DNA from: Kitasatospora sp. NBC_00315
GTDB lineage: Bacteria; Actinomycetota; Actinomycetes; Streptomycetales; Streptomycetaceae
NCBI RefSeq assembly: GCF_041435095.1
Contig: NZ_CP108025.1
Coordinates: 6,324,001-6,388,000, forward strand
Direction of reading: 5' to 3'
DNA length: 64,000 nt
Of the stretch, positions 1 through 64,000 are shown piece by piece. Under the pieces are notes generated by a model. That model did no database searches. It saw nothing but the letters and a program-made list of their open reading frames with translations, and was not told the DNA's origin. The translations under genes and the position numbers were made by a program. Positions within the stretch are counted from its first letter, which is position 1. Each line of letters starts with the position of its first letter.

Positions 1-74
1 TTGCGGGCGGCGGCGGGGCGTGGCGCCGGGGCGCTCGCTTCCTGGGGCTCGACCGGTTCGGGAGTGGTGGCCAT
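1..74 (-). CDS. N-terminus of an unidentified protein (cut by window edge)
   Basis: Reading leftward from an ATG at 74-72, an open frame runs off the window and encodes the first 24 residues, beginning MATTPEPVEPQEASAPAPRP. It is Pro/Ala/Glu-rich, as in the disordered leaders of many actinobacterial proteins. An AAGGA ribosome-binding site (about 84-88 on the minus strand) sits at normal spacing and supports the start. Function cannot be judged from this fragment. Confidence 0.5.
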   Translation of the reverse strand, partial: MATTPEPVEPQEASAPAPRPAAAR

Positions 75-599
75 GGTGAAGTCCTTACGGGCAGGTGGCT
101 CTGACGCTTGCGGGAGGCGCTGGGCGTGCTCCGGTTCGGCGCTGCTGTGACCTGCGGTCCTGCACGGGGTGACGTGCCGGGGACCAGGAACAGTGACCGT
201 GGCCGGGGGCGCCCGCGCATCCGCTTCAGCGGGGATGACGAGGTGTGGCGCCGGGTGTGACGATGGCAGCGGGGGTGGGGGCTCAGGTCACCGGACAGAT
301 GGCGCTGGACACGCGAAGGAGATCGACGTGGAGTCGACCAACCAGGGTGGTTCCGGCGCTTGGCATGCCAAGAGATTCGCACGCCTGGCGACTCGCGGTC
401 CACTAACGTCCGCATAGTGGACGGAATGGTTTCACACTGTGAGACGAACCGCTCTTTCCCGCGCTCCTGGCCCTGAGCTCCCGCCGGACCGGCCCGGGCG
501 AGCCCGCCGTCCGGCCCCGGCAGCCCGCCCCGCCCCACCGTACGGGACCCGTCGGCGGCACCGGCGGCCCCGTAGATCCGCACGGAGGCGTCGGCCCGA
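75..599. other. Intergenic region, 525 bp, no convincing gene
   Basis: This stretch separates two divergently oriented genes. An 82-codon frame at 169-417 on the plus strand is Gly/Ser/Ala-rich, has no ribosome-binding site and resembles no family I know, so I do not call it. The sequence around 345-400 is less G+C-rich than the rest and could hold the minus-strand gene's promoter, but I see no clear -35/-10 pair. Confidence 0.4.
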
Positions 600-605
600 T
601 ACCGT
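600..605 (+). promoter_or_regulatory. -10 element TACCGT, leaderless-type promoter
   Basis: TACCGT matches the actinobacterial -10 pattern TANNNT and is followed after exactly six bases by the GTG start at 612. That spacing puts the transcription start on the start codon, as in leaderless mRNAs. No ribosome-binding site precedes the GTG. No good -35 box is visible. Inference from spacing only. Confidence 0.4.
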
Positions 606-611
606 AGGGCT

Positions 612-1955
612 GTGCAACCAGCAGGCGAAATCACGAGACCGACTCCCGAGCGCCCCTCGCGGCGGCGGGGCAAGGGCTCCCGGCGCGCGGTCAAGCGGGT
701 CACCTGGCGCAGTACGGCCTGGGTGCTGATCAAGGAGACCACCAACACCTGCGTCGAGTACCGGGTGACCGGCCTCGCCGCCGAGGCGGCGTTCTTCACC
801 CTGCTCTCGATCCCGCCCCTGCTGCTCTGTCTGGCCGGCACCCTCGGCTACCTCGACGCGTTCCTCGGCGCAGGCACCATCGACAAGCTCAAGCAGGACA
901 TCGTCTCGGCATCCGGGACGGTGCTCTCGCAGTCGTCGGTCCACCAGATCGTCGAACCGCTGCTGCACGGCGTCTTCGACGACAAGCGGCCCGACCTGAT
1001 CTCGATCGGCTTCCTGCTCTCGCTCTGGTCCGGCTCCCGGGCGCTCTACATCTTCATCGACACCATCACCGTGATGTACGGCCTGGACGGCAAGCGCGGC
1101 ATCGTCAAGACCCGCCTGCTGTCACTGGGCCTCTATCTGGGCGCGCTGGTGATCGGCTCGCTGGTCCTGCCCCTGCTGGTGGCCGGCCCCGGCCTGGTGA
1201 TGAACGCGCTGCCCAACTCGGCCGCACTGGTGAGCGCGCTGTACTGGCCGGTGGCGATCCTGCTGCTGGTGGTCTTCCTCACCACCCTCTACCACCTGGC
1301 CGTGCCCGTCTCCACACCCTGGCGCGAGGACATCCCCGGCGCACTGGTGGCACTGGTCGTGCTGGTGGTCTGCAGCCTGGCACTGCGCCTCTACCTGGTG
1401 AGCTCCGTCGAGGGCCACTCGGTGTACGGGTCGCTGGCGGCGCCGGTGGCCGTCCTGCTCTGGATCTTCGTGGTCGCGCTGGCCGTGCTGATCGGCGCCG
1501 CGATGAACGCCGCCCTGGACCGCCGCTGGCCGACCCTGGAGACCGCCGACGCCCGCGCGGAGAACGAGCGCGCCAACGAGGAGGCCGCCGCCGCCGTGGT
1601 CCGCGAGGTCGCGGCCCGCCGGGCGGTCGAGCGGGCCAGGCGGGCCCGCGAGCTCGGCCTGGCCGAGGGGGTCGAGGACGAGTCCGAGGAGGAGGGGGAC
1701 GAGGGCGCGGTGCCCTCCGAGTACCCCGAGCGCTGGGCCGACGTCCTGGCGCCGGAGAACGTCAAGGGCCGGCTCGCCTCCCGCGGCCCGCACCACCGGC
1801 CGACGCCGCCCCCGCCCGACAGCGACCGCCCCGCCGAGCCCTTGCCCGCTCCGCCCGTGCACCCGGGGGCGCCCGGCCCGGACCCCGGCCGGGTGATGCC
1901 GGGGCAGCCGCCGCAGCTCCAGCCGCCCCGCCCGCCCCGGCCTCCCTGGGAGTAG
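612..1955 (+). CDS. YihY/virulence factor BrkB family membrane protein
   Basis: A 447-residue inner-membrane protein of the YihY/BrkB family. The family is common in actinobacteria and its molecular function is not settled; it was once thought to be RNase BN, which is not supported. After a basic 30-residue N-terminus, the family signature runs from about residue 45 (EYRVTGLAAEAAFFTLLSIP), followed by roughly six hydrophobic segments up to residue ~300. The C-terminal third is an acidic/alanine-rich, coiled-coil-like cytoplasmic tail (about 310-370) ending in a Pro-rich segment, longer than the minimal family core. The GTG start is favoured because a TANNNT -10 lies six bases upstream. Confidence 0.85.
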   Translation: MQPAGEITRPTPERPSRRRGKGSRRAVKRVTWRSTAWVLIKETTNTCVEYRVTGLAAEAAFFTLLSIPPLLLCLAGTLGYLDAFLGAGTIDKLKQDIVSASGTVLSQSSVHQIVEPLLHGVFDDKRPDLISIGFLLSLWSGSRALYIFIDTITVMYGLDGKRGIVKTRLLSLGLYLGALVIGSLVLPLLVAGPGLVMNALPNSAALVSALYWPVAILLLVVFLTTLYHLAVPVSTPWREDIPGALVALVVLVVCSLALRLYLVSSVEGHSVYGSLAAPVAVLLWIFVVALAVLIGAAMNAALDRRWPTLETADARAENERANEEAAAAVVREVAARRAVERARRARELGLAEGVEDESEEEGDEGAVPSEYPERWADVLAPENVKGRLASRGPHHRPTPPPPDSDRPAEPLPAPPVHPGAPGPDPGRVMPGQPPQLQPPRPPRPPWE

Positions 1956-2073
1956 CGCCGCGGACGGCCGCGGCCGCCCCCGGTGGCGGGCGGCCGTCCA
2001 CCGGTCGGTCATGATGGCCGGGGCCGGGGCGTCGCGAGTGCGGGGCAGCGCGGTCCGGCAAGGAGAGCGACGG

Positions 2074-3060
2074 ATGCAGACCTCGGGACAGGCCCTCGGC
2101 TACCACGGCCCGCCACCCTGGCACTGGGCCGACCTGGCCACCGCGTGGACGCCCGAGCCGGTCGTGCTCACCCTGGCGGCGCTGCTGGCGGGCTGGTACC
2201 TGTACGCCGTCACCGCGCTCGGCCGGGCCGGCGAGCGCTGGGGGCCGACCCGCACCGCCGCGTTCCTCGGCGGCCTGCTGCTCTGGGTCTGGGTCACCTG
2301 CTCCGGCCTCGGTGTGTACGAGCGGATCCTGTTCACCGACCGCGCGGTGCAGATCGTCCTGCTGCTGATGCTGGTCCCGTTGCTGCTCGCGCTCGGCGCG
2401 CCGGTCTCGCTGCTGGTGCGGACCTCCCCGCCCGCGCGCCGGGAGCGGCTGTTGCGGGCGTTGCGCAGCCGTCCGTCCAAGCTGCTGATGTTCCCCGCGA
2501 TCTCCACCGCGCTGCTGATGGCGCCGCCCTGGCTGCTCTACTGCACCCCCTGGTACGAGAAGACGCTCAGCAGCGGGCTGTGGAACACCGGCCTGCACGT
2601 CTCGCTGGTCGCGCTGGGACTCGCGTACTTCTGGCCGCGGCTGCAGATCGACCCGGTCGGCCACGAGTACCCGCACCTGGTCGGGCTGTTCATCACCTTC
2701 GCCGAGGTGATCTTCGACGCGGCGCTCGGGATCCTGCTGATCTACGGCGGCCACCTGGTGGCCGGCCACTACTACACGGAGCTGGCCCGCCCGTGGGGCC
2801 CGAGCGTGCGCCAGGACCAGACCTGGGGCGGCAACAGCCTCTGGGTGCTCGGCGACCTGGTCGGCCTGCCGTTCCTGTGCGCCCTGGTCCGCCGCATGAT
2901 CGTCCAGGGCCGGGTCGAGACGGCCGAGGTGGACGCTGCACTGGACGCCCGCTTCGAGGCGGCGGCCGTGGCCGGGCACCCGGAGCAGGACGAGCAGAGC
3001 ATGCGCCCCTGGTGGCTGGACGACCCCAACCTGCGCCACCGCTACGGCGGGGAGCACTGA
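2074..3060 (+). CDS. ctaG: Cytochrome c oxidase assembly protein CtaG (caa3 type)
   Basis: Multi-pass membrane protein of the caa3_CtaG family, which assists assembly of the copper centre of actinobacterial and Bacillus-type cytochrome c oxidases. The 328-residue product has about seven hydrophobic spans. The conserved segment with HxxxxHLVGLFITFAE around residues 195-215, and a C-terminal motif ending in WWLDDPN, are typical of streptomycete members. The frame is open further upstream, but the ATG at 2074 is chosen because AGGAGA lies seven bases before it. It follows the YihY-like gene by 118 bp on the same strand, so it probably has its own or a shared promoter. Confidence 0.88.
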   Translation: MQTSGQALGYHGPPPWHWADLATAWTPEPVVLTLAALLAGWYLYAVTALGRAGERWGPTRTAAFLGGLLLWVWVTCSGLGVYERILFTDRAVQIVLLLMLVPLLLALGAPVSLLVRTSPPARRERLLRALRSRPSKLLMFPAISTALLMAPPWLLYCTPWYEKTLSSGLWNTGLHVSLVALGLAYFWPRLQIDPVGHEYPHLVGLFITFAEVIFDAALGILLIYGGHLVAGHYYTELARPWGPSVRQDQTWGGNSLWVLGDLVGLPFLCALVRRMIVQGRVETAEVDAALDARFEAAAVAGHPEQDEQSMRPWWLDDPNLRHRYGGEH

Positions 3061-3238
3061 GCGGCGAGCACTGGTCCCCGGGTACTGATCCCGGGTACTG
3101 AGCGCTGAGCGCCGGGCCCCGGCGGCCCGAAAACCTGTGGCGGAGTCGGTCGGCCGGCGCTAGCGTGACTCTCGTCAGGAGCGGCCCGAGGCGGGCCGCT
3201 GCCGCAGAAGCCGTGCAACACACCGGGAGGTGAGGATC

Positions 3239-3313
3239 GTGACGACTGTCGCTGCCGTGGGCGCCGTCCGCGTCCGGAAGGTCATCGTTCCCACCCCCCT
3301 GGTCTCCGGCTGA
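3239..3313 (+). CDS. Possible 24-residue leader peptide upstream of rsgA
   Basis: A short frame starts at GTG 3239, directly after a strong GGGAGGTGAGG ribosome-binding site, and ends at TGA 3311-3313. It encodes MTTVAAVGAVRVRKVIVPTP followed by LVSG. A TANNNT -10 candidate (TAGCGT, 3161-3166) lies upstream. The quality of the ribosome-binding site contrasts with the TTG start of rsgA 93 bp downstream. It could be a regulatory leader peptide or simply a translated uORF. I recognise no family. Confidence 0.35.
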   Translation: MTTVAAVGAVRVRKVIVPTPLVSG

Positions 3314-3406
3314 CCCGACGTCCGACACCTCCGTGCGACGTCCGTAGCTCATCGCTCGCGCCCGAACGCGCGCAGCCGGGGCCGCCCCTTGCGAAGGGTC
3401 ACCCCG

Positions 3407-4531
3407 TTGTATCTCTCCACCTCCGCTGCCCATCCGCTGTCCGGCTACGGCTGGGACGACGACTGGGCCGCTGATTTCTCCTTCCACGCCGCGGTCGGGC
3501 TGCTGCCCGGCCGGGTGGTCCGGGTCGACCGCGGCCTGTGCAGCGTCGCCGTCGCCGACGGCGGCGCCGTGCGCGTCCTGCGGGCCGAGATGTCCGACGT
3601 CTCCACCCCCGATCCGATGCGCTACGTCTGCACCGGCGACTGGGTCGCGGTCGACGAGGTGCCCGGCGGCCGAGCGGCCGTACGGGTCCTGATGCCGCGT
3701 CGCACCGCACTGGTGCGCTCGACCAACACCAAGCGCTCCGAGGCGCAGGTCCTGGCGACCAACGTCGACCGGATCGCGATCTGCGTCTCGCTCGCGGCCG
3801 AGGTCGACCTCGGCCGGATCGAGCGCTTCCTCGCCCTGGCCGCCGCCAGCGGCACCGGCGAGGCGCTGCTCGGCGGTCCGCCCCGGCCCGGCGCCGAGCC
3901 GCTGATCGTGCTCACCAAGGCCGACCTGGCCTCCGACGCCGAGCACATCCGGGCCGATGTCGAGGGTGTCGCCCCCGGCGTGACGGTCCTGGTGGTCAGC
4001 GCCGGGACCGGCGAGGGCCTGGACGTGCTGCGGGCCTGCACACCGGGCAGCACCGCGCTGATCGGCCAGTCGGGTGCGGGAAAGTCCACCCTGACCAACG
4101 CGCTGGCCGGGGCCGAGGTGATGACGGTCCAGCAGACCCGGTCGGTCGACGAGAAGGGCCGGCACACCACGACCGCACGCGAGATGGTCCCGCTGCCGGG
4201 CGGCGGCGTCCTGATCGACACGCCCGGCCTGCGGGAGGTCGGCCTCTTCGGCGGGGACGGCCTGGCCCAGGCCTTCTCCGAGGTCGAGGAGCTCGCCGAG
4301 CGCTGCCGGTTCCACGACTGCGGCCACCACACCGAGCCCGGCTGCGCCGTGCGGTCGGCGCTGGCCGACGGCGAACTCTCCGAGCGTCGCTGGGAGAGCT
4401 ACGTCAAGCTGCAGCGCGAGAACGAGTGGGTCGCCTCGCGGACGGACGCCCGGCTCGCTGCCGAGCGGCTGAAGAAGTGGAAGGCGATCACCAAGTCGGT
4501 GCGGGCGGCGGGCGGCACCGTCAAGCGCTGA
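3407..4531 (+). CDS. rsgA: Ribosome small-subunit-dependent GTPase RsgA
   Basis: Circularly permuted GTPase that helps late maturation of the 30S subunit. With the start used here it is 374 residues. It has an OB-fold N-domain (about 35-100), the permuted GTPase with the G4-like LTKAD (~169-173) before the P-loop GQSGAGKS (~220-227) and DTPG (G3), and a C-terminal zinc knuckle with the CRFHDCGHHTEPGC pattern. The frame opens at TTG 3389, but TTG 3407 is preferred: AAGGG lies eight bases upstream, and the product then begins close to the conserved HPLxxYGWDD segment. A strong hairpin follows its stop. Confidence 0.9.
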   Translation: MYLSTSAAHPLSGYGWDDDWAADFSFHAAVGLLPGRVVRVDRGLCSVAVADGGAVRVLRAEMSDVSTPDPMRYVCTGDWVAVDEVPGGRAAVRVLMPRRTALVRSTNTKRSEAQVLATNVDRIAICVSLAAEVDLGRIERFLALAAASGTGEALLGGPPRPGAEPLIVLTKADLASDAEHIRADVEGVAPGVTVLVVSAGTGEGLDVLRACTPGSTALIGQSGAGKSTLTNALAGAEVMTVQQTRSVDEKGRHTTTAREMVPLPGGGVLIDTPGLREVGLFGGDGLAQAFSEVEELAERCRFHDCGHHTEPGCAVRSALADGELSERRWESYVKLQRENEWVASRTDARLAAERLKKWKAITKSVRAAGGTVKR

Positions 4532-4552
4532 CGTCCCGCCGTCCGCGACCTG

Positions 4553-4596
4553 CCGTACGGCCGCCCGGGGCCCTGACGCCCCGGGCGGCCGTACGG
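4553..4596. terminator. Bidirectional hairpin terminator between rsgA and GH1 gene
   Basis: A perfect 19-bp inverted repeat (arms 4553-4571 and 4578-4596, beginning CCGTACGGCC) with a six-base loop lies between the convergent stops at 4531 and 4610. It has no U-tract, as is usual for streptomycete terminators. Confidence 0.8.
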
Positions 4597-4609
4597 GCCG
4601 GTGGGTCGG

Positions 4610-6127
<1,518 letters not shown>

Positions 6128-7039
6128 TCAGCCCTTGACGGCGCCCTGCATGATGCCGCCGACGATCTGCCGGCCGAGCAGCGCGAACACCACCAGGACC
6201 GGGAGGGTGCCGATCAGGGTGCCGGCCATCACGATCGACTGGTCCTGGACGTAGCCCTGACCCAGCGAGCGCAGCGCGACCTGCACCGTCGGGTTCTGCG
6301 AACTCAGCGCCACGATCGGCCAGAAGAAGTCGTTCCAGGTGGCCATGAAGGTCAGCATGCCGAGCACCGCCATGCCGGGACGGGCCACCGGCAGCACGAT
6401 GGACCGGAAGATCCGCAGGGACGAGGCGCCGTCCACCCGGGCGGCCTCGATCAGCTCGTCGGGCAGCGCCTGGATCAGGAACTGCCGCATGAAGAAGACC
6501 CCGAACGCGGAGACCAGGGACGGCAGGATCACCGACGGCAGCTTGTTCTGCAGATCCATCTTGACGATCACCATGAACAGCGGGATGACCCCCAGCTGCG
6601 GCGGGATCATCATCGTGCCCACCGTGACGGCGAGCAGCAGCCCCCGGCCCCGGAACCGGAGCTTGGCGAAGGCGAAGCCGGCCAGCGTGGAGGAGAGCAC
6701 CACGCCCAGCGTCACCGTGGACGCGACGATCAGCGAGTTCACCAGCGCGGTGCCGATGGCGGCCTGCTGGAGCGCCTCGCCGATGTTGTGGAACAGGTTG
6801 CCGCCGGGGGTGAGCGCGGGCCGGGCCGAGCTCATCTCGGCATTGGTGCGGCTGGCGCCCACCAGTGTCCAGTAGAACGGGAACACGAACAGCGCGGTGG
6901 CACCGATCAGGACGGCGTAGGCCAACGGGCCGCCCTGCAGCGGCGAGCGCCTGCGCAGCCACGCGATCCGGGGCCGCTCGGCGGAGTGGGGCTCCCGGAC
7001 GCGCAGCTCCGAGGTCTGAACAGTCGTCATGTCACTCAC
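6128..7039 (-). CDS. Carbohydrate ABC transporter permease (CebG-like)
   Basis: Inner-membrane permease of the MalG/CebG type, 303 residues, with about six spans and the cytoplasmic EAA loop (ELIEAARVDGASSLRIF) that docks on the ATPase. The ATPase is not encoded here; streptomycete importers of this class usually share the remote multitasking ATPase MsiK. The GTG start at 7039 overlaps the stop of the upstream permease in a GTGA junction, so the two are probably translationally coupled. An ATG three codons later is possible. Confidence 0.9.
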   Translation of the reverse strand: MSDMTTVQTSELRVREPHSAERPRIAWLRRRSPLQGGPLAYAVLIGATALFVFPFYWTLVGASRTNAEMSSARPALTPGGNLFHNIGEALQQAAIGTALVNSLIVASTVTLGVVLSSTLAGFAFAKLRFRGRGLLLAVTVGTMMIPPQLGVIPLFMVIVKMDLQNKLPSVILPSLVSAFGVFFMRQFLIQALPDELIEAARVDGASSLRIFRSIVLPVARPGMAVLGMLTFMATWNDFFWPIVALSSQNPTVQVALRSLGQGYVQDQSIVMAGTLIGTLPVLVVFALLGRQIVGGIMQGAVKG

Positions 7040-7989
7040 CGGTCCGTACGGTTGCGCCGGGCGGCGATCGCCGCGTTGGCCAGGGCCAGCAGCACGATCA
7101 GCAGGAACATCACCCAGGCGACCGCGGCCGCCCGGCCGAGGTGGAAGAAGCTCCAGCCCTGCTCGTACATGTAGAGGCCCAGGGTCTGGTACTGGTGCGA
7201 GACGCCGCCGCCCGCGTTGCCCTCGTAGAGCAGCGGTTCGCCGAACAGCTGGGTCGCGCCGATGGTGGAGACCACCACCGTGAAGATGATCGTCGGGCGC
7301 AGGCCGGGCACGGTCACGTGCAGGAACTGCTTCCAGCGCGAGGCGCCGTCCATCGCGGCGGACTCGTACAGCTCGGTCGGGACGGCCTGCATGCCGGCCA
7401 GGTAGATCAGGGCGTTGTAGCCCGTCCAGCGCCAGGTGACGATGGTCGAGACGCCGATCTGCGAGGCCCAGCTGTTCGCCTGCCAGTCCACCGGGTCGAG
7501 TCCGACGCTGCTCAGGGCCCAGTTGAGCAGCCCGTAGTCGCGGCCGAAGAGCTGCGCGAAGACGAGCGTGGCCGCGGCCACCGAGGTCGCGTACGGCATC
7601 AGCATCGCGACCCGGAAGAAGGTGCGGCCGCGGAGGCGGTAGTTCAGCAGGTGGGCCAGTCCGAGCGCCATGATCAGCTGCGGGACGGTGGAGAGCACCC
7701 CGATGGTGAAGGTGTTGCGCAGCGCGTTCCAGAAGAACGGGTCCTCGAACAGGCGGGTGTAGTTCTGGAACCCGACCCAGTCCATCCGGTCGGAGGTCTG
7801 CAGTTCGACCCGGTGCAGCGAGACGTACGCGGTGTACAGCAGCGGGAAGAGGCCGAAGGCCGCGAACAGGACGAAGAACGGCGCCAGGTAGCCGTAGGGC
7901 GCGGCGCGGGTGCCCCGCCGGGCGCGGGGCCGGCCCCCGGGGACGGCCGCCGCGGGGCGGGGGCTTCGGTCGGTGGTACTGATGGCCAT
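7036..7989 (-). CDS. Carbohydrate ABC transporter permease (CebF-like)
   Basis: MalF/CebF-type membrane permease of 317 residues. A basic Arg/Pro-rich N-terminus is followed by about six spans. The EAA-type loop (PTELYESAAMDGASRWKQF) lies around residues 205-225. GAAGGA precedes the ATG. It is the middle gene of the binding protein-permease-permease-glucosidase operon, 60 bp after the binding-protein stop. Confidence 0.9.
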   Translation of the reverse strand: MAISTTDRSPRPAAAVPGGRPRARRGTRAAPYGYLAPFFVLFAAFGLFPLLYTAYVSLHRVELQTSDRMDWVGFQNYTRLFEDPFFWNALRNTFTIGVLSTVPQLIMALGLAHLLNYRLRGRTFFRVAMLMPYATSVAAATLVFAQLFGRDYGLLNWALSSVGLDPVDWQANSWASQIGVSTIVTWRWTGYNALIYLAGMQAVPTELYESAAMDGASRWKQFLHVTVPGLRPTIIFTVVVSTIGATQLFGEPLLYEGNAGGGVSHQYQTLGLYMYEQGWSFFHLGRAAAVAWVMFLLIVLLALANAAIAARRNRTDR

Positions 7990-8049
7990 GGTGGTCCTTC
8001 GGTGGGCCGGGTGGTCCGGGCCGGCGGGGCCCGGACCACCGGTGGTCTG

Positions 8050-9357
8050 TCAGTTCCCGCTGGCCTTCTTGACGTTGTCCAGCGCGTGCTGCCAGGCGGC
8101 GTCCGGCGCGGTGCCGGTGCGCTCCACCTCGCCGAGGGCGTCGGTGAACGCCTTGCCGACCACGCCGTCCTCGGTGCCGAGCACCTGGGCGGGCATGTTG
8201 GCGGCCGACTCGCTGAAGATCTGGCCGATCGGCGCGTTGTTGAAGTACGGGTCCTGGATCGACTTGATGTCGGCCTGGGCGTCGGTGCTGGAGGGGAAGG
8301 ACCCCTGCTTGGTGAACACCTTGACCTGCTGCTCCCGGGCGGTCAGCCAGGTGATCAGCTCGGCGGCCGCCTTCTGGTGCTTGGAGGTCTTCGGGATCGC
8401 CAGGTAGGAGCCGCCCCAGTTACCGGTCTTGCCGGGGCCGGCCGCGATGTCCCACTTGCCGGCGAAGGCGTCGCCGGCCTGGCCCTTGATGTAGCCGATC
8501 ATCCAGGCGGGGCAGCTCAGGGTGGCGAACTTGCCCGTGGTGAAGGCCTTGTTCCACTCGGGCGTCCACTGCGGGAGCTTGGCGGAGAGGCCGTCGGCGA
8601 CGAGCTTGGTGGAGTCCGCCCAGGCGCTCTTCACGGCCGCGCTGCTGTCGTAGACCGGCTTGTCCGACTCGTCCGCGTAGCGGACCTTCTGCTGGCCCAC
8701 CTCGGCGGTGAACATGCCCGCCGCGCTGTCCGTCCAGGCGTTGCCCGCCTCGGCCTTGCCGACGTACTCCTTGCCGAGTTCGAGGTAGCCCGCCCAGGTG
8801 GACCACTTCGCGGCCAGCTCGGTGCGGTCGGTGGGCAGGCCGGCCGCCTTGAACAGGTCGGTGCGGTAGCAGATCGCCTCCGGGCCGATGTCGGTACCGG
8901 CGCCGAGGACCTTGCCGTCGGCGGTCTTGACGGCGGCGGCCTTCCACGGCACCAGGCCGTCGTTGACGGTGCCGGCGCCCACCGTCTTGAGGTCGACGAA
9001 CTTGTCGGCCTGCTTCTGCAGCACGCTGGCGACCCGGCCGACCTCCAGGCCCTGGATGTCGGCGAGCCCGCCGCCGCCGGCCAGTTTGGTCTGCAGCGCC
9101 TGCCAGTACTGGCCCTCGTCCTGGGTGTCGCTCTGCTTGATGGTGACGTTCGGGTGCAGCTTCATGTACTCGTCGTAGAGGCCGGTCTCCTTGAACCCGA
9201 AGGTGCCGAAGAGGTCCACGGTGAGCGTGACCTTGCTGTCGGCGGCGTCCGTGGACCCGCCCGCGGAGCCCGAGCTGCAGGCGGTGAGGAGGAGCATGGC
9301 GGCGAGGGCAGCGGTGCCGAGGGAGGCGGCGGTGCGGCGGGCTCTGAAGGTGGGCAT
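8050..9357 (-). CDS. Sugar ABC transporter substrate-binding lipoprotein (CebE-like)
   Basis: Extracytoplasmic solute-binding protein of 435 residues that would deliver a beta-glucan oligosaccharide to the permeases. The N-terminus has basic residues, a hydrophobic segment and the lipobox LLTACSS (~26-32), so it is predicted to be lipid-anchored. The frame is open to 9459, but ATG 9357 is chosen: AGGAGGC sits six bases upstream and the signal peptide then begins correctly. First gene of the operon. Two LacI-type palindromes lie 64-105 bp upstream. Substrate is inferred from the neighbouring GH1 and GH81 enzymes; cellobiose (as for CebE) is the main alternative. Confidence 0.88.
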   Translation of the reverse strand: MPTFRARRTAASLGTAALAAMLLLTACSSGSAGGSTDAADSKVTLTVDLFGTFGFKETGLYDEYMKLHPNVTIKQSDTQDEGQYWQALQTKLAGGGGLADIQGLEVGRVASVLQKQADKFVDLKTVGAGTVNDGLVPWKAAAVKTADGKVLGAGTDIGPEAICYRTDLFKAAGLPTDRTELAAKWSTWAGYLELGKEYVGKAEAGNAWTDSAAGMFTAEVGQQKVRYADESDKPVYDSSAAVKSAWADSTKLVADGLSAKLPQWTPEWNKAFTTGKFATLSCPAWMIGYIKGQAGDAFAGKWDIAAGPGKTGNWGGSYLAIPKTSKHQKAAAELITWLTAREQQVKVFTKQGSFPSSTDAQADIKSIQDPYFNNAPIGQIFSESAANMPAQVLGTEDGVVGKAFTDALGEVERTGTAPDAAWQHALDNVKKASGN

Positions 9358-9420
9358 GGAAGCCTCCTGGCTTCGTCCGGATTCATCGGCACTGGGTGGA
9401 GGGCTGGGTGAGGGGGACAA

Positions 9421-9432
9421 GAGAGCGCTCTC
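9421..9432. promoter_or_regulatory. LacI-family operator 1 (CebR-like palindrome)
   Basis: GAGAGCGCTCTC is a perfect 12-bp palindrome upstream of the binding-protein gene. It resembles the CebR/CelR operator TGGGAGCGCTCCCA known from streptomycetes and Thermobifida. Likely bound by the LacI protein encoded at 12771-13814. Confidence 0.72.
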
Positions 9433-9441
9433 ATCGAATGG

Positions 9442-9461
9442 GCTTGAGAGCGCTCTCAAGC
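9442..9461. promoter_or_regulatory. LacI-family operator 2 (20-bp perfect palindrome)
   Basis: GCTTGAGAGCGCTCTCAAGC is perfectly palindromic over 20 bp. It contains TGAGAGCGCTCTCA. Its centre lies 25 bp from operator 1, so two dimers could bind next to each other upstream of the importer operon. Confidence 0.8.
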
Positions 9462-9631
9462 GCTGTCAGGAGATTGCCGGGCGGCACCACCCGCCGTCAA
9501 GGGCCCGAAATCCGACCGTGACCTAGCGCTCGGCCGGGCCGGGCGTGTCGGCGCCGTGATTCGGGACGGTTTCCGGCCGGTCTCGTCCAGGTCATTGACA
9601 GCCCGGCGGCCGGGCCTTACCTTCCGGAATT

Positions 9632-9645
9632 TGAGAGCGCTCTCA
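9632..9645. promoter_or_regulatory. LacI-family operator 3, upstream of GH81 gene
   Basis: TGAGAGCGCTCTCA, a perfect 14-bp palindrome identical in core to operator 2, lies 86 bp upstream of the GH81 start. It would place the secreted glucanase under the same repressor as the importer. Confidence 0.78.
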
Positions 9646-9730
9646 CCTGGCCCTTTGCGGGGATTCCCCACCGGTGGCTCTCGCCCGTGCCACCGTCCCG
9701 GACTCACCCCACCCCCACGAGGTGTCCCGA

Positions 9731-12667
9731 ATGAAGCCGCTACGCCAGCTCCGCCGGCCCACCGCAGCCGTGGCCGCGCTGACCCTGGCAGCCGCCGCCG
9801 CGCTGACCGCCACCGTCGCGACCGCGAGCGCCTCCGCCGCGACCGTCCCGGTCGGACTCGGCGGGTACCGCGACGCCCGCCCGGCCGGCACCGTCGGCCC
9901 GAGCAACTCCGACGGCGCTCCCGTGGCCCCCAAGGTCACGCCGAGGACGGCGGGCCGGGCGGCCCCCACCAACGACTGGTGGTCCTCGCTGATCTACCAG
10001 CGCTACGCGGGCAACCCGTACAGCGAGAACATGTACGCCAACCCGTACACCTTCAAGGCGGGCGCCTCGGGTCTGGAGGTCGGCTACCCCACCAACCCGA
10101 CCGTGACGCCCGACGGCCGCCAGTACGACTTCACCCACACCAAGGACCTCACGCTCGGCGTGGCGGGCCTCAACTCGCCCGACACCAAGGTCGACGGCTG
10201 GTCGGACTGGACCGTCACCCCGTACTGGGCCGACGGCACCCGCACCTTCAGTGCCACCATCGGCCACGGCATGCCCTACGTCTACGCCCACGCCACCGGA
10301 GGCGCCGCCCAGGTCACCACCGCCTCCGCGCCCGCCGTCTGGTCGAACCAGGGCAACGTGCTCGGCATCACGGTGGCCGGCCACACCTACGCGCTGTTCG
10401 CCCCGACCGGCGTCAACTGGACCGTCAGCGGCAGCACCATCAGTGCCGACCTCGGCGCCAAGGACTACTACTCGGTCGCGGTGCTGCCCAGCCAGGCCGA
10501 CCTCGCCACCTACCGGAATTACGCCTACAACTTCGTCACCGACACCAAGGTCGCCTGGGACTACCAGCCCACCGCCGGGACGCTGCGCACCACCTACACC
10601 GCCACCACCACCCCGCAGGAGGGCGCCGGGACGGGCACCCTGCTCGCCCTGTACCGCCACCAGTGGCTGGTCACCGGCGATCCGCTGACCGCGCTCAGCT
10701 ACACCTCGCCCGAGGGTGTGATGAAGGTCCGCGAGGGCTCGTCCTTCACCACCACGCAGAGCGTCAACGGCATCCTGCCCTCGCTGCCGGACGTCGGCTC
10801 CTACGACCGCGCGAAGCTGTCCGGCTACCTCCACGCGGTGGCCGACCTGCCGGATCCGTTCATGGGCTACAGCGACACCTACTGGGTCGGCAAGGCACTC
10901 GGGCAGCTCTCCCAGCTGATCCCGATCGCCGACCAGCTCGGGGACACGGCGACCCGCGACAAGCTGCTCGGGCTGGTCAAGGGCAAGCTGCAGGAGTGGT
11001 TCGCCGGGACCAACTCGGCCTCCTTCGCGTACGACAACGTCTGGAAGACGCTGATCGGCTACCCCGCCTCCTACGGCACCGACTCCGAGCTCAACGACCA
11101 CCACTTCCACTACGGCTACTACATCCAGGCGGCCGCCACGGTGGCGCGCTACGACGCCGCCTGGGCCGCCGACTCCGCCTGGGGCGGCATGGTCAAGGTG
11201 CTCGCCAAGGACGCCGCCAACGCCGACCGCAACGACGCCCGCTTCCCGCTGCTGCGCAACTTCGACCCGTACGCCGGCCACGGCTGGGCCTCCGGCCACG
11301 CGGGCTTCGGGGCCGGGAACAACGAGGAGTCGTCCTCCGAATCCCTCAACTTCTCGTCCGCGCTGGTGCTCTACGGCTCGGCCACGGGCGACACCGCCAT
11401 GCGCGACCTGGGCGTCTACCTCTACACGACCGAGGCGAGCACGGTCGAGCAGTACTGGTTCAACGCCGACAAGCAGACCTTCCCCGCCTCCTTCCAGCAC
11501 GGCACGGCCGGCATGGTCTGGGGCAGCGGCGCCGCGTACTCCACCTGGTGGACCGCCGCGCCCGGCATGATCCACGGGATCAACGTCATCCCGGTGACCG
11601 GAGGTTCGCTCTACCTGGCCCGGCGTCAGGACGTCGTCACCGCCAACCTGGCGGAGCTGAAGGCCGAGAACGGCGGCCGGTTCACCGACTGGCGCGACCT
11701 GCTCTGGGAGTTCCAGGCGCTGGCCGATCCGGCCGCCGCCAAGGCGAACTGGGACGCCGGGAACGCCGGTTACACGCCCGAGGAGGGCGAGTCCAAGGCG
11801 CACACCTACCACTGGATCTACAACCTCGCGACCCTCGGCACCCTCGACCCGGCGACCACCGCCGACAGTCCGACGGCGGCCGTCTTCGTGAACGGCGCCA
11901 CCAGGACGCACGTGGCGCACAACTACACCACCGCCTCCCGGGTCGTGCGGTTCTCGGACGGCTACGGCCTCACCGTGCCGGCCAGGTCCACCGCCAGTGA
12001 GCGCGGGTCGTTCACGGACGGCGGCAGCGGCGGCGCCGACCCGTCGCCGACGGCGAGCGCCTCGCCGTCGCCCACGGCCTCGCCGAGCGCCTCGCCGTCC
12101 GCCACCGCCTCGCCGTCGCCCACCGCCTCGCCGACCGCCTCACCGACCGCCACCGCCACCGCTCCCGCCACCACCGGCACCCTGTACCTGCAGCCCGGCG
12201 GGGCGCTGACCGGTGCCAACGGCACGGCGGCGGCCTCCGCCACGATCGCCTCCGGCGGCGGTCTGAACCACGACGGCGCCCCGTACCAGCCGCTGGTGTA
12301 CCAGGTCACCAACCTCACCGGGACGCTGAAGCCGGGCGGCGCGACGGACTTCGACCTGTACGTCGACGCGGGCGCGAGCGTCGGGCTGGCCCCGCAGGTC
12401 AGGGTCTCCTACGACCTCACCGGTGACGGCAGCTACGACCGGGTCGAGACCTACCGCTACTTCGCCACCGACCCGGTGACGGGCTGGGAGCGCTACACCG
12501 GGGCCGCGGCCGGGCTGCAGTCGGCCACCGGCACGCTCGGCAACCTGAACAAGGGCACCGTCCGGGTCGAGGTGTGGCCGGCCCTCGGCAACGCCACCGC
12601 ACAGCTCCGAGTCGGCGCGAGCCAGGCCCAGGGCAGCGTCTCGGTGCTGCGGATCCCGTTCGGCTGA
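9731..12667 (+). CDS. Secreted GH81 endo-beta-1,3-glucanase with C-terminal accessory domain
   Basis: A 978-residue extracellular enzyme that would cut beta-1,3-glucan (laminarin, curdlan, fungal wall glucan). ATG 9731, with GAGG upstream, starts a signal peptide (about 1-38, arginine-rich then hydrophobic, ending ASASAA). The GH81 catalytic region (~40-760) shows the family segments PTNDWWSSL, ELNDHHFHYGYY and NNEESSSES. A Ser/Pro/Thr/Ala linker (~772-820) joins it to a beta-rich C-terminal domain of about 160 residues (~825-978). The last domain is a candidate carbohydrate-binding module, family not assigned. Products would feed the importer and GH1 enzyme next door. Confidence 0.92.
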   Translation: MKPLRQLRRPTAAVAALTLAAAAALTATVATASASAATVPVGLGGYRDARPAGTVGPSNSDGAPVAPKVTPRTAGRAAPTNDWWSSLIYQRYAGNPYSENMYANPYTFKAGASGLEVGYPTNPTVTPDGRQYDFTHTKDLTLGVAGLNSPDTKVDGWSDWTVTPYWADGTRTFSATIGHGMPYVYAHATGGAAQVTTASAPAVWSNQGNVLGITVAGHTYALFAPTGVNWTVSGSTISADLGAKDYYSVAVLPSQADLATYRNYAYNFVTDTKVAWDYQPTAGTLRTTYTATTTPQEGAGTGTLLALYRHQWLVTGDPLTALSYTSPEGVMKVREGSSFTTTQSVNGILPSLPDVGSYDRAKLSGYLHAVADLPDPFMGYSDTYWVGKALGQLSQLIPIADQLGDTATRDKLLGLVKGKLQEWFAGTNSASFAYDNVWKTLIGYPASYGTDSELNDHHFHYGYYIQAAATVARYDAAWAADSAWGGMVKVLAKDAANADRNDARFPLLRNFDPYAGHGWASGHAGFGAGNNEESSSESLNFSSALVLYGSATGDTAMRDLGVYLYTTEASTVEQYWFNADKQTFPASFQHGTAGMVWGSGAAYSTWWTAAPGMIHGINVIPVTGGSLYLARRQDVVTANLAELKAENGGRFTDWRDLLWEFQALADPAAAKANWDAGNAGYTPEEGESKAHTYHWIYNLATLGTLDPATTADSPTAAVFVNGATRTHVAHNYTTASRVVRFSDGYGLTVPARSTASERGSFTDGGSGGADPSPTASASPSPTASPSASPSATASPSPTASPTASPTATATAPATTGTLYLQPGGALTGANGTAAASATIASGGGLNHDGAPYQPLVYQVTNLTGTLKPGGATDFDLYVDAGASVGLAPQVRVSYDLTGDGSYDRVETYRYFATDPVTGWERYTGAAAGLQSATGTLGNLNKGTVRVEVWPALGNATAQLRVGASQAQGSVSVLRIPFG

Positions 12668-12706
12668 CCCGCCGCCGAACCCTCCCGAACGGCCGTCCCA
12701 CCGGCC

Positions 12707-12745
12707 GGCGGCGGGCCCGGAGTCCTCGACTCCGGGCCCGCCGCC
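12707..12745. terminator. Bidirectional hairpin terminator between GH81 and lacI
   Basis: A perfect 18-bp stem (arms 12707-12724 and 12728-12745, starting GGCGGCGGGCCC) with a three-base loop lies between the convergent stops at 12667 and 12771. Confidence 0.8.
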
Positions 12746-12770
12746 GTGCGTCCCGGGCCCGGGCGGCCCC

Positions 12771-13814
<1,044 letters not shown>

Positions 13815-13874
13815 CGGTGGTCCCTTCGAGTGCCGCGGTCCGGAGGTCCAGCCTATCGGGTGCGGAAAATGCTT

Positions 13875-13888
13875 TGAGAGCGCTCCCA
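13875..13888. promoter_or_regulatory. LacI-family operator 4, upstream of lacI gene
   Basis: TGAGAGCGCTCCCA, a one-mismatch palindrome that is a hybrid of the local sites and the published CebR box. Its position 61 bp before the repressor start suggests autoregulation. Confidence 0.7.
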
Positions 13889-14048
13889 TGACTTCGTCCC
13901 GCCCCGTGGCGGAGCGCCGGACGCGGACGGTGCCGCGGACGACGCTGCCGAGACCGCAAACCCGCATCGTACGTCCGGGCGGCGCGCGCCGACGGCAACG
14001 TCCGATTTCCGCCAGTCGGGACGCGGGCGGTGCCGCAGACTGGACAGC

Positions 14049-15725
14049 GTGATCGACGACGACATGCGGTACCGAGCGGTGGACAGCCGGGACGCCCGTT
14101 TCGACGGGGTGTTCTTCACGGCCGTCACCTCGACGGGCATCTACTGCCGCCCCAGCTGCCCGGCGGTGACCCCCAAGCGCGCCAACTGCACCTTCTACCG
14201 GACCGCCGCGGCCGCCCAGGGGGCGGGCTTCCGGGCCTGCCGCCGCTGCCGCCCCGACTCCGTCCCGGGCTCCCCGGAGTGGAACCACCGGGCCGACCTG
14301 GTCGGCCGCGCGATGCGGCTGATCGGCGACGGCGTGGTGGACCGCGACGGCGTGGCGGGTCTGGCCGGCCTCCTCGGGTACAGCTCCCGCCAGCTCCAGC
14401 GCCAGCTGACCGCCGAGCTCGGCGCCGGTCCCATCGCGCTGGCCCGCGCCCGCCGCGCGCAGACCGCCAGACTGCTGCTGCAGACCACCGAGCTGCCGGT
14501 GACCGAGGTCGCCTTCGCGGCCGGCTTCTCCTCCGTCCGGCAGTTCAACGACACCGTCCGCGAGGTCTACGACCGCACGCCCAGCGGCCTGCGGGCGGAG
14601 GTCGCGGCCGGCCGCCGCACCGCGAGCCCGGCCGGCGGGCTCGCGCTGCGCCTCGCCTACCGGGGCGCGCTCGACAGCGGGCACCTGATCGACTTCCTGG
14701 CGCTGCGCGCCGTCCCCGGCGTGGAGGAGGTCGTCCCCGGCGCCCGGCCTGGGGTGCGCACCTACCGCCGTACGCTCGCCCTCCCGTTCGGGCACGGCAT
14801 CGCCGAGGTGGACGGTCTGGCGGCCGGCGAGTCCCGGACCCGGGGCTGGCTGGACTGCCGGCTCCGGCTCGCCGACCTGCGGGATCTCACCACCGCCGTC
14901 CACCGGCTGCGCGCGCTGTTCGACCTGGACGCCGACCCCGACGCGGTGGACGAGCAGCTGGGCGCCGACCGGCTGCTCGGCGCGGCCGTCCGGGCCCGGC
15001 CCGGTCTGCGCTCGCCCGGGCACGTCGACCCGCACGAGCTGGCCGTCCGGGCCGTCCTCGGTCAGCAGGTCACCGTCGCGGCCGCCCGCACCCTGGCGGC
15101 CCGGCTGGCCGGGACGTACGGGGCCGCGCTGCCCGCGCCGAGCGGTGGACTGACCCGGCTGTTCCCGACGGCCGCCGCGCTGGCCGGCGCGGACCCGGCC
15201 GACCTCGCGATGCCGGCCGCCCGCAAACGGGCCCTGACTGGGCTCTGCGCGGCCCTGGCCGAGGGCGCGGTCCGGCTGGACGGCGGCGTGGACCGCGAGC
15301 AGGCCGCCGCCCAGCTGCTGGCCCTGCCGGGCATCGGCCCCTGGACGGTCGGCTACCTCCGGATGCGGGCGCTCGCCGACCCCGACGTGTTCCTGCCGGG
15401 CGACGTCGGCGTGCGACACGGCCTGCTGCGGCTCGGCGCCGCCGGGGATCCGAGGAGCGCCGCGGCGATCGCGACCGGCTGGGCGCCCTGGCGCTCGTAC
15501 GCGGTGCACCGCCTGTGGGTGCTCGCCTCGAACCAGGCGGCGGACGCCGCACCGTACACCGGGACGGACGCCACGCCGTGCGGCGGGGTGGAAACCCCGA
15601 CGTACACCGGGACGGACGCCACGCAGTGCAGCGGGGTGGAAAACCCGACGGCGACGGGCACCGCGGTGACCGAGGACGGACAGCCGGCGGAGTCGGCCCG
15701 AGAAGCGGAGTGTGAAACGGCATGA
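14049..15725 (+). CDS. Ada-type regulator fused to AlkA 3-methyladenine DNA glycosylase
   Basis: A 558-residue DNA alkylation-repair protein with three parts. The N-terminal Ada zinc domain has Cys33, Cys37, Cys64 and Cys67; Cys33 is the expected methyl-phosphotriester acceptor. An AraC-type helix-turn-helix follows (~80-185). The AlkA glycosylase (~195-490) has the HhH segment LPGIGPWTVG (~426) and catalytic Asp452 in LPGDVG. The start is GTG 14049. The stop overlaps the next gene's start (ATGA), so the two are coupled. Odd feature: residues 502-533 are two copies of a 16-residue repeat (YTGTDATPCGGVETPT and a near copy) in a tail after the enzyme domain. Confidence 0.92.
   Translation: MIDDDMRYRAVDSRDARFDGVFFTAVTSTGIYCRPSCPAVTPKRANCTFYRTAAAAQGAGFRACRRCRPDSVPGSPEWNHRADLVGRAMRLIGDGVVDRDGVAGLAGLLGYSSRQLQRQLTAELGAGPIALARARRAQTARLLLQTTELPVTEVAFAAGFSSVRQFNDTVREVYDRTPSGLRAEVAAGRRTASPAGGLALRLAYRGALDSGHLIDFLALRAVPGVEEVVPGARPGVRTYRRTLALPFGHGIAEVDGLAAGESRTRGWLDCRLRLADLRDLTTAVHRLRALFDLDADPDAVDEQLGADRLLGAAVRARPGLRSPGHVDPHELAVRAVLGQQVTVAAARTLAARLAGTYGAALPAPSGGLTRLFPTAAALAGADPADLAMPAARKRALTGLCAALAEGAVRLDGGVDREQAAAQLLALPGIGPWTVGYLRMRALADPDVFLPGDVGVRHGLLRLGAAGDPRSAAAIATGWAPWRSYAVHRLWVLASNQAADAAPYTGTDATPCGGVETPTYTGTDATQCSGVENPTATGTAVTEDGQPAESAREAECETA
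15554..15649 (+). repeat. Tandem 48-bp repeat (2 copies) in the Ada/AlkA tail
   Basis: Copies 15554-15601 and 15602-15649 differ at three positions by direct comparison. They keep the reading frame and encode two 16-residue units after the glycosylase domain. This looks like a recent slippage duplication. Confidence 0.85.
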
Positions 15726-16231
15726 CCACGGTCTTCACCACGATGGACAGCCCGCTGGGACGGCTGCTGCTGAGCGGCTCCCGGGACGGCGACGGGCCGG
15801 CGGCCCTCGCCACGGTGACCGCCCCCGGACAGAAGGGCGCTCTCGCCGAGCCCGCCGACGACTGGGAGTACGACCCGGAGGCGCTGGCGCCGGCGGTCGA
15901 GCAGCTGACGGCCTACTTCGCCGGCGAGCTGACCGCCTTCGACCTGCCGCTGGCGCCGGTCGGCACGGAGTTCCGGCAGCGGATCTGGGCGGCGCTCGAC
16001 GACATTCCGTACGGTGCGACCGTCACCTACGGCCAGCTGGCCGCGATGGCCGGCCAGCCGCCCCAGGCGGTGCGGGCGGTCGGCGGCGCGGTCGGCGCCA
16101 ATCCGCTGCTGGTGATCCGGCCCTGCCACCGCGTGATGGGCGCGAGCGGCGCGCTGACCGGTTTCGCGGCCGGGGTCGACCGCAAGCGGCGGCTGCTGGA
16201 TCTGGAGGCGCAGCGCGCGACGCTGTTCTGA
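15722..16231 (+). CDS. ogt: Methylated-DNA--[protein]-cysteine S-methyltransferase
   Basis: O6-alkylguanine-DNA alkyltransferase of 169 residues that removes alkyl groups from guanine by irreversible transfer to Cys135 in the conserved RPCHRV motif. The DNA-binding segment (IPYGATVTYGQLA, ~95-107) and the Asn in GANP are present. Its ATG overlaps the upstream Ada/AlkA stop by four bases, so the two repair functions are made from one mRNA, probably induced by methylated Ada. Confidence 0.93.
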   Translation: MTTVFTTMDSPLGRLLLSGSRDGDGPAALATVTAPGQKGALAEPADDWEYDPEALAPAVEQLTAYFAGELTAFDLPLAPVGTEFRQRIWAALDDIPYGATVTYGQLAAMAGQPPQAVRAVGGAVGANPLLVIRPCHRVMGASGALTGFAAGVDRKRRLLDLEAQRATLF

Positions 16232-16371
16232 GCCCTGCTCCGGGGCGCTGTTCCGGGCCCTGCTGCGCGACGGTGTTCCGCGCCCTGCGGCGGGGGGACG
16301 TCCGTCGGGGCCGCCCTCGGGCCGCGGGGGCGGGCGGACGGGGTGCTCGGGCCGCGACTCGGGCCGCGGGG

Positions 16372-17076
16372 TCAGGCGGAGGACGTGCCCGGGCCGGGGG
16401 CGGCGAGTGCCCGGGCGAGGCTCTCCAGGCCCGGCAGCGCCGCCATCACGGCCTCGCGCTCGGTGGGGGAGAGGCTGCCGAGTGCGTCGGCGATCCTGCG
16501 CTCGTGCGCCCGCTGCCAGTCCTCCAGCTGCCGGTGGCCGGCGTCGGTGAGGGCGATCCGCGCGGTCCGGCGGTCCCCGGGGTCGGCCTGGCGGTCGACG
16601 AATCCCGCCTCCAGCAGCTTGCTGATCAGCCCGCTGACGGTGTTCGGCGCCAACCGCTGCCGGGCCGCCAGTTCGCCGACCCGCAGGGGCGCGGCGGCCA
16701 GCGTCTGGAGGAGTTCGATCTGCGCCATCGGCAGCGACTCCCACGGGTAGTCGGTGCGGATGCTGCTGCGCAGGGCGCGGCGGAGCCGGGTGACGACGTC
16801 GGTGAGCAGCCGGGCGCGCTCGACCGCGAGCGGGGCGCCCGCGCCGGAGGTGTCGCGATCGGGACCGTGGTGGTCCGGGGTGCCGCGGTCCGGGCCGTCG
16901 TGGTCCGGGCCGTCGTGGTCCGGGCCGTCGTGCCCGCCGTTTCCGTCGTCCGGGATCGCGCGCGCCGGTGCCGGGGTCCGGTCCGCCGGAGCGGACACCG
17001 CGCGGACCGGAGCCTCGCCGGGTGCCTCGGAGTGGGCGTCGGCGCTGGTCGGATCGGGTTCGGGCAGTGGCGGCAT
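16372..17076 (-). CDS. MarR-family transcriptional regulator
   Basis: Winged-helix regulator of 234 residues. The MarR domain occupies about 85-225 (RVGELAARQRLAPNTVSGLISKLLEAGFV is the recognition region; DPGDRRTARIALTDAG is the wing). The N-terminal ~80 residues are an unusual low-complexity extension rich in Pro, Asp, His and Gly, partly encoded by a 15-bp repeat. The ATG at 17076 has no ribosome-binding site but lies seven bases after TACGCT, which fits a leaderless transcript; a start inside the repeat cannot be excluded. It diverges from an MFS exporter and probably represses it. Confidence 0.85.
   Translation of the reverse strand: MPPLPEPDPTSADAHSEAPGEAPVRAVSAPADRTPAPARAIPDDGNGGHDGPDHDGPDHDGPDRGTPDHHGPDRDTSGAGAPLAVERARLLTDVVTRLRRALRSSIRTDYPWESLPMAQIELLQTLAAAPLRVGELAARQRLAPNTVSGLISKLLEAGFVDRQADPGDRRTARIALTDAGHRQLEDWQRAHERRIADALGSLSPTEREAVMAALPGLESLARALAAPGPGTSSA
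16886..16930. repeat. Three 15-bp tandem repeats inside the MarR gene
   Basis: Units 16886-16900, 16901-16915 and 16916-16930 (consensus TGGTCCGGGCCGTCG) encode, on the minus strand, the repeated DGPDH segment of the MarR N-terminal extension. Confidence 0.8.
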
Positions 17077-17243
17077 GGCCGAAAGCGTAGCGCTTCGCCC
17101 GGCGCGGTCCGGTGGCGAGGTCACGGAGCCGGTCGCGCCGGGGGCGGTCGGGGCGGTCGCCGGGGACGGCCTCCAGGGAGATCATCGGGGACAGAGAGGA
17201 TCTTCGAGCGATAAGGTCGTCAGCAGAACAGCTCGGTGTCAGA

Positions 17244-17249
17244 TATATT
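17244..17249 (+). promoter_or_regulatory. -10 element TATATT, leaderless-type promoter of MFS gene
   Basis: TATATT ends six bases before ATG 17256, so the transcript probably starts at the start codon. The surrounding run (17241-17252) is strikingly A/T-rich for this genome. No ribosome-binding site is present. The divergent MarR protein may bind nearby. Confidence 0.5.
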
Positions 17250-17255
17250 TTTCTC

Positions 17256-18857
17256 ATGAGCGCCGACCGCCCCCTCCCCTCGCCCTCGTTCGGCGTCCGG
17301 CTGCGGGAGAGCCCGCTGTTCGCCGAACGCGCGCGCCCGCGCGGGGTCGCCCGCTGGCGGTACGCGCACTGGTTGGCCGTCGGCACCGTCTGCCTGGGGG
17401 CCTTCCTCGGGCAGCTGACCGCGAGCATCACCGCCCTGGTCTTCCCGGCCCTGGAGCACCACTTCGGGGCGGGCCCGGCGACCGTCGAGTGGGTCGCGCT
17501 GGCGTACCTGCTGGTGCTGGTCGCCCTGCTGGCACCGATCGGGCGGCTGTCCGATCTGGTCGGCCGCAAGACGATGTACCTGTGGGGGTTCGCCGTCTTC
17601 GCCCTCGCCTCGCTCGGCGCGGGCTTCGCCGGGAGTCTGGCCCTGCTGGTGGCCTGCCGGGCCGTGCAGGCGGTGGGCGGGGCGATGATGCAGGCGAACA
17701 GCGTCGCCCTGGTCGCCCGGGGCGTGCCCGGACGGGCGATGCGCGGCGCCCTCGGCGTCCAGGCCGCCGCGCAGGGGCTGGGCCTCGCCCTCGGCCCCAC
17801 CCTCGGCGGGCTGCTGGTCCAGCACGCGTCCTGGCGGTGGGCTTTCTGGATCAACGTGCCGATCGGTGTGCTCGGCATCCTGGCCGGCTGGTTCCTGCTC
17901 CCCAGGACCCGGCCCGAGGCCGCACCGGGGCCGTCCCACGAGGCACCGGGCCGGTCCGCTGCCGAGGCACCGGGCCACGCCGGTGCGCCGATTGCGTCGG
18001 GCGGGGGCCGGTTCGACCTCCCCGGGCTGCTGCTGCTCGCCGGTGCCTCCGCGACGCTGCTGCTCGCCCTCTCGGCCGCCTCCGGCCTGCCGGTCCCGGC
18101 CTGGGCGGCGGTCGCGCTGCTGCTCGCCTCGGTGGTCCTGGGGCACGCGCTGGCCCGCCGGGAGCAGCGCGCCGAGCGGCCGATCATCGCGCCCGGCCTG
18201 GTCAGCACCCCAGGGGTCCGGGCCGGTCTGGTGGTCGCGCTGCTCGGCTACCTGCTGCTGTTCTGTCCACTGGTCCTCGGCCCGATGATGCTGGCCGGAG
18301 CGGGCCTGCCGACCGCCCGGGCCGGGTTGGTGATCACCCTCCTGCCGGCCGCCTTCGCCCTCACGGCGACCCTCGGCGGCCGGCTGCTGCCCCGGCACTG
18401 GCCGGACGGCACCCGCTGCCGGTGGGGCGCCGGGACGGCCGGGGCCGGGCTGGCCCTGCTCGCGCTGCTCCCGGCCGGGGCCACGCTCCCGCGGCTGATC
18501 CCGCCGGGGGTGGCCCTGCTGGTGATCGGTGCCGGGCTGGGTCTGCTGCTGCCGGCCAACAACGCCCTGGTGATGCGCGCCGTGCCGGCGGAGTGCTCGG
18601 CCCTGGGCGGCGGCATGGTGAACATGGTCCGCAGCCTCGGGACGGCGCTCGGGACGGCGCTTCCGGTCCTCGGTGTGCACCTGGCCGGGCCCGCGCTCGG
18701 GGGCCGGGCGGTGCTGCTCGTCCTGGTGGTGCTCGCCGGGTCGGCCGTGGTCCTCGGCGGGGCCGGCGGCGGTGCTCCCGGCCCGACGGGCACCGACGGG
18801 AGGGCCCCGCGCGGTCGGCCCTCGGGCGGGGACCGGACCGGGGTGCGGCGGACGTAG
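17256..18857 (+). CDS. MFS drug-efflux-type transporter (DHA2, 14-TM class)
   Basis: Major facilitator of 533 residues, probably a proton-driven exporter of toxic compounds. The first spans carry the DHA2 signatures: LGQLTASITALVFPALEHHF, the motif-A loop GRLSDLVGRKTMY and the motif-C-like region ALGPTLGGLLVQHASWRWAFWINVP. A Pro/Ala/His-rich cytoplasmic insertion (~230-250) separates the halves, and the tail is Arg/Gly-rich. An earlier start in frame is possible at 17112, but ATG 17256 follows the A/T-rich leaderless promoter. It diverges from the MarR gene, the usual regulator-exporter pairing. Confidence 0.88.
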   Translation: MSADRPLPSPSFGVRLRESPLFAERARPRGVARWRYAHWLAVGTVCLGAFLGQLTASITALVFPALEHHFGAGPATVEWVALAYLLVLVALLAPIGRLSDLVGRKTMYLWGFAVFALASLGAGFAGSLALLVACRAVQAVGGAMMQANSVALVARGVPGRAMRGALGVQAAAQGLGLALGPTLGGLLVQHASWRWAFWINVPIGVLGILAGWFLLPRTRPEAAPGPSHEAPGRSAAEAPGHAGAPIASGGGRFDLPGLLLLAGASATLLLALSAASGLPVPAWAAVALLLASVVLGHALARREQRAERPIIAPGLVSTPGVRAGLVVALLGYLLLFCPLVLGPMMLAGAGLPTARAGLVITLLPAAFALTATLGGRLLPRHWPDGTRCRWGAGTAGAGLALLALLPAGATLPRLIPPGVALLVIGAGLGLLLPANNALVMRAVPAECSALGGGMVNMVRSLGTALGTALPVLGVHLAGPALGGRAVLLVLVVLAGSAVVLGGAGGGAPGPTGTDGRAPRGRPSGGDRTGVRRT

Positions 18858-18884
18858 CCCGAAGGCCGTCCGCCGCACCCCGGT
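18837..18884. terminator. Hairpin terminator overlapping the MFS stop codon
   Basis: An 18-bp perfect stem (arms 18837-18854 and 18867-18884) with a 12-base loop that contains the TAG stop of the MFS gene. It probably serves both convergent genes. It is followed by short GTGCGGTGCGC-like repeats to 18931. Confidence 0.75.
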
Positions 18885-18933
18885 GCGGTGCGCGTGCGGT
18901 GCTGCGCGTGCGGTGCGCGTGCGGTGCGGGTGC

Positions 18934-19662
18934 TCAGGAGGTGGCCGGCTCCGCGCCGCGCTCCGTGAGCATCTCCGTGATCAGCTTGATCTCGGAGGTC
19001 TGGCCGATGACCATCGACTGCGCGAGCCGCTTCTCCGACTCGTTCTTCGCCAGGTCGACGTAGCCCTGCGCCATCGCCACCCCGCCCTTGTGGTGCTCCA
19101 GCATCAGCTGCAGGTAGTAGACCTCGGCCTCCCGGCCGCTCAGGCCGCGCAGCTTGTCGAGCTGGGTGTTGGTGGCCATGCCGGGCATCAGCGAGCCGTC
19201 GTGGGCCTGGTAGGCGTGGCCCATCTGCATCCACGCCATCGGCTTGGCCGCCGAGGACTGGGTCAGCCCCCACTGGTCGAGCCAGCCCATCATCATCCCG
19301 CGCTGGTTCGCCTGGGTGTTGATGATGTCGAAGGCCAGGTTGCGGACCGGCACGTCGGCGGTCCGGTCCCGGACGATGAACGACAGGTCCACGGCCTGCT
19401 GGTGGTGGACCGACATGTCCCGGGCGAACCCGGCCTCGGGAGAGCCGTCCGCCGGAGCGACCGCGACCGTGCCGGAGGCGCTGCTGCTGGTGCCGCTCGC
19501 CACCAGGGCGGGCACGCCCAGGCAGAGCGCCACCGCCGCCGCCAGCGCCGCCGGCCACCACAGCTTGCGGCGCCGCGCGGAGGTGATCCGCGGGTCGCTC
19601 ACGTCCGAGGACCGCTCGGCCGGGGTCTTCCGCTCGGAGCTCATCGCGTCGCCCCCGGTCAC
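18934..19662 (-). CDS. DUF305 domain-containing membrane-anchored protein
   Basis: A 242-residue protein with a short cytoplasmic N-terminus, one membrane span (~38-58) and an extracytoplasmic DUF305 domain. DUF305 is a ferritin-like four-helix family with conserved His and Met residues; here DMSVHHQQAVDLS, MMMGWLDQWG and LMLEHHKGGVAMA are visible. Several members are linked to copper or other metals, but no function is established. The GTG start overlaps the upstream stop in a GTGA junction, so the gene is coupled to the DUF3105 gene. An ATG six codons later is an alternative start. Confidence 0.85.
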   Translation of the reverse strand: MTGGDAMSSERKTPAERSSDVSDPRITSARRRKLWWPAALAAAVALCLGVPALVASGTSSSASGTVAVAPADGSPEAGFARDMSVHHQQAVDLSFIVRDRTADVPVRNLAFDIINTQANQRGMMMGWLDQWGLTQSSAAKPMAWMQMGHAYQAHDGSLMPGMATNTQLDKLRGLSGREAEVYYLQLMLEHHKGGVAMAQGYVDLAKNESEKRLAQSMVIGQTSEIKLITEMLTERGAEPATS

Positions 19663-20342
19663 TGCGGGCCGGTGCAGGACGCGCCGGGCTCCTGGGTCTG
19701 CTTGCCCTGGACGTACTTGGAGAAGAACTCGCCCACCCGCGGGTCACTGGCGCTGTCCAGCACCAGCTGGGTGCCCCAGGCGCTGAGGGTGATGGTGCCC
19801 GGCTCGTCCGGGTAGGGGCTCATCAGCGAGTACGGGGTCGCCTGCACCTTGTCGGAGAGCGCCTTGATGTCGTCCGGCGTGGCCTTGGCGTTGTAGGTGA
19901 CCCAGACCGCGCCGTGCTCCAGCGAGTGCACCGCGTTCTCGTTCACCACCGGCTGGTCGTAGACGTGGCCCATGCAGTCCAGCCAGACCGGGTTGTGGTC
20001 GCCGCCGACCGGGGGCGTCTGGCCGTACGTGACCTTGGTCTGGACGTGGTTGCGGGTCAGGTTGTCGTACGTCTTCACGCCGTCGATCGGCTTGTTCGCG
20101 GCCGCCTCCGCGGCGGCCGCCTTGGCCTTCTTCTTCTGGTTCGCGTCGGTGACGATCCAGGTGCCGGTCGCCACCGCGCCGATCACCACCACACCGGCGA
20201 CGACCCCGGCGATCACCTTGTTGCGGCGGTCGCGACGCTGCTCCTCGGCGCGCAGCTCGGCGATCCGGGCCCGGCGGTCCAGGCCGGTCTGCTTGCCGGA
20301 CGGCTTGTTCGAGCTGCTCGACTGCTTCGAGGCGGAACCCAT
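19659..20342 (-). CDS. DUF3105 domain-containing membrane protein
   Basis: A 227-residue protein with a charged cytoplasmic N-terminus (Ser/Lys-rich, then Arg-rich coiled segment ~20-50), one membrane span (~55-76) and an extracytoplasmic DUF3105 domain (~100-225). The domain shows the family pattern LDCMGHVYDQPV and HSLEHGAVWVTY. Function is unknown; it usually sits beside DUF305, as here. ATG 20342 is selected over an upstream one because AAGGA precedes it. The stop overlaps the DUF305 start. Confidence 0.85.
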   Translation of the reverse strand: MGSASKQSSSSNKPSGKQTGLDRRARIAELRAEEQRRDRRNKVIAGVVAGVVVIGAVATGTWIVTDANQKKKAKAAAAEAAANKPIDGVKTYDNLTRNHVQTKVTYGQTPPVGGDHNPVWLDCMGHVYDQPVVNENAVHSLEHGAVWVTYNAKATPDDIKALSDKVQATPYSLMSPYPDEPGTITLSAWGTQLVLDSASDPRVGEFFSKYVQGKQTQEPGASCTGPQ

Positions 20343-20462
20343 GGAGATGTCCTTGTCCCCGTCGTGCGCTCTGGGCACGACGGCGTGAGAGATGGAGGAA
20401 GGCGCGGAGCCGTCGGCCCGGATCGCCCGTGGGTGCGGGCGCGGACCGGCGGTGGGTTCCGC

Positions 20463-21047
20463 TCAGGATCTGTGGATCTGCAATTCGTGCAGGTCGGGCG
20501 CGAGACGGTGGGCGACCGGGGTGCCCGGGCGCGGGGTCTCGGGCAGCGCGTCCACGGTGACCAGCCGGGGCAGGGTGCCGGGCACCGGCTGCGGCGGGGC
20601 GTTCGGAAGCTGCGACTCCTGGGCACAGGACGGGTGGCTGGAGCACCCGTTGTTGTTCCGGGGCAGGCCGTCCAGGGCCGAGCACCAGGTGTGGTCCGGC
20701 CGCTCGTCGGCGTACCGGACGGCCGGCTGTCCGTGGTGCGGGGCGCCCGAGGCCACGGTCGCCGCGAGTGCGGCGGCCCGCCCGGTCGGGGCCGCGTCGC
20801 GCGGGGCGGCGGTTCCGGTCGGCGTGGCGTCGGCGGTGCCTGCTCCGGGGGCGGTGGCGCGCGGGCCGACCGGTCCGGTGGCCGGCGCGAGCAGCGCGCC
20901 CGCCTCACCTGCGGCGGCCTGGGCGCTGGCGGCGCACGGGAGCACGGTGAGCAGTCCGACCAGGAGCAGCGACCACAGAGCGCCCACCGGGCGGCCCGCG
21001 GCTGCGGCCCTCCCCGGCCGAGGTGCTCTGGGCGCCGACGCGGTCAT
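20463..21047 (-). CDS. Secreted protein of unknown function
   Basis: A 194-residue protein with a signal peptide or anchor (~22-45, LLLVGLLTVLPCAASAQAAA). An Ala/Thr/Pro/Gly-rich mid-region is followed by a Cys-containing part (HTWCSALDGLPRNNNGCSSHPSCAQES) that may form disulphides. I recognise no family. The ATG at 21047 lies six bases after TAATAT (21054-21059, minus strand), giving a leaderless start; the in-frame GTG at 21053 would overlap that spacer and is less likely. Confidence 0.65.
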   Translation of the reverse strand: MTASAPRAPRPGRAAAAGRPVGALWSLLLVGLLTVLPCAASAQAAAGEAGALLAPATGPVGPRATAPGAGTADATPTGTAAPRDAAPTGRAAALAATVASGAPHHGQPAVRYADERPDHTWCSALDGLPRNNNGCSSHPSCAQESQLPNAPPQPVPGTLPRLVTVDALPETPRPGTPVAHRLAPDLHELQIHRS

Positions 21048-21053
21048 GCGCAC

Positions 21054-21421
21054 ATATTAATCAGCCGAACGAGTGAAGCGATGCCCCCCTCGGGCCCCGA
21101 ATTTCCGTACGCCCCCGCCCGGGAGCCCGGGTGTCGGCTCCCACGGCACCTCCGGCGACCGACCGGTGGGCGGCCCCGGACCGACAGCGGACACGGGCGG
21201 TTGCGGCACGGCGGTACACGTCGGATGCCCACCGGCCCCTTCGGCCCGGTTCGTCATCAGGGGCGCCCGTGGGTCCCCCGATCGGTGCGGCGTTGTCCCC
21301 GAATGCCGGACACCGTCGGTGCGCACGGGGAGAATGACGTCGAGTCCGGGACGCGGTCAGCCCGCTCGGCAGAGCCGCCGCGCCCGCCGGGGGACGGCAA
21401 GCACCGACCAGGAGTCGCCAG
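21054..21421. other. Intergenic region, 368 bp
   Basis: Lies between the divergent secreted-protein gene and the PP2C-like gene. It holds the TAATAT -10 of the leftward gene at 21054-21059. The rightward gene has AGGAG at 21411-21415 as its ribosome-binding site. I see no other convincing feature. Confidence 0.5.
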
Positions 21422-23485
21422 ATGAGCAACCAGGGCGCACCCGCCCAGCACCGGCCGGAGGACGACTGGTGGCACGCGGTGTACGAGGGGCCGGCCGGCA
21501 CCCTCCCGGACACGCCGGGCGCCGTGGCGGGGGAGGGCAGCGTCGACGACTGGTTCGCGACCGCCGCCGGCCTGATCGGGGCTCAGCGCACCGCCGAGAC
21601 GGGCGTGCCCGCCGAGGTGACGGGCTCGGCCGACGGGAGCGCGGACCGGTCGCCGCGGATCTGGGCACAGGCCGGCGCCGAGACGGCGGGGGTGGACGCG
21701 GAGCGGGCGCAGGCGGGCCCGGCGACGGTGAAGGCCGACCCGGCGCCCCGGGATTCGGCTCCGCGGGATTCGGCTCCGCGGGATTCGGGGCCCCGGGATT
21801 CGGCTCCGCGGGATTCGGATTCGGGGCCCCGGGACCCTGCGGCCGAGGGAGCACCGCCGGTGGCGGCGGTCGACCGGCCAAGCCTGGACGACTGGTTCGA
21901 CACCGCCCTGGGCGTGATCGGCGTGCAGCGGCCGAGCGGGAGTGCCCCGGGGCCGGTGCCCGCCGAGCGCGAGACGGAGCCAGCCGCGTCGGCCGCGCCG
22001 CCCGTGCTTGAGCCGCCCGTGCTCGGGCCCCTCGTGCCTGACGCGCCCGCGCCTGAGCCGCCCGCGTCGGACGCGGCCCGGAGGCCGGTCGGTGCCCGCA
22101 GCTCCGCGCCGGTCGAACCGGTCGGGCCGGACGAGACGCACAGGTTCCCGGCACCCTTCTGGGCCGGCCGTACCGTCCCCGCAGCGGAGCGGATCCCGGA
22201 AGTAACGCCTGACGCGGTGCCGGACGGGGCGCCGGCCGAGGTCCCGGCCGAAGGCCGCGCAACCGTTCCCGTACTCGCCGGCCCGGTCGTCCCGGCGGCG
22301 GAACCCGCGCCCGCCGTCTCCTCGGAGGAGCCCGCTCCGGCCGGGGCGCCCACTCCCGTCAGATCCACCCCTCCCGCCGTGCCGCCCACTCCCGTCAGGT
22401 CGGCCCCTCCCGCTGTGCCGCCCGCTCCCGTCAGGTCGGCCCCTCCCGTGCCGGCCGTCCCCGTCCGTCCGGCAGGCCGCGCTGGGGGCGCCGAACCGGC
22501 GGCGCCCGCGCCGCCGCACGTGGGGGAGCGCCCGCCCACCTACGGCCCGGAGCCGACCGCCGTCCCGGCCGCCGATCCGGAGGCGCTGGGCGTGATCGTC
22601 CCCGACACCGCGCTGGAGGGGGCGCAGTACGCGTCGGCCACCCTGCGGGCCGCCTCCGTCCGGGGCGACTCGGCCCGCCACCGGGGCGAACCCCGCCGCG
22701 ACAGCCTGCTGGTGACCCGCTTCGGCGACGGCCCCGACGGGCTCCTCCTCGCCGTCCTCGGCGGCTACGGCCGTACCGAGGGGCAGCGGGAACCGGCCCC
22801 CCAGGAGGTGGCCGCCGCCACCGCCGAGGCCTGCCGACAGCTCGCCTCCGCCGTCGGCCGCAGCCGCGCCGAACTCGCCGCCGACCTTCGTGCGGGCGCC
22901 CGGGACCGGCTCCGCTACGGCCTGCAGCGCCTCGCCACCGGTGCCTGCGCGCCGCTGCGCGCCCTGGTCACGGACACCCCCGTGCCGGTCACGGAGGCCC
23001 ACTCCCTCCTCACCGACGCTCCCGAGCCGCCCGGTGCCGAGACCCGGGACGAGTGGCCCGAGCAGCCCCCACCGGGATCGCTGCACTGCCTCCTGCTCTC
23101 CCTGGACCCGGAGGCGGCCTACCGCGCGGCGTTCGGGGTGGGGCCGGGTGGTCTCTACCTGCTTCGCTCCGGCCACTGGATCGACGCGTACGCCGCCCGC
23201 CTGCTGCACCACCCGGACGGTCACCCGCCGGTGCCCGCCGAGGCGGTGCCCGATCCCCGTCCCTTCCGGTTCCGGCTGGTGCCGGCCACGTCCGGCGACA
23301 TCCTGGTGCTCTGCACGCCCGGCCTGGCCGGGCCGATCGCCGACGAGCCCGCCGTCGCGCACTTCCTGGCCTCGCACTGGGCGCACCCCCACCCGCCGGG
23401 TACGGTCGACTTCCTCCGTCAGGTGCAGGTCCGGGCCAAGGGGTATGCCGACGACCGGACGGCCGCCGCACTCTGGACAGAGTGA
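21422..23485 (+). CDS. PP2C-like protein with long disordered N-terminal region
   Basis: A 687-residue, apparently cytoplasmic protein. The C-terminal ~270 residues resemble an actinobacterial PP2C-type phosphatase: VRGDSARHRGEPRRDSLLVTRFG at the front, GDILVLCTPGLAG near the end, and YADDRTAAALW in place of the final DD motif. However, the metal-binding Asp expected in the ADGxG segment appears to be replaced (LLAVLGGYG), so activity is doubtful. The first ~400 residues are Pro/Ala/Glu-rich and contain EDDWW (14-17), VDDWFATAAGLIGAQR (41-56) and LDDWFDTALGVIGVQR (155-170), which look like repeated short linear motifs. No signal peptide or membrane span. Confidence 0.65.
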   Translation: MSNQGAPAQHRPEDDWWHAVYEGPAGTLPDTPGAVAGEGSVDDWFATAAGLIGAQRTAETGVPAEVTGSADGSADRSPRIWAQAGAETAGVDAERAQAGPATVKADPAPRDSAPRDSAPRDSGPRDSAPRDSDSGPRDPAAEGAPPVAAVDRPSLDDWFDTALGVIGVQRPSGSAPGPVPAERETEPAASAAPPVLEPPVLGPLVPDAPAPEPPASDAARRPVGARSSAPVEPVGPDETHRFPAPFWAGRTVPAAERIPEVTPDAVPDGAPAEVPAEGRATVPVLAGPVVPAAEPAPAVSSEEPAPAGAPTPVRSTPPAVPPTPVRSAPPAVPPAPVRSAPPVPAVPVRPAGRAGGAEPAAPAPPHVGERPPTYGPEPTAVPAADPEALGVIVPDTALEGAQYASATLRAASVRGDSARHRGEPRRDSLLVTRFGDGPDGLLLAVLGGYGRTEGQREPAPQEVAAATAEACRQLASAVGRSRAELAADLRAGARDRLRYGLQRLATGACAPLRALVTDTPVPVTEAHSLLTDAPEPPGAETRDEWPEQPPPGSLHCLLLSLDPEAAYRAAFGVGPGGLYLLRSGHWIDAYAARLLHHPDGHPPVPAEAVPDPRPFRFRLVPATSGDILVLCTPGLAGPIADEPAVAHFLASHWAHPHPPGTVDFLRQVQVRAKGYADDRTAAALWTE
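21753..21832 (+). repeat. 15-bp-based tandem repeats encoding PRDSA units
   Basis: Near-identical units of GGATTCGGCTCCGCG run in frame through this part of the PP2C-like gene and encode repeated PRDS(A/G) pentapeptides (about residues 107-138). Copies vary between GGCTCC and GGGGCC, so they are partly degenerate. Confidence 0.75.
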
Positions 23486-23551
23486 TCCACGAGCGGGCCC
23501 GCCGCCTGGCCCCCGGGCCCCGTCACCCCTGGGCCGCCTCCGCCGGGCCGG

Positions 23552-24154
23552 TCAGCGTCGGCCGAGCAGCGCCGCCGCGCCGGCGGCCGTCTGGGCCAGC
23601 GCCTCGGTGCGGCGGGCACCGGGCAGCCCGATCGCCAGCGGAACGGCGAAGCCGTCCAGCAGCGCGCGGAGTTGGACGGCCCGGTCGTTCGCCGGTCCGG
23701 GGGTGAACGCCCCGCAGGTCGTCCCCTCCTCGATCAGCGCGACCAGGTCGGCCTGCCAGGGGCCCTCGATGTCGAGCTGGCCCTGCCGGATCTCCGCACT
23801 CGCGGGCGAGCGCCCCCAGACCTCGACCCAGAGGATCCACCGGGGGTCGCCCGGGCCCTCGGGAAGGTACAGCCGCCGGTACTCCGAGAGCCGGTCCCAC
23901 ACGTCGTCCTCGGAGCGCGCCAGCGCGGCCTGCCGACGGCTGCCGAGCTGCTCCTCGCTCCAGCGGAGTGTCTCCAGCAGGAGCTGGTCCTTGCTGCCGA
24001 AGTAGTAGAGGAGATGGCCGGCGCTCATCTGGAGCTGCTTCCCGAGGCCCGCCATGGTCAGCTTGGCGAGCCCGTGCTCGGCGATCGCGGCCCGCGCGAC
24101 GGCGAACACCTCCTCGCGGGGGCGCGCCGGGCGGCGCGGCCGGGGGTCCGCCAT
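23552..24154 (-). CDS. TetR-family transcriptional regulator
   Basis: A 200-residue regulator with an N-terminal helix-turn-helix (about 15-60; LTMAGLGKQLQMSAGHLLYYFGSKDQLL is the typical recognition region) and an all-helical ligand domain. The pattern LPEGPGDPRWILWVEVW is typical of TetR proteins with the BetI-like C-terminal domain. AGGAGGAGA precedes the ATG. It sits convergent to the PP2C-like gene and upstream of a 508-bp gap. Target genes are not evident. Confidence 0.88.
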   Translation of the reverse strand: MADPRPRRPARPREEVFAVARAAIAEHGLAKLTMAGLGKQLQMSAGHLLYYFGSKDQLLLETLRWSEEQLGSRRQAALARSEDDVWDRLSEYRRLYLPEGPGDPRWILWVEVWGRSPASAEIRQGQLDIEGPWQADLVALIEEGTTCGAFTPGPANDRAVQLRALLDGFAVPLAIGLPGARRTEALAQTAAGAAALLGRR

Positions 24155-24649
24155 GGTGTGTTCTCCTCCTGCTGCCGGTCGACCCTCACGATACGTGGCC
24201 CGGTCTGCCGACCTCGCGCTCCGTGGAGGCGCCGCCCGGTCTTGACGGCGGGCACGGCCGGCGCCGGAGGACCGCCCTGGCAGGCCGGTACCCAGGTGGT
24301 GCGGTCCTTCAGGTTCGAGCCGAACGCGTGGGTGGATGCCGGATCGGGCCCGACGGTCAGCACGGTGTGCGCGCCGGCGACCGCAGGCTCCTGGTCGATC
24401 TCACGACCACCGACCACCGACCACCGACCGCCGACCACCGCCGCCGCACCGGCCGCGCCCTGGACCGCTTCTGCGAGCTCTGCCGGCACTGAACGAAGCC
24501 GGCCTCGCACGCGATGGCCGTGGGTCGCCGCTCCGAGCTGCCCGCAGACAGGAGCCGTCCGAGGTCTGACGGAACGGCCCCGCGGACCGCCGCGACGACA
24601 CCCGCCCGACCCTCCGCGCCGGTGAACCGGCTGTTCAGGGGCCAGGCGG
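24155..24649. other. Intergenic region with 7-bp tandem repeats, possible gene remnant
   Basis: About 500 bp without a supportable gene. It carries five GACC(A/G)CC heptads (24405-24439). Frames on both strands are short and of unusual composition. A fragment near 24297-24330 vaguely resembles a TnpB start, but not enough to call. It may be decayed coding sequence. Confidence 0.35.
24405..24439. repeat. Heptad tandem repeat GACCACC x5
   Basis: Five consecutive 7-bp units, four GACCACC and one GACCGCC. A related heptad array (ACCGATC x3) occurs at 41844-41864. Confidence 0.8.
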
Positions 24650-24655
24650 TACCGT
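24650..24655 (+). promoter_or_regulatory. -10 element TACCGT, leaderless-type promoter of YCII gene
   Basis: TACCGT is followed after seven bases by ATG 24663, with no ribosome-binding site, as in leaderless actinobacterial mRNAs. Confidence 0.45.
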
Positions 24656-24662
24656 CGGCACC

Positions 24663-24929
24663 ATGATGATCGTCGAACTCGCCCTCACACTCGATCCGGA
24701 ACGTCTCGCCGCGCGCCCGGCCCACCGGGAGAAGCTGGCCGTCCTGCACGCGGACGGGCGGCTGATCGCCGCCGGGCCCTGGGAGGGGGACACCGGCGCC
24801 CTGCTGCTGTTCGACGTCGAGCGACCGGAGTTGGAGCTCATCCTCGACGCCGACCCGTACTACAGGACGCCCGGCGTCGAGGTGGCGGCCGTCCGCGAGT
24901 GGAACCCGGTGTTCGGCCTGTCCCGCTGA
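24663..24929 (+). CDS. YCII-related small protein
   Basis: An 88-residue single-domain protein of the YCII-like (dimeric alpha-beta barrel) superfamily: LALTLDPERLAARPAHREKLAVLHADGRLIAAGPWEGDTGALLLFDV is the typical HxxxLxxLxxxGxLxxxGP pattern. Such proteins may be small-molecule enzymes or binding proteins; the role is unknown. The start is ATG 24663, apparently leaderless. Confidence 0.75.
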   Translation: MMIVELALTLDPERLAARPAHREKLAVLHADGRLIAAGPWEGDTGALLLFDVERPELELILDADPYYRTPGVEVAAVREWNPVFGLSR

Positions 24930-25181
24930 CCGCGGCGGCCCCCGCTCGTCACCCCGTCCGGCCCCCGCGGCGTCCCGGGCGTCCCGGCCCCGGCATCGCC
25001 TGCGGAACGGGAGCCGTCCGTCACCCCGTCCGCCTCGGCGCTGCCCGGCCCGCCTCGCCACCGCCCGGGCGGCCGTCGGGGCGGCCCGGAACCCGGCTCG
25101 CGGCCGCCCGATCCGGGCCGGTCGGCGCCCGCCCGAAAAGCGGCCGGGCGGCCGGTTGGCGAGCCCGATCATCCCGCGACA
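24930..25181. other. Intergenic region, no gene seen
   Basis: G+C-rich spacer after the YCII gene. Nothing recognisable until the inverted repeat at 25182. Confidence 0.4.
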
Positions 25182-25229
25182 CTTACCCCTGGTAAGCCAC
25201 TTGACCTGCGGGCCGGATCAGCCGATACC
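25182..25229 (+). promoter_or_regulatory. Promoter TTGACC-N17-GATACC with adjacent inverted repeat
   Basis: A -35 TTGACC (25201-25206) and -10 GATACC (25224-25229) are 17 bp apart, a vegetative-type promoter. Immediately upstream, CTTACC-CCT-GGTAAG (25182-25196) is a perfect 6-bp inverted repeat, suitable as an activator or repressor site. The promoter faces the small membrane-protein gene at 25267. Confidence 0.5.
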
Positions 25230-25266
25230 CATCAACGGCAGCTGAACTCGCACCCGAGAGGCCCCC

Positions 25267-25449
25267 GTGATGTGGCTCCGCATCCTGACCGCCGCAGGCA
25301 TCCTCCTGGTCGCCGCGAGCGCGGTGTTCGTCCTCGCCCGGTGCACCTCGGGCGCCGCCGGTGAACGAGCCGGACCGACCGAGCCGGACACCCGGACGTC
25401 CGCCGTCGAGAGCGGGCTGATCCCGGGGCCGGAGGAGGAGTGCTTGTGA
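25267..25449 (+). CDS. Small single-span membrane protein
   Basis: A 60-residue frame (GTG 25267, or ATG 25270) with one hydrophobic span (ILTAAGILLVAASAVFVLA, ~6-24), a Cys soon after it and a polar Thr/Glu-rich tail. GAGAGG lies upstream at plausible spacing, and a good promoter precedes it. I recognise no family. It is convergent with the MerR gene, 19 bp away. Confidence 0.5.
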   Translation: MMWLRILTAAGILLVAASAVFVLARCTSGAAGERAGPTEPDTRTSAVESGLIPGPEEECL

Positions 25450-25468
25450 CCGGCCGCAGCGGTCGCGG

Positions 25469-25864
25469 TCAACCGGTTCCGGAGGGCCGCCGCGTGAGAG
25501 CGCCGGAGGCGTGCAGGGCGAGGCTCTCGCGCAGGTGGGCCAGCCGGTCGATCTCGGCGTCGAGGGCCGCCAGCCTGCGGCCGACGACCCCGGAGCCGGG
25601 CGAGCCGGGTTCGACGGAGCCGCACCGGGGCGGCGGGTCCTGGCCGAGCAGGTGCAGGCGGTCGGCGCAGCCGCGCAGGTCCTCGATGGTGAGCCCGAGG
25701 GCCAGCAGCTCGCGGATGACCCGCACGCGGGCGATCTCGCCCGGCCCGTACTCCCGTTGCCCGGAGGACGTCCGGACGGGCGGGGGCAGGAGTCCGCGCT
25801 GCTCGTAGAGCCTCAGCGCCCTCGGTGTGGCCCCGGCCGCAGCTGCCGCGTCGCCGATCCGCAT
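25469..25864 (-). CDS. MerR-family transcriptional regulator
   Basis: A 131-residue regulator with the winged helix-turn-helix at the N-terminus (MRIGDAAAAAGATPRALRLY, then EQRGLLPPPVRTSSGQREY) and a helical dimerisation region. A Cys pair (Cys75-Cys89 region, RGCAD and PPRCGSV) could bind a metal or electrophile, but the motif is not that of known metal sensors. It follows the oxidoreductase gene by 110 bp on the same strand. A MerR-type promoter with a palindrome in its long spacer precedes the oxidoreductase, so this protein probably activates the pair including itself. Confidence 0.88.
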   Translation of the reverse strand: MRIGDAAAAAGATPRALRLYEQRGLLPPPVRTSSGQREYGPGEIARVRVIRELLALGLTIEDLRGCADRLHLLGQDPPPRCGSVEPGSPGSGVVGRRLAALDAEIDRLAHLRESLALHASGALTRRPSGTG

Positions 25865-25974
25865 GCTGTCCCCCGCTCCCCGAACTCCGCCGTGGACCGC
25901 CCCCGGCCGGTGCCGCGCAGCCACCGCCGGCGTCACGACGCCCGGCGACTGCACGACGACGGCGCCACAACTCC

Positions 25975-27000
25975 CTACGGTTCCACGACGACGGCGCCGA
26001 AGTGCCTGCCCTCGATCATCTCCTGCAACGCCTGCGGCGCGCGATCGATGCCCGCGATCCGGGTGTGGGGGAAGCGGATCTCTCCGGAGCGCAGCCAGTC
26101 GCCGAAGCGGCCGGTCCACTCCCGCTCCACGTCCGGGTGGTCGGCGCCGCTGTATCCGCGCAGCGAGACGCCCTTGACGACCAGGCGGAAGGCGTCGATC
26201 TCCACCGGTGCGCTGCCACCGGCCAGTTGCGCCGACAGCTGCCCGGACAGCGTTCCGACCAGGACGAACCGCGCGCCCTGCCGGGCCGCACCGAGTGCCG
26301 CGACCAGTTGATCGCCGGCCACGGTGTCCACCAGGACGTCGACACCCTCCGGCGCGGCCTTCGCGAGCTGCGCCGCGATCGGCTCGCCCCCACGCAGCAG
26401 GACCGCGTCGTAGCCGAGTTCGGCAACCAGGCGGTCGGCCTTCGCGGGCGAGCCGGTGGTGCCGATCACCCTTCCGGCGCCCAGCAACCGGGCGATCTGC
26501 CCGGCGAGCGATCCCACGGCTCCCGCCGCGCCGGTGACGAGGACGGTGTCGCCCGCGCGGACCTCGGCGAGCCGGGTCAGGGCGCCGTAGGCGGCCGACC
26601 CGGGGGAGAGGTGGGCGACGGGATCGGGCAGGGTGCCGTCCAGCGGGGTGCAGTCCGCGGCGGCGACCAGGGCGTACTCCCGCCAGCCGAGCAGGTGGGA
26701 CACCATGTCGCCGATGCGCAGCGGGCTCCCCGCCGCCGCGGCCACGACCTCGCCGACGGCGGGCCCGAACAGCACGTCCCCGCTGCGCAGCGGCGGCAGT
26801 GGCACGCCCTCGACCTCCCCGCCGATCAGCGTCCGCAGGCCGGGGAAGACCAGGAAGTGCCGGTTCCTGACCAGGACCTGGCCCGCCCCGGGCACGGGCA
26901 GGGGCGTCTCGACGACCGCGAGGTGCTCCCTCCCGGGCAGCCCCTCGGGGACGGTGGCGAGTCGGACTTCGCGGGACGTACGGGGCAGGGCTTCGGTCAC
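25975..27000 (-). CDS. NADP-dependent medium-chain oxidoreductase (CurA-like)
   Basis: Zinc-free MDR-superfamily reductase of 341 residues, similar to curcumin reductase CurA and 2-alkenal reductases that use NADPH to reduce activated double bonds. The Rossmann segment VLVTGAAGAVGSLAGQIARLLG is at about 150-171. The start is GTG 27000 with AGGAGA upstream. It is the first gene of an operon with merR, behind a MerR-type promoter. A role in detoxifying electrophiles that the regulator senses is inferred. Confidence 0.87.
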   Translation of the reverse strand: MTEALPRTSREVRLATVPEGLPGREHLAVVETPLPVPGAGQVLVRNRHFLVFPGLRTLIGGEVEGVPLPPLRSGDVLFGPAVGEVVAAAAGSPLRIGDMVSHLLGWREYALVAAADCTPLDGTLPDPVAHLSPGSAAYGALTRLAEVRAGDTVLVTGAAGAVGSLAGQIARLLGAGRVIGTTGSPAKADRLVAELGYDAVLLRGGEPIAAQLAKAAPEGVDVLVDTVAGDQLVAALGAARQGARFVLVGTLSGQLSAQLAGGSAPVEIDAFRLVVKGVSLRGYSGADHPDVEREWTGRFGDWLRSGEIRFPHTRIAGIDRAPQALQEMIEGRHFGAVVVEP

Positions 27001-27026
27001 GGTCGTCTCCTGGGCGGGCTCGGGAC

Positions 27027-27089
27027 AGCGTCGGCGCACTCCGGCGACGACAGGCCGTGGGCCCGCGGCCGCCGGAGTGCGCCGACGCT
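27027..27089. repeat. 20-bp perfect inverted repeat at the oxidoreductase promoter
   Basis: AGCGTCGGCGCACTCCGGCG (27027-27046) is exactly reverse-complemented at 27070-27089, with a 23-base loop. The right arm overlaps the -10 of the MerR-type promoter. It also lies 67 bp downstream of the agmatine deiminase stop. It could be that gene's terminator, a second operator, or an mRNA leader hairpin. Confidence 0.8.
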
Positions 27090-27116
27090 AACTCCTGACC
27101 CGCGGGTCAGGGTCAA
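27085..27116 (-). promoter_or_regulatory. MerR-type promoter and operator
   Basis: On the minus strand, -35 TTGACC (27116-27111) and -10 TAGCGT (27090-27085) are 20 bp apart (19 if the -10 is shifted one base). The spacer contains most of an 18-bp perfect palindrome CCTGACCCGCGGGTCAGG (27094-27111). A long spacer filled by a palindrome is the hallmark of promoters activated by MerR proteins. It would drive the oxidoreductase and merR. Confidence 0.75.
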
Positions 27117-27155
27117 GCCGATCCCGTCCCTGTCCCGCACGAACCTGACGGTGGC

Positions 27156-28193
27156 TCAGGCAGTCGGCTGCTGCTGGGTGATGCAGTGGATGCCGCCTCC
27201 GTTGGCGAAGATCTCGCGGGCGTCCACGAGCTCCACCGTCCGGCCGGGGTAGGCCTCGCCCAGGATGTCGGCGGCCTGCTGGTCGCGCGGGTCGCCGAAG
27301 GCGCACAGGACGACCACGCCGTTGGCGACGTAGTGGTTGACGTAGGAGTAGTCGACGGGCTCGTCGTCCTCGTCGAACAGCACGGTCGGGGCCGGGAGTT
27401 CGATGACCTGGAGGGTGCGGCCACCGGCGTCCGTGGAGGTCCGCAGGATGGTGACCAGGTCCTTGCAGACCTCGTGGTCGGGGTGCGAGGGGTCGGGCTG
27501 GACGTGGGCGACCACGACGCCCGGCCGGACGAAGGAGGCGACGATGTCGATGTGGCCGCGGGTGCCGAACTCGTCGTAGTCGCGGGTGAGTCCGCGCGGC
27601 AGCCAGACGGCCTTGGTGGTGCCCAGCTGGGCGTGCAGTTCGGCCTCCACCTCCTCCCTGGTCCAGTCGGCGTTGCGGCCCTCGCCGAGCTGGACCGTCT
27701 CGGTGACCAGGACGGTGCCCTCGCCGTCGACGTGGATGCCGCCGCCCTCGTTGATGAGACGGGAGGCGAAGCGCCGCACGCCGGCCAGGCCGGTCACGGC
27801 CTCCGCGACGTGCCGGTCCTTCTCCCAGCTCGCCCAGGACTGCGCGCCCCACCCGTTGAACACCCAGTCGGTGGCGGCGATCCCGCCCTTGCCGTCGATG
27901 AGGAAGCTCGGGCCGATGTCCCGCATCCAGGCGTCGTCCAGCGGTCGCTCCACGAGCTCGACCTGCTCGGCGACGTACCTGCGGGCGTCCTCGCTCTCAC
28001 CGGTGTTGACGACCAGCGTCACCGGCTCGTACCGGACGAGGGTGTTGGCGACCTCGGCCCAGGCGAGGCGGGCGGCGTGCAGGTGCTCGGCGCTGTCGAA
28101 GGTCTGGTTGGCGGTGGGGAAGGCCATCCAGGTGCGGTCGTGCGGGGCCCATTCGGCGGGCATCCGGTAGCCGAGCACGGCGGGAGTGGTCAT
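27156..28193 (-). CDS. Agmatine deiminase (peptidyl-arginine deiminase family)
   Basis: A 345-residue enzyme of the agmatine deiminase family, expected to convert agmatine to N-carbamoylputrescine plus ammonia. The guanidine-modifying-enzyme landmarks are visible: WMRDIGPSF (~88-96), the NEGGGIHVDG segment, the HIDIVASF His/Asp motif, and the catalytic Cys near the C-terminus in GGGIHCITQQQP. It lies 82 bp downstream of the urease alpha gene on the same strand. The ribosome-binding site is weak (AGGAT). Fused-subunit urease, alpha subunit and this deiminase may form one operon acting on nitrogen-rich amines. Confidence 0.9.
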   Translation of the reverse strand: MTTPAVLGYRMPAEWAPHDRTWMAFPTANQTFDSAEHLHAARLAWAEVANTLVRYEPVTLVVNTGESEDARRYVAEQVELVERPLDDAWMRDIGPSFLIDGKGGIAATDWVFNGWGAQSWASWEKDRHVAEAVTGLAGVRRFASRLINEGGGIHVDGEGTVLVTETVQLGEGRNADWTREEVEAELHAQLGTTKAVWLPRGLTRDYDEFGTRGHIDIVASFVRPGVVVAHVQPDPSHPDHEVCKDLVTILRTSTDAGGRTLQVIELPAPTVLFDEDDEPVDYSYVNHYVANGVVVLCAFGDPRDQQAADILGEAYPGRTVELVDAREIFANGGGIHCITQQQPTA

Positions 28194-28275
28194 GAGGGTG
28201 GGATCCTAAGCGGTGGGGGAGGGACGGCGGGTGGTGCCGGGTCGCGCGGGGCGCCGGCTCACTGGAGGTACGGGC

Positions 28276-29979
28276 TCACAGGAAGTACAGGCGGCTGAGC
28301 GAGACGCTGTCGGCCGGCTCGGAGCGGATGGGGGAGCCGTCGAGCGAGACCAGGCCGGTCTCGGCCACCTGCACGTCGCCGATCCGGGCGTTGCGGACCA
28401 TGTCGCGGGGGCCGATGCCGCGGGTGTCGCGGACGGCGACGCGGCGGCGGCGGGTGGGCATTTCGTCGCCGTTGTCGGTGGCGGCCCGGGCGACGAAGGC
28501 GACGGAGAGGTCGGCGGCGGTGGCGCCGTGGGCGCCGAACTGGGGGCCGAGGACGAGGGGTTCGCAGCGGTCGGTGGAGGCGTTGGGGTCGCCGGTGACG
28601 CCGTAGGCGGGGAAGCCGGCTTTGAGGACGAGTTGGGGTTTGGCGCCGAAGTGGTCGGGGCGCCAGAGGACGATGTCGGCGAGTTTGCCGATCTCGAGGG
28701 AGCCGACCTCGTGGGCCAGGCCGTGGGCGATGGCGGGGTTGATGGTGAGTTTGGCGATGTAGCGCAGGACGCGGTCGTTGTCGTCGCCGTGGGCGGTGGT
28801 GCCGTAGGAGCCGGTGCCGTCGAGGGGGCCGAGTTCGTTCTTCATCTTGCCGGCCATGGCGAAGGTACGGCGTACGGTCTCGCCGGCGCGGCCCATGCCC
28901 TGGGCGTCGGAGGAGGTGATGCCGATGACGCCGAGGTCGTGCAGGACGTCTTCGGCGCCCATGGTGCCGGCGCGGATGCGGTCGCGGGCCATGGCGGCGT
29001 CGCCGGGCAGGTCGGTCTTGAGGTCGTGGGCGGAGACGATCATGCCGAAGTGTTCGGCGAGGGCGTCGCGGCCGAAGGGCAGGGTGGGGTTGGTGGAGGA
29101 GCCGATGACGTTCTCGACGCCGGCCATCTTGAGGACGTTGGGGACGTGTCCGCCACCGCAGCCCTCGATGTGGAAGGCGTGGATGGTGCGGCCTTCGAGG
29201 ACGGCGAGGGTGTCCTCGACGGAGAGGCATTCGTTGAGGCCGTCGGTGTGCAGGGCGACCTGGACGTCGTGTTCCTCGGCGACGCGCAGGGCGGTGTCCA
29301 GGGCGCGGGTGTGGGCGCCCATGTCCTCGTGGACCTTGAAGCCGCAGGCGCCGCCCTCGGCGAGGGCCTCGATGAGGGGGGCGGGGTCGGAGGAGGAGCC
29401 GCGGCCGAGGAAGCCGATGTTGACGGGCCAGGCGTCGAAGGCGTTGAAGGCGTGGCGCAGGGCCCAGGGTGAGTTCACCCCGACGCCCCAGACGGGGCCG
29501 AATTCCTGGCCGATGACGGTGGTGACGCCGGAGGCGAGGGAGGCTTCCATGATGCGGGGGGACAGGAGGTGGACGTGGGTGTCGATGGCGCCGGCGGTGG
29601 CGATCATGCCTTCGCCGGAGACGATGGTGGTGCCGGTGCCGACGACGACGTCGACGCCGTGGAGGGTGTCGGGGTTGCCGGCGCGGCCGATGGAGGCGAT
29701 CCGGCCGTCGATGAGGCCGATGGAGGTCTTGCGGATGCCCTGGATCGCGTCGATCACCAGGACGTTGCTGATCACCACGTCGCAGGTGTCGCGGACGGCG
29801 GCGGCCTTCAGGTGCAGGCCGTCGCGGGCGGTCTTGCCGAAGCCGGCCAGGAACTCCTCGCCCGGCTCCTGCGAGTCCGTCTCGACCCGTACGATCAGGC
29901 CGCTGTCGCCCAGCCGGATCCGGTCCCCGGCCCGCGGACCGTGCACCGAGATGTAGTCATGGGGCGTGATCGCGCTCAT
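28276..29979 (-). CDS. ureC: Non-canonical urease alpha subunit
   Basis: A 567-residue urease alpha-subunit homologue. Nickel ligands are retained: HVH in AIDTHVHLLSP, the carbamylated-Lys position in CGFKVHED, His in VALHTDGLNE, His in FHIEGCGGGH, and Asp in TSSDAQGMGR. However, the mobile flap differs: the MVCHHL motif of classical ureases is MIVSAHDL here, so the flap Cys is Ala, while one flap His remains. The segment before it (STNPTLPFGRD) also departs from the STRPYTVN pattern. GGTGGGAG precedes the ATG. No ureDEFG genes occur in the window. Codon use in the middle (about 28400-29700) shifts toward C-ending codons with AAA, CAA and GAA. Confidence 0.85.
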   Translation of the reverse strand: MSAITPHDYISVHGPRAGDRIRLGDSGLIVRVETDSQEPGEEFLAGFGKTARDGLHLKAAAVRDTCDVVISNVLVIDAIQGIRKTSIGLIDGRIASIGRAGNPDTLHGVDVVVGTGTTIVSGEGMIATAGAIDTHVHLLSPRIMEASLASGVTTVIGQEFGPVWGVGVNSPWALRHAFNAFDAWPVNIGFLGRGSSSDPAPLIEALAEGGACGFKVHEDMGAHTRALDTALRVAEEHDVQVALHTDGLNECLSVEDTLAVLEGRTIHAFHIEGCGGGHVPNVLKMAGVENVIGSSTNPTLPFGRDALAEHFGMIVSAHDLKTDLPGDAAMARDRIRAGTMGAEDVLHDLGVIGITSSDAQGMGRAGETVRRTFAMAGKMKNELGPLDGTGSYGTTAHGDDNDRVLRYIAKLTINPAIAHGLAHEVGSLEIGKLADIVLWRPDHFGAKPQLVLKAGFPAYGVTGDPNASTDRCEPLVLGPQFGAHGATAADLSVAFVARAATDNGDEMPTRRRRVAVRDTRGIGPRDMVRNARIGDVQVAETGLVSLDGSPIRSEPADSVSLSRLYFL

Positions 29980-30080
29980 GCTCCCACCTCGCCGCACCCG
30001 GCGGGGCGGGACCGCCGGGCGGCTCCGTCCGGTCGCTCTGCCCGGGTCCGGGGCCGGGGGTGCCCCCAACGCTCGCTCAT
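29976..30080 (-). CDS. Possible 34-residue ORF bridging ureAB and ureC
   Basis: An ATG that overlaps the ureAB stop (ATGA, 30080) opens a 34-codon frame whose TGA overlaps the ureC ATG (29979). The product, starting MSERWGHPRPRTRAERP, is Arg/Pro-rich with no known family. It may only carry ribosomes between the two urease genes. No separate ribosome-binding site is seen. Confidence 0.25.
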   Translation of the reverse strand: MSERWGHPRPRTRAERPDGAARRSRPAGCGEVGA

Positions 30081-30787
30081 GACTCGACCTCCGTGTCGTC
30101 GAAGCTGATCAGGTATCCGGTCGCGCGGGCCTTGCCGAGCGCGGCCTCCTTGGCGCCGGGGGCGTCCAGCGGGCCGTCGACCAGGCCGGCGAAGCCGATC
30201 GCCACCCGTTGGCCGCCGATCGGGACGAGTCCGACCTCCACGGTGGCGCCCGGGTCGAAGCGGACGGAGGACCCGGCCGGGACGGCCAGGTGCGTGCCGT
30301 AGGCCGCCGCCCGGTCGAAGGCGAGGCGCGGGTTGGCCTCGAAGAAGTGGAAGTGCGAGGTGACCGAGATCGGGACGGCCGAGGTGTTGTGGACCGCCAG
30401 CACCACCGTCTCCTCCACCGGGTCGTAGCCCTCGCCCGCGCCGATCAGGGCACCGCCGGGGGCGCCGTCCCCGAGGGAGCCCGCTCCCCGGAACGGGTCG
30501 TCGACCACGGCGAGCCGGGTGCCGTCGTCGAACACGGCCTCGACCTGGACGACGGTGACCACGTCCGGTACGCCGGGCAGGACGTCCTCGGCGGTGAGCA
30601 CGCTGCGGCCGGCCTCGATGGCCTCGGCCAGCCGGCGGCCGTCGCGGGCCGCCTCGCAGACGGCGTCCGCGATCAGTGCGTGCGCCTCGGGCACGTTGAG
30701 GCGCACGCCCCGGGCGCGGCGGGCGCGGGCCAGCTCGGCTGCGGTGAAGATCAGCAGCCGGTCCCGCTCGGTGGGGGTCAGTCGCAC
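30077..30787 (-). CDS. ureAB: Fused urease gamma-beta subunit
   Basis: A 236-residue fusion of urease gamma (about 1-100: LTPTERDRLLIFTAAELARARRARG) and beta (about 115-225: SVTSHFHFFEANPRLAFDRAAAYG and PAGSSVRFDPG) subunits. Such fusions are known in some actinobacteria and Helicobacter. Subunits would assemble with the alpha protein encoded 97 bp downstream. Start ATG/GTG at 30787 is just after a TetR-type palindrome and possible promoter. The gene order gamma-beta then alpha is normal, but accessory genes for nickel insertion are missing nearby. Confidence 0.9.
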   Translation of the reverse strand: MRLTPTERDRLLIFTAAELARARRARGVRLNVPEAHALIADAVCEAARDGRRLAEAIEAGRSVLTAEDVLPGVPDVVTVVQVEAVFDDGTRLAVVDDPFRGAGSLGDGAPGGALIGAGEGYDPVEETVVLAVHNTSAVPISVTSHFHFFEANPRLAFDRAAAYGTHLAVPAGSSVRFDPGATVEVGLVPIGGQRVAIGFAGLVDGPLDAPGAKEAALGKARATGYLISFDDTEVES

Positions 30788-30854
30788 GGTTCCTCGCTAG
30801 CGGTCGACGGTGTGCCGGGGCGGGCCGGCGGGGGCCGGTCGGTCCGGCCCGGGA

Positions 30855-30871
30855 AAGTTAGAACGGCGTTC
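30855..30871 (-). promoter_or_regulatory. Promoter/operator candidate upstream of ureAB
   Basis: On the minus strand, GAACGCCGTTC (30871-30861) is a perfect inverted repeat of the kind bound by TetR-family repressors. It abuts TAACTT (30860-30855), a TANNNT -10 element. A transcript would begin about 60 bp before ureAB. The -35 region is poor. Confidence 0.45.
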
Positions 30872-31341
30872 AAACATCCCCGGCTCATTGAACCCGGACG
30901 GGGCCGCCCTGTCCAGCCTCGCCGGGGCGCGGCCGCACTCCCTCCAGCCTGGCGCCGCCCCGGGCGGCCCGCCCGGGCGGAGGTCGCGCGCCGCGCCCGG
31001 GCCTCGTCCGATCAGCGTTCCCCCCTCACCCCCGGCGCGGGAGCCGCCGCGCCGGAGCGAGCGCCCCGGTCCGCGCGCGGCGGTCCACCGGTCCACCCGT
31101 TTGCCGTAGCGGATCGACGGGCGCGGCGGACGGCGACCGGGAGGGCCCTACGTCTCGCAAACCTGTCCGAGGCCGGGGATCGGATCACGCGACGGTGTTC
31201 GAGCCCCTTTCACCCCATGTGACCGGACGCACACTGTTGCAAAGCGCCGCAGCTGGGCATGAGGATGAGTGTCGGTAAGAGGCTGCCCGGCCGGCGGGGG
31301 ACTCCGGCACGGGCGTCGTGCGAAGGCGGGGGCGTGTGGTG
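30872..31341. other. Intergenic region, 470 bp
   Basis: Lies between divergent ureAB and the RsbW-like gene. Sequence 30900-31140 is very C/G-rich with no supportable frame. Around 31200-31260 it becomes less G+C-rich and may hold the rightward promoter, but I cannot assign boxes. Confidence 0.4.
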
Positions 31342-31929
31342 ATGGACGGTCAGGCGCGGTTTCCGCGGCAGCGGACGGATTCAGGGTCGTGGCGACGGAT
31401 GGATCCGGGGCCGCGGTCGGCGCCGGGTGACGCGGTCGGATTCCCGGCGCCCGGTGGCGGGCCGGCCGGGCAGACCGGCCCCGCCAGGGCGGCCGACCCG
31501 GCCGACCAGGGCGTACGCGGGGTGTCCGCCCCCGGCTGCGCCCTGCACCGGCGGCTGCACCTCCCGCTCGACGCGGCCGACCTGGTCGCGGTCGGCGCCG
31601 TCCGGCACCGGCTGCGTGGCGCACTCGAACAGTGGGGTGTTCCCGAACTCGCCGACACCGCCGAACTGCTGACGTCGGAGGTGGTGACCAACGCGCTGGT
31701 GCACACCACCCACGGCGCGGTGTTCGACGCGGTGCTCACGGCGGACCTGCGGCTGCGGATCGAGGTCCAGGACGGCACACCACGGCTGCCGGGCCGCCGG
31801 CGCGAGCCGGCCGCTGAGTTCGCCACCTCGGGCCGCGGCCTGTTCCTGGTCGAGGCCCTCGCCGACGACTGGGGCGTCCAGCTCCGCGGGGACGGCAAGG
31901 TCACCTGGTTCGAGTTGGCATATTCCTGA
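31342..31929 (+). CDS. RsbW-like ATP-binding protein (anti-sigma-type kinase)
   Basis: A 195-residue protein whose C-terminal ~130 residues are a GHKL ATPase of the RsbW/SpoIIAB class: N-box ELLTSEVVTNALVHT, G1-like VQDGT and G2-like TSGRGLFLVEALADDWGV. In streptomycetes such stand-alone proteins may bind sigma factors or anti-anti-sigma proteins. The N-terminal ~55 residues are Gly/Pro-rich and disordered. ATG 31342 is taken; the frame is open to 31318 and the ribosome-binding site is weak. The following gene carries a similar ATPase domain. Confidence 0.82.
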   Translation: MDGQARFPRQRTDSGSWRRMDPGPRSAPGDAVGFPAPGGGPAGQTGPARAADPADQGVRGVSAPGCALHRRLHLPLDAADLVAVGAVRHRLRGALEQWGVPELADTAELLTSEVVTNALVHTTHGAVFDAVLTADLRLRIEVQDGTPRLPGRRREPAAEFATSGRGLFLVEALADDWGVQLRGDGKVTWFELAYS

Positions 31930-32232
31930 GCCGATCGCCCGGCCCCTCCCCGAACGCCCGTAGCGGCTGTTCGGGGACTTCCGGACGGCCCGGTACGCCC
32001 CGGGGGCATTCGCGGTCGTTCGCCGTCGAAGGAAAGATTCCCGGGCGCCGCCATTGCCGCTCTGCCGAACATTAGACAGGATGGTAAGAACGTGTGCCCG
32101 GGAGCGGGACCCAGCGGGGAGATCCGGCCTCGACCGACCACCGCTCGCCGGCCCACTCCTTCAGATCCATCACCACACGGTCATGCGCCCCGCCCGGACG
32201 GGCCCGCATGGCACGGCAGCGGCAGGAGCAGC
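31930..32232. other. Intergenic region, 303 bp
   Basis: Separates the RsbW-like gene from the SpoIIE-type gene on the same strand. The A/T-richer stretch around 32065-32090 (ACATTAGACAGGATGGTAAG) is the most promoter-like part. No confident -35/-10 pair. Confidence 0.35.
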
Positions 32233-34494
32233 ATGGCCACAGAGCCCGAGCCACAGGGGCCGGGGCTACCGCCCGGTCCGCCCGCGGCCGGGTCCGGCCG
32301 CGCCAGGCCGCCCGCCCAGGCGGTCCGCCGGCATGCGCTGCGCACCGCGCCGGGCCTCGCGGCCGGCCGGATGGCGCCGGTCGTGCCCAGCGGTCTGCCG
32401 ACCCCCTCCGGGGACTCCACCCCGGACTGGCTGGAACCGGCGATGGCCGCCAACGGCATCGGATCCTTCGACTGGGACATCCGGCGTGACGTCCTGGAGG
32501 GCGACCAGCGCGCCTGCACCATCCTGGGCGTGGAGAAGGGCCGCTTCGACCACACCTCGGCGTCCTTCCTCGGGCTGCTGCACCCGGAGGACGCGCCGGT
32601 GGTGCGCCGCCGCGTCGAGCGCGCGGTGGCCGAGCTGGGCCAGTGCGGCGCGTACTACCGCACGGTCGGCCACGGCGGCACGATGCGCGCCGTACGCTTC
32701 CGCGGCCGGGTGCTGGCGGACGCCTTCGGCCGGGCCTCCCGGATGGTCGGATTCGTCTGGGACGCCACCGTCGAACTGCACAAGCGCGACCGCGCCGACC
32801 GGATGGCCATGCTGCGCGAGGAGCGCTCGCGCTTCATCAAGGAGGCCGCCCGGGCGCTCTCCGAGGCGGTCACCGTCAGGGACGTCGCCCGGGTCTTCAC
32901 CGAGCTGCCGCTGCCCGGCCTGCCGCCGGACGGCCTGGTGCTCGCCTCCCAGGAGGCCGGCCGGGTCCAGATCCTCGGGGCCAGCGGCTACCAGCCGCAC
33001 GAGCTGGCCGGCTACGACCGCTCACTGCTGCCACCCACGCACCCCGCCGCCGAGGCGATCCGGCTGCGTGCCCCGGTGTTCATCGCCAGCCGCGAGGAGT
33101 ACCGCGAGCGCTACTCGGAGGTCTGGACGACGGCCAGTCCGATCCGCAGCGCCTGGGCCTTCCTGCCGCTGGTCGCCAGCGGCCGGGCCATCGGCGTCTG
33201 CCTGGTCAGCTTCGACGACGACCGCGAACTCGACGCGGACGAGCGCACGCTGCTCTCCACCCTGGGCGGCCTGGTGGCGCAGTCGCTGGCCCGGGCCCGC
33301 CTGCACGACGCCGAGCACGAGCTGGCGGCCGGGCTGCAGCGGGTGATGCTGCCGCGCACGGTGCCGTCGATCCCCGGCGTCTCCACCGCCGTGCGCTACC
33401 TGGCAGCCGGGTCCGGCCTGCAGATCGGCGGCGACTGGTACGACGTGGTGCCGCTGCCCGGCGGGCACGTCGGTCTGGTCATCGGCGACGTCCAGGGCCA
33501 CGACGTGCACGCCGCCGGGATCATGGGCCAGCTGCGGATCGCCCTGCGCGCGTACGCCGCCGAGGGCCACCCGCCGGCCGCCGTGATGGCCCGCGCCTCC
33601 CGCTTCCTCGCGGACCTGGACACCGACCACTTCGCCACCTGCACGTACGCGGAGGTGAACGTCGACTACGGCGTGGTCTACGCGGTGCGGGCCGGCCACC
33701 TGGATCCGGTGGTGCGCCGGGTGGACGGCACCACGGCGGTGCAACCGGTCGCGGGCGGACTGCCGCTCGGGATCGCGCCGGACGAGGAGTACCGGGTCAC
33801 CCGGTTCAGCCTCGACCCGGGGGAGACGGTGCTGCTCTGCACCGACGGCCTCGTCGAGTCCCGCACGATGGATCTCGACACCGGCTTCGCCCGGCTCTGC
33901 CACGCCCTGTCCGGCGAGCTCCGGCCCCGTCACGAGGGCGTCCGGGATCCCCTGGAGGACCTCGCCGACCGGGTCGCCTCGCAGTCCGCCGACTCCAGCG
34001 AGCGCGAGGACGACATAGCGCTCCTGCTGCTGCGCTGGGACGGACCGGAGGGCGGCCTCGCCGCCCAGCAGCTGCGCCGCCGGATCGGACAGGCCGACCT
34101 GGCCCGGATCTCCGAGGTCCGGGCCGAGCTGAGGGACGCGCTGAGCCGCTGGGGGGTCGCCGAACTGATCGACACCGCCGAGCTGCTCGCCTCCGAGCTG
34201 GTCACCAACGCCATCCGGCACACCGACCGGGACGCCATGTTCACCGCGCGGCTCTACCGGGAGCCCGGCGCGGACGGCGCCAGGCTCCGGGTCGAGGTGG
34301 AGGACGAGTCGGATCTCTGGCCGACCCGCCGGACGCCGGGCGAGCAGGCCTCCTCCGGGCGCGGGCTGATGCTGGTGGAGGCCCTGTCGGACGGCTGGGG
34401 CGTGGAGCCCCGGGGCTCCGGCAAGCGGATGTGGTTCGAGCTCAGCGCGGCCGGGCTCGCCGCTCCCGCGAGCGGGGGCAGGAGCCCGGCCTGA
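32233..34494 (+). CDS. PAS-GAF-SpoIIE phosphatase with C-terminal RsbW-like ATPase
   Basis: A 753-residue regulatory protein, probably cytoplasmic. Domains in order: disordered N-terminus, PAS-like (~70-170, IGSFDWDIRRDVLEGD), GAF (~200-355), SpoIIE/RsbU-type PP2C phosphatase (~375-610, with GGDWYDVVPLPGGHVGLVIGD, GDVQGHD and REDDIALLLLRW), and a GHKL ATPase (~625-740, ELVTNAIRHT and SSGRGLMLVEALSDGWGV). Phosphatase metal-binding residues look intact. It could both dephosphorylate an anti-anti-sigma factor and bind a partner through the kinase-like domain. ATG 32233 with AGGAG is preferred over the longer open frame from 32092. Confidence 0.9.
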   Translation: MATEPEPQGPGLPPGPPAAGSGRARPPAQAVRRHALRTAPGLAAGRMAPVVPSGLPTPSGDSTPDWLEPAMAANGIGSFDWDIRRDVLEGDQRACTILGVEKGRFDHTSASFLGLLHPEDAPVVRRRVERAVAELGQCGAYYRTVGHGGTMRAVRFRGRVLADAFGRASRMVGFVWDATVELHKRDRADRMAMLREERSRFIKEAARALSEAVTVRDVARVFTELPLPGLPPDGLVLASQEAGRVQILGASGYQPHELAGYDRSLLPPTHPAAEAIRLRAPVFIASREEYRERYSEVWTTASPIRSAWAFLPLVASGRAIGVCLVSFDDDRELDADERTLLSTLGGLVAQSLARARLHDAEHELAAGLQRVMLPRTVPSIPGVSTAVRYLAAGSGLQIGGDWYDVVPLPGGHVGLVIGDVQGHDVHAAGIMGQLRIALRAYAAEGHPPAAVMARASRFLADLDTDHFATCTYAEVNVDYGVVYAVRAGHLDPVVRRVDGTTAVQPVAGGLPLGIAPDEEYRVTRFSLDPGETVLLCTDGLVESRTMDLDTGFARLCHALSGELRPRHEGVRDPLEDLADRVASQSADSSEREDDIALLLLRWDGPEGGLAAQQLRRRIGQADLARISEVRAELRDALSRWGVAELIDTAELLASELVTNAIRHTDRDAMFTARLYREPGADGARLRVEVEDESDLWPTRRTPGEQASSGRGLMLVEALSDGWGVEPRGSGKRMWFELSAAGLAAPASGGRSPA

Positions 34495-34578
34495 GCCGGC
34501 GCCGCCCGGCGACCGGCCCGGGGCGGCAATCCGGTCCGGGGTGCGAGTCCGGACCGGACGCCGGGCCCCGGTCGGGCG

Positions 34579-35640
34579 TCAGCCGAACTGCTGCTCCAGA
34601 TCCTTGAGCTTCTGCTCCAGGGATTCCAGCCGGGGCAGCGTGACGGTCTCGTCCTCGGCGGTGAGGTCGATGGTCCGCCGGCCGGGGCGGACCGGCAGAC
34701 CGGGCCGGGAGAGCCGACCCTCGACACCCTCGGCGCCGGCCGCTGGCGCCGCCGCCGCTCCGGGGGCCGGGAGCGGCTCCGCGGGTTCGTCCGCCGTCGC
34801 TATCGCGGACTCCGATCCGGACTCCAGCTGCCGGGCCGCCCCGCGGGGGCGCCAGACACTGTGGGTGCGGTTGATCGCGCGGATCTCGGCCCGCTCGCGC
34901 CGACTGGCCATCCGCTGGCGTTCGCGGTTGGCGGCGGCCTCGCGCTTGTCGTCGCGGACCTCCTCGACCGCCTCGTCCAGGCTGCGGACGCCCTCCAGGA
35001 GCATCAGCGACCAGGCCGCGTACGTCTCGCGCGGTGCCCGCAGCCAGCGCACGATCCGGATCTGCGGGAGCGGTCGCGGCACCAGACCCTGCTCGCGCAG
35101 TGCGGCGACCCGCGTCTGCTTGAGCGCGCGGTCGAACAGCACGGCCGCCGAGAGGGACATCCCCGCGAAGAACTGCGGCGCCCCGGCGTGACCGAAGCCG
35201 CGCGGCGCGTGCACCCAGTTGAACCAGGCGGACGCGCCGGCGAACAGCCAGACCAGCAGTCGGGAGCCGAGCGCCGCGTCGCCGTGGCTCGCCTCGCGGA
35301 CCGCCAGCACCGAGCAGAACATCGCGGCTCCGTCGAGGCCGAACGGCACCAGGTACTCCCAGCCCCCGGAGAGGTTGAGGTTCTGCACCCCGAAGCCGAC
35401 CAGGCCGTGGAAGGAGAGCGCCGCCGCGACCGCTGCACAGCAGAACAGCAGCGTGTAGGACGCCCCTCCGTAGAGCGATTCCTTCCGTCGCCTGCGCTCC
35501 TCGGAACGCTCCCAGGAATCGGAGCCGACCGTGGCCGAGGAGGAGCCCCTGGTACGTGCGAAGGCCACCAGCACAGCGCTGACCACCAGCGCTGCCACGC
35601 CCGTGACGGCCCAGCCCAGTGGTATGTCGGACAGTTTCAT
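34579..35640 (-). CDS. DUF2637 domain-containing membrane protein
   Basis: A 353-residue protein with a DUF2637-type membrane half (about four spans in residues 8-170, SLYGGASYTLLFCCAAVAAALSF and FGLDGAAMFCSVLAV typical) and a cytoplasmic half rich in Arg/Glu, probably coiled, ending in ESLEQKLKDLEQQFG. The family occurs in actinobacterial chromosomes and on conjugative plasmids; its function is unknown. ATG 35640 is chosen by homology of the MKLSDIPLGW start; the ribosome-binding site is weak. The frame is open to 35727. Confidence 0.8.
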   Translation of the reverse strand: MKLSDIPLGWAVTGVAALVVSAVLVAFARTRGSSSATVGSDSWERSEERRRRKESLYGGASYTLLFCCAAVAAALSFHGLVGFGVQNLNLSGGWEYLVPFGLDGAAMFCSVLAVREASHGDAALGSRLLVWLFAGASAWFNWVHAPRGFGHAGAPQFFAGMSLSAAVLFDRALKQTRVAALREQGLVPRPLPQIRIVRWLRAPRETYAAWSLMLLEGVRSLDEAVEEVRDDKREAAANRERQRMASRRERAEIRAINRTHSVWRPRGAARQLESGSESAIATADEPAEPLPAPGAAAAPAAGAEGVEGRLSRPGLPVRPGRRTIDLTAEDETVTLPRLESLEQKLKDLEQQFG

Positions 35641-35752
35641 CGCCTGAACCAGCCTCGCTTTCCTGCGTAGTGACGGCGGCACCATCATGGCGGATTCGCG
35701 GCTGCGGAATGACTGATTTGCTGTCAATGCGCTGAGGAGGGGGATTTCTGAC

Positions 35753-35785
35753 GGGATATAAATGCGATCGTATTACTGATATCCC
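35753..35785. repeat. A/T-rich inverted repeat GGGATAT...ATATCCC
   Basis: GGGATAT (35753-35759) and ATATCCC (35779-35785) flank a 19-bp centre that contains CGATCG. It lies in one of the few A/T-rich stretches, between the FhuF-like stop and the DUF2637 start, about 115 bp upstream of the latter. It may be an operator or part of its promoter. Confidence 0.5.
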
Positions 35786-35839
35786 TGCGCTATTTCCCGG
35801 AATCACTGCTTTTCGGGCCGCTTCCGGATCCGGCGGACG

Positions 35840-36754
35840 TCAACTCCGCGTGGCCCGGGGGCAGCCCGCGCACCGCTGCTCCGGGCGGACGGTGTAGAGC
35901 AGGCAGCAGCCGGCCCGGTCCCGGGTCCGGGACGATCCCGTCGCGGCGCATCCCGGATCCGCGCTCGCCCCGGCCCGTCCGGCGCTCGCCGCCCGAAATC
36001 CGGCCCCCCCGACGAACGGGCCGGTCGCCGCCGGGGGCGGTGGCAGCAGCCGGGCGAGGGCGGCCACCGCGCGCTCCTCCTCGCCGAGTCGGGTGGCGAC
36101 CTGCCAGAGGCCCTCGACCACCGCGTCCGTGGCGCAGGCCCAGAGGGTGCGCGGGCCGCGCCGCAGCTCCGGGCGGAAGGCCGCCAGCACGGGCGACAGG
36201 TGCTCGGCCAGCGCCCGGAGGAGCTCACCGCGCAGCGCCGCCGCGTCGGCCACCACCCGGGCACCCGGCAGGCCGGCCGCCGGATCGTCCGGCAGGCAGG
36301 AGAAACCCGCCGGATCGGCGGTCAGCTCACCGGTCCGGCGGCGGATCGAGACCGCCTCGGCCGCCAGTCGCGGCACCCGGCGCTCCCAGAGCCAGGGCAG
36401 GGTGAACAGCAGTCCGGCCGGCCAGCAGTAGCGGTGCAGGCAGAAGCCGGCCGCGACGTCGGGGCGCAGCGGCCGTCCGTAGCGCTCCAGGCCCTGGCGG
36501 GCGTCGAAGGCGATCAGCTCCCGCACCGCCGCCCGGTCGGCCAGCAGGTCGGCGCCGCTGATCCAGCCGTCGCCGGTGCGGGGCGCGCCGCCGTGCACGC
36601 GCACCCCCGGAAATGCCTCGGTGAGCCGGGCGTACCCGAAGATGCGGGGCGCGCCGGCCAGGTGAAGCGCCGGGGTGTTCGCGCCCGGTCCCGCGCCCGG
36701 GGGCCGGGCGGTGCGGACCGGCGGCGGGCAGGGGCTTGCGCTGCTCACGGTCAT
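35840..36754 (-). CDS. FhuF-like siderophore-iron reductase
   Basis: A 304-residue protein resembling FhuF-type ferric iron reductases, which release iron from siderophores in the cytoplasm. The diagnostic C-terminal [2Fe-2S] cysteine pattern C-C-x10-C-x2-C is present in CCLLYTVRPEQRCAGCPR. The middle part (HRYCWPAGLLFTLPWLWERRVPRL) fits the family. A good DmdR-type iron box lies 83 bp upstream, so expression should rise under iron limitation. ATG 36754 has no strong ribosome-binding site, and the frame is open to 36805. Confidence 0.82.
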   Translation of the reverse strand: MTVSSASPCPPPVRTARPPGAGPGANTPALHLAGAPRIFGYARLTEAFPGVRVHGGAPRTGDGWISGADLLADRAAVRELIAFDARQGLERYGRPLRPDVAAGFCLHRYCWPAGLLFTLPWLWERRVPRLAAEAVSIRRRTGELTADPAGFSCLPDDPAAGLPGARVVADAAALRGELLRALAEHLSPVLAAFRPELRRGPRTLWACATDAVVEGLWQVATRLGEEERAVAALARLLPPPPAATGPFVGGAGFRAASAGRAGASADPGCAATGSSRTRDRAGCCLLYTVRPEQRCAGCPRATRS

Positions 36755-36836
36755 GGCGGGGCCCCATCGGGTCGACCGGAGCTCGCGGAGCCCGGGAAAC
36801 GGCAAGGCGACCTGGCCGGAGTACTGCTCCCTCCGG

Positions 36837-36855
36837 CCAGGTTAGGCTCACCTTA
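36837..36855 (-). promoter_or_regulatory. Iron box (DmdR/IdeR-type)
   Basis: CCAGGTTAGGCTCACCTTA matches the streptomycete iron box TTAGGTTAGGCTCACCTAA at 16 of 19 positions. It sits upstream of the FhuF-like gene and overlaps the stop codon of the preceding gene. DmdR1 with ferrous iron would repress from here. Confidence 0.82.
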
Positions 36856-37692
36856 GCTGATGGCGCCACCCGCTTCCTGTCCGATGCGTCCGTCCGGGGG
36901 AGCGCCCGCTGCGGGCAGCGCGCTGAGCTGCCGGGCGAGCCAGACCGGGACGCCCCCGAGCGCCTGCACCAGCCGGGAGGCCTCGGACCGCATCCGGGCC
37001 GCCTCGGTCGGCGTCGAGACCTCGGCGAGCGCGGCCAGCGCGGGCGCCACCCCGACCGTGAACCCGAGCTGCTCGCGCAGGCGCAGGGAGGACGTGAAGC
37101 CCTCCTGCGCCCGGGCGGTGTCCCCGCTCGCCAACGCCAGTGCCGCCAGGTGCCGCCAGGTGTAGGAGCAGAGCAGGTCGTCCCCGCGCTCCTGTGCGCC
37201 CTCGTGCGCCCGTCGATACGCGATCCAGGCCGCCGTCCGGTCCCGCAGCAGGTTCTCCGCCACCAGCCCGCGACGGAAGTCCAGTAACGGGCGACCGGGA
37301 GCGTCGGGCGGCAGGAGCGCCGAGGTGCGGCCGAGCGCGGCCTGCGCCTCGTCCAGCCGGTCGCGCGGGCCCAGCACGCTGGCGACGTAGGCCAGGAAGC
37401 CGCGCGCGCAGGACGCCGCCGCACGCTGTTCCGTGGTGGACACGCCGGCCTCCGCCAGCCGCAGGGCCTGCTCGGCCTGCTGCCAGTGCGACGCGGTGAA
37501 CAAGCACTGTTCGATGAGGAGTTCGGCCATTCCGAGGGCTGCCGTGGGATCGTGTTCGGCGGCCGGGCGCAACAGCTCCGCGGCCTCCTGCCAGCAGGCC
37601 CGTGACCGCAGCCGCCACACGGTGTCCCGTGGTTCCTCCGGAGCCCGCCCCCGCTTGTCCCAGCCCTCCAGGGCCGTTCCGTGCTCCGACAA
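36853..37692 (-). CDS. Helical-repeat (TPR-like) protein
   Basis: A 279-residue, Ala/Leu/Glu/Arg-rich protein that looks like a row of helix pairs: AAELLRPAAEHDPTAALGMAELL, WQQAEQALRLAEAG, LDEAQAALGRTSALLPP and ARAQEGFTSSLRLREQLG have the spacing of tetratricopeptide repeats. It has no signal peptide. TTG 37692 is chosen as start because AAGGAGG lies five bases upstream; the frame is open to 37743. Its function is unknown; a protein-protein scaffold is plausible. The stop overlaps the iron box of the FhuF-like gene. Confidence 0.68.
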   Translation of the reverse strand: MSEHGTALEGWDKRGRAPEEPRDTVWRLRSRACWQEAAELLRPAAEHDPTAALGMAELLIEQCLFTASHWQQAEQALRLAEAGVSTTEQRAAASCARGFLAYVASVLGPRDRLDEAQAALGRTSALLPPDAPGRPLLDFRRGLVAENLLRDRTAAWIAYRRAHEGAQERGDDLLCSYTWRHLAALALASGDTARAQEGFTSSLRLREQLGFTVGVAPALAALAEVSTPTEAARMRSEASRLVQALGGVPVWLARQLSALPAAGAPPDGRIGQEAGGAIS

Positions 37693-37886
37693 CGCCACCT
37701 CCTTGTGTGCGCCATCCAGCAATCGGGACTGCTGTGGCCGCAATTCAACACGGGGGTGAGCTTGTGCACCAGATCACGAGCGCGACTGTTTTGAACCCGC
37801 CGCCGCCGGGCGAGCGCCCGAGCGCCCCGCCGTGGCCCCGCGGCGGACGGCTCGTCAGCTGGGCCGGCGGCGGGTCGCGGGGCAGG

Positions 37887-38741
37887 TCAGGATGTCCAGC
37901 CGGTCTCCACCAACGACTCCGCCGCGCCGTTCGCCGGCTGCGGGACACCCGCCTGGTCGACGCTGAACAGGGCCACCAGAAGCTGCTCGCCGCGGACCGT
38001 CGCCTGGTGCGAGTAGCCGGACATGGTGAACATCGCGGCCGCCATCTCCTCCGCGTGCAGGGTCTGCAGCCACAGGCACTCGACCGACTTCACATCGGCC
38101 GGCTCCGTCCAGGTGTCCACCTGGGCGACCATCCGGCGGCCGAGCAGGGTGACCCCGTCACGCTCCTGGGCCTCGGAGAGCTCCAACTCGCCGAACCCCA
38201 GCCACTCCAGGTACCTGGCCGCGGTGAACACCGCGTCCTGCGAGGTGCGCACCGGCTGGGGCAGGAACGGCGAGCGGTGCTTGCGGTGCCCCCGCGGCGG
38301 GACGGCCGGTGCGGTGGGCGGCGCCTGCGCCGGGGTGGCGCCGTACGGGCGGTCGGCCTGCGGCCGGGTGCTCTGCGGGCCGGTGCCGGCGGCGGGCGCG
38401 CCGCCGTGCAGACGGCTCGCCCGGTCCACCGGCAGCCGGACGGTGGCGCCGCAGTTGCAGGTGAACTCCGGCTGCGGCCACTGGTCCGAGCGGCCGCAGT
38501 GCGGGCAGCGCATGCTCAGCCAGGAGTCCTCCCAGGAGCGGAACCGCACCTGGACCGGCACCCCGCCGCGCAGCAGCGGCACCTTCAGCGCCGCCCCGCA
38601 CGGACAGGGCAGGGACGGCGGCTCGTACAGGTGCTCGCGGCGGCACGCCGGACAGCGGATCGGCCTCGCCCCGCCACCGCCCTGGCCGGGCTGGGACGGA
38701 TCGCGCCCGGTGAAGTCGTCGGGCAGTGACAGTCCGGACAC
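37887..38741 (-). CDS. Zinc-ribbon protein with degenerate Mrr-like nuclease domain
   Basis: A 284-residue protein. The N-terminal half carries paired zinc-ribbon motifs (IRCPACRREH...PCPCGA and MRCPHCGRSDQW...CNCGA, about residues 25-105). After a Pro-rich linker, the C-terminal ~125 residues resemble the Mrr-type restriction-endonuclease fold (AARYLEWLGF...GVTLLGRRMVAQVDTW...MFTMSGYSHQA...LLVALF). The usual Asp (GVD) and Lys (QVK) of the active site appear to be Thr and Asp (GVT, QVD), so catalysis is doubtful. GTG 38741 with GGACGG upstream is the likely start; the frame extends far further. Confidence 0.68.
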   Translation of the reverse strand: MSGLSLPDDFTGRDPSQPGQGGGGARPIRCPACRREHLYEPPSLPCPCGAALKVPLLRGGVPVQVRFRSWEDSWLSMRCPHCGRSDQWPQPEFTCNCGATVRLPVDRASRLHGGAPAAGTGPQSTRPQADRPYGATPAQAPPTAPAVPPRGHRKHRSPFLPQPVRTSQDAVFTAARYLEWLGFGELELSEAQERDGVTLLGRRMVAQVDTWTEPADVKSVECLWLQTLHAEEMAAAMFTMSGYSHQATVRGEQLLVALFSVDQAGVPQPANGAAESLVETGWTS

Positions 38742-39120
38742 GGCGGGCACCGTCCGTTTCGGTTCGGCATTGCGGTGCCCCCGGGCGGGCCCGGGGGACG
38801 GACGACTCCATGCTCCCCGATCGGCACCGGGCGCGGCGCTGATTGCGGCAATCATCAGGGAGAGATCAGGGGTGTACGCGCGATCGCGTACGCGGGGCGG
38901 AGGAGGCCCGGCGATCCGGCTCGTCCCCCTGGGGGAGCGCCGGGGAGCGGCAGGAGGGGGCGCAAGGGGCGCACGGGGGCGCACATGGAGTGTGCCGCGC
39001 CTGCCACCCCGGCCGCGCGCCCCGGTGAAGCCGTGCGGTTTCCTGTTATCCCCCCGGCCGACCAGGGTCTCCGAGGTGCTGGGTGTCGGGTGCCGGGTTT
39101 CGGAGCAGTGAGGACAGCGG
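38742..39120. other. Intergenic region, 379 bp
   Basis: Divergent spacer between the Mrr-like gene and the sigma-CAP fusion gene. GAGGA at 39108-39112 is the ribosome-binding site of the latter. The stretch GGTTTCCTGTTATCC near 39037-39052 is the most promoter-like, but I cannot assign an ECF-type motif. Confidence 0.4.
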
Positions 39121-40818
39121 ATGCGGGTGGGCAGGGGATTCGGTGCGGCGGCTGCGGCGGTCGACGGCGGGGCGGTCGGTACGGAGGCGACCGGTGGCGC
39201 GGTGACCGGTGACACGGTGACGGGCGGCGCGCCGACCGATGCGGACGCGACCGGTCCGGCGGTGGTCGCCGCCGCGCAGGCCGGGGACGAGGCGGCCCGG
39301 GAGCGCCTGGCCGCCGCGTACCTGCCGCTGGTCTACAACGTGGTCGGCCGGGCGATGGACGGTCACCCCGACGTGGACGACGTGGTCCAGGAGACCATGC
39401 TCCGGGTGTGCGGCCGGCTCGACGGGCTCCGCGACCCGTCCTCGTTCCGCTCCTGGCTGGTCGCCGTCGCCATGAACGAGGTCCGCCGGCGCTGGGCGGC
39501 CCGGCAGCAGGCGGCGGTCCCCGGCCTGGACGGCGCCGAACGGACTCCGGACCCGGCGGCGGACTTCGTGGACCTGACCATCCTGCGGCTCGGGCTCTCC
39601 GGGCAGCGCCGCGAGGTCGCCGAGGCGACCCGCTGGCTGGACGACCGGGACCGCGACCTGCTCTCGCTCTGGTGGCTGGAGACCGCCGGCGAGCTGACCC
39701 GCGCCGATCTGGCCTCGGCCCTCGACCTCTCGCCGCAGCACACCGCCGTACGGGTGCAGCGGATGCGGGAGCAGCTGGAGAGCGCCCGGGTGGTGGTCCG
39801 CGCGCTCGCCGCCGTGCCGCGCTGCGCCGAACTGGCCGACCTCGCCGCGCCCTGGGACGGCCGCCCGGCGGCACTGTGGCGCAAGCGGATCGCCCGTCAC
39901 GCCCGAGGCTGCCCGGCCTGCTCGGGTCACCGGCGCGGCCTGATGCCGGCCGAGGGACTGCTGGCGGGCCTCGGCCTGCTGCCCGCCCCGCAGCACCTCG
40001 GCGGCGCCCACCTCGCGGCGCTGCCCGCCGCCTGGCAGGTCCCGGCCCCCGGCGGCGCCGGGACGAACGGTGCGGGTACGGGTGCGGGTACGGGCGGCGG
40101 AGCGGGTGCCCGGGGCCCGGCCCCGACCGGTGGCGCGTCATCAGGCCCGACCGGGCCGCGCACCCGGCGGGGACGGACCGGTGGACGGCGTACGGGGCGC
40201 CTGGTCGCGCTGGCGGCCGGGGTGCTGGCCCTCTCGGCGGCGGTGCCGGCGGTGCTGCACGCGGGCCCGGACGCCCCGCCGGCCGCACCCCCGCCCGCCC
40301 CGGCGTCCCCGCCCACGGCCACCCCGACGGCCCCGGTGGCCGCCTCACCCCTCCCGTCGCCCCCGCCGGCGCCGCCGACCGTCGCACCGGTGCCGCCCAC
40401 CGCCACGGCCGCCGTCAGCACGACCGCGGCCCCGAGGAGCACGGAGCAGCAGGTGACCGACCTGATCAACACCGCCCGGGCGGGCCACGGCTGCGGGGCG
40501 CTGCGGATCGATCCCCGGCTGCACGTCGCGGCCCAGAAGCACTCCGAGGACATGGCGGCGCGTCACTACTACGACCACGTGACCCCCGAGGGGACCCACG
40601 CCGACAGCCGGATCACCGCGGCGGGCTACCGCTGGAGCCTGTGGGGCGAGAACCTGGACCGCGGCCGGAAGGGCCCCGCCCAGCTGGTGGACGCCTGGAC
40701 GGACGGGGCGATCCACCAGGAGAACATGCTGGACTGCCGGTTCACCGGCGTGGGCCTGGGCTCGGCGGCCGGGCCCGACGGCACCCTGTGGACGCTCGAC
40801 CTCGCGGCGCCGCGCTGA
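39121..40818 (+). CDS. ECF sigma factor fused to zinc finger, membrane span and CAP domain
   Basis: A 565-residue multidomain protein. Residues ~45-125 are sigma region 2 (AAYLPLVYNVVGRAMDGHPDVDDVVQETM) and ~165-225 region 4 (DLASALDLSPQHTAVRVQRMREQL). Next is an anti-sigma-type zinc finger: His260, Cys264 and Cys267 (HARGCPAC), with Cys235 as a possible fourth ligand. A Gly/Ala linker leads to one membrane span (361-380), a Pro/Thr/Ala-rich extracytoplasmic stalk (~382-438) and a CAP/SCP domain (~440-565; DMAARHYYDHVTPEG, GYRWSLWGENL). Sigma factor, anti-sigma motif and possible sensor thus share one chain. Activation might need release or rearrangement. ATG 39121 has GAGGA upstream. Confidence 0.88.
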   Translation: MRVGRGFGAAAAAVDGGAVGTEATGGAVTGDTVTGGAPTDADATGPAVVAAAQAGDEAARERLAAAYLPLVYNVVGRAMDGHPDVDDVVQETMLRVCGRLDGLRDPSSFRSWLVAVAMNEVRRRWAARQQAAVPGLDGAERTPDPAADFVDLTILRLGLSGQRREVAEATRWLDDRDRDLLSLWWLETAGELTRADLASALDLSPQHTAVRVQRMREQLESARVVVRALAAVPRCAELADLAAPWDGRPAALWRKRIARHARGCPACSGHRRGLMPAEGLLAGLGLLPAPQHLGGAHLAALPAAWQVPAPGGAGTNGAGTGAGTGGGAGARGPAPTGGASSGPTGPRTRRGRTGGRRTGRLVALAAGVLALSAAVPAVLHAGPDAPPAAPPPAPASPPTATPTAPVAASPLPSPPPAPPTVAPVPPTATAAVSTTAAPRSTEQQVTDLINTARAGHGCGALRIDPRLHVAAQKHSEDMAARHYYDHVTPEGTHADSRITAAGYRWSLWGENLDRGRKGPAQLVDAWTDGAIHQENMLDCRFTGVGLGSAAGPDGTLWTLDLAAPR

Positions 40819-40826
40819 GTCGGACC

Positions 40827-40856
40827 GGCGGGCGGCCAGGGGAGCCGGTGGCCGCC
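40827..40856. terminator. Hairpin terminator between sigma-CAP and CAP genes
   Basis: A 10-bp stem (CGGGCGGCCA at 40827-40836 with 40847-40856) and a 10-base loop lie nine bases after the sigma-CAP stop, between convergent genes. Confidence 0.6.
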
Positions 40857-40913
40857 CGGCCGGCCGACGGGGGGGTGCCGGGCCGGGCGGGGCGGTCGTC
40901 GGGCGGGGCGGTC

Positions 40914-41768
40914 TCAGCCCGCGGTGGCGAACACCTGCGTCCACCACGGTCCGCCGGCGCCGAGCGTGACGCCGACACCGATCTCCCGGAAGTCGCAGTC
41001 GAGGATGTTGGCGCGATGGCCCGGACTGTTCATCCAGGCCGTCATCACCGCCGCCGGGTCCTGCTGGCCCTGGGCGATGTTCTCGCCCCAGCGGCTCCAG
41101 CGGTAGCCCGCCGCGGTGATCCGGCTGTCGGCGTGGTGCCCCTCCGGGTCGGCGTGGTCGAAGTAGTGACGCGCCGCCATGTCGTCGGAGTGCGCCTGCG
41201 CGGCCGACTGCAGGGCCGGGTTCACCGTCAGTGGCGCGCAGCCCTGCTTGGCCCGCTCCTCGTTGACCAGCTCGGCGACCCGGCCGACGAACCGGCCCGC
41301 CGCGGTGGCGCCGGCCGGCGTGTCCGAGCCGGCGGCGGGCACGGCGTGGGGGGCCGCGGCCGGACTCCTCGGCGGGGTCGTGGCGGTGGGCGCGGTCGTG
41401 GCGGGGGTCGCGCGGGCGGCGGCGGTGGCCGTCGCCGCTCCGTCCGGGGCGGCCGTGCCGCGGCCATCTCCCGGGACGGCGGCCGGTGAGGCCGTGGTCG
41501 TGGCCGCGGGCGGCTGCGCCGGCTGCCCGGACGGCGCGGGGAGGGCGGCGTCGGGAACGGGCCGGTCGGGGAGGGTGAGCGCGGCGGGCCGGGCGTCGTC
41601 GGCGCCGGGCGCTCCGGCCGTCAGGAACCAGCCGCCGGTGGTACCGAGGGCCACCGACCCCGCGATCACCCCCAGCACACGGCGGGCCGCCCGCGGCTTC
41701 CTCCGGTGACCGCGCCTGCGGTGCCGGGCCGCGGGGGCGTGACCGCTCTCGGGATGCTGGGGGTTCAT
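40914..41768 (-). CDS. Membrane-anchored CAP (SCP) domain protein
   Basis: A 284-residue protein with a very basic cytoplasmic N-terminus, one membrane span or signal anchor (~31-50), an Ala/Pro/Thr-rich stalk (~55-155) and a CAP domain (~157-284). The domain has the canonical elements LVNEERAKQGCAPL, HSDDMAARHYFDH, GYRWSRWGENIA and AWMNSPGHRANILDCDFREIG. Bacterial CAP proteins are extracellular with largely unknown roles. It shares long identical stretches (DMAARHY, ADSRITAAGYRWS) with the CAP domain of the convergent sigma fusion, so the two are paralogous. GAGGACG precedes ATG 41768. Confidence 0.9.
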   Translation of the reverse strand: MNPQHPESGHAPAARHRRRGHRRKPRAARRVLGVIAGSVALGTTGGWFLTAGAPGADDARPAALTLPDRPVPDAALPAPSGQPAQPPAATTTASPAAVPGDGRGTAAPDGAATATAAARATPATTAPTATTPPRSPAAAPHAVPAAGSDTPAGATAAGRFVGRVAELVNEERAKQGCAPLTVNPALQSAAQAHSDDMAARHYFDHADPEGHHADSRITAAGYRWSRWGENIAQGQQDPAAVMTAWMNSPGHRANILDCDFREIGVGVTLGAGGPWWTQVFATAG

Positions 41769-41843
41769 ACGGGTACGTCCTCTGCCGTCAGGTGTCGTGC
41801 CTACACCTGGGAGACCGCCGAGCGGGCACCCCGACAACAGAAA

Positions 41844-41864
41844 ACCGATCACCGATCACCGATC
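41844..41864. repeat. Heptad tandem repeat ACCGATC x3
   Basis: Three exact 7-bp units upstream of the CAP gene, related in sequence to the GACCACC heptads at 24405-24439. Confidence 0.8.
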
Positions 41865-41883
41865 ACCGGCGAATGCCGGTCGT

Positions 41884-41965
41884 CCGCCCGGGCCGACCGC
41901 CGCAGTTCCGCCCGGGCCGACCGCCGCAGTCCCGCCCGGGCCGACCGCCGCAGTCCCGCCCGGGG
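41884..41965. repeat. 24-bp tandem repeat, 3.4 copies
   Basis: Units 41884-41907, 41908-41931 and 41932-41955 (consensus CCGCCCGGGCCGACCGCCGC then AGTC) plus ten bases of a fourth. They fill the gap between the MobA-like stop and the CAP gene promoter region and are non-coding. Each unit can form a small GC hairpin. Confidence 0.85.
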
Positions 41966-41969
41966 TCCG

Positions 41970-42581
41970 CTACCCGTCCGCCGTCCAGCGGGCCAGGTCC
42001 GCCGGGGTGTCGAGGTCGTCCGGGACGGCCACGTCGCCGCACTCCACCAGGGCGACCTCCGCCGCGTGCGCACCGAGCAGCGCGCGGGCGCCGGCGTCGC
42101 CGGTGGCTCCGGCGGCGGCCTCGGCGAAGTAGCGGGCGCCGATCAGCACCGGGTGTCCGCGCCGCCCCTGGTAGGCGGCGGCCGCGAGCAGCGCGCCGGC
42201 CCGGTGGGCGGCCAGCAGCCGGGCGACGGCGGCGGGGCTCACCCCGGGGGTGTCCACCAGCATGACCAGGACGGCCGGGGTGCCGGGTGCCAGTGCGGCC
42301 AGGCCGACCCGCAGTGAGGAGCCCATGCCGCTCTCCCAGTCGGGATTGTCGACCAGTCGGCAGTCCGCCAGCCGGGCCCGCGTCCGGACCTGCTCGCGTG
42401 CGGCGCCCAGCACCACGGTCACCGGCCCGCAGCCGCCCTCCCGGACCACCTCCGCCGCGTGCTCGACCAGCGGACGGCCCCGGTACGGGATCAGGGCCTT
42501 CGGCCGCCCGCCGAGCCGCCGCCCGCCCCCGGCGGCCAGGACCAGCGCGGCGACGCCCGGCTGTTGATGCCGATCTTCCAT
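41970..42581 (-). CDS. MobA-like nucleotidyltransferase (molybdenum cofactor)
   Basis: A 203-residue NTP-transferase-domain protein of the MobA/MocA group, likely to add CMP or GMP to molybdopterin. The nucleotide-binding signature LVLAAGGGRRLGGRPKAL is at ~13-30, the VDTPGVSP acidic motif at ~108-115, and GRRGHPVLIG at ~145. It diverges from moaA, which makes the cofactor precursor, supporting a molybdenum role. Cytidylyltransferase (MocA-like) is more likely than guanylyltransferase because of the RRGHPV pattern, but this is uncertain. ATG 42581 has no clear ribosome-binding site. Confidence 0.85.
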   Translation of the reverse strand: MEDRHQQPGVAALVLAAGGGRRLGGRPKALIPYRGRPLVEHAAEVVREGGCGPVTVVLGAAREQVRTRARLADCRLVDNPDWESGMGSSLRVGLAALAPGTPAVLVMLVDTPGVSPAAVARLLAAHRAGALLAAAAYQGRRGHPVLIGARYFAEAAAGATGDAGARALLGAHAAEVALVECGDVAVPDDLDTPADLARWTADG

Positions 42582-42710
42582 GCGACCAGCTTGCCGGGCG
42601 CCGCCGGGACCCGCAGTTGGACGAATGCACAACACGATCCCGCAGGTCGTGGCGGCGCACCGGCTCTTCCGCCGCTGGATTCTGTCGCGAACCGAGCCTG
42701 TACTTGGTCG

Positions 42711-43796
42711 ATGGACACCGCACCTCCCCCGCTGGTCGACCGCTTCGGCCGGGTCCACACCGACCTGCGGGTATCCCTGACCGACCGCTGCAATCTGCGC
42801 TGCACCTACTGCATGCCGGCCGAGGGCCTCAACTGGCTGCCCAAGGCGGAGGTGCTCGGCGACGACGAGGTGGTCCGGCTGGTGCGGATCGCGGTACGGC
42901 GCCTCGGCATCACCTCGGTCCGGCTCACCGGCGGCGAACCACTGCTCCGGCGCGGTCTGCCCGACCTGATCGCCCGGCTCACCGCCCTGGGCCCGGTCGC
43001 CGCGGACCGGGCCGCCCCGGACCGGGAGCACGAGGACCGGGAGCACGAGGGCGGGCGACAGGCGGGCCGGGGGGCGTCCGGCCCGGAGATCTCCCTCACC
43101 ACCAACGGCATCGGTCTGGCCCGTACCGCCACCGCGCTGAAGGCGGCGGGGCTGCACCGCGTCAACGTCAGCCTCGACACCCTGCGGGCCGATCGCTACA
43201 CGGAGATCACCCGTCGTGACCGGATCACGGACGTCTTCGCCGGCCTCGCGGCCGCGCACGCCGCCGGGTTGGCGCCGGTCAAGATCAACGCTGTGCCGGT
43301 CCGGGGCGTCAACGACGACGAGATCCTCGACCTGGTCGAGTTCGCGGCGGACCACGGCTACCGGATGCGCTTCATCGAGTCGATGCCGTTGGACGCCCAG
43401 GGCGCCTGGGACCGCAGCACGATGATCACCGCCGACGAACTGCTGGAGATCCTCGGGGCCCGCTGGCAACTGGTCCCGGTCGGGCGGCACGGCAACGCGC
43501 CCGCCGAGGAGTGGCGGATCGCCGGTACCGACACCGTGATCGGCGTCATCGCCTCGGTGACCCGCCCGTTCTGCGGCGGCTGCGACCGGGTCCGGCTCAC
43601 CGCCGACGGTCAGCTCCGCAACTGCCTGTTCGCCACCACCGAGTCCGACCTGCGGGCCCTGCTGCGCGGCGGCGCCGACGACGCCGCGATCGAGGCGGCC
43701 TGGCGCCGGACCATCGCCCGCAAGGGCCCGGGACACGACATCGACTCCGCGGACTTCGTCCAGCCGGATCGTCCGATGTCCGCGATCGGCGGCTGA
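42711..43796 (+). CDS. moaA: GTP 3',8-cyclase MoaA
   Basis: Radical SAM enzyme of 361 residues that with MoaC makes cyclic pyranopterin from GTP, the first step of molybdenum cofactor synthesis. It shows the N-terminal cluster motif CNLRCTYC (~24-31), LTGGEPLLRRGL, the C-terminal cluster motif CGGCDRVRLTADGQLRNC and the functional C-terminal GG. Between LTALG and EISLTTNG lies a low-complexity insertion of about 35 residues (DREHEDREHEGGRQAGRG), not usual in MoaA. The frame is open from 42459, but ATG 42711 gives the conserved N-terminus. No ribosome-binding site is visible. Confidence 0.92.
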   Translation: MDTAPPPLVDRFGRVHTDLRVSLTDRCNLRCTYCMPAEGLNWLPKAEVLGDDEVVRLVRIAVRRLGITSVRLTGGEPLLRRGLPDLIARLTALGPVAADRAAPDREHEDREHEGGRQAGRGASGPEISLTTNGIGLARTATALKAAGLHRVNVSLDTLRADRYTEITRRDRITDVFAGLAAAHAAGLAPVKINAVPVRGVNDDEILDLVEFAADHGYRMRFIESMPLDAQGAWDRSTMITADELLEILGARWQLVPVGRHGNAPAEEWRIAGTDTVIGVIASVTRPFCGGCDRVRLTADGQLRNCLFATTESDLRALLRGGADDAAIEAAWRRTIARKGPGHDIDSADFVQPDRPMSAIGG

Positions 43797-44090
43797 GCAC
43801 CCGGCGCCGGGGCGTCCCGGCGCCCGCCGGCGCCGGTCCCGACGGCGGCTGCGCGGCCGGACCATGGCGGGCCGTCAGCCGGGGCGGGGCCGGCCGGCCG
43901 GGGGCGGGTCGGCCGGTTGCGGGGGTGCGACGGCCCGCGCGTCGCCCGGGCCGGCCCGGGACCGGCGCACGCCCGCCCGGAATGTGAGCTTCGACATGCT
44001 CCCCCGCGCCCGAGCCGCGGCCACTTGACCCGGGGTGAGACGGCTGCTCTGCTGGTGCGCCGTCACCTGCCCACCACTCCGGGAGCCCCC
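43797..44090. other. Intergenic region, 294 bp
   Basis: Spacer between moaA and the HNH nuclease gene, same strand. GGGAG before GTG 44091 is the ribosome-binding site of the latter. Nothing else recognised. Confidence 0.4.
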
Positions 44091-44840
44091 GTGCCCGCTC
44101 GCCGCCGCATCCTGTCCACGACCGCCCTCCTGATGCTCACGGCCCTGGGGCTGACGGGGTGCACCGGCGGCGCCGGGACGTCCGCCGACAGCGTCCCGGC
44201 CGGCGGCGTCGGCACCAGCCCGCTGCAGAACCCGGACGGCACCAAGCCCGGTCTGGGGCCGATCGTCTCGGCGGCCGACCGGCAGACGGCCCGCGACCTG
44301 ATGGCCAAGGTCCGGACGGCCGCCGCGGGGCCCAAGGACGGCTACGACCGGGACCAGTTCGGCCCGGCGTGGACCGACAGCGTGGACGGCGTGGCGCTCG
44401 GGCGCAACAAGTGCGACACCCGCAACGACCTGTTGGCCCGCGACGGCCGCTCGGTGGAGCACAAGGACAAGTCCGCCTGCACGGTGACCGCGATGACCAT
44501 CTACGACCCCTACACCGGCAAGGACGTCCGGTGGACCAAGCAGCAGGCGTCGAAGATACAGATCGACCACGTCATGCCGCTCTCCTACGACTGGCAGATG
44601 GGCGCCGCCAAGTGGGACAAGGCCGAGCGCGTGCAGATAGCCAACGACCCGCTCAACCTCATCCCGGCCGACGGTCCGCAGAACGCCGCCAAGGGCGACT
44701 CGGGGCCGGCCGAGTGGCTGCCCGCCAACCCGGCCGTGCGCTGCTCGTACGTGGTCCGCTTCGCCCAGGTGTCGATCAAGTACCAACTGCCGGTCACCGA
44801 GGCGGACAAGAAGGCGATGCTCCAGCAGTGCGCCGGCTGA
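44091..44840 (+). CDS. Secreted lipoprotein HNH-type nuclease (DUF1524-like)
   Basis: A 249-residue exported protein with a lipoprotein signal (LTALGLTGCTGG, ~17-28). The C-terminal part is a GmrSD/DUF1524-type HNH nuclease: IQIDHVMPLSYDWQMGAAKW holds the conserved His, and NDPLNLIPADGPQNAAKGD the Asn/His-Asn part. Such extracellular HNH proteins are widespread in streptomycetes and may degrade environmental DNA; the substrate is untested. GTG 44091 with GGGAG upstream is the preferred start; the open frame extends to 43917. Confidence 0.87.
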   Translation: MPARRRILSTTALLMLTALGLTGCTGGAGTSADSVPAGGVGTSPLQNPDGTKPGLGPIVSAADRQTARDLMAKVRTAAAGPKDGYDRDQFGPAWTDSVDGVALGRNKCDTRNDLLARDGRSVEHKDKSACTVTAMTIYDPYTGKDVRWTKQQASKIQIDHVMPLSYDWQMGAAKWDKAERVQIANDPLNLIPADGPQNAAKGDSGPAEWLPANPAVRCSYVVRFAQVSIKYQLPVTEADKKAMLQQCAG

Positions 44841-44858
44841 CGGCTGGCACCGGCGGGG

Positions 44859-45698
44859 CTACCCGGCCCAGTGCGCCGGGCGGGTCAGGGCCGCCGGCAG
44901 TCCGGTGGCGCCGTCGCCCTTCGCCGCGTTGAGCTGTGCCTGGGTGAGGAAGATGCTCCCGGTGAGGTCGGCGCCGGCCAGTCGCGCGTCGCGGAGGTCG
45001 GCGCCGATCAGGTCGGCGGAGCGCAGGTCGGCGCCCGTGAGGTCGGCGGCGATCAGGTACGCCCCGCGCAGGTTCGCGCCCCGCAGGTCGGCGCCCCGCA
45101 GCCGGGCCCCGATCAGGTCGGCGCCGCGGCGGTCCTTCGGCTTTCGCGCGACGCCCGCCCGGGCGAGCTCACTGGCGCGCAGCAGCAGCGCGTTCACGGT
45201 CGCCCGGTGCCCGGAGACGTCCAGCCGTACCAGGGCCTCGGCGTCCTGGCCGGCCAGCCGCTCGGTCTCGGCGACCGCGTGGCGGAGCTCGGCGCGCATC
45301 CCGGCGGCCGGGGCCAGCGTCAGTGCCTCGGTCAGGTACCAGAGCAGCTCGTGCAGATGGCGTACGACCGGGAAGACCTCGAACATCTGCCGGGCGCTGC
45401 CGGGTTCCCGGCGCCAGTCCCGTCCGCCGAAGGTGATTCGGGAGACCCGCTGCCCGGCGCCGAAGCAGTCGTACACGGTGCAGCCCTGGAAGCCGCTCGG
45501 CCGGAGCCGGGTGTGGATCCCGCAGCGGAAGTCCTCCCGCAGGTTCGTGCAGGGCTTTCCGGCGGGCTTGTCGACCGCGAAGTCCGCCGAGGCCGCGAAG
45601 GGCAGGGCGACGCAGCAGAGCGCGAAGCAGTTGCCGCAGTCGGCCCGCAGGTCGGTGGGGCCGCCGTCGACCGGCCCCGGCGGGTGGTTCTCGGACAC
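44859..45698 (-). CDS. Cys-rich N-terminal domain fused to pentapeptide repeats
   Basis: A 279-residue cytoplasmic protein. The first ~75 residues hold eight or more Cys ([36 protein letters not shown]), a pattern like YkgJ-type zinc/iron-binding proteins. A helical middle follows. From ~195 to ~255 there are about twelve pentapeptide repeats (A(D/N)LxGADL), which form a right-handed beta-helix. Such repeats can mimic DNA or act as scaffolds. Streptomycete relatives with this fusion are common, function unknown. GTG 45698 has GGAGGAAC upstream. It is convergent to the HNH gene. Confidence 0.82.
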
Positions 45699-45754
45699 GG
45701 CTGGTGGTTCCTCCGACGTGATCGGTGCTGCTGCCCGGGACGGATCGTACCGCG

Positions 45755-45801
45755 CGACGGGAGGGGGCGGGCCGCCTGCCGCGGCCCGCCCCCTCCCGTC
45801 G
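45755..45801. terminator. 21-bp hairpin terminator downstream of GT39 gene
   Basis: Perfect 21-bp stem (arms 45755-45775 and 45781-45801) with a five-base loop, 27 bp past the GT39 stop on the minus strand, before the pentapeptide gene. Confidence 0.8.
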
Positions 45802-45827
45802 CCACCCTCCCGGCACCGTGCGTCCGG

Positions 45828-48197
45828 TCAGCCGGTGGGGGCCGTCAGGTCGTACACGGTGGCGTTGCCGACCGTCTTGGCGGTGAAGTGGGAGGACACC
45901 CAGGTGGAGATCTCGTTGGAGTCCGAGGAGCCGCCCATGCCACCGCCCATGCCGCCGAAGCCGGTCGTGGCGCCCGCCTCACCGGTGCCCGCCTCCGTGC
46001 CGGTGGCACGGCCCTGCGAACCGCCGATGAAGTAGTGGACCTTGCCCTCCTGCACGTACTGCTGGAAGGCGCTCAGGGTCAGCGAGGGGTCGGTGCCGTT
46101 GAAGCCGCCGAGCGCCATCACCGGCTCGCCGGTGGCCAGCTGGTAGCTCGCCTGGTTCTGCGAGCCGACCGCGGCGGCGACCCAGGTGTACTGTCCGGCG
46201 TCCTGCTTCAGCATGGCCGCCAGCTCGCTGCTGACCTGGGCGCCGTTGAGCAGACCGCCCATACCGCCGCCGCCCGCGCCGCCGCCCGCACCACCGCCGC
46301 CGCCCGCGCCGCCGCCCGCACCACCGCGGCCGCCGAAGCCGCCGGCCGCGCCGCCCTGGCCGCCCGTGCCGGTCCGGCCGCCGAAGCCGCCCTGCGGCAT
46401 GCCGGGGAAGCCGTTCTGACCCTGGCCCGCCCGGCCGCCCTGGCTCTGACCGGGCCGGCCCTGGCCCGCCTGGCTCTGACCGGCCCGGCCCGGGATCTGG
46501 CCGGCGCCGAAGAACTCCGCGCCGCCGCCCGTACGGCCGCCGCCGGGCCCGCCGAAGCCCGCGCCCTGAACGGCCGGTCCGGCGGTCACGATCGACCCGG
46601 AGTGACCGGTCGAGACCGTGTCCAGCGCGTACGCCGTGGGGCCGCCCAGCGCCGCCGCGAGGCCCACCAGCCCGACCGCGGTCGCGACCCGGGCGGCCAG
46701 CCGGCCGGCCACCACCAGGCCGAAGGCCGCCACCAGGCCGCCGAGCAGGACCGCCCAGCGCAGCCACGGCAGGAACGTCGAGCTGCGCCCCAGCAGGACG
46801 AACGCCCAGATCGCGGTGACCGCCAGGGTCGCGCCCAGCACCGCCGCGTACGGCAGCCGGTGCCGGACCCGCCACAGGCCGTCCACGCCCATGCCGACCA
46901 GTGCGGCGACGGCCGGGACGAGCGCCACGGTGTAGTACTGGTGGAAGATGCCCGACATGAAGCTGAAGGTCAGGCCGGTGCAGAGCAGCCAGCCGCCCCA
47001 GACCAGGAAGGCCGTGCGGGCGCTGTCGGTGCGGGCGTAGCGGCGGGTGCCCCAGAGGCCGAGGACGAGCAGGATCAGTGCGGCGGGCATCAGCCAGGCG
47101 ATCTGCCCGCCGATGTCGCCGTCGAACAGCCGGGTGATCCCGGTACTGCCCCACATGCCGCCGCCCGCGCCACCCGCGCCGCCGCCACCGCCGCCACCGA
47201 CGCTGCCGGTCTCGTCGCCGGTGATCCGGCCGAAGCCGTTGTAGCCGAAGGTCACGGAGAGGAAGTCGTTGTCCTGCGAGCCGCCGATGTACGGCCGGTC
47301 GGCCGCCGGGACGAGCTGGACGATCGCGACCCACCAGCCGGCCGAGACGACCATCGCGAGGGCCCCGTACAGCAGCTGGCGCACCCGCCGGCCCAGGCCG
47401 GTCGGCGCGACCACCAGGTAGATCAGCGCGAAGGCGGGCAGGATCAGGAAGGCTTGCAGGGTCTTGGTCAGGAAGCCGAAACCGAACATCACGCCGGTGA
47501 ACACCAGCCACCGGGTGCTCGCCGTCTCGGTGGCCCGGACCACGCCGTACGCGGCCAGCGTCATGAGGAGCACGAGCAGCGCGTCCGGGTTGTTGAACCG
47601 GAACATGAGCGCCGCCACCGGGGTGAGCGCCAGCGCGGCGCCGGCCACCAGGCCGCCGAGCGGCGAGAAGCGCCGGCGTACGGTCGCGTACACGGTGGCG
47701 ACCGTGCCGACCGCCATCAGCACCTGCGGTGCCAGGATCGCCCACGAGCTCAGCCCGAAGATCCGGACGGACAGCGCCATCGGCCAGAGCGACATCGGCG
47801 GCTTGTCGACCGTGATGAAGTTGGCCGAGTCCGAGGAGCCGTAGAAGAGGGCCTTCCAGCTCTGGCTGCCCGCCTGCACGGCGGCGGAGTAGAACGAGTT
47901 CGCCCAGCCGGAGGCGGTGAGGTTCCAGAAGTAGAGGACGGCTGTCGCCGCCAGCAGCCCGAGCAGCGCGGGGCGGGCCCAGCGCGGGTCGTCCGCCCGG
48001 CCCCGCCAGGTGCGGCCGGGGAGGGTGCGCAGTCGTCCGGACCAGGAGGCCGGGCCCTTGGGGCCCGGCTCGGGCAGCTCGACGGGCGGGAACAGCGGGG
48101 CGTCGACCGCGTCACGCGCCGGGGCCTGGGGCGGCGGGTAGTTCGCAGCCTCGGGCCACGGTTCGCTGGTCGGAGGGAAGGAACTGGTCGTGGTCAT
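45828..48197 (-). CDS. GT39-family membrane glycosyltransferase (ArnT/PMT-like)
   Basis: Polytopic membrane protein of 789 residues, similar to ArnT- and dolichyl-phosphate-mannose-type glycosyltransferases that use a polyprenyl-phosphate sugar on the outer face of the membrane. About eleven spans lie between residues ~80 and ~510. DKPPMSLW (~130-137) holds the catalytic Asp of the first loop. The C-terminal third is extracytoplasmic, with a long Gly-rich segment (~540-640) and a conserved final domain. ATG 48197 is used; an in-frame ATG at 48233 is possible and neither has a good ribosome-binding site. Acceptor unknown. Confidence 0.85.
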   Translation of the reverse strand: MTTTSSFPPTSEPWPEAANYPPPQAPARDAVDAPLFPPVELPEPGPKGPASWSGRLRTLPGRTWRGRADDPRWARPALLGLLAATAVLYFWNLTASGWANSFYSAAVQAGSQSWKALFYGSSDSANFITVDKPPMSLWPMALSVRIFGLSSWAILAPQVLMAVGTVATVYATVRRRFSPLGGLVAGAALALTPVAALMFRFNNPDALLVLLMTLAAYGVVRATETASTRWLVFTGVMFGFGFLTKTLQAFLILPAFALIYLVVAPTGLGRRVRQLLYGALAMVVSAGWWVAIVQLVPAADRPYIGGSQDNDFLSVTFGYNGFGRITGDETGSVGGGGGGGAGGAGGGMWGSTGITRLFDGDIGGQIAWLMPAALILLVLGLWGTRRYARTDSARTAFLVWGGWLLCTGLTFSFMSGIFHQYYTVALVPAVAALVGMGVDGLWRVRHRLPYAAVLGATLAVTAIWAFVLLGRSSTFLPWLRWAVLLGGLVAAFGLVVAGRLAARVATAVGLVGLAAALGGPTAYALDTVSTGHSGSIVTAGPAVQGAGFGGPGGGRTGGGAEFFGAGQIPGRAGQSQAGQGRPGQSQGGRAGQGQNGFPGMPQGGFGGRTGTGGQGGAAGGFGGRGGAGGGAGGGGGAGGGAGGGGMGGLLNGAQVSSELAAMLKQDAGQYTWVAAAVGSQNQASYQLATGEPVMALGGFNGTDPSLTLSAFQQYVQEGKVHYFIGGSQGRATGTEAGTGEAGATTGFGGMGGGMGGSSDSNEISTWVSSHFTAKTVGNATVYDLTAPTG

Positions 48198-48323
48198 GGG
48201 GGATACGCTCGGCCGGTCGGCTGAGAGGTTCATGAAACCCAGCTATGAGCGGCCTGTGATCTTCCCGGGGAGCGCGGGCCGCCGTCGCCGTCCGTCGTCC
48301 CGGACGGTGAAGTACCGCTGCTG

Positions 48324-49442
48324 TCAGACAGTCTGATGATCCGTCAGGTGCTTGCCCAGCCACTCCAGGGCGGGCGGAATCTCCCTCGTCCAGGTGTGGA
48401 AGTTGTGGCCGCCGCTGTTCAGCGTGATGGTCGACAGCTGGGTCGGCGCCCTGAACGCGCCGACCATCGTCTGGGTCTCCTGGTAGTTGTTCTCGTCGTA
48501 GCTGGTGGCGAGGAGCAGCGAGACCGGTGCGGCGGGCTCGTTCCTCAGCCGCCAGAGCAGGTCGTTCTGCTGCTTGAGACGGGCGTCCCCGCCGAAGAGG
48601 TCACCGGTGGTCTCGTCGATCGGCGCGGTGTAGTAGCCGGAGAGCGAGATCGCGGAGCGGTACGCGTCGGGCTTGCGCAGGGCGAACTTCAGCGCGCAGT
48701 AGCCGCCGGTGGAGTTGCCGATCACGGCTCGCGAGCCGGGGTCGTCGGCGAGCCGGTAGGTGGCGGACAGCGCCTTCGGCAGGTCGGCCGTGAAGAAGGT
48801 CTCCACCTGCGGACCGCCCGGGACGTCCACGCACTCGGTGTCGCGGTTGCCCGCGACGGTGGGACGCATCAGCACCAGCACGGTGGGCGGCAGCTTCTTC
48901 TGCTCGATCGCCTTCAGGGCGGAGGCCGGGTACTGCATCAGGGAGATCAGCTTCTCCGCCGACCCGGGGTATCCGGCCAGCACCAGCGCCATCGGGAACG
49001 CGTGCGCGGCGTACTCGGGCTGGAAGTACTGCGGCGGCAGGTAGACGTAGGCCTCGCTGCGCAGGCCGCTCACCGCGCCGCGCACGTCGACCTGCTGGAT
49101 CACGCCCGAGCGCTCGCGGGCCGAGCCCTGCTCGGAGTAGACCTTCTGCTCGCCCATCACCGCGACGGCGCCGTTGGGCCGGTGGTCGACGACGGTCCCT
49201 GGGCCGCCGTCCGAGCCGAGCAGGTCGCTCCAGGAGCTGTAGAAGCCGAAGTAGCCGTTGGCGATCAGGCCCATCGCGACCAGCACCGCCAGCTGGGTGG
49301 CGAGGAACGCGCCCACCCTGCCCAGCCAGGACCGCCAGCTCCGCCCGCCGAATCTCGGCCAGAGGTACATGGTGGCGGCGAAGACGAGGATCGCCGCGGC
49401 GACGGCGGCGATCTGGAGCGGAAGTCCGGTGAGGCTGAGCAC
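48324..49442 (-). CDS. Membrane-anchored alpha/beta-hydrolase (esterase D/antigen 85-like)
   Basis: A 372-residue protein with an N-terminal membrane part (about three spans within residues 1-75) and an extracytoplasmic esterase domain of the putative-esterase/antigen 85 type. The nucleophile motif is GNSTGGY, the Asp/Glu lies in SYDENNY, and the catalytic His in SGGHNFHTW. Family members acylate or deacylate envelope components. GTG 49442 lies seven bases after TACGAT (49450-49455, minus strand), which fits a leaderless start; longer frames upstream lack support. Expressed away from the following lipoprotein gene. Confidence 0.85.
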   Translation of the reverse strand: MLSLTGLPLQIAAVAAAILVFAATMYLWPRFGGRSWRSWLGRVGAFLATQLAVLVAMGLIANGYFGFYSSWSDLLGSDGGPGTVVDHRPNGAVAVMGEQKVYSEQGSARERSGVIQQVDVRGAVSGLRSEAYVYLPPQYFQPEYAAHAFPMALVLAGYPGSAEKLISLMQYPASALKAIEQKKLPPTVLVLMRPTVAGNRDTECVDVPGGPQVETFFTADLPKALSATYRLADDPGSRAVIGNSTGGYCALKFALRKPDAYRSAISLSGYYTAPIDETTGDLFGGDARLKQQNDLLWRLRNEPAAPVSLLLATSYDENNYQETQTMVGAFRAPTQLSTITLNSGGHNFHTWTREIPPALEWLGKHLTDHQTV

Positions 49443-49449
49443 GCGCCCG

Positions 49450-49455
49450 ATCGTA
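49450..49455 (-). promoter_or_regulatory. -10 element TACGAT, leaderless-type promoter of esterase gene
   Basis: On the minus strand TACGAT (TANNNT) is followed after seven bases by the GTG start at 49442. No ribosome-binding site is present. Confidence 0.4.
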
Positions 49456-49605
49456 GTGGACGGGCTGCGCGCCTTCGCCCGTGCCCTGGTGCGCCCCCGG
49501 TTGCCTCCGCACGCCCCTCTGGATCCGGTCGATTCCGTTGACCGGCCGCTCCGCTGCTCGGGATCATGACCGGGGGAGTGCCGCAGGACAATCGGGGGGT
49601 CGTGG

Positions 49606-50592
49606 ATGGCTTCGGTTCGTACCATCGGGAGATCGACGACGGGGCGGGCCGCCGCCCGCGCCACCGGCGCCGCGGGCGCGCTGGCCTGCGCCGTCCTGCT
49701 GCTCGCCGCCTGCAGCAGCGGGGGCGGCGGCGGGGGTGCGCCGACCCCCGCGCGGCTCGCCGACCGGGGTGTCGCCGCCTCCCCGGCGCCCGTTCCCACC
49801 CCCACCGCACCCCCGTACGGGTCGGTCCTGGTGAAGTGGATCAACCCGCTGAACACCGCCCTCGCCAAGCTGCCGCCGAGCGGTGACCTCACCGCCTTCG
49901 GCGCCGCGCTGGAGGAGGTCCGGTCGGCGGCCGCCTCCGCCGGATCGGGCCTGGAGCTGGCCGACGAGCCGCCGGGCGTCTCCACCGCGCACCGCCAGGT
50001 ACTGGTCGCCCTCGACTCGCTGGTCGAGCACATCACGAAGGTGCAGGCCGACATCGAGGACCGCAGCCTGTGCGCGACCGGCTCCGCGCTGGCGAGCTTC
50101 GGCCAGGCGGACGCCCTGGTCACGCTGCCGACCGCCCTGCAGAGCCTGGCCGCCGCCGGCTACCCCAGCACCCTCACCGTCCCGCAGACCGGCACGCTCC
50201 AGCAGCGCGCGCTCGACAACGGCACGCTGGTGCGGGAGGGCGGCCGCGACGGCGAGGGCGAGCTGACCATCGAGAACGGCGGCAGCTCCGACGCCGTGCT
50301 GTCGCTCGCGCTGGACGGCAAGTCGGTCCACTCGATCTACGTCGGCCAGGGGAAGAACGCGACCCTCAAGGGCATCGAGGACGGCACCTACACCGTCTAC
50401 TTCGCCGGCGGCACCGACTGGGACCCGGGCACCAAGGCCTTCACCCGGAACTGCGGGTTCAGCAAGTTCGACGACACCATGGCCTTCGAGACCGGGCGCA
50501 CCTACACCACCTGGACGCTCACCCTCCAGCCCACCGTCGGTGGCAACGCCACCACCAGCGACGTTCCCGAGGGCTCCTACCCGCTGCCGTAG
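49606..50592 (+). CDS. Secreted lipoprotein of unknown function
   Basis: A 328-residue exported protein with a lipobox (LLLAACSSGG, about residues 31-40) after a basic, hydrophobic signal. A Pro/Thr-rich spacer is followed by a helical part (~75-200) and a beta-rich C-terminal half (GGSSDAVLSLALDGKSVHSIYVGQGKNATLKGIEDGTYTVYFAGG). The half resembles repeats of Ig-like or transthyretin-like folds, but I recognise no family. ATG 49606 with GGGGGG upstream. Convergent with the CocE-like gene. Confidence 0.7.
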   Translation: MASVRTIGRSTTGRAAARATGAAGALACAVLLLAACSSGGGGGGAPTPARLADRGVAASPAPVPTPTAPPYGSVLVKWINPLNTALAKLPPSGDLTAFGAALEEVRSAAASAGSGLELADEPPGVSTAHRQVLVALDSLVEHITKVQADIEDRSLCATGSALASFGQADALVTLPTALQSLAAAGYPSTLTVPQTGTLQQRALDNGTLVREGGRDGEGELTIENGGSSDAVLSLALDGKSVHSIYVGQGKNATLKGIEDGTYTVYFAGGTDWDPGTKAFTRNCGFSKFDDTMAFETGRTYTTWTLTLQPTVGGNATTSDVPEGSYPLP

Positions 50593-50622
50593 CGGGCGCC
50601 GGCGCCGGGCCGCCCGGGCGGC

Positions 50623-52665
50623 TCAGGCCGCTTCGCGCGGGATCCGCTGCTCCCAGACGCGGGTGAAGATCACCGTGCCGCCCTCCAGGGCGGTGAGGTG
50701 ACTGCGGGCGGTGAAGTGGGTGGCGTCGCAGGTGATCTCGGAGCGGGTCTGCACGGTGACGTCCCAGCCGATGTCCTGGCGCTCCAGCCGGATGGTCCAG
50801 TCGGAGCGGGTCGCGGCACTCAGCGGGTCGCCGGAGAGGATGCGGTAGGCCTCCACGGCGTGTTCGTCGTAGACCAGGCCGTCGGGGTGGATGGTGGCGC
50901 CGCCCTGGCCGGGGTCGACCTCCAGCCGCCATTCGTCGGTGGCGACGTCGCGCAGGACGACGCGCGGCGGGCGGCAGGTGAGCGGTTCGGTGTGGCGCAG
51001 CTCCAGCGGTGCGGCCTGCTCCGGCGGGCCGAAGGAGACGGGCGCGCTGCCGGCGTCGGCGGCGAGGTGGCGCACCGGCAGGGTCAGGGCGCTGTGGCCG
51101 GGGTCCAGCTCGAAGCCCTCGTCCTCGGGCTGCGGCCAGATCCAGGGCCAGTACGCCGAGGAGAGCGAGAGCCGGACCCGGTGGCCCGCCGGGAACGCGT
51201 GGCCGATGCCGACCAGGCCGAACGCGACGTCCTCGGTGGCCCCCGGGGTCCACTCGACGGCGCGGTCGCGGCCGTGCCGGGCGGAGAGGTTGAGCACGCC
51301 CCGGGTCACCAGCGTGGACGAGCCGTCGGGCGCCACGTCGCACAGCCGGGCGATGACCTGCCCGCGGCGGGCGGGGGTGCGCAGCCGCAGTTCCACGGCG
51401 GCCCGGCCGAGGATCTCGACCCGCTCGGGCAGCGGGGCGGTCTCGAAGCAGACCGAGCGGCCGTCCTCCTCGCGCTGGTCGGGCGGCAGGTCGGCGGCGC
51501 CGCCGAGCGGGATGAAGCGGCCCGCGTCGACCCCGGTGTGCTGGGGGGAGCGCACGTGCACGAACCGGTCGGCGGAGGCGGTGCCGGCGCCGCGCAGCGC
51601 GGTGTCCAGACCGTAGTGGATGTCGCGGACGTCGGGGGAGGGCCAGGACTCCTCGCCCACCCAGCGGCCCGGGCGGATCCCGTAGTCGGTCGCGGGCGGT
51701 ACCGACTCGTTGATCCAGCCGCGCAGCGCGGGCTCCCGCATGACACCGGTGTCGTCGCCCTTGAGCCAGTGGTCCCACCAGCGCAGCGTCTCCTGGAGGA
51801 AGCCGATGGCAGGGCCGGGTGGCAGGGCGCCGTCGGGGTACTGGTGCGACCAGGGCCCGATCAGGCCGCGGACCGGGGCGTCCAGGTGCTCGATCAGGCG
51901 CAGCACGGCGTCCCGGTACGGGTCGGCCCAGCCGCCGACGGCGAGCACGGCGGCCTTGATCGCGCCGTAGTCCTCGCAGACCGACCCGCGGCGCCAGTAG
52001 TCGTCGCGGGTCTGGTGGCCCAGCCAGGGCTCGATGAACGGGGCGAGGGCCTCCAGCCGCTCCAGCCACATCCGGCGCCAGTGGTCGCCGACGTACTTCG
52101 GATCCGGCGGGCGGGCGGCGCACGCCAGCATGGCGGCGGAGCGCGCGTGCATGTCCACGGCGAGCAGCGATCCGCCGAAGTAGTGCACGTCGTTGTCGTA
52201 GCGGTCGTCGCCGGCACAGACGCTCACCACGGCCTTGAGCGCGGGCGGGGCGAGGGCGGCGATCTGCAGGCTGTTGAAGCCGCCCCAGGCGATGCCGAAC
52301 ATGCCGACGCTCCCGTCGCACCACTGCTGGTCGGCCAGCCACTCGATGACGGCGACCCCGTCGGCGAGCTCCTGGGCGCAGTACTCGTCGCCGGGCAGGC
52401 CGCCGGAGTTGCCGTGGCCCCGGATGTCGACGCGTACCGAGGCGTAGCCGTGGCCGGCGTACCAGGGGTGGCGCTGGGCGTCGCGCGCGGCCGTCCGGTC
52501 GGCGAGCCGGTGGGGCAGGTATTCGAGCAGGGCGGGGACGGCTTCGGTGGTGACCGGGCGCCAGATCCGGGCGTACAGCTCGACGCCGTCCGCCAACGGG
52601 ATCCGGACGTCCTCGCGGACCGTCCGGCAGGGGTAGGACGACGGGTGCTGCACGGTCTGCGGCAT
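50623..52665 (-). CDS. CocE/NonD-family hydrolase with Ser-to-Ala nucleophile change
   Basis: A 680-residue member of the X-Pro dipeptidyl-peptidase/cocaine esterase family. The alpha/beta-hydrolase core (~15-330) and C-terminal beta-sandwich (~370-670) are both present. In place of the nucleophile elbow GxSxxG the sequence reads GMFGIAWGGF, with Ala126 where Ser should be (codon GCC at 52288-52290; Ser TCC would differ by one base). The remaining triad positions appear kept: Asp in VGGWADPYRD and His in GPWSHQYPDG. Length is normal and the frame is intact, so it is not decayed overall. Substrate unknown; activity is doubtful. Confidence 0.88.
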   Translation of the reverse strand: MPQTVQHPSSYPCRTVREDVRIPLADGVELYARIWRPVTTEAVPALLEYLPHRLADRTAARDAQRHPWYAGHGYASVRVDIRGHGNSGGLPGDEYCAQELADGVAVIEWLADQQWCDGSVGMFGIAWGGFNSLQIAALAPPALKAVVSVCAGDDRYDNDVHYFGGSLLAVDMHARSAAMLACAARPPDPKYVGDHWRRMWLERLEALAPFIEPWLGHQTRDDYWRRGSVCEDYGAIKAAVLAVGGWADPYRDAVLRLIEHLDAPVRGLIGPWSHQYPDGALPPGPAIGFLQETLRWWDHWLKGDDTGVMREPALRGWINESVPPATDYGIRPGRWVGEESWPSPDVRDIHYGLDTALRGAGTASADRFVHVRSPQHTGVDAGRFIPLGGAADLPPDQREEDGRSVCFETAPLPERVEILGRAAVELRLRTPARRGQVIARLCDVAPDGSSTLVTRGVLNLSARHGRDRAVEWTPGATEDVAFGLVGIGHAFPAGHRVRLSLSSAYWPWIWPQPEDEGFELDPGHSALTLPVRHLAADAGSAPVSFGPPEQAAPLELRHTEPLTCRPPRVVLRDVATDEWRLEVDPGQGGATIHPDGLVYDEHAVEAYRILSGDPLSAATRSDWTIRLERQDIGWDVTVQTRSEITCDATHFTARSHLTALEGGTVIFTRVWEQRIPREAA

Positions 52666-53053
52666 GGCCCCTCCGGGGGGAGCTGGTCGGTGGACGGGAG
52701 ACGTGGTCCGGCGCAGCCGGGGCGCGGTGCACGGGTGGCGGAGGCCGTCGGGGCCGGGGCCCGGGCCGCGTCGCCGGGGCGGCCGGCGACGGGGGCGCCG
52801 CCGGGGTGGCGCTCCCGGACGGCTCGAACCCGAGCAGCGGCGTGGGGCTGCTCGGGTTCGGCGCGCTCGGGCAAGGGAGGGCGGCCTCTCGGTGTCACGG
52901 TCGGGCCCACCGGGTGGAGGGGACGGCCGGCGGCCGCTCCGCCCACCCGGTGGGTCGCGTGCCGGGTGGTCATTCAGAATCAGACGATAGTGGACTCCAT
53001 TGCCGTTTTCCTGATGACTCGGGATGTAGCGGACATTCTGCCCGTCGGGAGGA
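52666..53053. other. Intergenic region with two inverted repeats
   Basis: Two hairpins lie here: a 14-bp stem (52825-52838 with 52847-52860) and a 12-bp stem (CCCACCGGGTGG, 52906-52917, with 52943-52954). They may terminate the leftward gene ending at 53054, or belong to the promoter of the CocE-like gene. An A/T-richer part is at 52975-53035. Confidence 0.5.
52825..52860 (-). terminator. Hairpin, probable terminator
   Basis: Perfect 14-bp stem with an eight-base loop, downstream of the minus-strand gene ending at 53054. Confidence 0.55.
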
Positions 53054-54019
53054 TCAGCCGGTGCCGGTGGCCAGCCAGGCGGTGGCGTTGAGGGCGAGGG
53101 CGGCGTCGGTGCCGGCCGGGTCGTCCCAGCCGTTGTAGAGGGTGTTGCCGGACTGGCCGGTGCCGTCGTCGATGGTGGAGCTGTCGCCCCAGATGGCCAC
53201 CCGGCCGCTGCCGAAGGTGCTGGTGACGAAGAAGGCGCCGGTGTTGCCGCTGTAGCCGGTGCGGTAGACCAGGCCCTTGACCGCGGGGTTGTCGGCCGGC
53301 TTCAGGGTGAAGGTGGTGCCGTTGCGCAGGATCGAGCCGGTGACGGCGCCGAAGGCCCCGTGCAGCACCGGGTTGCTCGCGTCGGTGATCGCCCGCGGGT
53401 TGTCGGTGGTGATGTTCAGCAGGTCGACCGAGAAGCCGAAGGGGTCGGTGTTGTCGACCCCGTTGCTGGTCAGCAGGTCGTTGATGATCTTCGGAGAGTC
53501 CCAGCCGTCGTTGTTGCGGTCGCTGACGGTGTGGTCCGAGATCAGGAAGAGGCCGCCGCCGTTCTGCACGAACTTCATGATCGCGGTCTTCTCCGCGGTG
53601 CTGAATCTGGTGTTCGGCTCGGGGATCACGAAGGTGTCGAAGTTGGCGAGGTCGAGCGCGCCGCCGGTGCCGTAGGTGATGGTGGAGCCCGAGGGCAGCG
53701 TCTTCAGGCTGTACTGGCCGGTCTTCTGCAGGGCCACGCCCCAGGCGGAGAGCGCGCCCGTCCAGCTCTTCTCGGTGGTCGGGTTGGCGTTCTGGGTCAG
53801 CGGGTCGGGCTGGCCGGTGCCGATGATCCAGTCGGCGTTGCCGGCCGTCTCGGCCTTGGTGTTGTCGAACAGCACCCGGTGCGCGGTGCCGGCGGCGACG
53901 GCCGCCGGGGCGGTGACGGCCCCGGCGCCGGCCGGAGCGGCCAGGCCGATGAGGGCGGCGGCGAGCAGGGCCGCCCCGGCCATGGCCGCCTTCGGGCGCA
54001 TACGGTGACGGTTGATCAT
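53054..54019 (-). CDS. Secreted protein, DUF4350/GATase-like candidate
   Basis: A 321-residue exported protein with a signal peptide (~8-35, AAALIGLAAPAGAGA). The mature part has alternating beta/alpha pattern: VLFDNTKAETAGNADWII, FDTFVIPEPNTRFSTAEKTAIMKFVQNGGGLFLISDH and FGSGRVAIWGDSS. The piece IPEPN...FVQNGGGLFLISDH is typical of class I glutamine-amidotransferase-like or DUF4350 domains, often annotated as hydrolase. No catalytic Cys is evident. ATG 54019 with GGAGGC upstream is preferred over longer in-frame starts. Confidence 0.62.
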   Translation of the reverse strand: MINRHRMRPKAAMAGAALLAAALIGLAAPAGAGAVTAPAAVAAGTAHRVLFDNTKAETAGNADWIIGTGQPDPLTQNANPTTEKSWTGALSAWGVALQKTGQYSLKTLPSGSTITYGTGGALDLANFDTFVIPEPNTRFSTAEKTAIMKFVQNGGGLFLISDHTVSDRNNDGWDSPKIINDLLTSNGVDNTDPFGFSVDLLNITTDNPRAITDASNPVLHGAFGAVTGSILRNGTTFTLKPADNPAVKGLVYRTGYSGNTGAFFVTSTFGSGRVAIWGDSSTIDDGTGQSGNTLYNGWDDPAGTDAALALNATAWLATGTG

Positions 54020-54187
54020 GTTCTGTGCCTCCATGGGGAGTCGAGGGTCGCGCATCCGGGGTGTCCGCGCGTGGATCCCGAGTATCCGCGCGTAGACCGG
54101 CTGTCGAAAGCCTCCGGAGGTTACGGGCGTTTGTACGGTGCATGACGGGATTCGGGGCCGCCCCGCCCCGTCGCCGCCGGGAAGTAC

Positions 54188-54204
54188 TTGCATATGACTT
54201 GCAA
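54188..54204 (+). promoter_or_regulatory. Nur box upstream of the nickel permease
   Basis: TTGCAT-ATGAC-TTGCAA matches the Streptomyces Nur box, which is two 6-bp half-sites TTGCNN and NNGCAA separated by 5 bp. Nur is the nickel-responsive Fur-family repressor. The site lies 68 bp before the nickel permease start, so nickel would shut off uptake. Confidence 0.72.
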
Positions 54205-54271
54205 CTACTTCCCGGAAGAGGGAAAGATGGCCCGGTTGCCCCTGCTCCTATGCATCCGAGAGGACGCCGCC

Positions 54272-55417
54272 ATGCCGAGCGCGCCCCCCGCCGCCCCGAC
54301 CGTCAGCGTCCCCGGCGCGACCGGTGGGCCCGGCCGGCTCACCCGGGACGAATGGGTACGACTGGCCGGCATGGGCGGCTTCGTCCTCGCCCTGCACGTG
54401 GTCGGCTGGTTCACCCTCCTCGCGGTCATCGCGCCCCGGCACTACGACGTCGGCGGCCAGGTGTTCGGCGCCGGCATGGGTCTGACGGCCTACACCCTCG
54501 GCATGCGGCACGCCTTCGACGCCGACCACATCGCGGCCATCGACAACACCACCCGCAAGCTGATGGGGCAGGGCAAGCGCCCGCTCTCGGTCGGCTTCTG
54601 GTTCTCGCTCGGCCACTCGTCGATCGTCTTCGGGCTCTGCGCGCTGCTCGCCTTCGGCATCAAGTCGCTGGCCGGCCAGGTCGAGTCCGACGACTCCGCC
54701 CTGCACACCGCCACCGGCCTGATCGGGGTCAGCGTCTCCGGCGTCTTCCTGGTCCTGATCGGGCTGATCAACCTCGGCGCCTTCAACGGCATCCTCAAGG
54801 TCTTCCGCCGGATGCGGCACGGCGAGTTCGACGAGGCGGAGCTGGAGCGCCAGCTCGACCGGCGCGGGTTCATGAACCGCATCCTCGGCAGGGTCACCCG
54901 GGCCGTCACCAAGCCCTGGCACATGTACCCGGTCGGCCTGCTCTTCGGCCTCGGCTTCGACACCGCCACCGAGGTCTCGCTGCTGGTCCTGGCCGGTGGC
55001 GCGGCGGCGTTCTCGCTGCCCTGGTACGCGTTGCTGGTCCTGCCGGTCCTCTTCGCGGCCGGGATGAGCCTGCTGGACACCATCGACGGTTCGTTCATGA
55101 ACTTCGCGTACGAGTGGGCGTTCTCCAAGCCCGTCCGCAAGATCTACTACAACCTCACGGTCACCGGCCTGTCCGTGATCGTCGCGCTCGTCATCGGCGT
55201 GATCGAGCTGGTCGGCCTGCTCGGCGAGAAGCTCGACATCACCAGTGGCCCGGTCGCCTGGGTCGGCGCGCTGGACCTCAACATGGTCGGCTACGCGATC
55301 GTCGGCCTCTTCGTGGTCACCTGGGCCGGGGCGCTGGCCTTCTGGAAGTTCGGCAAGGTCGAGGAGAAGTGGTCGGCCGGCATCCGCAAGGCGGCGGTCG
55401 CCCCGGGCACCGACTGA
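54272..55417 (+). CDS. NiCoT-type nickel/cobalt permease (HoxN/NixA family)
   Basis: High-affinity Ni2+/Co2+ importer of 381 residues with about eight membrane spans. The family signature for metal recognition, RHAFDADHI, is at about residue 76, followed by SLGHSSIVF and GLGFDTATEV. A Nur box upstream argues that nickel, not cobalt, is the regulated substrate; no cobalamin riboswitch was recognised. ATG 54272 has GAGAGGA before it; a longer frame from 54188 would read through the Nur box and is rejected. Nickel could serve the urease-like proteins at 28-31 kb. Confidence 0.92.
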   Translation: MPSAPPAAPTVSVPGATGGPGRLTRDEWVRLAGMGGFVLALHVVGWFTLLAVIAPRHYDVGGQVFGAGMGLTAYTLGMRHAFDADHIAAIDNTTRKLMGQGKRPLSVGFWFSLGHSSIVFGLCALLAFGIKSLAGQVESDDSALHTATGLIGVSVSGVFLVLIGLINLGAFNGILKVFRRMRHGEFDEAELERQLDRRGFMNRILGRVTRAVTKPWHMYPVGLLFGLGFDTATEVSLLVLAGGAAAFSLPWYALLVLPVLFAAGMSLLDTIDGSFMNFAYEWAFSKPVRKIYYNLTVTGLSVIVALVIGVIELVGLLGEKLDITSGPVAWVGALDLNMVGYAIVGLFVVTWAGALAFWKFGKVEEKWSAGIRKAAVAPGTD

Positions 55418-55435
55418 CCTGCCCGTCCACGGCCC

Positions 55436-55474
55436 CGCCGGCCCCCGTCACCCCCGCGGTGGCGGGGGCCGGCG
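55436..55474. terminator. Hairpin terminator after the nickel permease
   Basis: Perfect 12-bp stem (CGCCGGCCCCCG at 55436-55447, complement 55463-55474) with a 15-base loop, 18 bp past the stop. Confidence 0.65.
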
Positions 55475-55891
55475 TCGCTCTGCGGTCGCCGCCCGCGCCC
55501 GGGCCCGGGCCGCCGCCGCGCCGGGGCCGGGCACGGCGATCACCGGCGGGTTCTCGGCCTCGCGGGGGTGCCCTGGGCCGGCCGCCGGGCGGTGGTCGCG
55601 GGACCGCAGCCGGGTGACGGCGACTCAGGGGGTGGGCCCGGCGGGGGTGTCGCCGGTGAGGCCGATCCAAGAGTTAACCGCAGAGGTCTTGTCGCGTCAT
55701 TTTCTACGCGCGTATCTTGAGCGCTGCAAGGCTGCTCGCGGCCTTGGTCTACGCGGGTAGTGCACGCGGTGCACCGCCCGAACCACCCTCACGTCCGGTA
55801 GCCGCGAGGCGGCCGGGCGATCGTGCTGCACCACTGCACCCGGACGCCGTGTCATGGCAATGACACGGCAGCCTTAAGGAGTCCTGCCCCG
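55475..55891. other. Intergenic region with the nuclease promoter
   Basis: About 420 bp upstream of the secreted nuclease gene. It contains a promoter candidate at 55689-55718 and, at 55760-55774, GTGCAC-GCG-GTGCAC. The ribosome-binding site AAGGAG is at 55876-55881. Confidence 0.45.
55673..55718 (+). promoter_or_regulatory. Promoter candidate with one possible PHO half-site
   Basis: TTGTCG (55689-55694) and TATCTT (55713-55718) are 18 bp apart. GTTAACC (55673-55679) just upstream resembles a PHO-box unit (GTTCACC), which would suit a phosphate-scavenging secreted nuclease. Only one unit fits, so PhoP control is weakly supported. Confidence 0.35.
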
Positions 55892-58324
55892 GTGACCACG
55901 CCCACCGCTTCCCGCCCCCACTCCCGCCGGGCGCTGCTGCGCGCGACCCTCCTCCCGGCCGGCCTGGCCGCCTCGCTGGTGCTCGTGCCGCTGCCGTCCG
56001 CCTTCGCCGCGCCGTCCGCCGACGCGGTGATCGCCGAGGTCTACGGCGGCGGCGGCAACTCCGGCGCGACGCTGAAGAACGACTTCGTCGAGCTGGCGAA
56101 CAAGGGCGGCGCGGCCTTCGGCCTCGCCGGCTGGAGCGTCCAGTACATCTCCGGCACGCCGGGGGCGAACTCGCAGTGGTCCGTCACCCCGCTGACCGGT
56201 TCGATAGCCGCCGGCGGGAGCTTCCTGGTCGCCGAGGCGGCCGGGACGGGCGGCACCGTCGCGCTGCCGACGCCGGACGCCACCGGCACCCTGGCACTCT
56301 CCGGCACCTCCGGCACCGTCGCGCTGGTCAACGGCACCGACCCGCTGACCTGCAAGACCGCCGCCGACTGCGCGGCCGACAGCCGGGTCCGCGACCTGGT
56401 CGGCTTCGGCACCGCCGTCGTCCACGAGGGTTCGGCCTCGGCCGCCGGCGCGAGCAACACCGCCTCGGTCGCCCGGCACGCGGACCTCGCCGACACCGAC
56501 GACAACGCGGCCGACCTGGCGGCCGGCGTGCCCAGCCCGACCAACAGCTACGGCGAGGTCGCCGAGGGCTCCGCGCCGCCCGCCGGCCCCACCGAGCCCG
56601 GCCCGCTGCGCATCCACGACATCCAGGGCACCACCCGCATCTCGCCGCAGCTCGGCAGCACCGTCCCCGGCGTGCCCGGCATCGTGACCGGCGTGCGCGG
56701 CTACGGTTCCAAGGGCTTCTGGATCCAGGACCCGACCCCGGACGCCGACCCGGCCACCAGCGAGGGCCTGTTCGTCTACACCGGCAGCGCCGTCCCGACC
56801 GTGAAGGTCGGCGACTCGGTGCTGATCACCGGCAAGGTGGCGGAGTACTACCCGAGCTACGCCGGCGGTTCGCAGTCGCTGACCCAGCTGACCGCCCCGG
56901 CGATCACCGTGCTCTCCTCCGGCAACGCCGTGCCGGCCCCGGTGGTCATCAGCACCCGCAACATCCCCGGCACCTACACCCAGGACGCGGCCGGCGGCTC
57001 CGTCGAGGGCCTGACGCTGAACCCCGGGAAGTACGCCCTCGACTTCTACGAGTCCCTCGAGGGCATGAACGTCCAGGTCCAGGACACCCGAGTGATCCAG
57101 GCCACCGACAAGTACAACGAGCTCTGGGTCGCCGCCGACGCGCAGGACCAGAGGAGCAAGCGCGGCGGGGTGCTGTACGAGTCGTACCGGGAGCCGAACG
57201 TCGGGCGCCTGATGGTCCAGCAGCTGGCCCCGGTCGCCCAGCAGCCGTTCCCGGTCGCCAACGTCGGCGACGTGCTGACCGGCGCCACCACCGGCCCGCT
57301 GGACTACAACGCCTTCGGCGGCTACACGCTGGCCGCCACCGCCATCGGCGCCCTCCAGGACAACCACCTGGAGCGCGAGGTCACGGCCCCGGCCGCCGAC
57401 CGCGAGGCGACCATCGCCACCTACAACGTGGAGAACCTGGCGCCCGGCAACCCGGACGCCAAGTTCGCCCAGCTGGCCCAGGCCGTCGTCACCAACCTGC
57501 GCTCGCCCGACGTCATCGCGCTGGAGGAGATCCAGGACGACAACGGCGCCACCGGCGACGGCACGGTCGACGCGAGCGTCACGGTGGCCAAGTTCATCGC
57601 CGCGATCCAGGCGGCCGGCGGCCCGGCGTACGACTGGCGCTCCATCAACCCGGTGGACGGCAAGGACGGCGGCGAGCCCGGCGGCAACATCCGCCAGGTG
57701 TTTCTCTTCAACCCGCAGCGGATCTCCTTCACCGACCTCCCCGCCGCCGACCCGACCAACACCCCGGTGGACGTGGCCGGCACCGGCGCGGCCGCCGCGC
57801 TGACCGCCTCGCCCGGCCGGATCGACCCGCTGAACGAGGCCTGGGCGAACAGCCGCAAGCCGCTGGTGGGTCAGTTCAGCTTCCGCGGCAAGAAGCTCTT
57901 CGTGATCGCCAACCACTTCAACAGCAAGGGCGGTGACCTGGGCATCGACAGCCGCTTCCAGGCCCCGGCCCGCAGCTCCGAGGTGCAGCGCGGCAAGCAG
58001 GCCGTGGTCGAGCAGGCGTTCGTCGCCAAGCTGCTGGCCGCCGACCCGACCGCGAAGATCGTCTCGGTCGGCGACTTCAACGACTACCAGTTCTCCCCGG
58101 CGCTGGGCGCGCTCACCAAGGACGGCGTGCTGCGCGACCTGGTGAACGAGTTGCCGGAGAAGGAGCAGTACTCGTACGTCTACCAGGGCAACTCGCAGGT
58201 GCTGGACCACATCCTGGTCAGCCCCGAGGTCGGCTACGCCAAGTACGACGTGGTGCACATCAACAGCGAGTTCGCCCAGCAGGCGAGCGACCACGACCCG
58301 CAGATCGTGCGCGTCAAGCCCTGA
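55892..58324 (+). CDS. Secreted nuclease with lamin-tail domain (NucH/ExeM-like)
   Basis: A 810-residue extracellular protein that probably degrades DNA or RNA. GTG 55892 with AAGGAG upstream starts a signal peptide containing twin Arg (SRRALLRATLLPAG, cut near SAFAA, ~39). A lamin-tail (LTD) domain follows (~42-160, ADAVIAEVYGGGGNSGATLKNDFVEL). A beta-rich OB-fold region leads to the endonuclease/exonuclease/phosphatase domain (~505-808), whose motifs TYNVENL (~510), ALEEIQDD, NHFNSKGGD, GDFND (~726) and SDHDPQ (~799) are intact. An upstream start at 55823 lacks a signal peptide. Confidence 0.9.
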   Translation: MTTPTASRPHSRRALLRATLLPAGLAASLVLVPLPSAFAAPSADAVIAEVYGGGGNSGATLKNDFVELANKGGAAFGLAGWSVQYISGTPGANSQWSVTPLTGSIAAGGSFLVAEAAGTGGTVALPTPDATGTLALSGTSGTVALVNGTDPLTCKTAADCAADSRVRDLVGFGTAVVHEGSASAAGASNTASVARHADLADTDDNAADLAAGVPSPTNSYGEVAEGSAPPAGPTEPGPLRIHDIQGTTRISPQLGSTVPGVPGIVTGVRGYGSKGFWIQDPTPDADPATSEGLFVYTGSAVPTVKVGDSVLITGKVAEYYPSYAGGSQSLTQLTAPAITVLSSGNAVPAPVVISTRNIPGTYTQDAAGGSVEGLTLNPGKYALDFYESLEGMNVQVQDTRVIQATDKYNELWVAADAQDQRSKRGGVLYESYREPNVGRLMVQQLAPVAQQPFPVANVGDVLTGATTGPLDYNAFGGYTLAATAIGALQDNHLEREVTAPAADREATIATYNVENLAPGNPDAKFAQLAQAVVTNLRSPDVIALEEIQDDNGATGDGTVDASVTVAKFIAAIQAAGGPAYDWRSINPVDGKDGGEPGGNIRQVFLFNPQRISFTDLPAADPTNTPVDVAGTGAAAALTASPGRIDPLNEAWANSRKPLVGQFSFRGKKLFVIANHFNSKGGDLGIDSRFQAPARSSEVQRGKQAVVEQAFVAKLLAADPTAKIVSVGDFNDYQFSPALGALTKDGVLRDLVNELPEKEQYSYVYQGNSQVLDHILVSPEVGYAKYDVVHINSEFAQQASDHDPQIVRVKP

Positions 58325-58336
58325 TCCCGGGGCGGA

Positions 58337-58377
58337 CCGAGGGGGCGTGGCCGGGGGTTTCGGCCACGCCCCCTCGG
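58337..58377. terminator. Bidirectional hairpin terminator
   Basis: Perfect 17-bp stem (58337-58353 with 58361-58377) with a seven-base loop between the convergent nuclease (stop 58324) and SGNH hydrolase (stop 58419). Confidence 0.8.
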
Positions 58378-58418
58378 GGTTTCGCGGGCGGTGCTCCGAG
58401 CCGTCACCGGCGCCCGGT

Positions 58419-59339
58419 CTACCGCAGGGCGGCCAGTACGGCCTGCGCCATCACCTTCTCGCCGGTCGCGTTCGGGTGGAACGGGACGGCGGGGGAGCCG
58501 GGCAGCGCGCCCTCGATCCAGCGGTCGGTGGAGCAGGCGTCGTGGCCGCGGGTCGGGCCCGCGGTGTCCACGTAGGTGGCGCCGTGCGCCGCGGCGGTGA
58601 CCGCGAGCATCGTGTTCAGAGCGCCGAGCACGCCGCGCAGGTAGCTGACGTCGCCGGGAGTGACGGGCTGGCGGCCCACGCAGTCCCCGGAGTTCTGCGG
58701 CAGCACGGACGGGTAGCCGACCACCAGCACCCTGGCCCCCGGCGCCTTCGCGTGGATCCGGCCGAGGACGTCGGCGAGCTGCGGCGCGGTGGCCGCGACC
58801 CGGTCGGCCAGGTCGTCGTTGCCGTACTGCCAGGACCAGCTGCTCCAGTCCCAGTGGCCGTGGTTGTACACGTCCCTGCAGGGCGTGCCGAGCGGGTTGA
58901 CCACGGCGCCCGCGATGCAGGTGGCGATCACGTCGCCGACGCCGAGGTCGCTGGTGCCCAGGTCGTTGCCGCCGATGCCGATGGTGACCAGGTCGGTGTC
59001 GGGGGTGAGCGCGTTCAGTTGCGGGTCGTTGACCCGGATGAAGGCGTCGTACTGGGGCGAGGTCATCGCCTTGACCTTCGCCGCCGAACAGGTGACGTCG
59101 GTGTACGCGGCGGTGTTGATCGCGGCGGCGACCAGACGGCCGTAGTTGTGGTCCGAGCGCAGGCAGAGTCCCGCCGACTGCCCGGGTACGCCCGCCCCGG
59201 CGGCGTACGAGTCACCGAGCGCGACGTAGTGGCGGGAGCCGGTCGCGGCGTTCGCGTCCGAGCCGGTCAGTGCGACGGTCATCAGCAGCGCGATGCCGGT
59301 GACCAGCAGGGAGGCGAGTTTCCGGGCAGGACTGAGCAT
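58419..59339 (-). CDS. Secreted SGNH/GDSL hydrolase
   Basis: A 306-residue exported esterase or lipase. The signal peptide (~8-32) is followed by the SGNH blocks: GDSYAAGAG with the catalytic Ser (block I), the Gly block, GIGGNDLG (block III) and FHPNATGE with catalytic His (block V). Cys pairs suggest disulphides. It resembles streptomycete lipases of the SCO1725/Rim-lipase type. ATG 59339 has AGGAGGA upstream. Natural substrate is not known. Confidence 0.9.
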   Translation of the reverse strand: MLSPARKLASLLVTGIALLMTVALTGSDANAATGSRHYVALGDSYAAGAGVPGQSAGLCLRSDHNYGRLVAAAINTAAYTDVTCSAAKVKAMTSPQYDAFIRVNDPQLNALTPDTDLVTIGIGGNDLGTSDLGVGDVIATCIAGAVVNPLGTPCRDVYNHGHWDWSSWSWQYGNDDLADRVAATAPQLADVLGRIHAKAPGARVLVVGYPSVLPQNSGDCVGRQPVTPGDVSYLRGVLGALNTMLAVTAAAHGATYVDTAGPTRGHDACSTDRWIEGALPGSPAVPFHPNATGEKVMAQAVLAALR

Positions 59340-59489
59340 GGTTCCTCCTGGGGGAGAGAAACAGCGGGTGGGGGTTGCGGGAGCCGGGCCCACGACTCCT
59401 ACTGATCAGTAAGTTACTGCCAGGTTTCGCGTTCGTCCATGGAATGCGCGGTCATTTCTGAAAATCCGTCAGAATGCATTCGGAATTAC
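59340..59489. other. Divergent intergenic region (left part)
   Basis: Upstream of the SGNH gene. It includes a lower-G+C stretch at 59395-59485. TACTGATCAGTAAGTTACT (59401-59419) contains TACTGATCAGTA, a perfect 12-bp palindrome that could be an operator for the SGNH gene. Confidence 0.5.
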
Positions 59490-59532
59490 GCTCCACCGTG
59501 GAGCGGCCGGTATTTCTGCTCCACCGTGGAGC
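59490..59532. promoter_or_regulatory. Twin operators GCTCCACCGTGGAGC upstream of FAD dehydrogenase
   Basis: The same 15-bp inverted repeat (7-bp arms, one central base) occurs at 59490-59504 and 59518-59532, 28 bp centre to centre. TATGTT (59549-59554) is a -10 candidate whose -35 would fall in the second site. The pair is 125-167 bp upstream of the dehydrogenase start, so a dimeric repressor (TetR-like, encoded elsewhere) may block it. Confidence 0.65.
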
Positions 59533-59656
59533 GAAATTCGGGCCGCGGTATGTTACCGACCGGTTGACTGCGCGCAGGGCAGGCCGCAGTATCGGACCAC
59601 CCACGGGCGCCCCCATCCACCGGCCCCGGCAGCCCGCGCGCACGGAGGACCCCCGC

Positions 59657-61312
59657 ATGGCATTCGACGCCGACGTCATCGTCATCGGAGCCGGCCTGGC
59701 CGGTCTGGTCGCCACGGCGGAACTCGCGGACGCCGGGCGCCGGGTCATCCTGCTCGACCAGGAGCCGGCCGCCTCGCTCGGCGGCCAGGCGCACTGGTCC
59801 TTCGGCGGGCTCTTCCTGGTCGACTCGCCCGAGCAGCGCCGGATGCGCATCCGCGACTCCCACGAGCTCGCCTGGCAGGACTGGCAGGGCACGGCCGGCT
59901 TCGACCGCGACGAGGACGCCTGGCCCCGCCGCTGGGCCGAGGCGTACGTCGACTTCGCGGCAGGCGAGAAGCGCTCCTGGCTGCACGCCCAGGGCGTGCG
60001 CTTCTTCCCCGTCGTCGGCTGGGCCGAGCGCGGCGGGCTGCTCGCCAGCGGCCCCGGCAACTCCGTCCCGCGTTTCCACATCACCTGGGGCACCGGCCCC
60101 GGCATCGTGGAGCCCTTCGCCCGCAGGGTCCGGGAGGCCGCCGCGCGCGGCCTGGTCGACCTGCGCTTCCGGCACCGCGTGACCGGGCTCGCCGCCAACG
60201 CGGGCGTCACCGACACCGTCACCGGCGAGATCCTGGAGCCCAGCGACGCGGCGCGCGGCGCCGCGAGCTCGCGCGAGGCGGTGGGAGCCTTCGAACTCCG
60301 CGCCCAGGCCGTCATCGTGACCTCCGGCGGGATCGGCGGCAACCACGACCTGGTCCGCAAGGCCTGGCCCGCCCGCCTCGGCACCCCGCCCGCCAGGATG
60401 CTCTCCGGAGTGCCCGCCCACGTCGACGGCCTGATGCTCGGCATCGCCGGCGACGCCGGCGGCAACCTGATCAACGGCGACCGGATGTGGCACTACACCG
60501 AGGGCATCGAGAACTGGGACCCGATCTGGGCCCGGCACGGCATCCGGATCCTGCCCGGCCCCTCCTCGCTCTGGCTGGACGCCCGCGGCAACCGGCTGCC
60601 CGTGCCGCTGTTCCCCGGGTTCGACACCCTCGGCACCCTCGAACACATCATGACCACCGGCTACGACCACACCTGGTTCGTCCTCACCCAGAAGATCATC
60701 GAGAAGGAGTTCGCCCTCTCGGGCTCCGAACAGAACCCCGACCTGACGGGCCGCAGCATCCGCCAGGTGCTCGCCCGCGCGCTGCCCGGCGCGACCGCAC
60801 CCGTGGAGGCGTTCAAGCGCCACGGCGCCGACTTCGTGGTGGCCGGCAACCTCCCCGACCTCGTCCGGGGCATGAACGCCAAGACCCCGCAGGCCCTGAT
60901 CGACGGGGACGCGCTGCGCCGCGAGATCGAGGCCCGCGACCGCGAGATGGCCAACCCCTACAGCAAGGACCTCCAGGTCACGGCGATCCACGGTGCCCGC
61001 CGCTACCTCGGTGACAAGCTGATCCGCACCGCCTCCCCGCACCGCATCCTGGACCCCAAGGCCGCACCGCTGATCGCCGTCAAGCTCAACATCCTCACCC
61101 GCAAGTCGCTCGGCGGGCTGGAGACCGACCTCTCCTCCCGGGTGCTGCGCGCCGACGGCAGCGTGCTGGACGGCCTGTACGCGGCCGGCGAGGCGGCCGG
61201 GTTCGGGGGCGGCGGCGTGCACGGCTACCGCTCGCTGGAGGGCACCTTCCTCGGCGGCTGCATCTTCTCCGGTCGGGCCGCCGGCCGGGCGGCCGCGGCC
61301 GCCACGGCCTGA
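59657..61312 (+). CDS. FAD-binding dehydrogenase (KstD/fumarate reductase-like)
   Basis: A 551-residue flavoprotein of the 3-ketosteroid dehydrogenase/fumarate reductase superfamily. The N-terminal dinucleotide-binding motif VIGAGLAGLVATAELADAG (~7-25) and the C-terminal FAD segment LDGLYAAGEAAGFGGGGVHGY (~505-525) are clear. Actinobacterial members of this length are usually labelled FAD-binding dehydrogenase with substrate unknown; steroid or other lipid ring oxidation is possible. ATG 59657 with CGGAGGA upstream is the start. The frame is open to 59474, across the twin operators, which I reject. Confidence 0.87.
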   Translation: MAFDADVIVIGAGLAGLVATAELADAGRRVILLDQEPAASLGGQAHWSFGGLFLVDSPEQRRMRIRDSHELAWQDWQGTAGFDRDEDAWPRRWAEAYVDFAAGEKRSWLHAQGVRFFPVVGWAERGGLLASGPGNSVPRFHITWGTGPGIVEPFARRVREAAARGLVDLRFRHRVTGLAANAGVTDTVTGEILEPSDAARGAASSREAVGAFELRAQAVIVTSGGIGGNHDLVRKAWPARLGTPPARMLSGVPAHVDGLMLGIAGDAGGNLINGDRMWHYTEGIENWDPIWARHGIRILPGPSSLWLDARGNRLPVPLFPGFDTLGTLEHIMTTGYDHTWFVLTQKIIEKEFALSGSEQNPDLTGRSIRQVLARALPGATAPVEAFKRHGADFVVAGNLPDLVRGMNAKTPQALIDGDALRREIEARDREMANPYSKDLQVTAIHGARRYLGDKLIRTASPHRILDPKAAPLIAVKLNILTRKSLGGLETDLSSRVLRADGSVLDGLYAAGEAAGFGGGGVHGYRSLEGTFLGGCIFSGRAAGRAAAAATA

Positions 61313-61462
61313 AGCCCGGGCCGGCCGGGCCGCCGACGCGGCCTCGGCCCACCGGGCCTGCGTGCTCCGCGGTGGCGCCCGGCGCCCGCTCCGTCGCCGC
61401 CCCCTCCCGGCTCCCGGCGCGGGCACGGGGGTGGCGCCGGTCGGGTACGGCGCGGGCACGGG

Positions 61463-61813
61463 TCAGTCGCGGACGACACGTACCCCGCCCACCAGGCCCC
61501 AGGCGTCCACCCGGACGACCGGGCCGCCGGGCGCGCTCGGGCCGTCGTCGCTGACACCGCCCAACCGGATGCCGCCGACCCTCACCCGGACGTCCGGGCG
61601 GACCCGGATCGTGACGCCGCCGACCAGGCTGATCTTGGTGATCCGCAGCTCGGCGCCGTCCGGGATCAGCACCTCGGTGAGATCGATGTCGGCGCCGCCG
61701 ACCAGTGAGGCGGTCAGCGTCCGCCGGTTGAACACCGCACCGCCCAGCCGGTGCCCGCCGATGATGCTGATCCGGACGTCGGTCTTCTCGTCGTGCCCGT
61801 CGCTCTTCGTCAT
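61463..61813 (-). CDS. LiaF/DUF2154-like C-terminal domain protein
   Basis: A 116-residue cytoplasmic protein built as a beta-helix-like series of GG turns: SIIGGHRLGGAVFNRRTLTASLVGGADIDL, ITKISLVGGVTIRVRPDVRV and GGIRLGGVSDD. This pattern is that of the cell-wall-active antibiotic response domain (LiaF C-terminal, YvqF) and related DUF1707-linked proteins, here without membrane spans. ATG 61813 lies seven bases after TACCGT (61821-61826, minus strand), so the mRNA may be leaderless. Role unknown. Confidence 0.75.
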   Translation of the reverse strand: MTKSDGHDEKTDVRISIIGGHRLGGAVFNRRTLTASLVGGADIDLTEVLIPDGAELRITKISLVGGVTIRVRPDVRVRVGGIRLGGVSDDGPSAPGGPVVRVDAWGLVGGVRVVRD

Positions 61814-61820
61814 GACGCAC

Positions 61821-61826
61821 ACGGTA
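61821..61826 (-). promoter_or_regulatory. -10 element TACCGT, leaderless-type promoter
   Basis: TACCGT on the minus strand precedes the ATG at 61813 by seven bases. No ribosome-binding site is present. The same hexamer is used before the YihY-like and YCII genes. Confidence 0.45.
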
Positions 61827-61964
61827 GGGGGCCGGGTGGCCCGGCCTCCAGTGCCCCGAGGCAGCCGTTCGGGCTGACACCTGCCACATCGTCAGCACCC
61901 GTGAGGGGCCGTTCCCTCGGTCGTCCGGCCGGGGGCGGGGGCCCGGAGCCGGACGACCGGCCGG

Positions 61965-62597
61965 TCAGCCCGCCGCGTACGCCAGTGGCGGCAGCACCGC
62001 CTGGGCGTCCGCCCCGTCGATCCAGAGCCCGATCACGAACGCGGCGGTGGCCTCCAGCAGCCCGGCGCGGGCCAGTGCGCCGCCGGCCACCGGGGTGGCC
62101 CCGAGGTCGGTGACCAGGCGGCGGACCACCGTGAGCGCCTGCGGATCGTCACCGCAGAGCGGAACCGCCAGCGGGCGGCCGTCGAAGACCGGCGGCGTGC
62201 GCCGCCAGACGCTGACGTGGCACAGGTTGAACGCCTTCACCACCGGCGATCCGGGCGCCGCCGCCGCGATCCGCTCGGCCGTCGACGGCCCGCCCCAGCT
62301 CTGCAACTCGCCACCGACGACCGGGTTGGTGCAGTCGATCAGCACCGTACCGGGCGGCGGCGCCGCCCGCGCCACCACCTCCGGAGCGCTGCCGGCCGGC
62401 ACCGCCACCAGGAGCGCCTCGCCGAACGCCGCCGCCCGCGCCGTACTGCCGGCCGCGGCGCCCGGGCCGATCCGCCCGGCCAGCGCGTGGGCCCGGCCCG
62501 GATCGCGTGCACCGATCACCAGCCGGTGCCCGGCCTGAGCCCAGCGGGTGCCGAAGGCGTCCGCCATACCGCCCGCACCGAGGATGCCGATCCGCAT
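61965..62597 (-). CDS. NADP/F420-dependent reductase-like protein
   Basis: A 210-residue Rossmann-fold oxidoreductase of the NADPH:F420 oxidoreductase family (F420_oxidored domain). The N-terminal MRIGILGAGGMADAFGTRWAQAG is the nucleotide-binding loop; LVIGARDPGRA, VLIDCTNPV and KAFNLCH are family segments. Streptomycete relatives act on NADP or F420; the exact cofactor and substrate are unclear. AGGAGGA precedes the ATG. It diverges from an HxlR regulator, which probably controls it. Confidence 0.83.
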   Translation of the reverse strand: MRIGILGAGGMADAFGTRWAQAGHRLVIGARDPGRAHALAGRIGPGAAAGSTARAAAFGEALLVAVPAGSAPEVVARAAPPPGTVLIDCTNPVVGGELQSWGGPSTAERIAAAAPGSPVVKAFNLCHVSVWRRTPPVFDGRPLAVPLCGDDPQALTVVRRLVTDLGATPVAGGALARAGLLEATAAFVIGLWIDGADAQAVLPPLAYAAG

Positions 62598-62611
62598 CCT
62601 TCCTCCTCTGC

Positions 62612-62666
62612 TTGACTGGTTGTCAGGACGACGCTAGGAGGCCGGACAGGTACCGACCGGTGCCTG
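62612..62666 (+). promoter_or_regulatory. hxlR promoter with operator-like inverted repeats
   Basis: TTGACT (62612-62617) and TAGGAG (62635-62640) are 17 bp apart and face the HxlR gene. TGAC-N5-GTCA (62613-62625) overlaps the -35, and a partly symmetric CAGG...CCTG element (62647-62666) lies at the expected transcription start. Either could bind the regulator. Confidence 0.45.
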
Positions 62667-62695
62667 ACGGTGGTGGTAGAGGGGGCTGGAGACTG

Positions 62696-63085
62696 ATGGC
62701 GCACGACGCGTTCCTGGCCGACTGCCGGGCCCGGCAGGGCTTCGACCTGATCGCCAACACCTGGACGGCGGTGGTCGTCTGGTCGCTGCGGCACGGCCCG
62801 AGCCGGCCGGGAGAGCTGCGCGCGCGGATCGGCGGGATCAGTGCCAAGGTGCTCACCGAGACCCTGCGCCGGCTGGAGTACAACGGTCTGGTCGAGCGGA
62901 CCTCCTACGCCGGGGCCCCGCCGCGGGTCGAGTACGCGCTGACCGCCCTGGGCCGCACCCTGCTGGCACCGATCGAGGCGCTCGGCGCCTGGGCGTTCGA
63001 GCACGGCGACGCGGTGCTGGAGGCCCAGGACCGCTCCGCCGAGCGGGCCCGGCCGTTCGTCCCGCCCGGTCGGCCGGGCGACTGA
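62696..63085 (+). CDS. HxlR-family transcriptional regulator
   Basis: A 129-residue winged-helix regulator of the HxlR/DUF24 class. CRARQGFDLIANTWTAVVVWSLRHGPSRPGELRARIGGISAKVLTETLRRLEYNGLVERT is the typical helix-turn-helix region, with Cys11 at the position where many members carry a redox-sensing Cys (family knowledge, not tested here). ATG 62696 with GGAG before it is chosen over the long frame from 62507. Divergent to the F420-type reductase, 99 bp apart. Confidence 0.87.
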   Translation: MAHDAFLADCRARQGFDLIANTWTAVVVWSLRHGPSRPGELRARIGGISAKVLTETLRRLEYNGLVERTSYAGAPPRVEYALTALGRTLLAPIEALGAWAFEHGDAVLEAQDRSAERARPFVPPGRPGD

Positions 63086-63092
63086 GTCACCG

Positions 63093-63437
63093 TCAGATCC
63101 GCTGGGCGTCCTGCTCGACCGGCGCCTGGGACGGCAGCGCCGCCACGACCGGATGGTCCCGTCCGAGCGGACCGAGCCTCGCGCTGCCGCCGGGGGCGCC
63201 GAGGTCGGCGAAGAACTCGGCGTTCACGGTGTTGAAGTGCTGCCACTCCTGCGGGGTGTCGTCCTCGAAGAAGATCGCTTCGACCGGGCACACCGGCTCG
63301 CAGGCACCGCAGTCGATGCACTCGTCCGGCTGGACGTAGAGCATGCGCTCACCCTCGTAGATGCAGTCGACGGGGCACTCGTCGAGGCATGCCTTGTCCT
63401 TGACGTCCACACAGGGCAAAGCGATCACAAACGTCAT
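63093..63437 (-). CDS. fdxA: 7Fe ferredoxin
   Basis: A 114-residue bacterial ferredoxin with one 3Fe-4S and one 4Fe-4S cluster: CVDVKDKACLDECPVDCI and CIDCGACEPVCPVEAI are the two motifs. The C-terminal ~50 residues are the usual tail of actinobacterial FdxA. It carries electrons to reductases or P450s. GGAGAGGAC lies upstream of ATG 63437. A promoter with a 19-bp spacer and a SoxR box lies 64-94 bp upstream, so the ferredoxin is likely a SoxR target. Confidence 0.93.
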   Translation of the reverse strand: MTFVIALPCVDVKDKACLDECPVDCIYEGERMLYVQPDECIDCGACEPVCPVEAIFFEDDTPQEWQHFNTVNAEFFADLGAPGGSARLGPLGRDHPVVAALPSQAPVEQDAQRI

Positions 63438-63500
63438 CGAACTGCCGTCCTCTCCGGGTCGTTCCTGCTTGCCGTTCCTGCTTGCCTTCCGACGAAGCCG

Positions 63501-63531
63501 ACCGTATGACCTCAAGTAAGCTTGAGGTCAA
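63501..63531 (-). promoter_or_regulatory. SoxR box within a 19-bp-spacer promoter of the ferredoxin gene
   Basis: On the minus strand, -35 TTGACC (63531-63526) and -10 TACGGT (63506-63501) are exactly 19 bp apart. The spacer region holds a palindrome with 9-bp arms GACCTCAAG and CTTGAGGTC (63508-63529), matching the SoxR box CCTCAAGTTAACTTGAGG in its arms. Oxidised SoxR would activate the ferredoxin gene. The same site lies 16 bp upstream of the soxR ATG. Confidence 0.85.
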
Positions 63532-63544
63532 GAGGAGGATCTTC

Positions 63545-64000
63545 ATGACGAGCTACCGTTGCGGCGGCGTCCGAGCCACTCCGGACGACTGGCTGAGCAT
63601 CGGTGAGGTGAGCGCGCGGACCGGGGCGGCCGTCTCCGCTCTGCGGTTCTACGAGGAACTCGGCCTGATCGCGTCCGAACGCGACGAACGCAACCAGCGC
63701 CGCTACCCGCGGCACATGCTGCGCCGGGTGGCACTGATCTCGGTGGCAAAACGGATCGGCATCCCGTTGCAGGACCTCCAGGAGGCGTTCGCCGATGTGC
63801 CGCTCGACCGTCCGCCGAGCCACCAGGAGTGGCAGCGCGCGTCACGCGGCTGGAAGCGTCGACTGGAGGAGCGCCGGCAGACCATCGAGCGGCTCGAGGC
63901 GGAACTCACCGGCTGCATCGGCTGCGGATGCCTCTCGATGAAGGCGTGCGCTCTGCTGAATCCCGGTGACGCGCTCGCCGGGGATGGTGTCGGGCCTCGA
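63545..64000 (+). CDS. soxR: SoxR, redox-sensitive MerR-family activator (3' end outside window)
   Basis: The first 152 residues of SoxR, open to the window edge. The MerR-type DNA-binding domain is at ~17-65 (LSIGEVSARTGAAVSALRFYEELGLI). The dimer helix is followed by the four-Cys [2Fe-2S] motif in CIGCGCLSMKAC (~126-137), which senses redox-active compounds. Streptomycete SoxR responds to endogenous quinones and phenazine-like antibiotics. AGAGGAGG precedes ATG 63545. It diverges from the ferredoxin gene across a SoxR box. Confidence 0.93.
   Translation, partial: MTSYRCGGVRATPDDWLSIGEVSARTGAAVSALRFYEELGLIASERDERNQRRYPRHMLRRVALISVAKRIGIPLQDLQEAFADVPLDRPPSHQEWQRASRGWKRRLEERRQTIERLEAELTGCIGCGCLSMKACALLNPGDALAGDGVGPR

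Follow-up and report, generated by a model that had tools for sequence, protein, structure and literature searches.

A one-piece sigma factor with an outer CAP domain in Kitasatospora, its relatives, and a promoter signature shared with a neighbouring CAP gene

Sigma factors fused to a membrane anti-sigma-like part are already known from ECF52, ECF53, and IutY. In the ECF52 protein SCO4117 of Streptomyces coelicolor, a sigma domain, a zinc finger, a membrane span, a Pro-rich stalk, and an outer carbohydrate-binding module form one protein, which has been suggested to activate its own gene and to be freed by an as yet unidentified protease (PMC5826349). According to two further sources, the actinobacterial group ECF53 (and ECF48) carries a C-terminal anti-sigma-like extension with a zinc finger and a span, and glycosyl hydrolase or carbohydrate-binding outer domains are predicted for some ECF52 and ECF53 proteins (PMC8999054, PMC10766802). 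The first of these also describes IutY of Pseudomonas putida (ECF243), in which sigma factor and membrane anti-sigma factor form a single polypeptide that is freed by regulated proteolysis (PMC8999054). In the SigI/RsgI systems of Clostridium thermocellum, the sigma factor is autoregulated and the GH10 outer sensor of RsgI6 resembles the induced product Xyn10D (PMC4711584). In the open-access literature searched, outside which the original ECF classifications lie, no description was found of a sigma factor whose outer part is a CAP domain.

The gene studied here lies in a 64,000-nucleotide stretch of the Kitasatospora sp. NBC_00315 genome, hereafter the window, and its features are listed in table 1. 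The original prediction had placed a sigma factor, a zinc-binding anti-sigma segment, a single span, a Pro-rich stalk, and a CAP domain in one polypeptide; this order of parts is confirmed within one intact frame. Both sigma regions 2 and 4 had been predicted. Region 2 is recognized by Sigma70_r2 (E 1.2e-12, 47.9 bits vs. a cut-off of 24). For region 4, no Pfam region-4 model matches at E ≤ 1, and a winged-helix model falls below its cut-off at residues 174–217; this candidate region rests on the NCBIfam sigma70-ECF match (67.3 bits vs. a cut-off of 42.9) and on predicted helices. The extension following the sigma domain is about 340 residues long and includes the zinc-ligand pattern and the span. 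The span has a mean hydropathy of 2.40, with seven positive charges in the preceding 25 residues and none in the following 25, and it is present in all 115 CAP-type relatives described below. The stalk is visible in the sequence itself. The CAP domain is matched with E 3.9e-19 (70.1 bits vs. a cut-off of 21.1) and has 4ifa and 4d53 as solved relatives by sequence and fold; the sigma and CAP parts each match solved structures, of ECF sigma factors and CAP proteins, respectively. Residues H486, E510, and H532, which correspond to the histidines and glutamate of the CAP cavity motif, are kept in 113, 114, and 105 of the 115 CAP-type members. In 113 of them the CAP domain contains exactly two cysteines, which fits an exported, disulphide-bonded domain. 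An AlphaFold2 model built with 63 sequences is confident for residues 40–282 (sigma domain and zinc segment) and 441–565 (CAP domain); the middle is of low confidence, the span does not appear as a helix, and the pTM is only 0.42. On its other flank, the fusion has zinc-ribbon-like and TPR-like genes, none of which reaches a Pfam cut-off.

Table 1. Features of the sigma-CAP locus (positions in the window)
Feature	Position	Strand	Evidence and remarks
Promoter signature TTTCCTGTTATC-N15-GGTCTCC	39039..39072	+	48 nt upstream of the fusion start codon; PWM score 33.3; whole-genome pattern match
Sigma-CAP fusion gene	39121..40818	+	One open frame, 565 aa; relatives with identical order of parts
ECF sigma domain, residues 59-221 (region 2 at 64-129)	39295..39783	+	TIGR02937, PF04542
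Zinc-ligand segment C235-x24-H260-x3-C264-x2-C267	39823..39921	+	Ligand conservation; every Pfam model below cut-off
Membrane span, residues 361-382	40201..40266	+	Hydropathy, charge asymmetry; no helix in the AlphaFold2 model
Pro-rich stalk, residues 383-440	40267..40440	+	Sequence
CAP domain, residues 447-559	40459..40797	+	PF00188; H486, E510, H532, C458, and C539 widely kept
Standalone CAP protein gene, convergent to the fusion, probable target	40914..41768	-	PF00188, E 4.1e-26; signature in front
Promoter signature TTTTCTGTTGTC-N16-GGTCTCC	41810..41844	-	41 nt upstream of the probable start of the standalone CAP gene; PWM score 28.6

The zinc segment contains the motif HARGCPAC at residues 260–267, in which an H-x3-C-x2-C core had been seen. 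This core holds and is joined by an upstream cysteine: the four ligands C235, H260, C264, and C267 do not vary in any of the 91 aligned relatives, and the C-x24-H-x3-C-x2-C pattern is found in 165 of 166 distinct family members. Its assignment to zinc-binding anti-sigma domains did not extend to a profile match. Neither zf-HC2 (PF13490) nor any other Pfam model rises above its cut-off in the segments of the fusion and four relatives, and a PDB search with the segment returned no anti-sigma relative. Aligned by hhalign with the ECF52-like protein of the same genome (L096), it gave a probability of 5.6% over 17 columns. As the ligands are invariant yet recognized by no profile, a putative inhibitory role of this segment is the weakest step of the mechanism proposed below.

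Like SCO4117, the fusion joins in one protein a sigma domain, zinc ligands, a span, a Pro-rich stalk, and an outer binding domain; it differs in that this outer domain is CAP and not a carbohydrate-binding module, and in that the ECF52 promoter motif is CSGYN-17-SRHA (PMC5826349). ECF52 and ECF53 had been named as examples of ECF groups with fused membrane-spanning extensions. The window's own genome encodes an ECF52-like one-piece sigma factor with zf-HC2, a Pro-rich part, and an NPCBM domain (L096:19-1836), and a BLASTP comparison of the fusion with it gave nothing better than E 5.2. Together with the CAP outer domain and a zinc segment that does not reach zf-HC2, this rules out membership of ECF52, even though span and stalk are present. 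Two fused sigma lineages without detectable likeness hence coexist in Kitasatospora sp. NBC_00315. The fusion fits the description of ECF53, whose extension holds a zinc pattern and one or two spans in up to 400 residues, and glycosidase-type outer domains also occur among its relatives; a CAP outer domain is not named for ECF53 or ECF48 in the accessible parts of the sources (PMC8999054, PMC10766802). Compared by description of architecture, membership of ECF53 is possible. With IutY the fusion shares the union of sigma and membrane anti-sigma parts in one polypeptide, release by proteolysis being demonstrated for IutY; IutY belongs to iron-siderophore surface signalling and to another sigma group and has no CAP domain. 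The proposed resemblance to SigI/RsgI is of another kind, namely an outer sensor domain that resembles the product and a sigma factor that is autoregulated. SigI and RsgI are two proteins of which the sigma factor belongs to another family and the sensors are carbohydrate sensors, with no CAP, whereas the fusion is one polypeptide and has no separate RsgI-type membrane anti-sigma factor; the two would work alike at most by analogy.

Kitasatospora sp. NBC_00315 encodes two paralogues of the fusion: L001, likewise a sigma-CAP protein (52% identity), and L021, whose outer part is a beta-helix. The sigma/zinc/membrane module was matched in 16 of 16 genomes of a genus sample (best E of each ≤ 3.2e-92) and in 46 of the 61 genomes of a family sample (E 1e-25). 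A class-wide sample gave matches in 10 of 98 genomes (E 1e-20), six within Streptomycetaceae, two strong matches outside it (G130 and G091), and two weak ones; by eye, the outer part of the strong ones is glycosidase-like (L211) or a leucine-rich-like frame following a sequence gap (L212). A scan of named genomes yielded at least 402 relatives, the best 80 of which were kept. Once identical sigma modules were merged, 166 distinct modules remained, and their outer domains were typed with profiles built for this analysis and named after Pfam. CAP is carried by 115, a Glyco_hydro_cc type by 16, an unnamed type by 8, GH99 and a beta-helix by 5 each, and AbfB and a distant CAP by 2 each; 10 modules are cut by a contig end and 3 have no outer domain. 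Far from being unusual, as had been supposed, CAP is the commonest outer domain in this sample. Since the sample is centred on the fusion's kin, these counts are not natural frequencies.

Distant relatives share 67–76% identity in the sigma module but differ in the stalk. A quick tree of 165 modules (one shorter than 200 aa was omitted), with many open forks, places Kitasatospora mediocidica highest in identity to the fusion, with 74% over 254 columns. On this tree the outer-domain label changes nine times, cut and missing domains being uncounted, and only twice when CAP is set against all other types; a small CAP group (L078, L079, L082, and L084) is nested within a clade of other outer types. 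These few changes indicate that outer domains are mostly inherited and occasionally exchanged. A very divergent sigma-CAP copy on a long branch (L023:3100-4713) lies about 16 kb from the normal copy L003 of the same genome and is perhaps a decaying duplicate. In L026, L035, and L204, the frame is broken between span and outer domain within GC-rich, Pro-coding sequence, reflecting either sequencing errors or real decoupling; L026 and L035, two of the three modules without outer domain, are broken CAP frames. Two of the 166 (L090:1288-4197 and L091:1459-4260) combine sigma domain, zinc pattern, span, and beta-helix with a sortase-like end, in which LAHTG or LAQTG is followed by a hydrophobic segment and arginines. 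Judging from this signal, these sigma factors may be covalently attached to the cell wall.

The regions upstream of most family genes share TTTCYGTTATC-N15/16-GGTCTCC, an ECF-type promoter signature. This signature, conserved in the family and with a second site at the standalone CAP gene, is what is new here; neither it nor the adjacent CAP gene figured in the original prediction, and together they say most about function. A position weight matrix (PWM) was built from 48 of 91 upstream regions. Scanned with it, the window contains two strong sites (table 1), the next best scoring 11.2. Across the whole genome, GTTATCN{14,16}NKCTCC has three matches, two of which are the sigma-CAP promoters, and none in a reversed control. 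The third, at 5621306, was rejected: its spacer is shorter, no family or CAP gene follows among the listed frames, and no PWM site of 15 or more occurs in the 12 kb around it. GGAGAN{17,18}GAYAACRNAA has two genomic matches, the promoters of the paralogue and of the standalone CAP gene, and again none in the reversed control. A fixed-spacing search allowing up to three mismatches found 12 matches in the genome versus two in the control. Two are the sigma-CAP promoters, one with two mismatches lies at 6683855, and one with three is divergent to the beta-helix paralogue, upstream of its pectinesterase gene.

At PWM scores of 17 or more, the signature precedes 95 of the 115 CAP-type genes, 16 of 16 of the Glyco_hydro_cc type, 4 of 7 of the unnamed type, 3 of 5 of the GH99 type, and 2 of 5 of the beta-helix type; neither the two AbfB nor the two distant CAP genes have it. 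Among the 20 CAP-type genes missing their own site, L111, L132, and L134 have one before an upstream CAP gene instead. The figure of 60 of 71 CAP-type loci is no independent test of the matrix, some genomes being common to the training set (L168/L009). Within the family, a strict form of the pattern was found in 20 of 23 genomes with the module, which were hand-chosen, and in none of the 15 without it, which are all the module-free genomes of the sample; the reversed control gave 0 of 38, and three module-bearing genomes lack the pattern. Sixteen of these 20 genomes belong to the window's genus, so that the co-occurrence is confounded by kinship; outside the genus it is seen in 4 of 7 genomes with the module versus 0 of 15 without (p 0.005).

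The standalone CAP gene of the window has two candidate starts. The signature falls inside the mechanical frame 40914-41852, making a start at 41768 likelier than one at 41852. According to its sequence, its product is probably exported or membrane-anchored. The genome encodes four CAP domains; that of the fusion is closest to its neighbour's (53% vs. 45 and 42%), and the neighbour's, in turn, resembles the fourth domain of the genome (62%) more than that of the fusion. The fourth CAP gene has no signature site, and no standalone CAP gene lies within 6.5 kb of the paralogue L001. In 25 of 78 CAP-type loci with wide flanks, a standalone CAP gene lies no more than 6.5 kb away, and 19 of these 25 have a site. 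On plasmid records of Kitasatospora sp. NBC_00039 and Streptomyces angustmyceticus, a CAP gene adjoins the fusion and a site precedes each, both fusions being annotated merely as sigma-70 family. The scored bases of the NBC_00039 plasmid are identical to those of L101, of which this locus may be near kin.

Extra sites, other than those of the family genes themselves, number 38 in 1.45 Mb of loci versus none in reversed sequence. Beside CAP-type sigma factors (window included), 21 of 28 such sites stand before a CAP gene, and beside other types 0 of 11 (cut modules and those without outer domain omitted; Fisher p 1.9e-5, only a guide since the loci are related). Seven sites beside CAP-type sigma factors do not lead to CAP. 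That of L145 precedes a breaking frame, with a CAP frame nearby. In L140 and L141 (at 7799-8797 in the latter) the signature precedes a papain-like (C1) frame that lies downstream of a sigma-CAP gene. Four others are weaker or unexplained (L180, L183 twice, and L184). Pfam, run on ten signature-bearing neighbours, identified thaumatin beside Glyco_hydro_cc types (L060 and L080), ricin and pectinesterase beside beta-helix types (L021 and L092), alginate lyase (L087), papain (L141, the only one of the two papain-like loci searched), and CAP (L110), and nothing for those of L058, L048, and L184. With a profile built here, however, the L058 neighbour (4310-5167) proves to share the unnamed domain that its sigma factor carries as outer part (E 1.5e-44); it also has a sortase-like tail. 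No target gene was found for L020, L065, and L022. Strict sites in relatives number 46, and the 28 that were parsed lead to 10 family members, 9 CAP genes, and 9 others. By eye, the strict signature stands before a secreted-peptidase-like frame in L223, L229, and L244; a similar frame adjoins the paralogue L001 (703-3114), there without a site.

We consider it probable that the fusion unites a transmembrane sensor and a sigma factor in one piece and, through inhibition by the zinc segment and recognition of the signature, regulates its own gene and that of a matching exported CAP protein. Observed are the architecture and its conservation, the signature, the joint occurrence of signature and family, and the pairing of outer domain with neighbouring gene; that this sigma factor reads the signature, that the zinc segment inhibits it, the mode of release, and the nature of the CAP ligand are inferred. 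Outside the cell, the CAP domain on its Pro-rich stalk would meet a ligand, and the single span would carry the signal inward. Inside, the zinc segment would hold back the sigma domain in the manner of separate ZAS anti-sigma proteins, with proteolysis or a change of shape setting it free. The freed sigma factor would then recognize TTTCYGTTATC-N15/16-GGTCTCC, raise the expression of its own gene, and turn on the neighbouring exported-CAP gene. If it acts on both genes, sensor and product would therefore share a domain and presumably a ligand. The CAP domain as sensor, proposed from the start, is retained as the best guess.

The same machinery could answer to a mechanical or chemical cue: the CAP domain would serve as a wall anchor, and the sigma factor would be freed when tension arises, the anchor is lost, or the zinc cysteines are oxidized. 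The long stalk and the cysteine ligands suit this idea, and the sortase-like ends of L090 and L091 would anchor those proteins in the wall. A mere anchor would not need the CAP cavity residues, which are nonetheless kept almost throughout, and the type of outer domain tracks the type of target; we think such a cue unlikely. More doubtful still is that another ECF sigma factor or regulator reads the signature and the fusion is only one of its targets, the sigma part possibly acting elsewhere. Autoregulation by the fusion is deduced, and the AbfB and distant CAP genes have no site; yet none of the 15 module-free family genomes has the strict site, and one and the same site accompanies different outer-domain types on the same sigma module.

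We hold it very improbable that the CAP domain is itself the effector, acting for instance as an enzyme or binding protein of the envelope, with a vestigial or minor sigma part. The standalone CAP proteins of this genome appear from their sequence to be exported, and many CAP-type loci have no target nearby; the strong conservation of the sigma module against a variable stalk, and the retention of its own promoter site, point the other way. As for a frameshift or assembly error joining two genes, frames do break in this GC-rich family, L026 and L035 losing their CAP frame in this way, but the paralogue in the same genome and the 115 distinct relatives with intact CAP have already refuted this explanation, to which we give practically no weight.

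Beyond the sensor-sigma reading of the fusion itself, we tentatively extend the scheme to a form of mirror sensing across Streptomycetaceae and some other actinomycetes, a generalization that we consider possible but somewhat less likely than not. Each outer domain would be matched to the exported protein that its sigma factor switches on, with the pairs CAP and CAP, beta-1,3-glucanase-like domain and thaumatin, pectate-lyase-like helix and pectinesterase, and unnamed domain and same domain. The CAP member would read the ligand of bacterial CAP proteins, perhaps a fungal sterol or lipid or a constituent of the wall; covalent stapling to the cell wall is conceivable for some beta-helix relatives. 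To our knowledge, the ligand of bacterial CAP domains is an open question. Here a CAP domain appears to be wired to a strict promoter and a matching target gene, and candidate ligands could therefore be screened with a reporter. With their exchangeable outer domains, these proteins would be natural sensors made of a single polypeptide, some of them perhaps responding to polysaccharides of fungi or plants, and the family would offer a clean case for studying the restraint and release of a fused sigma factor.
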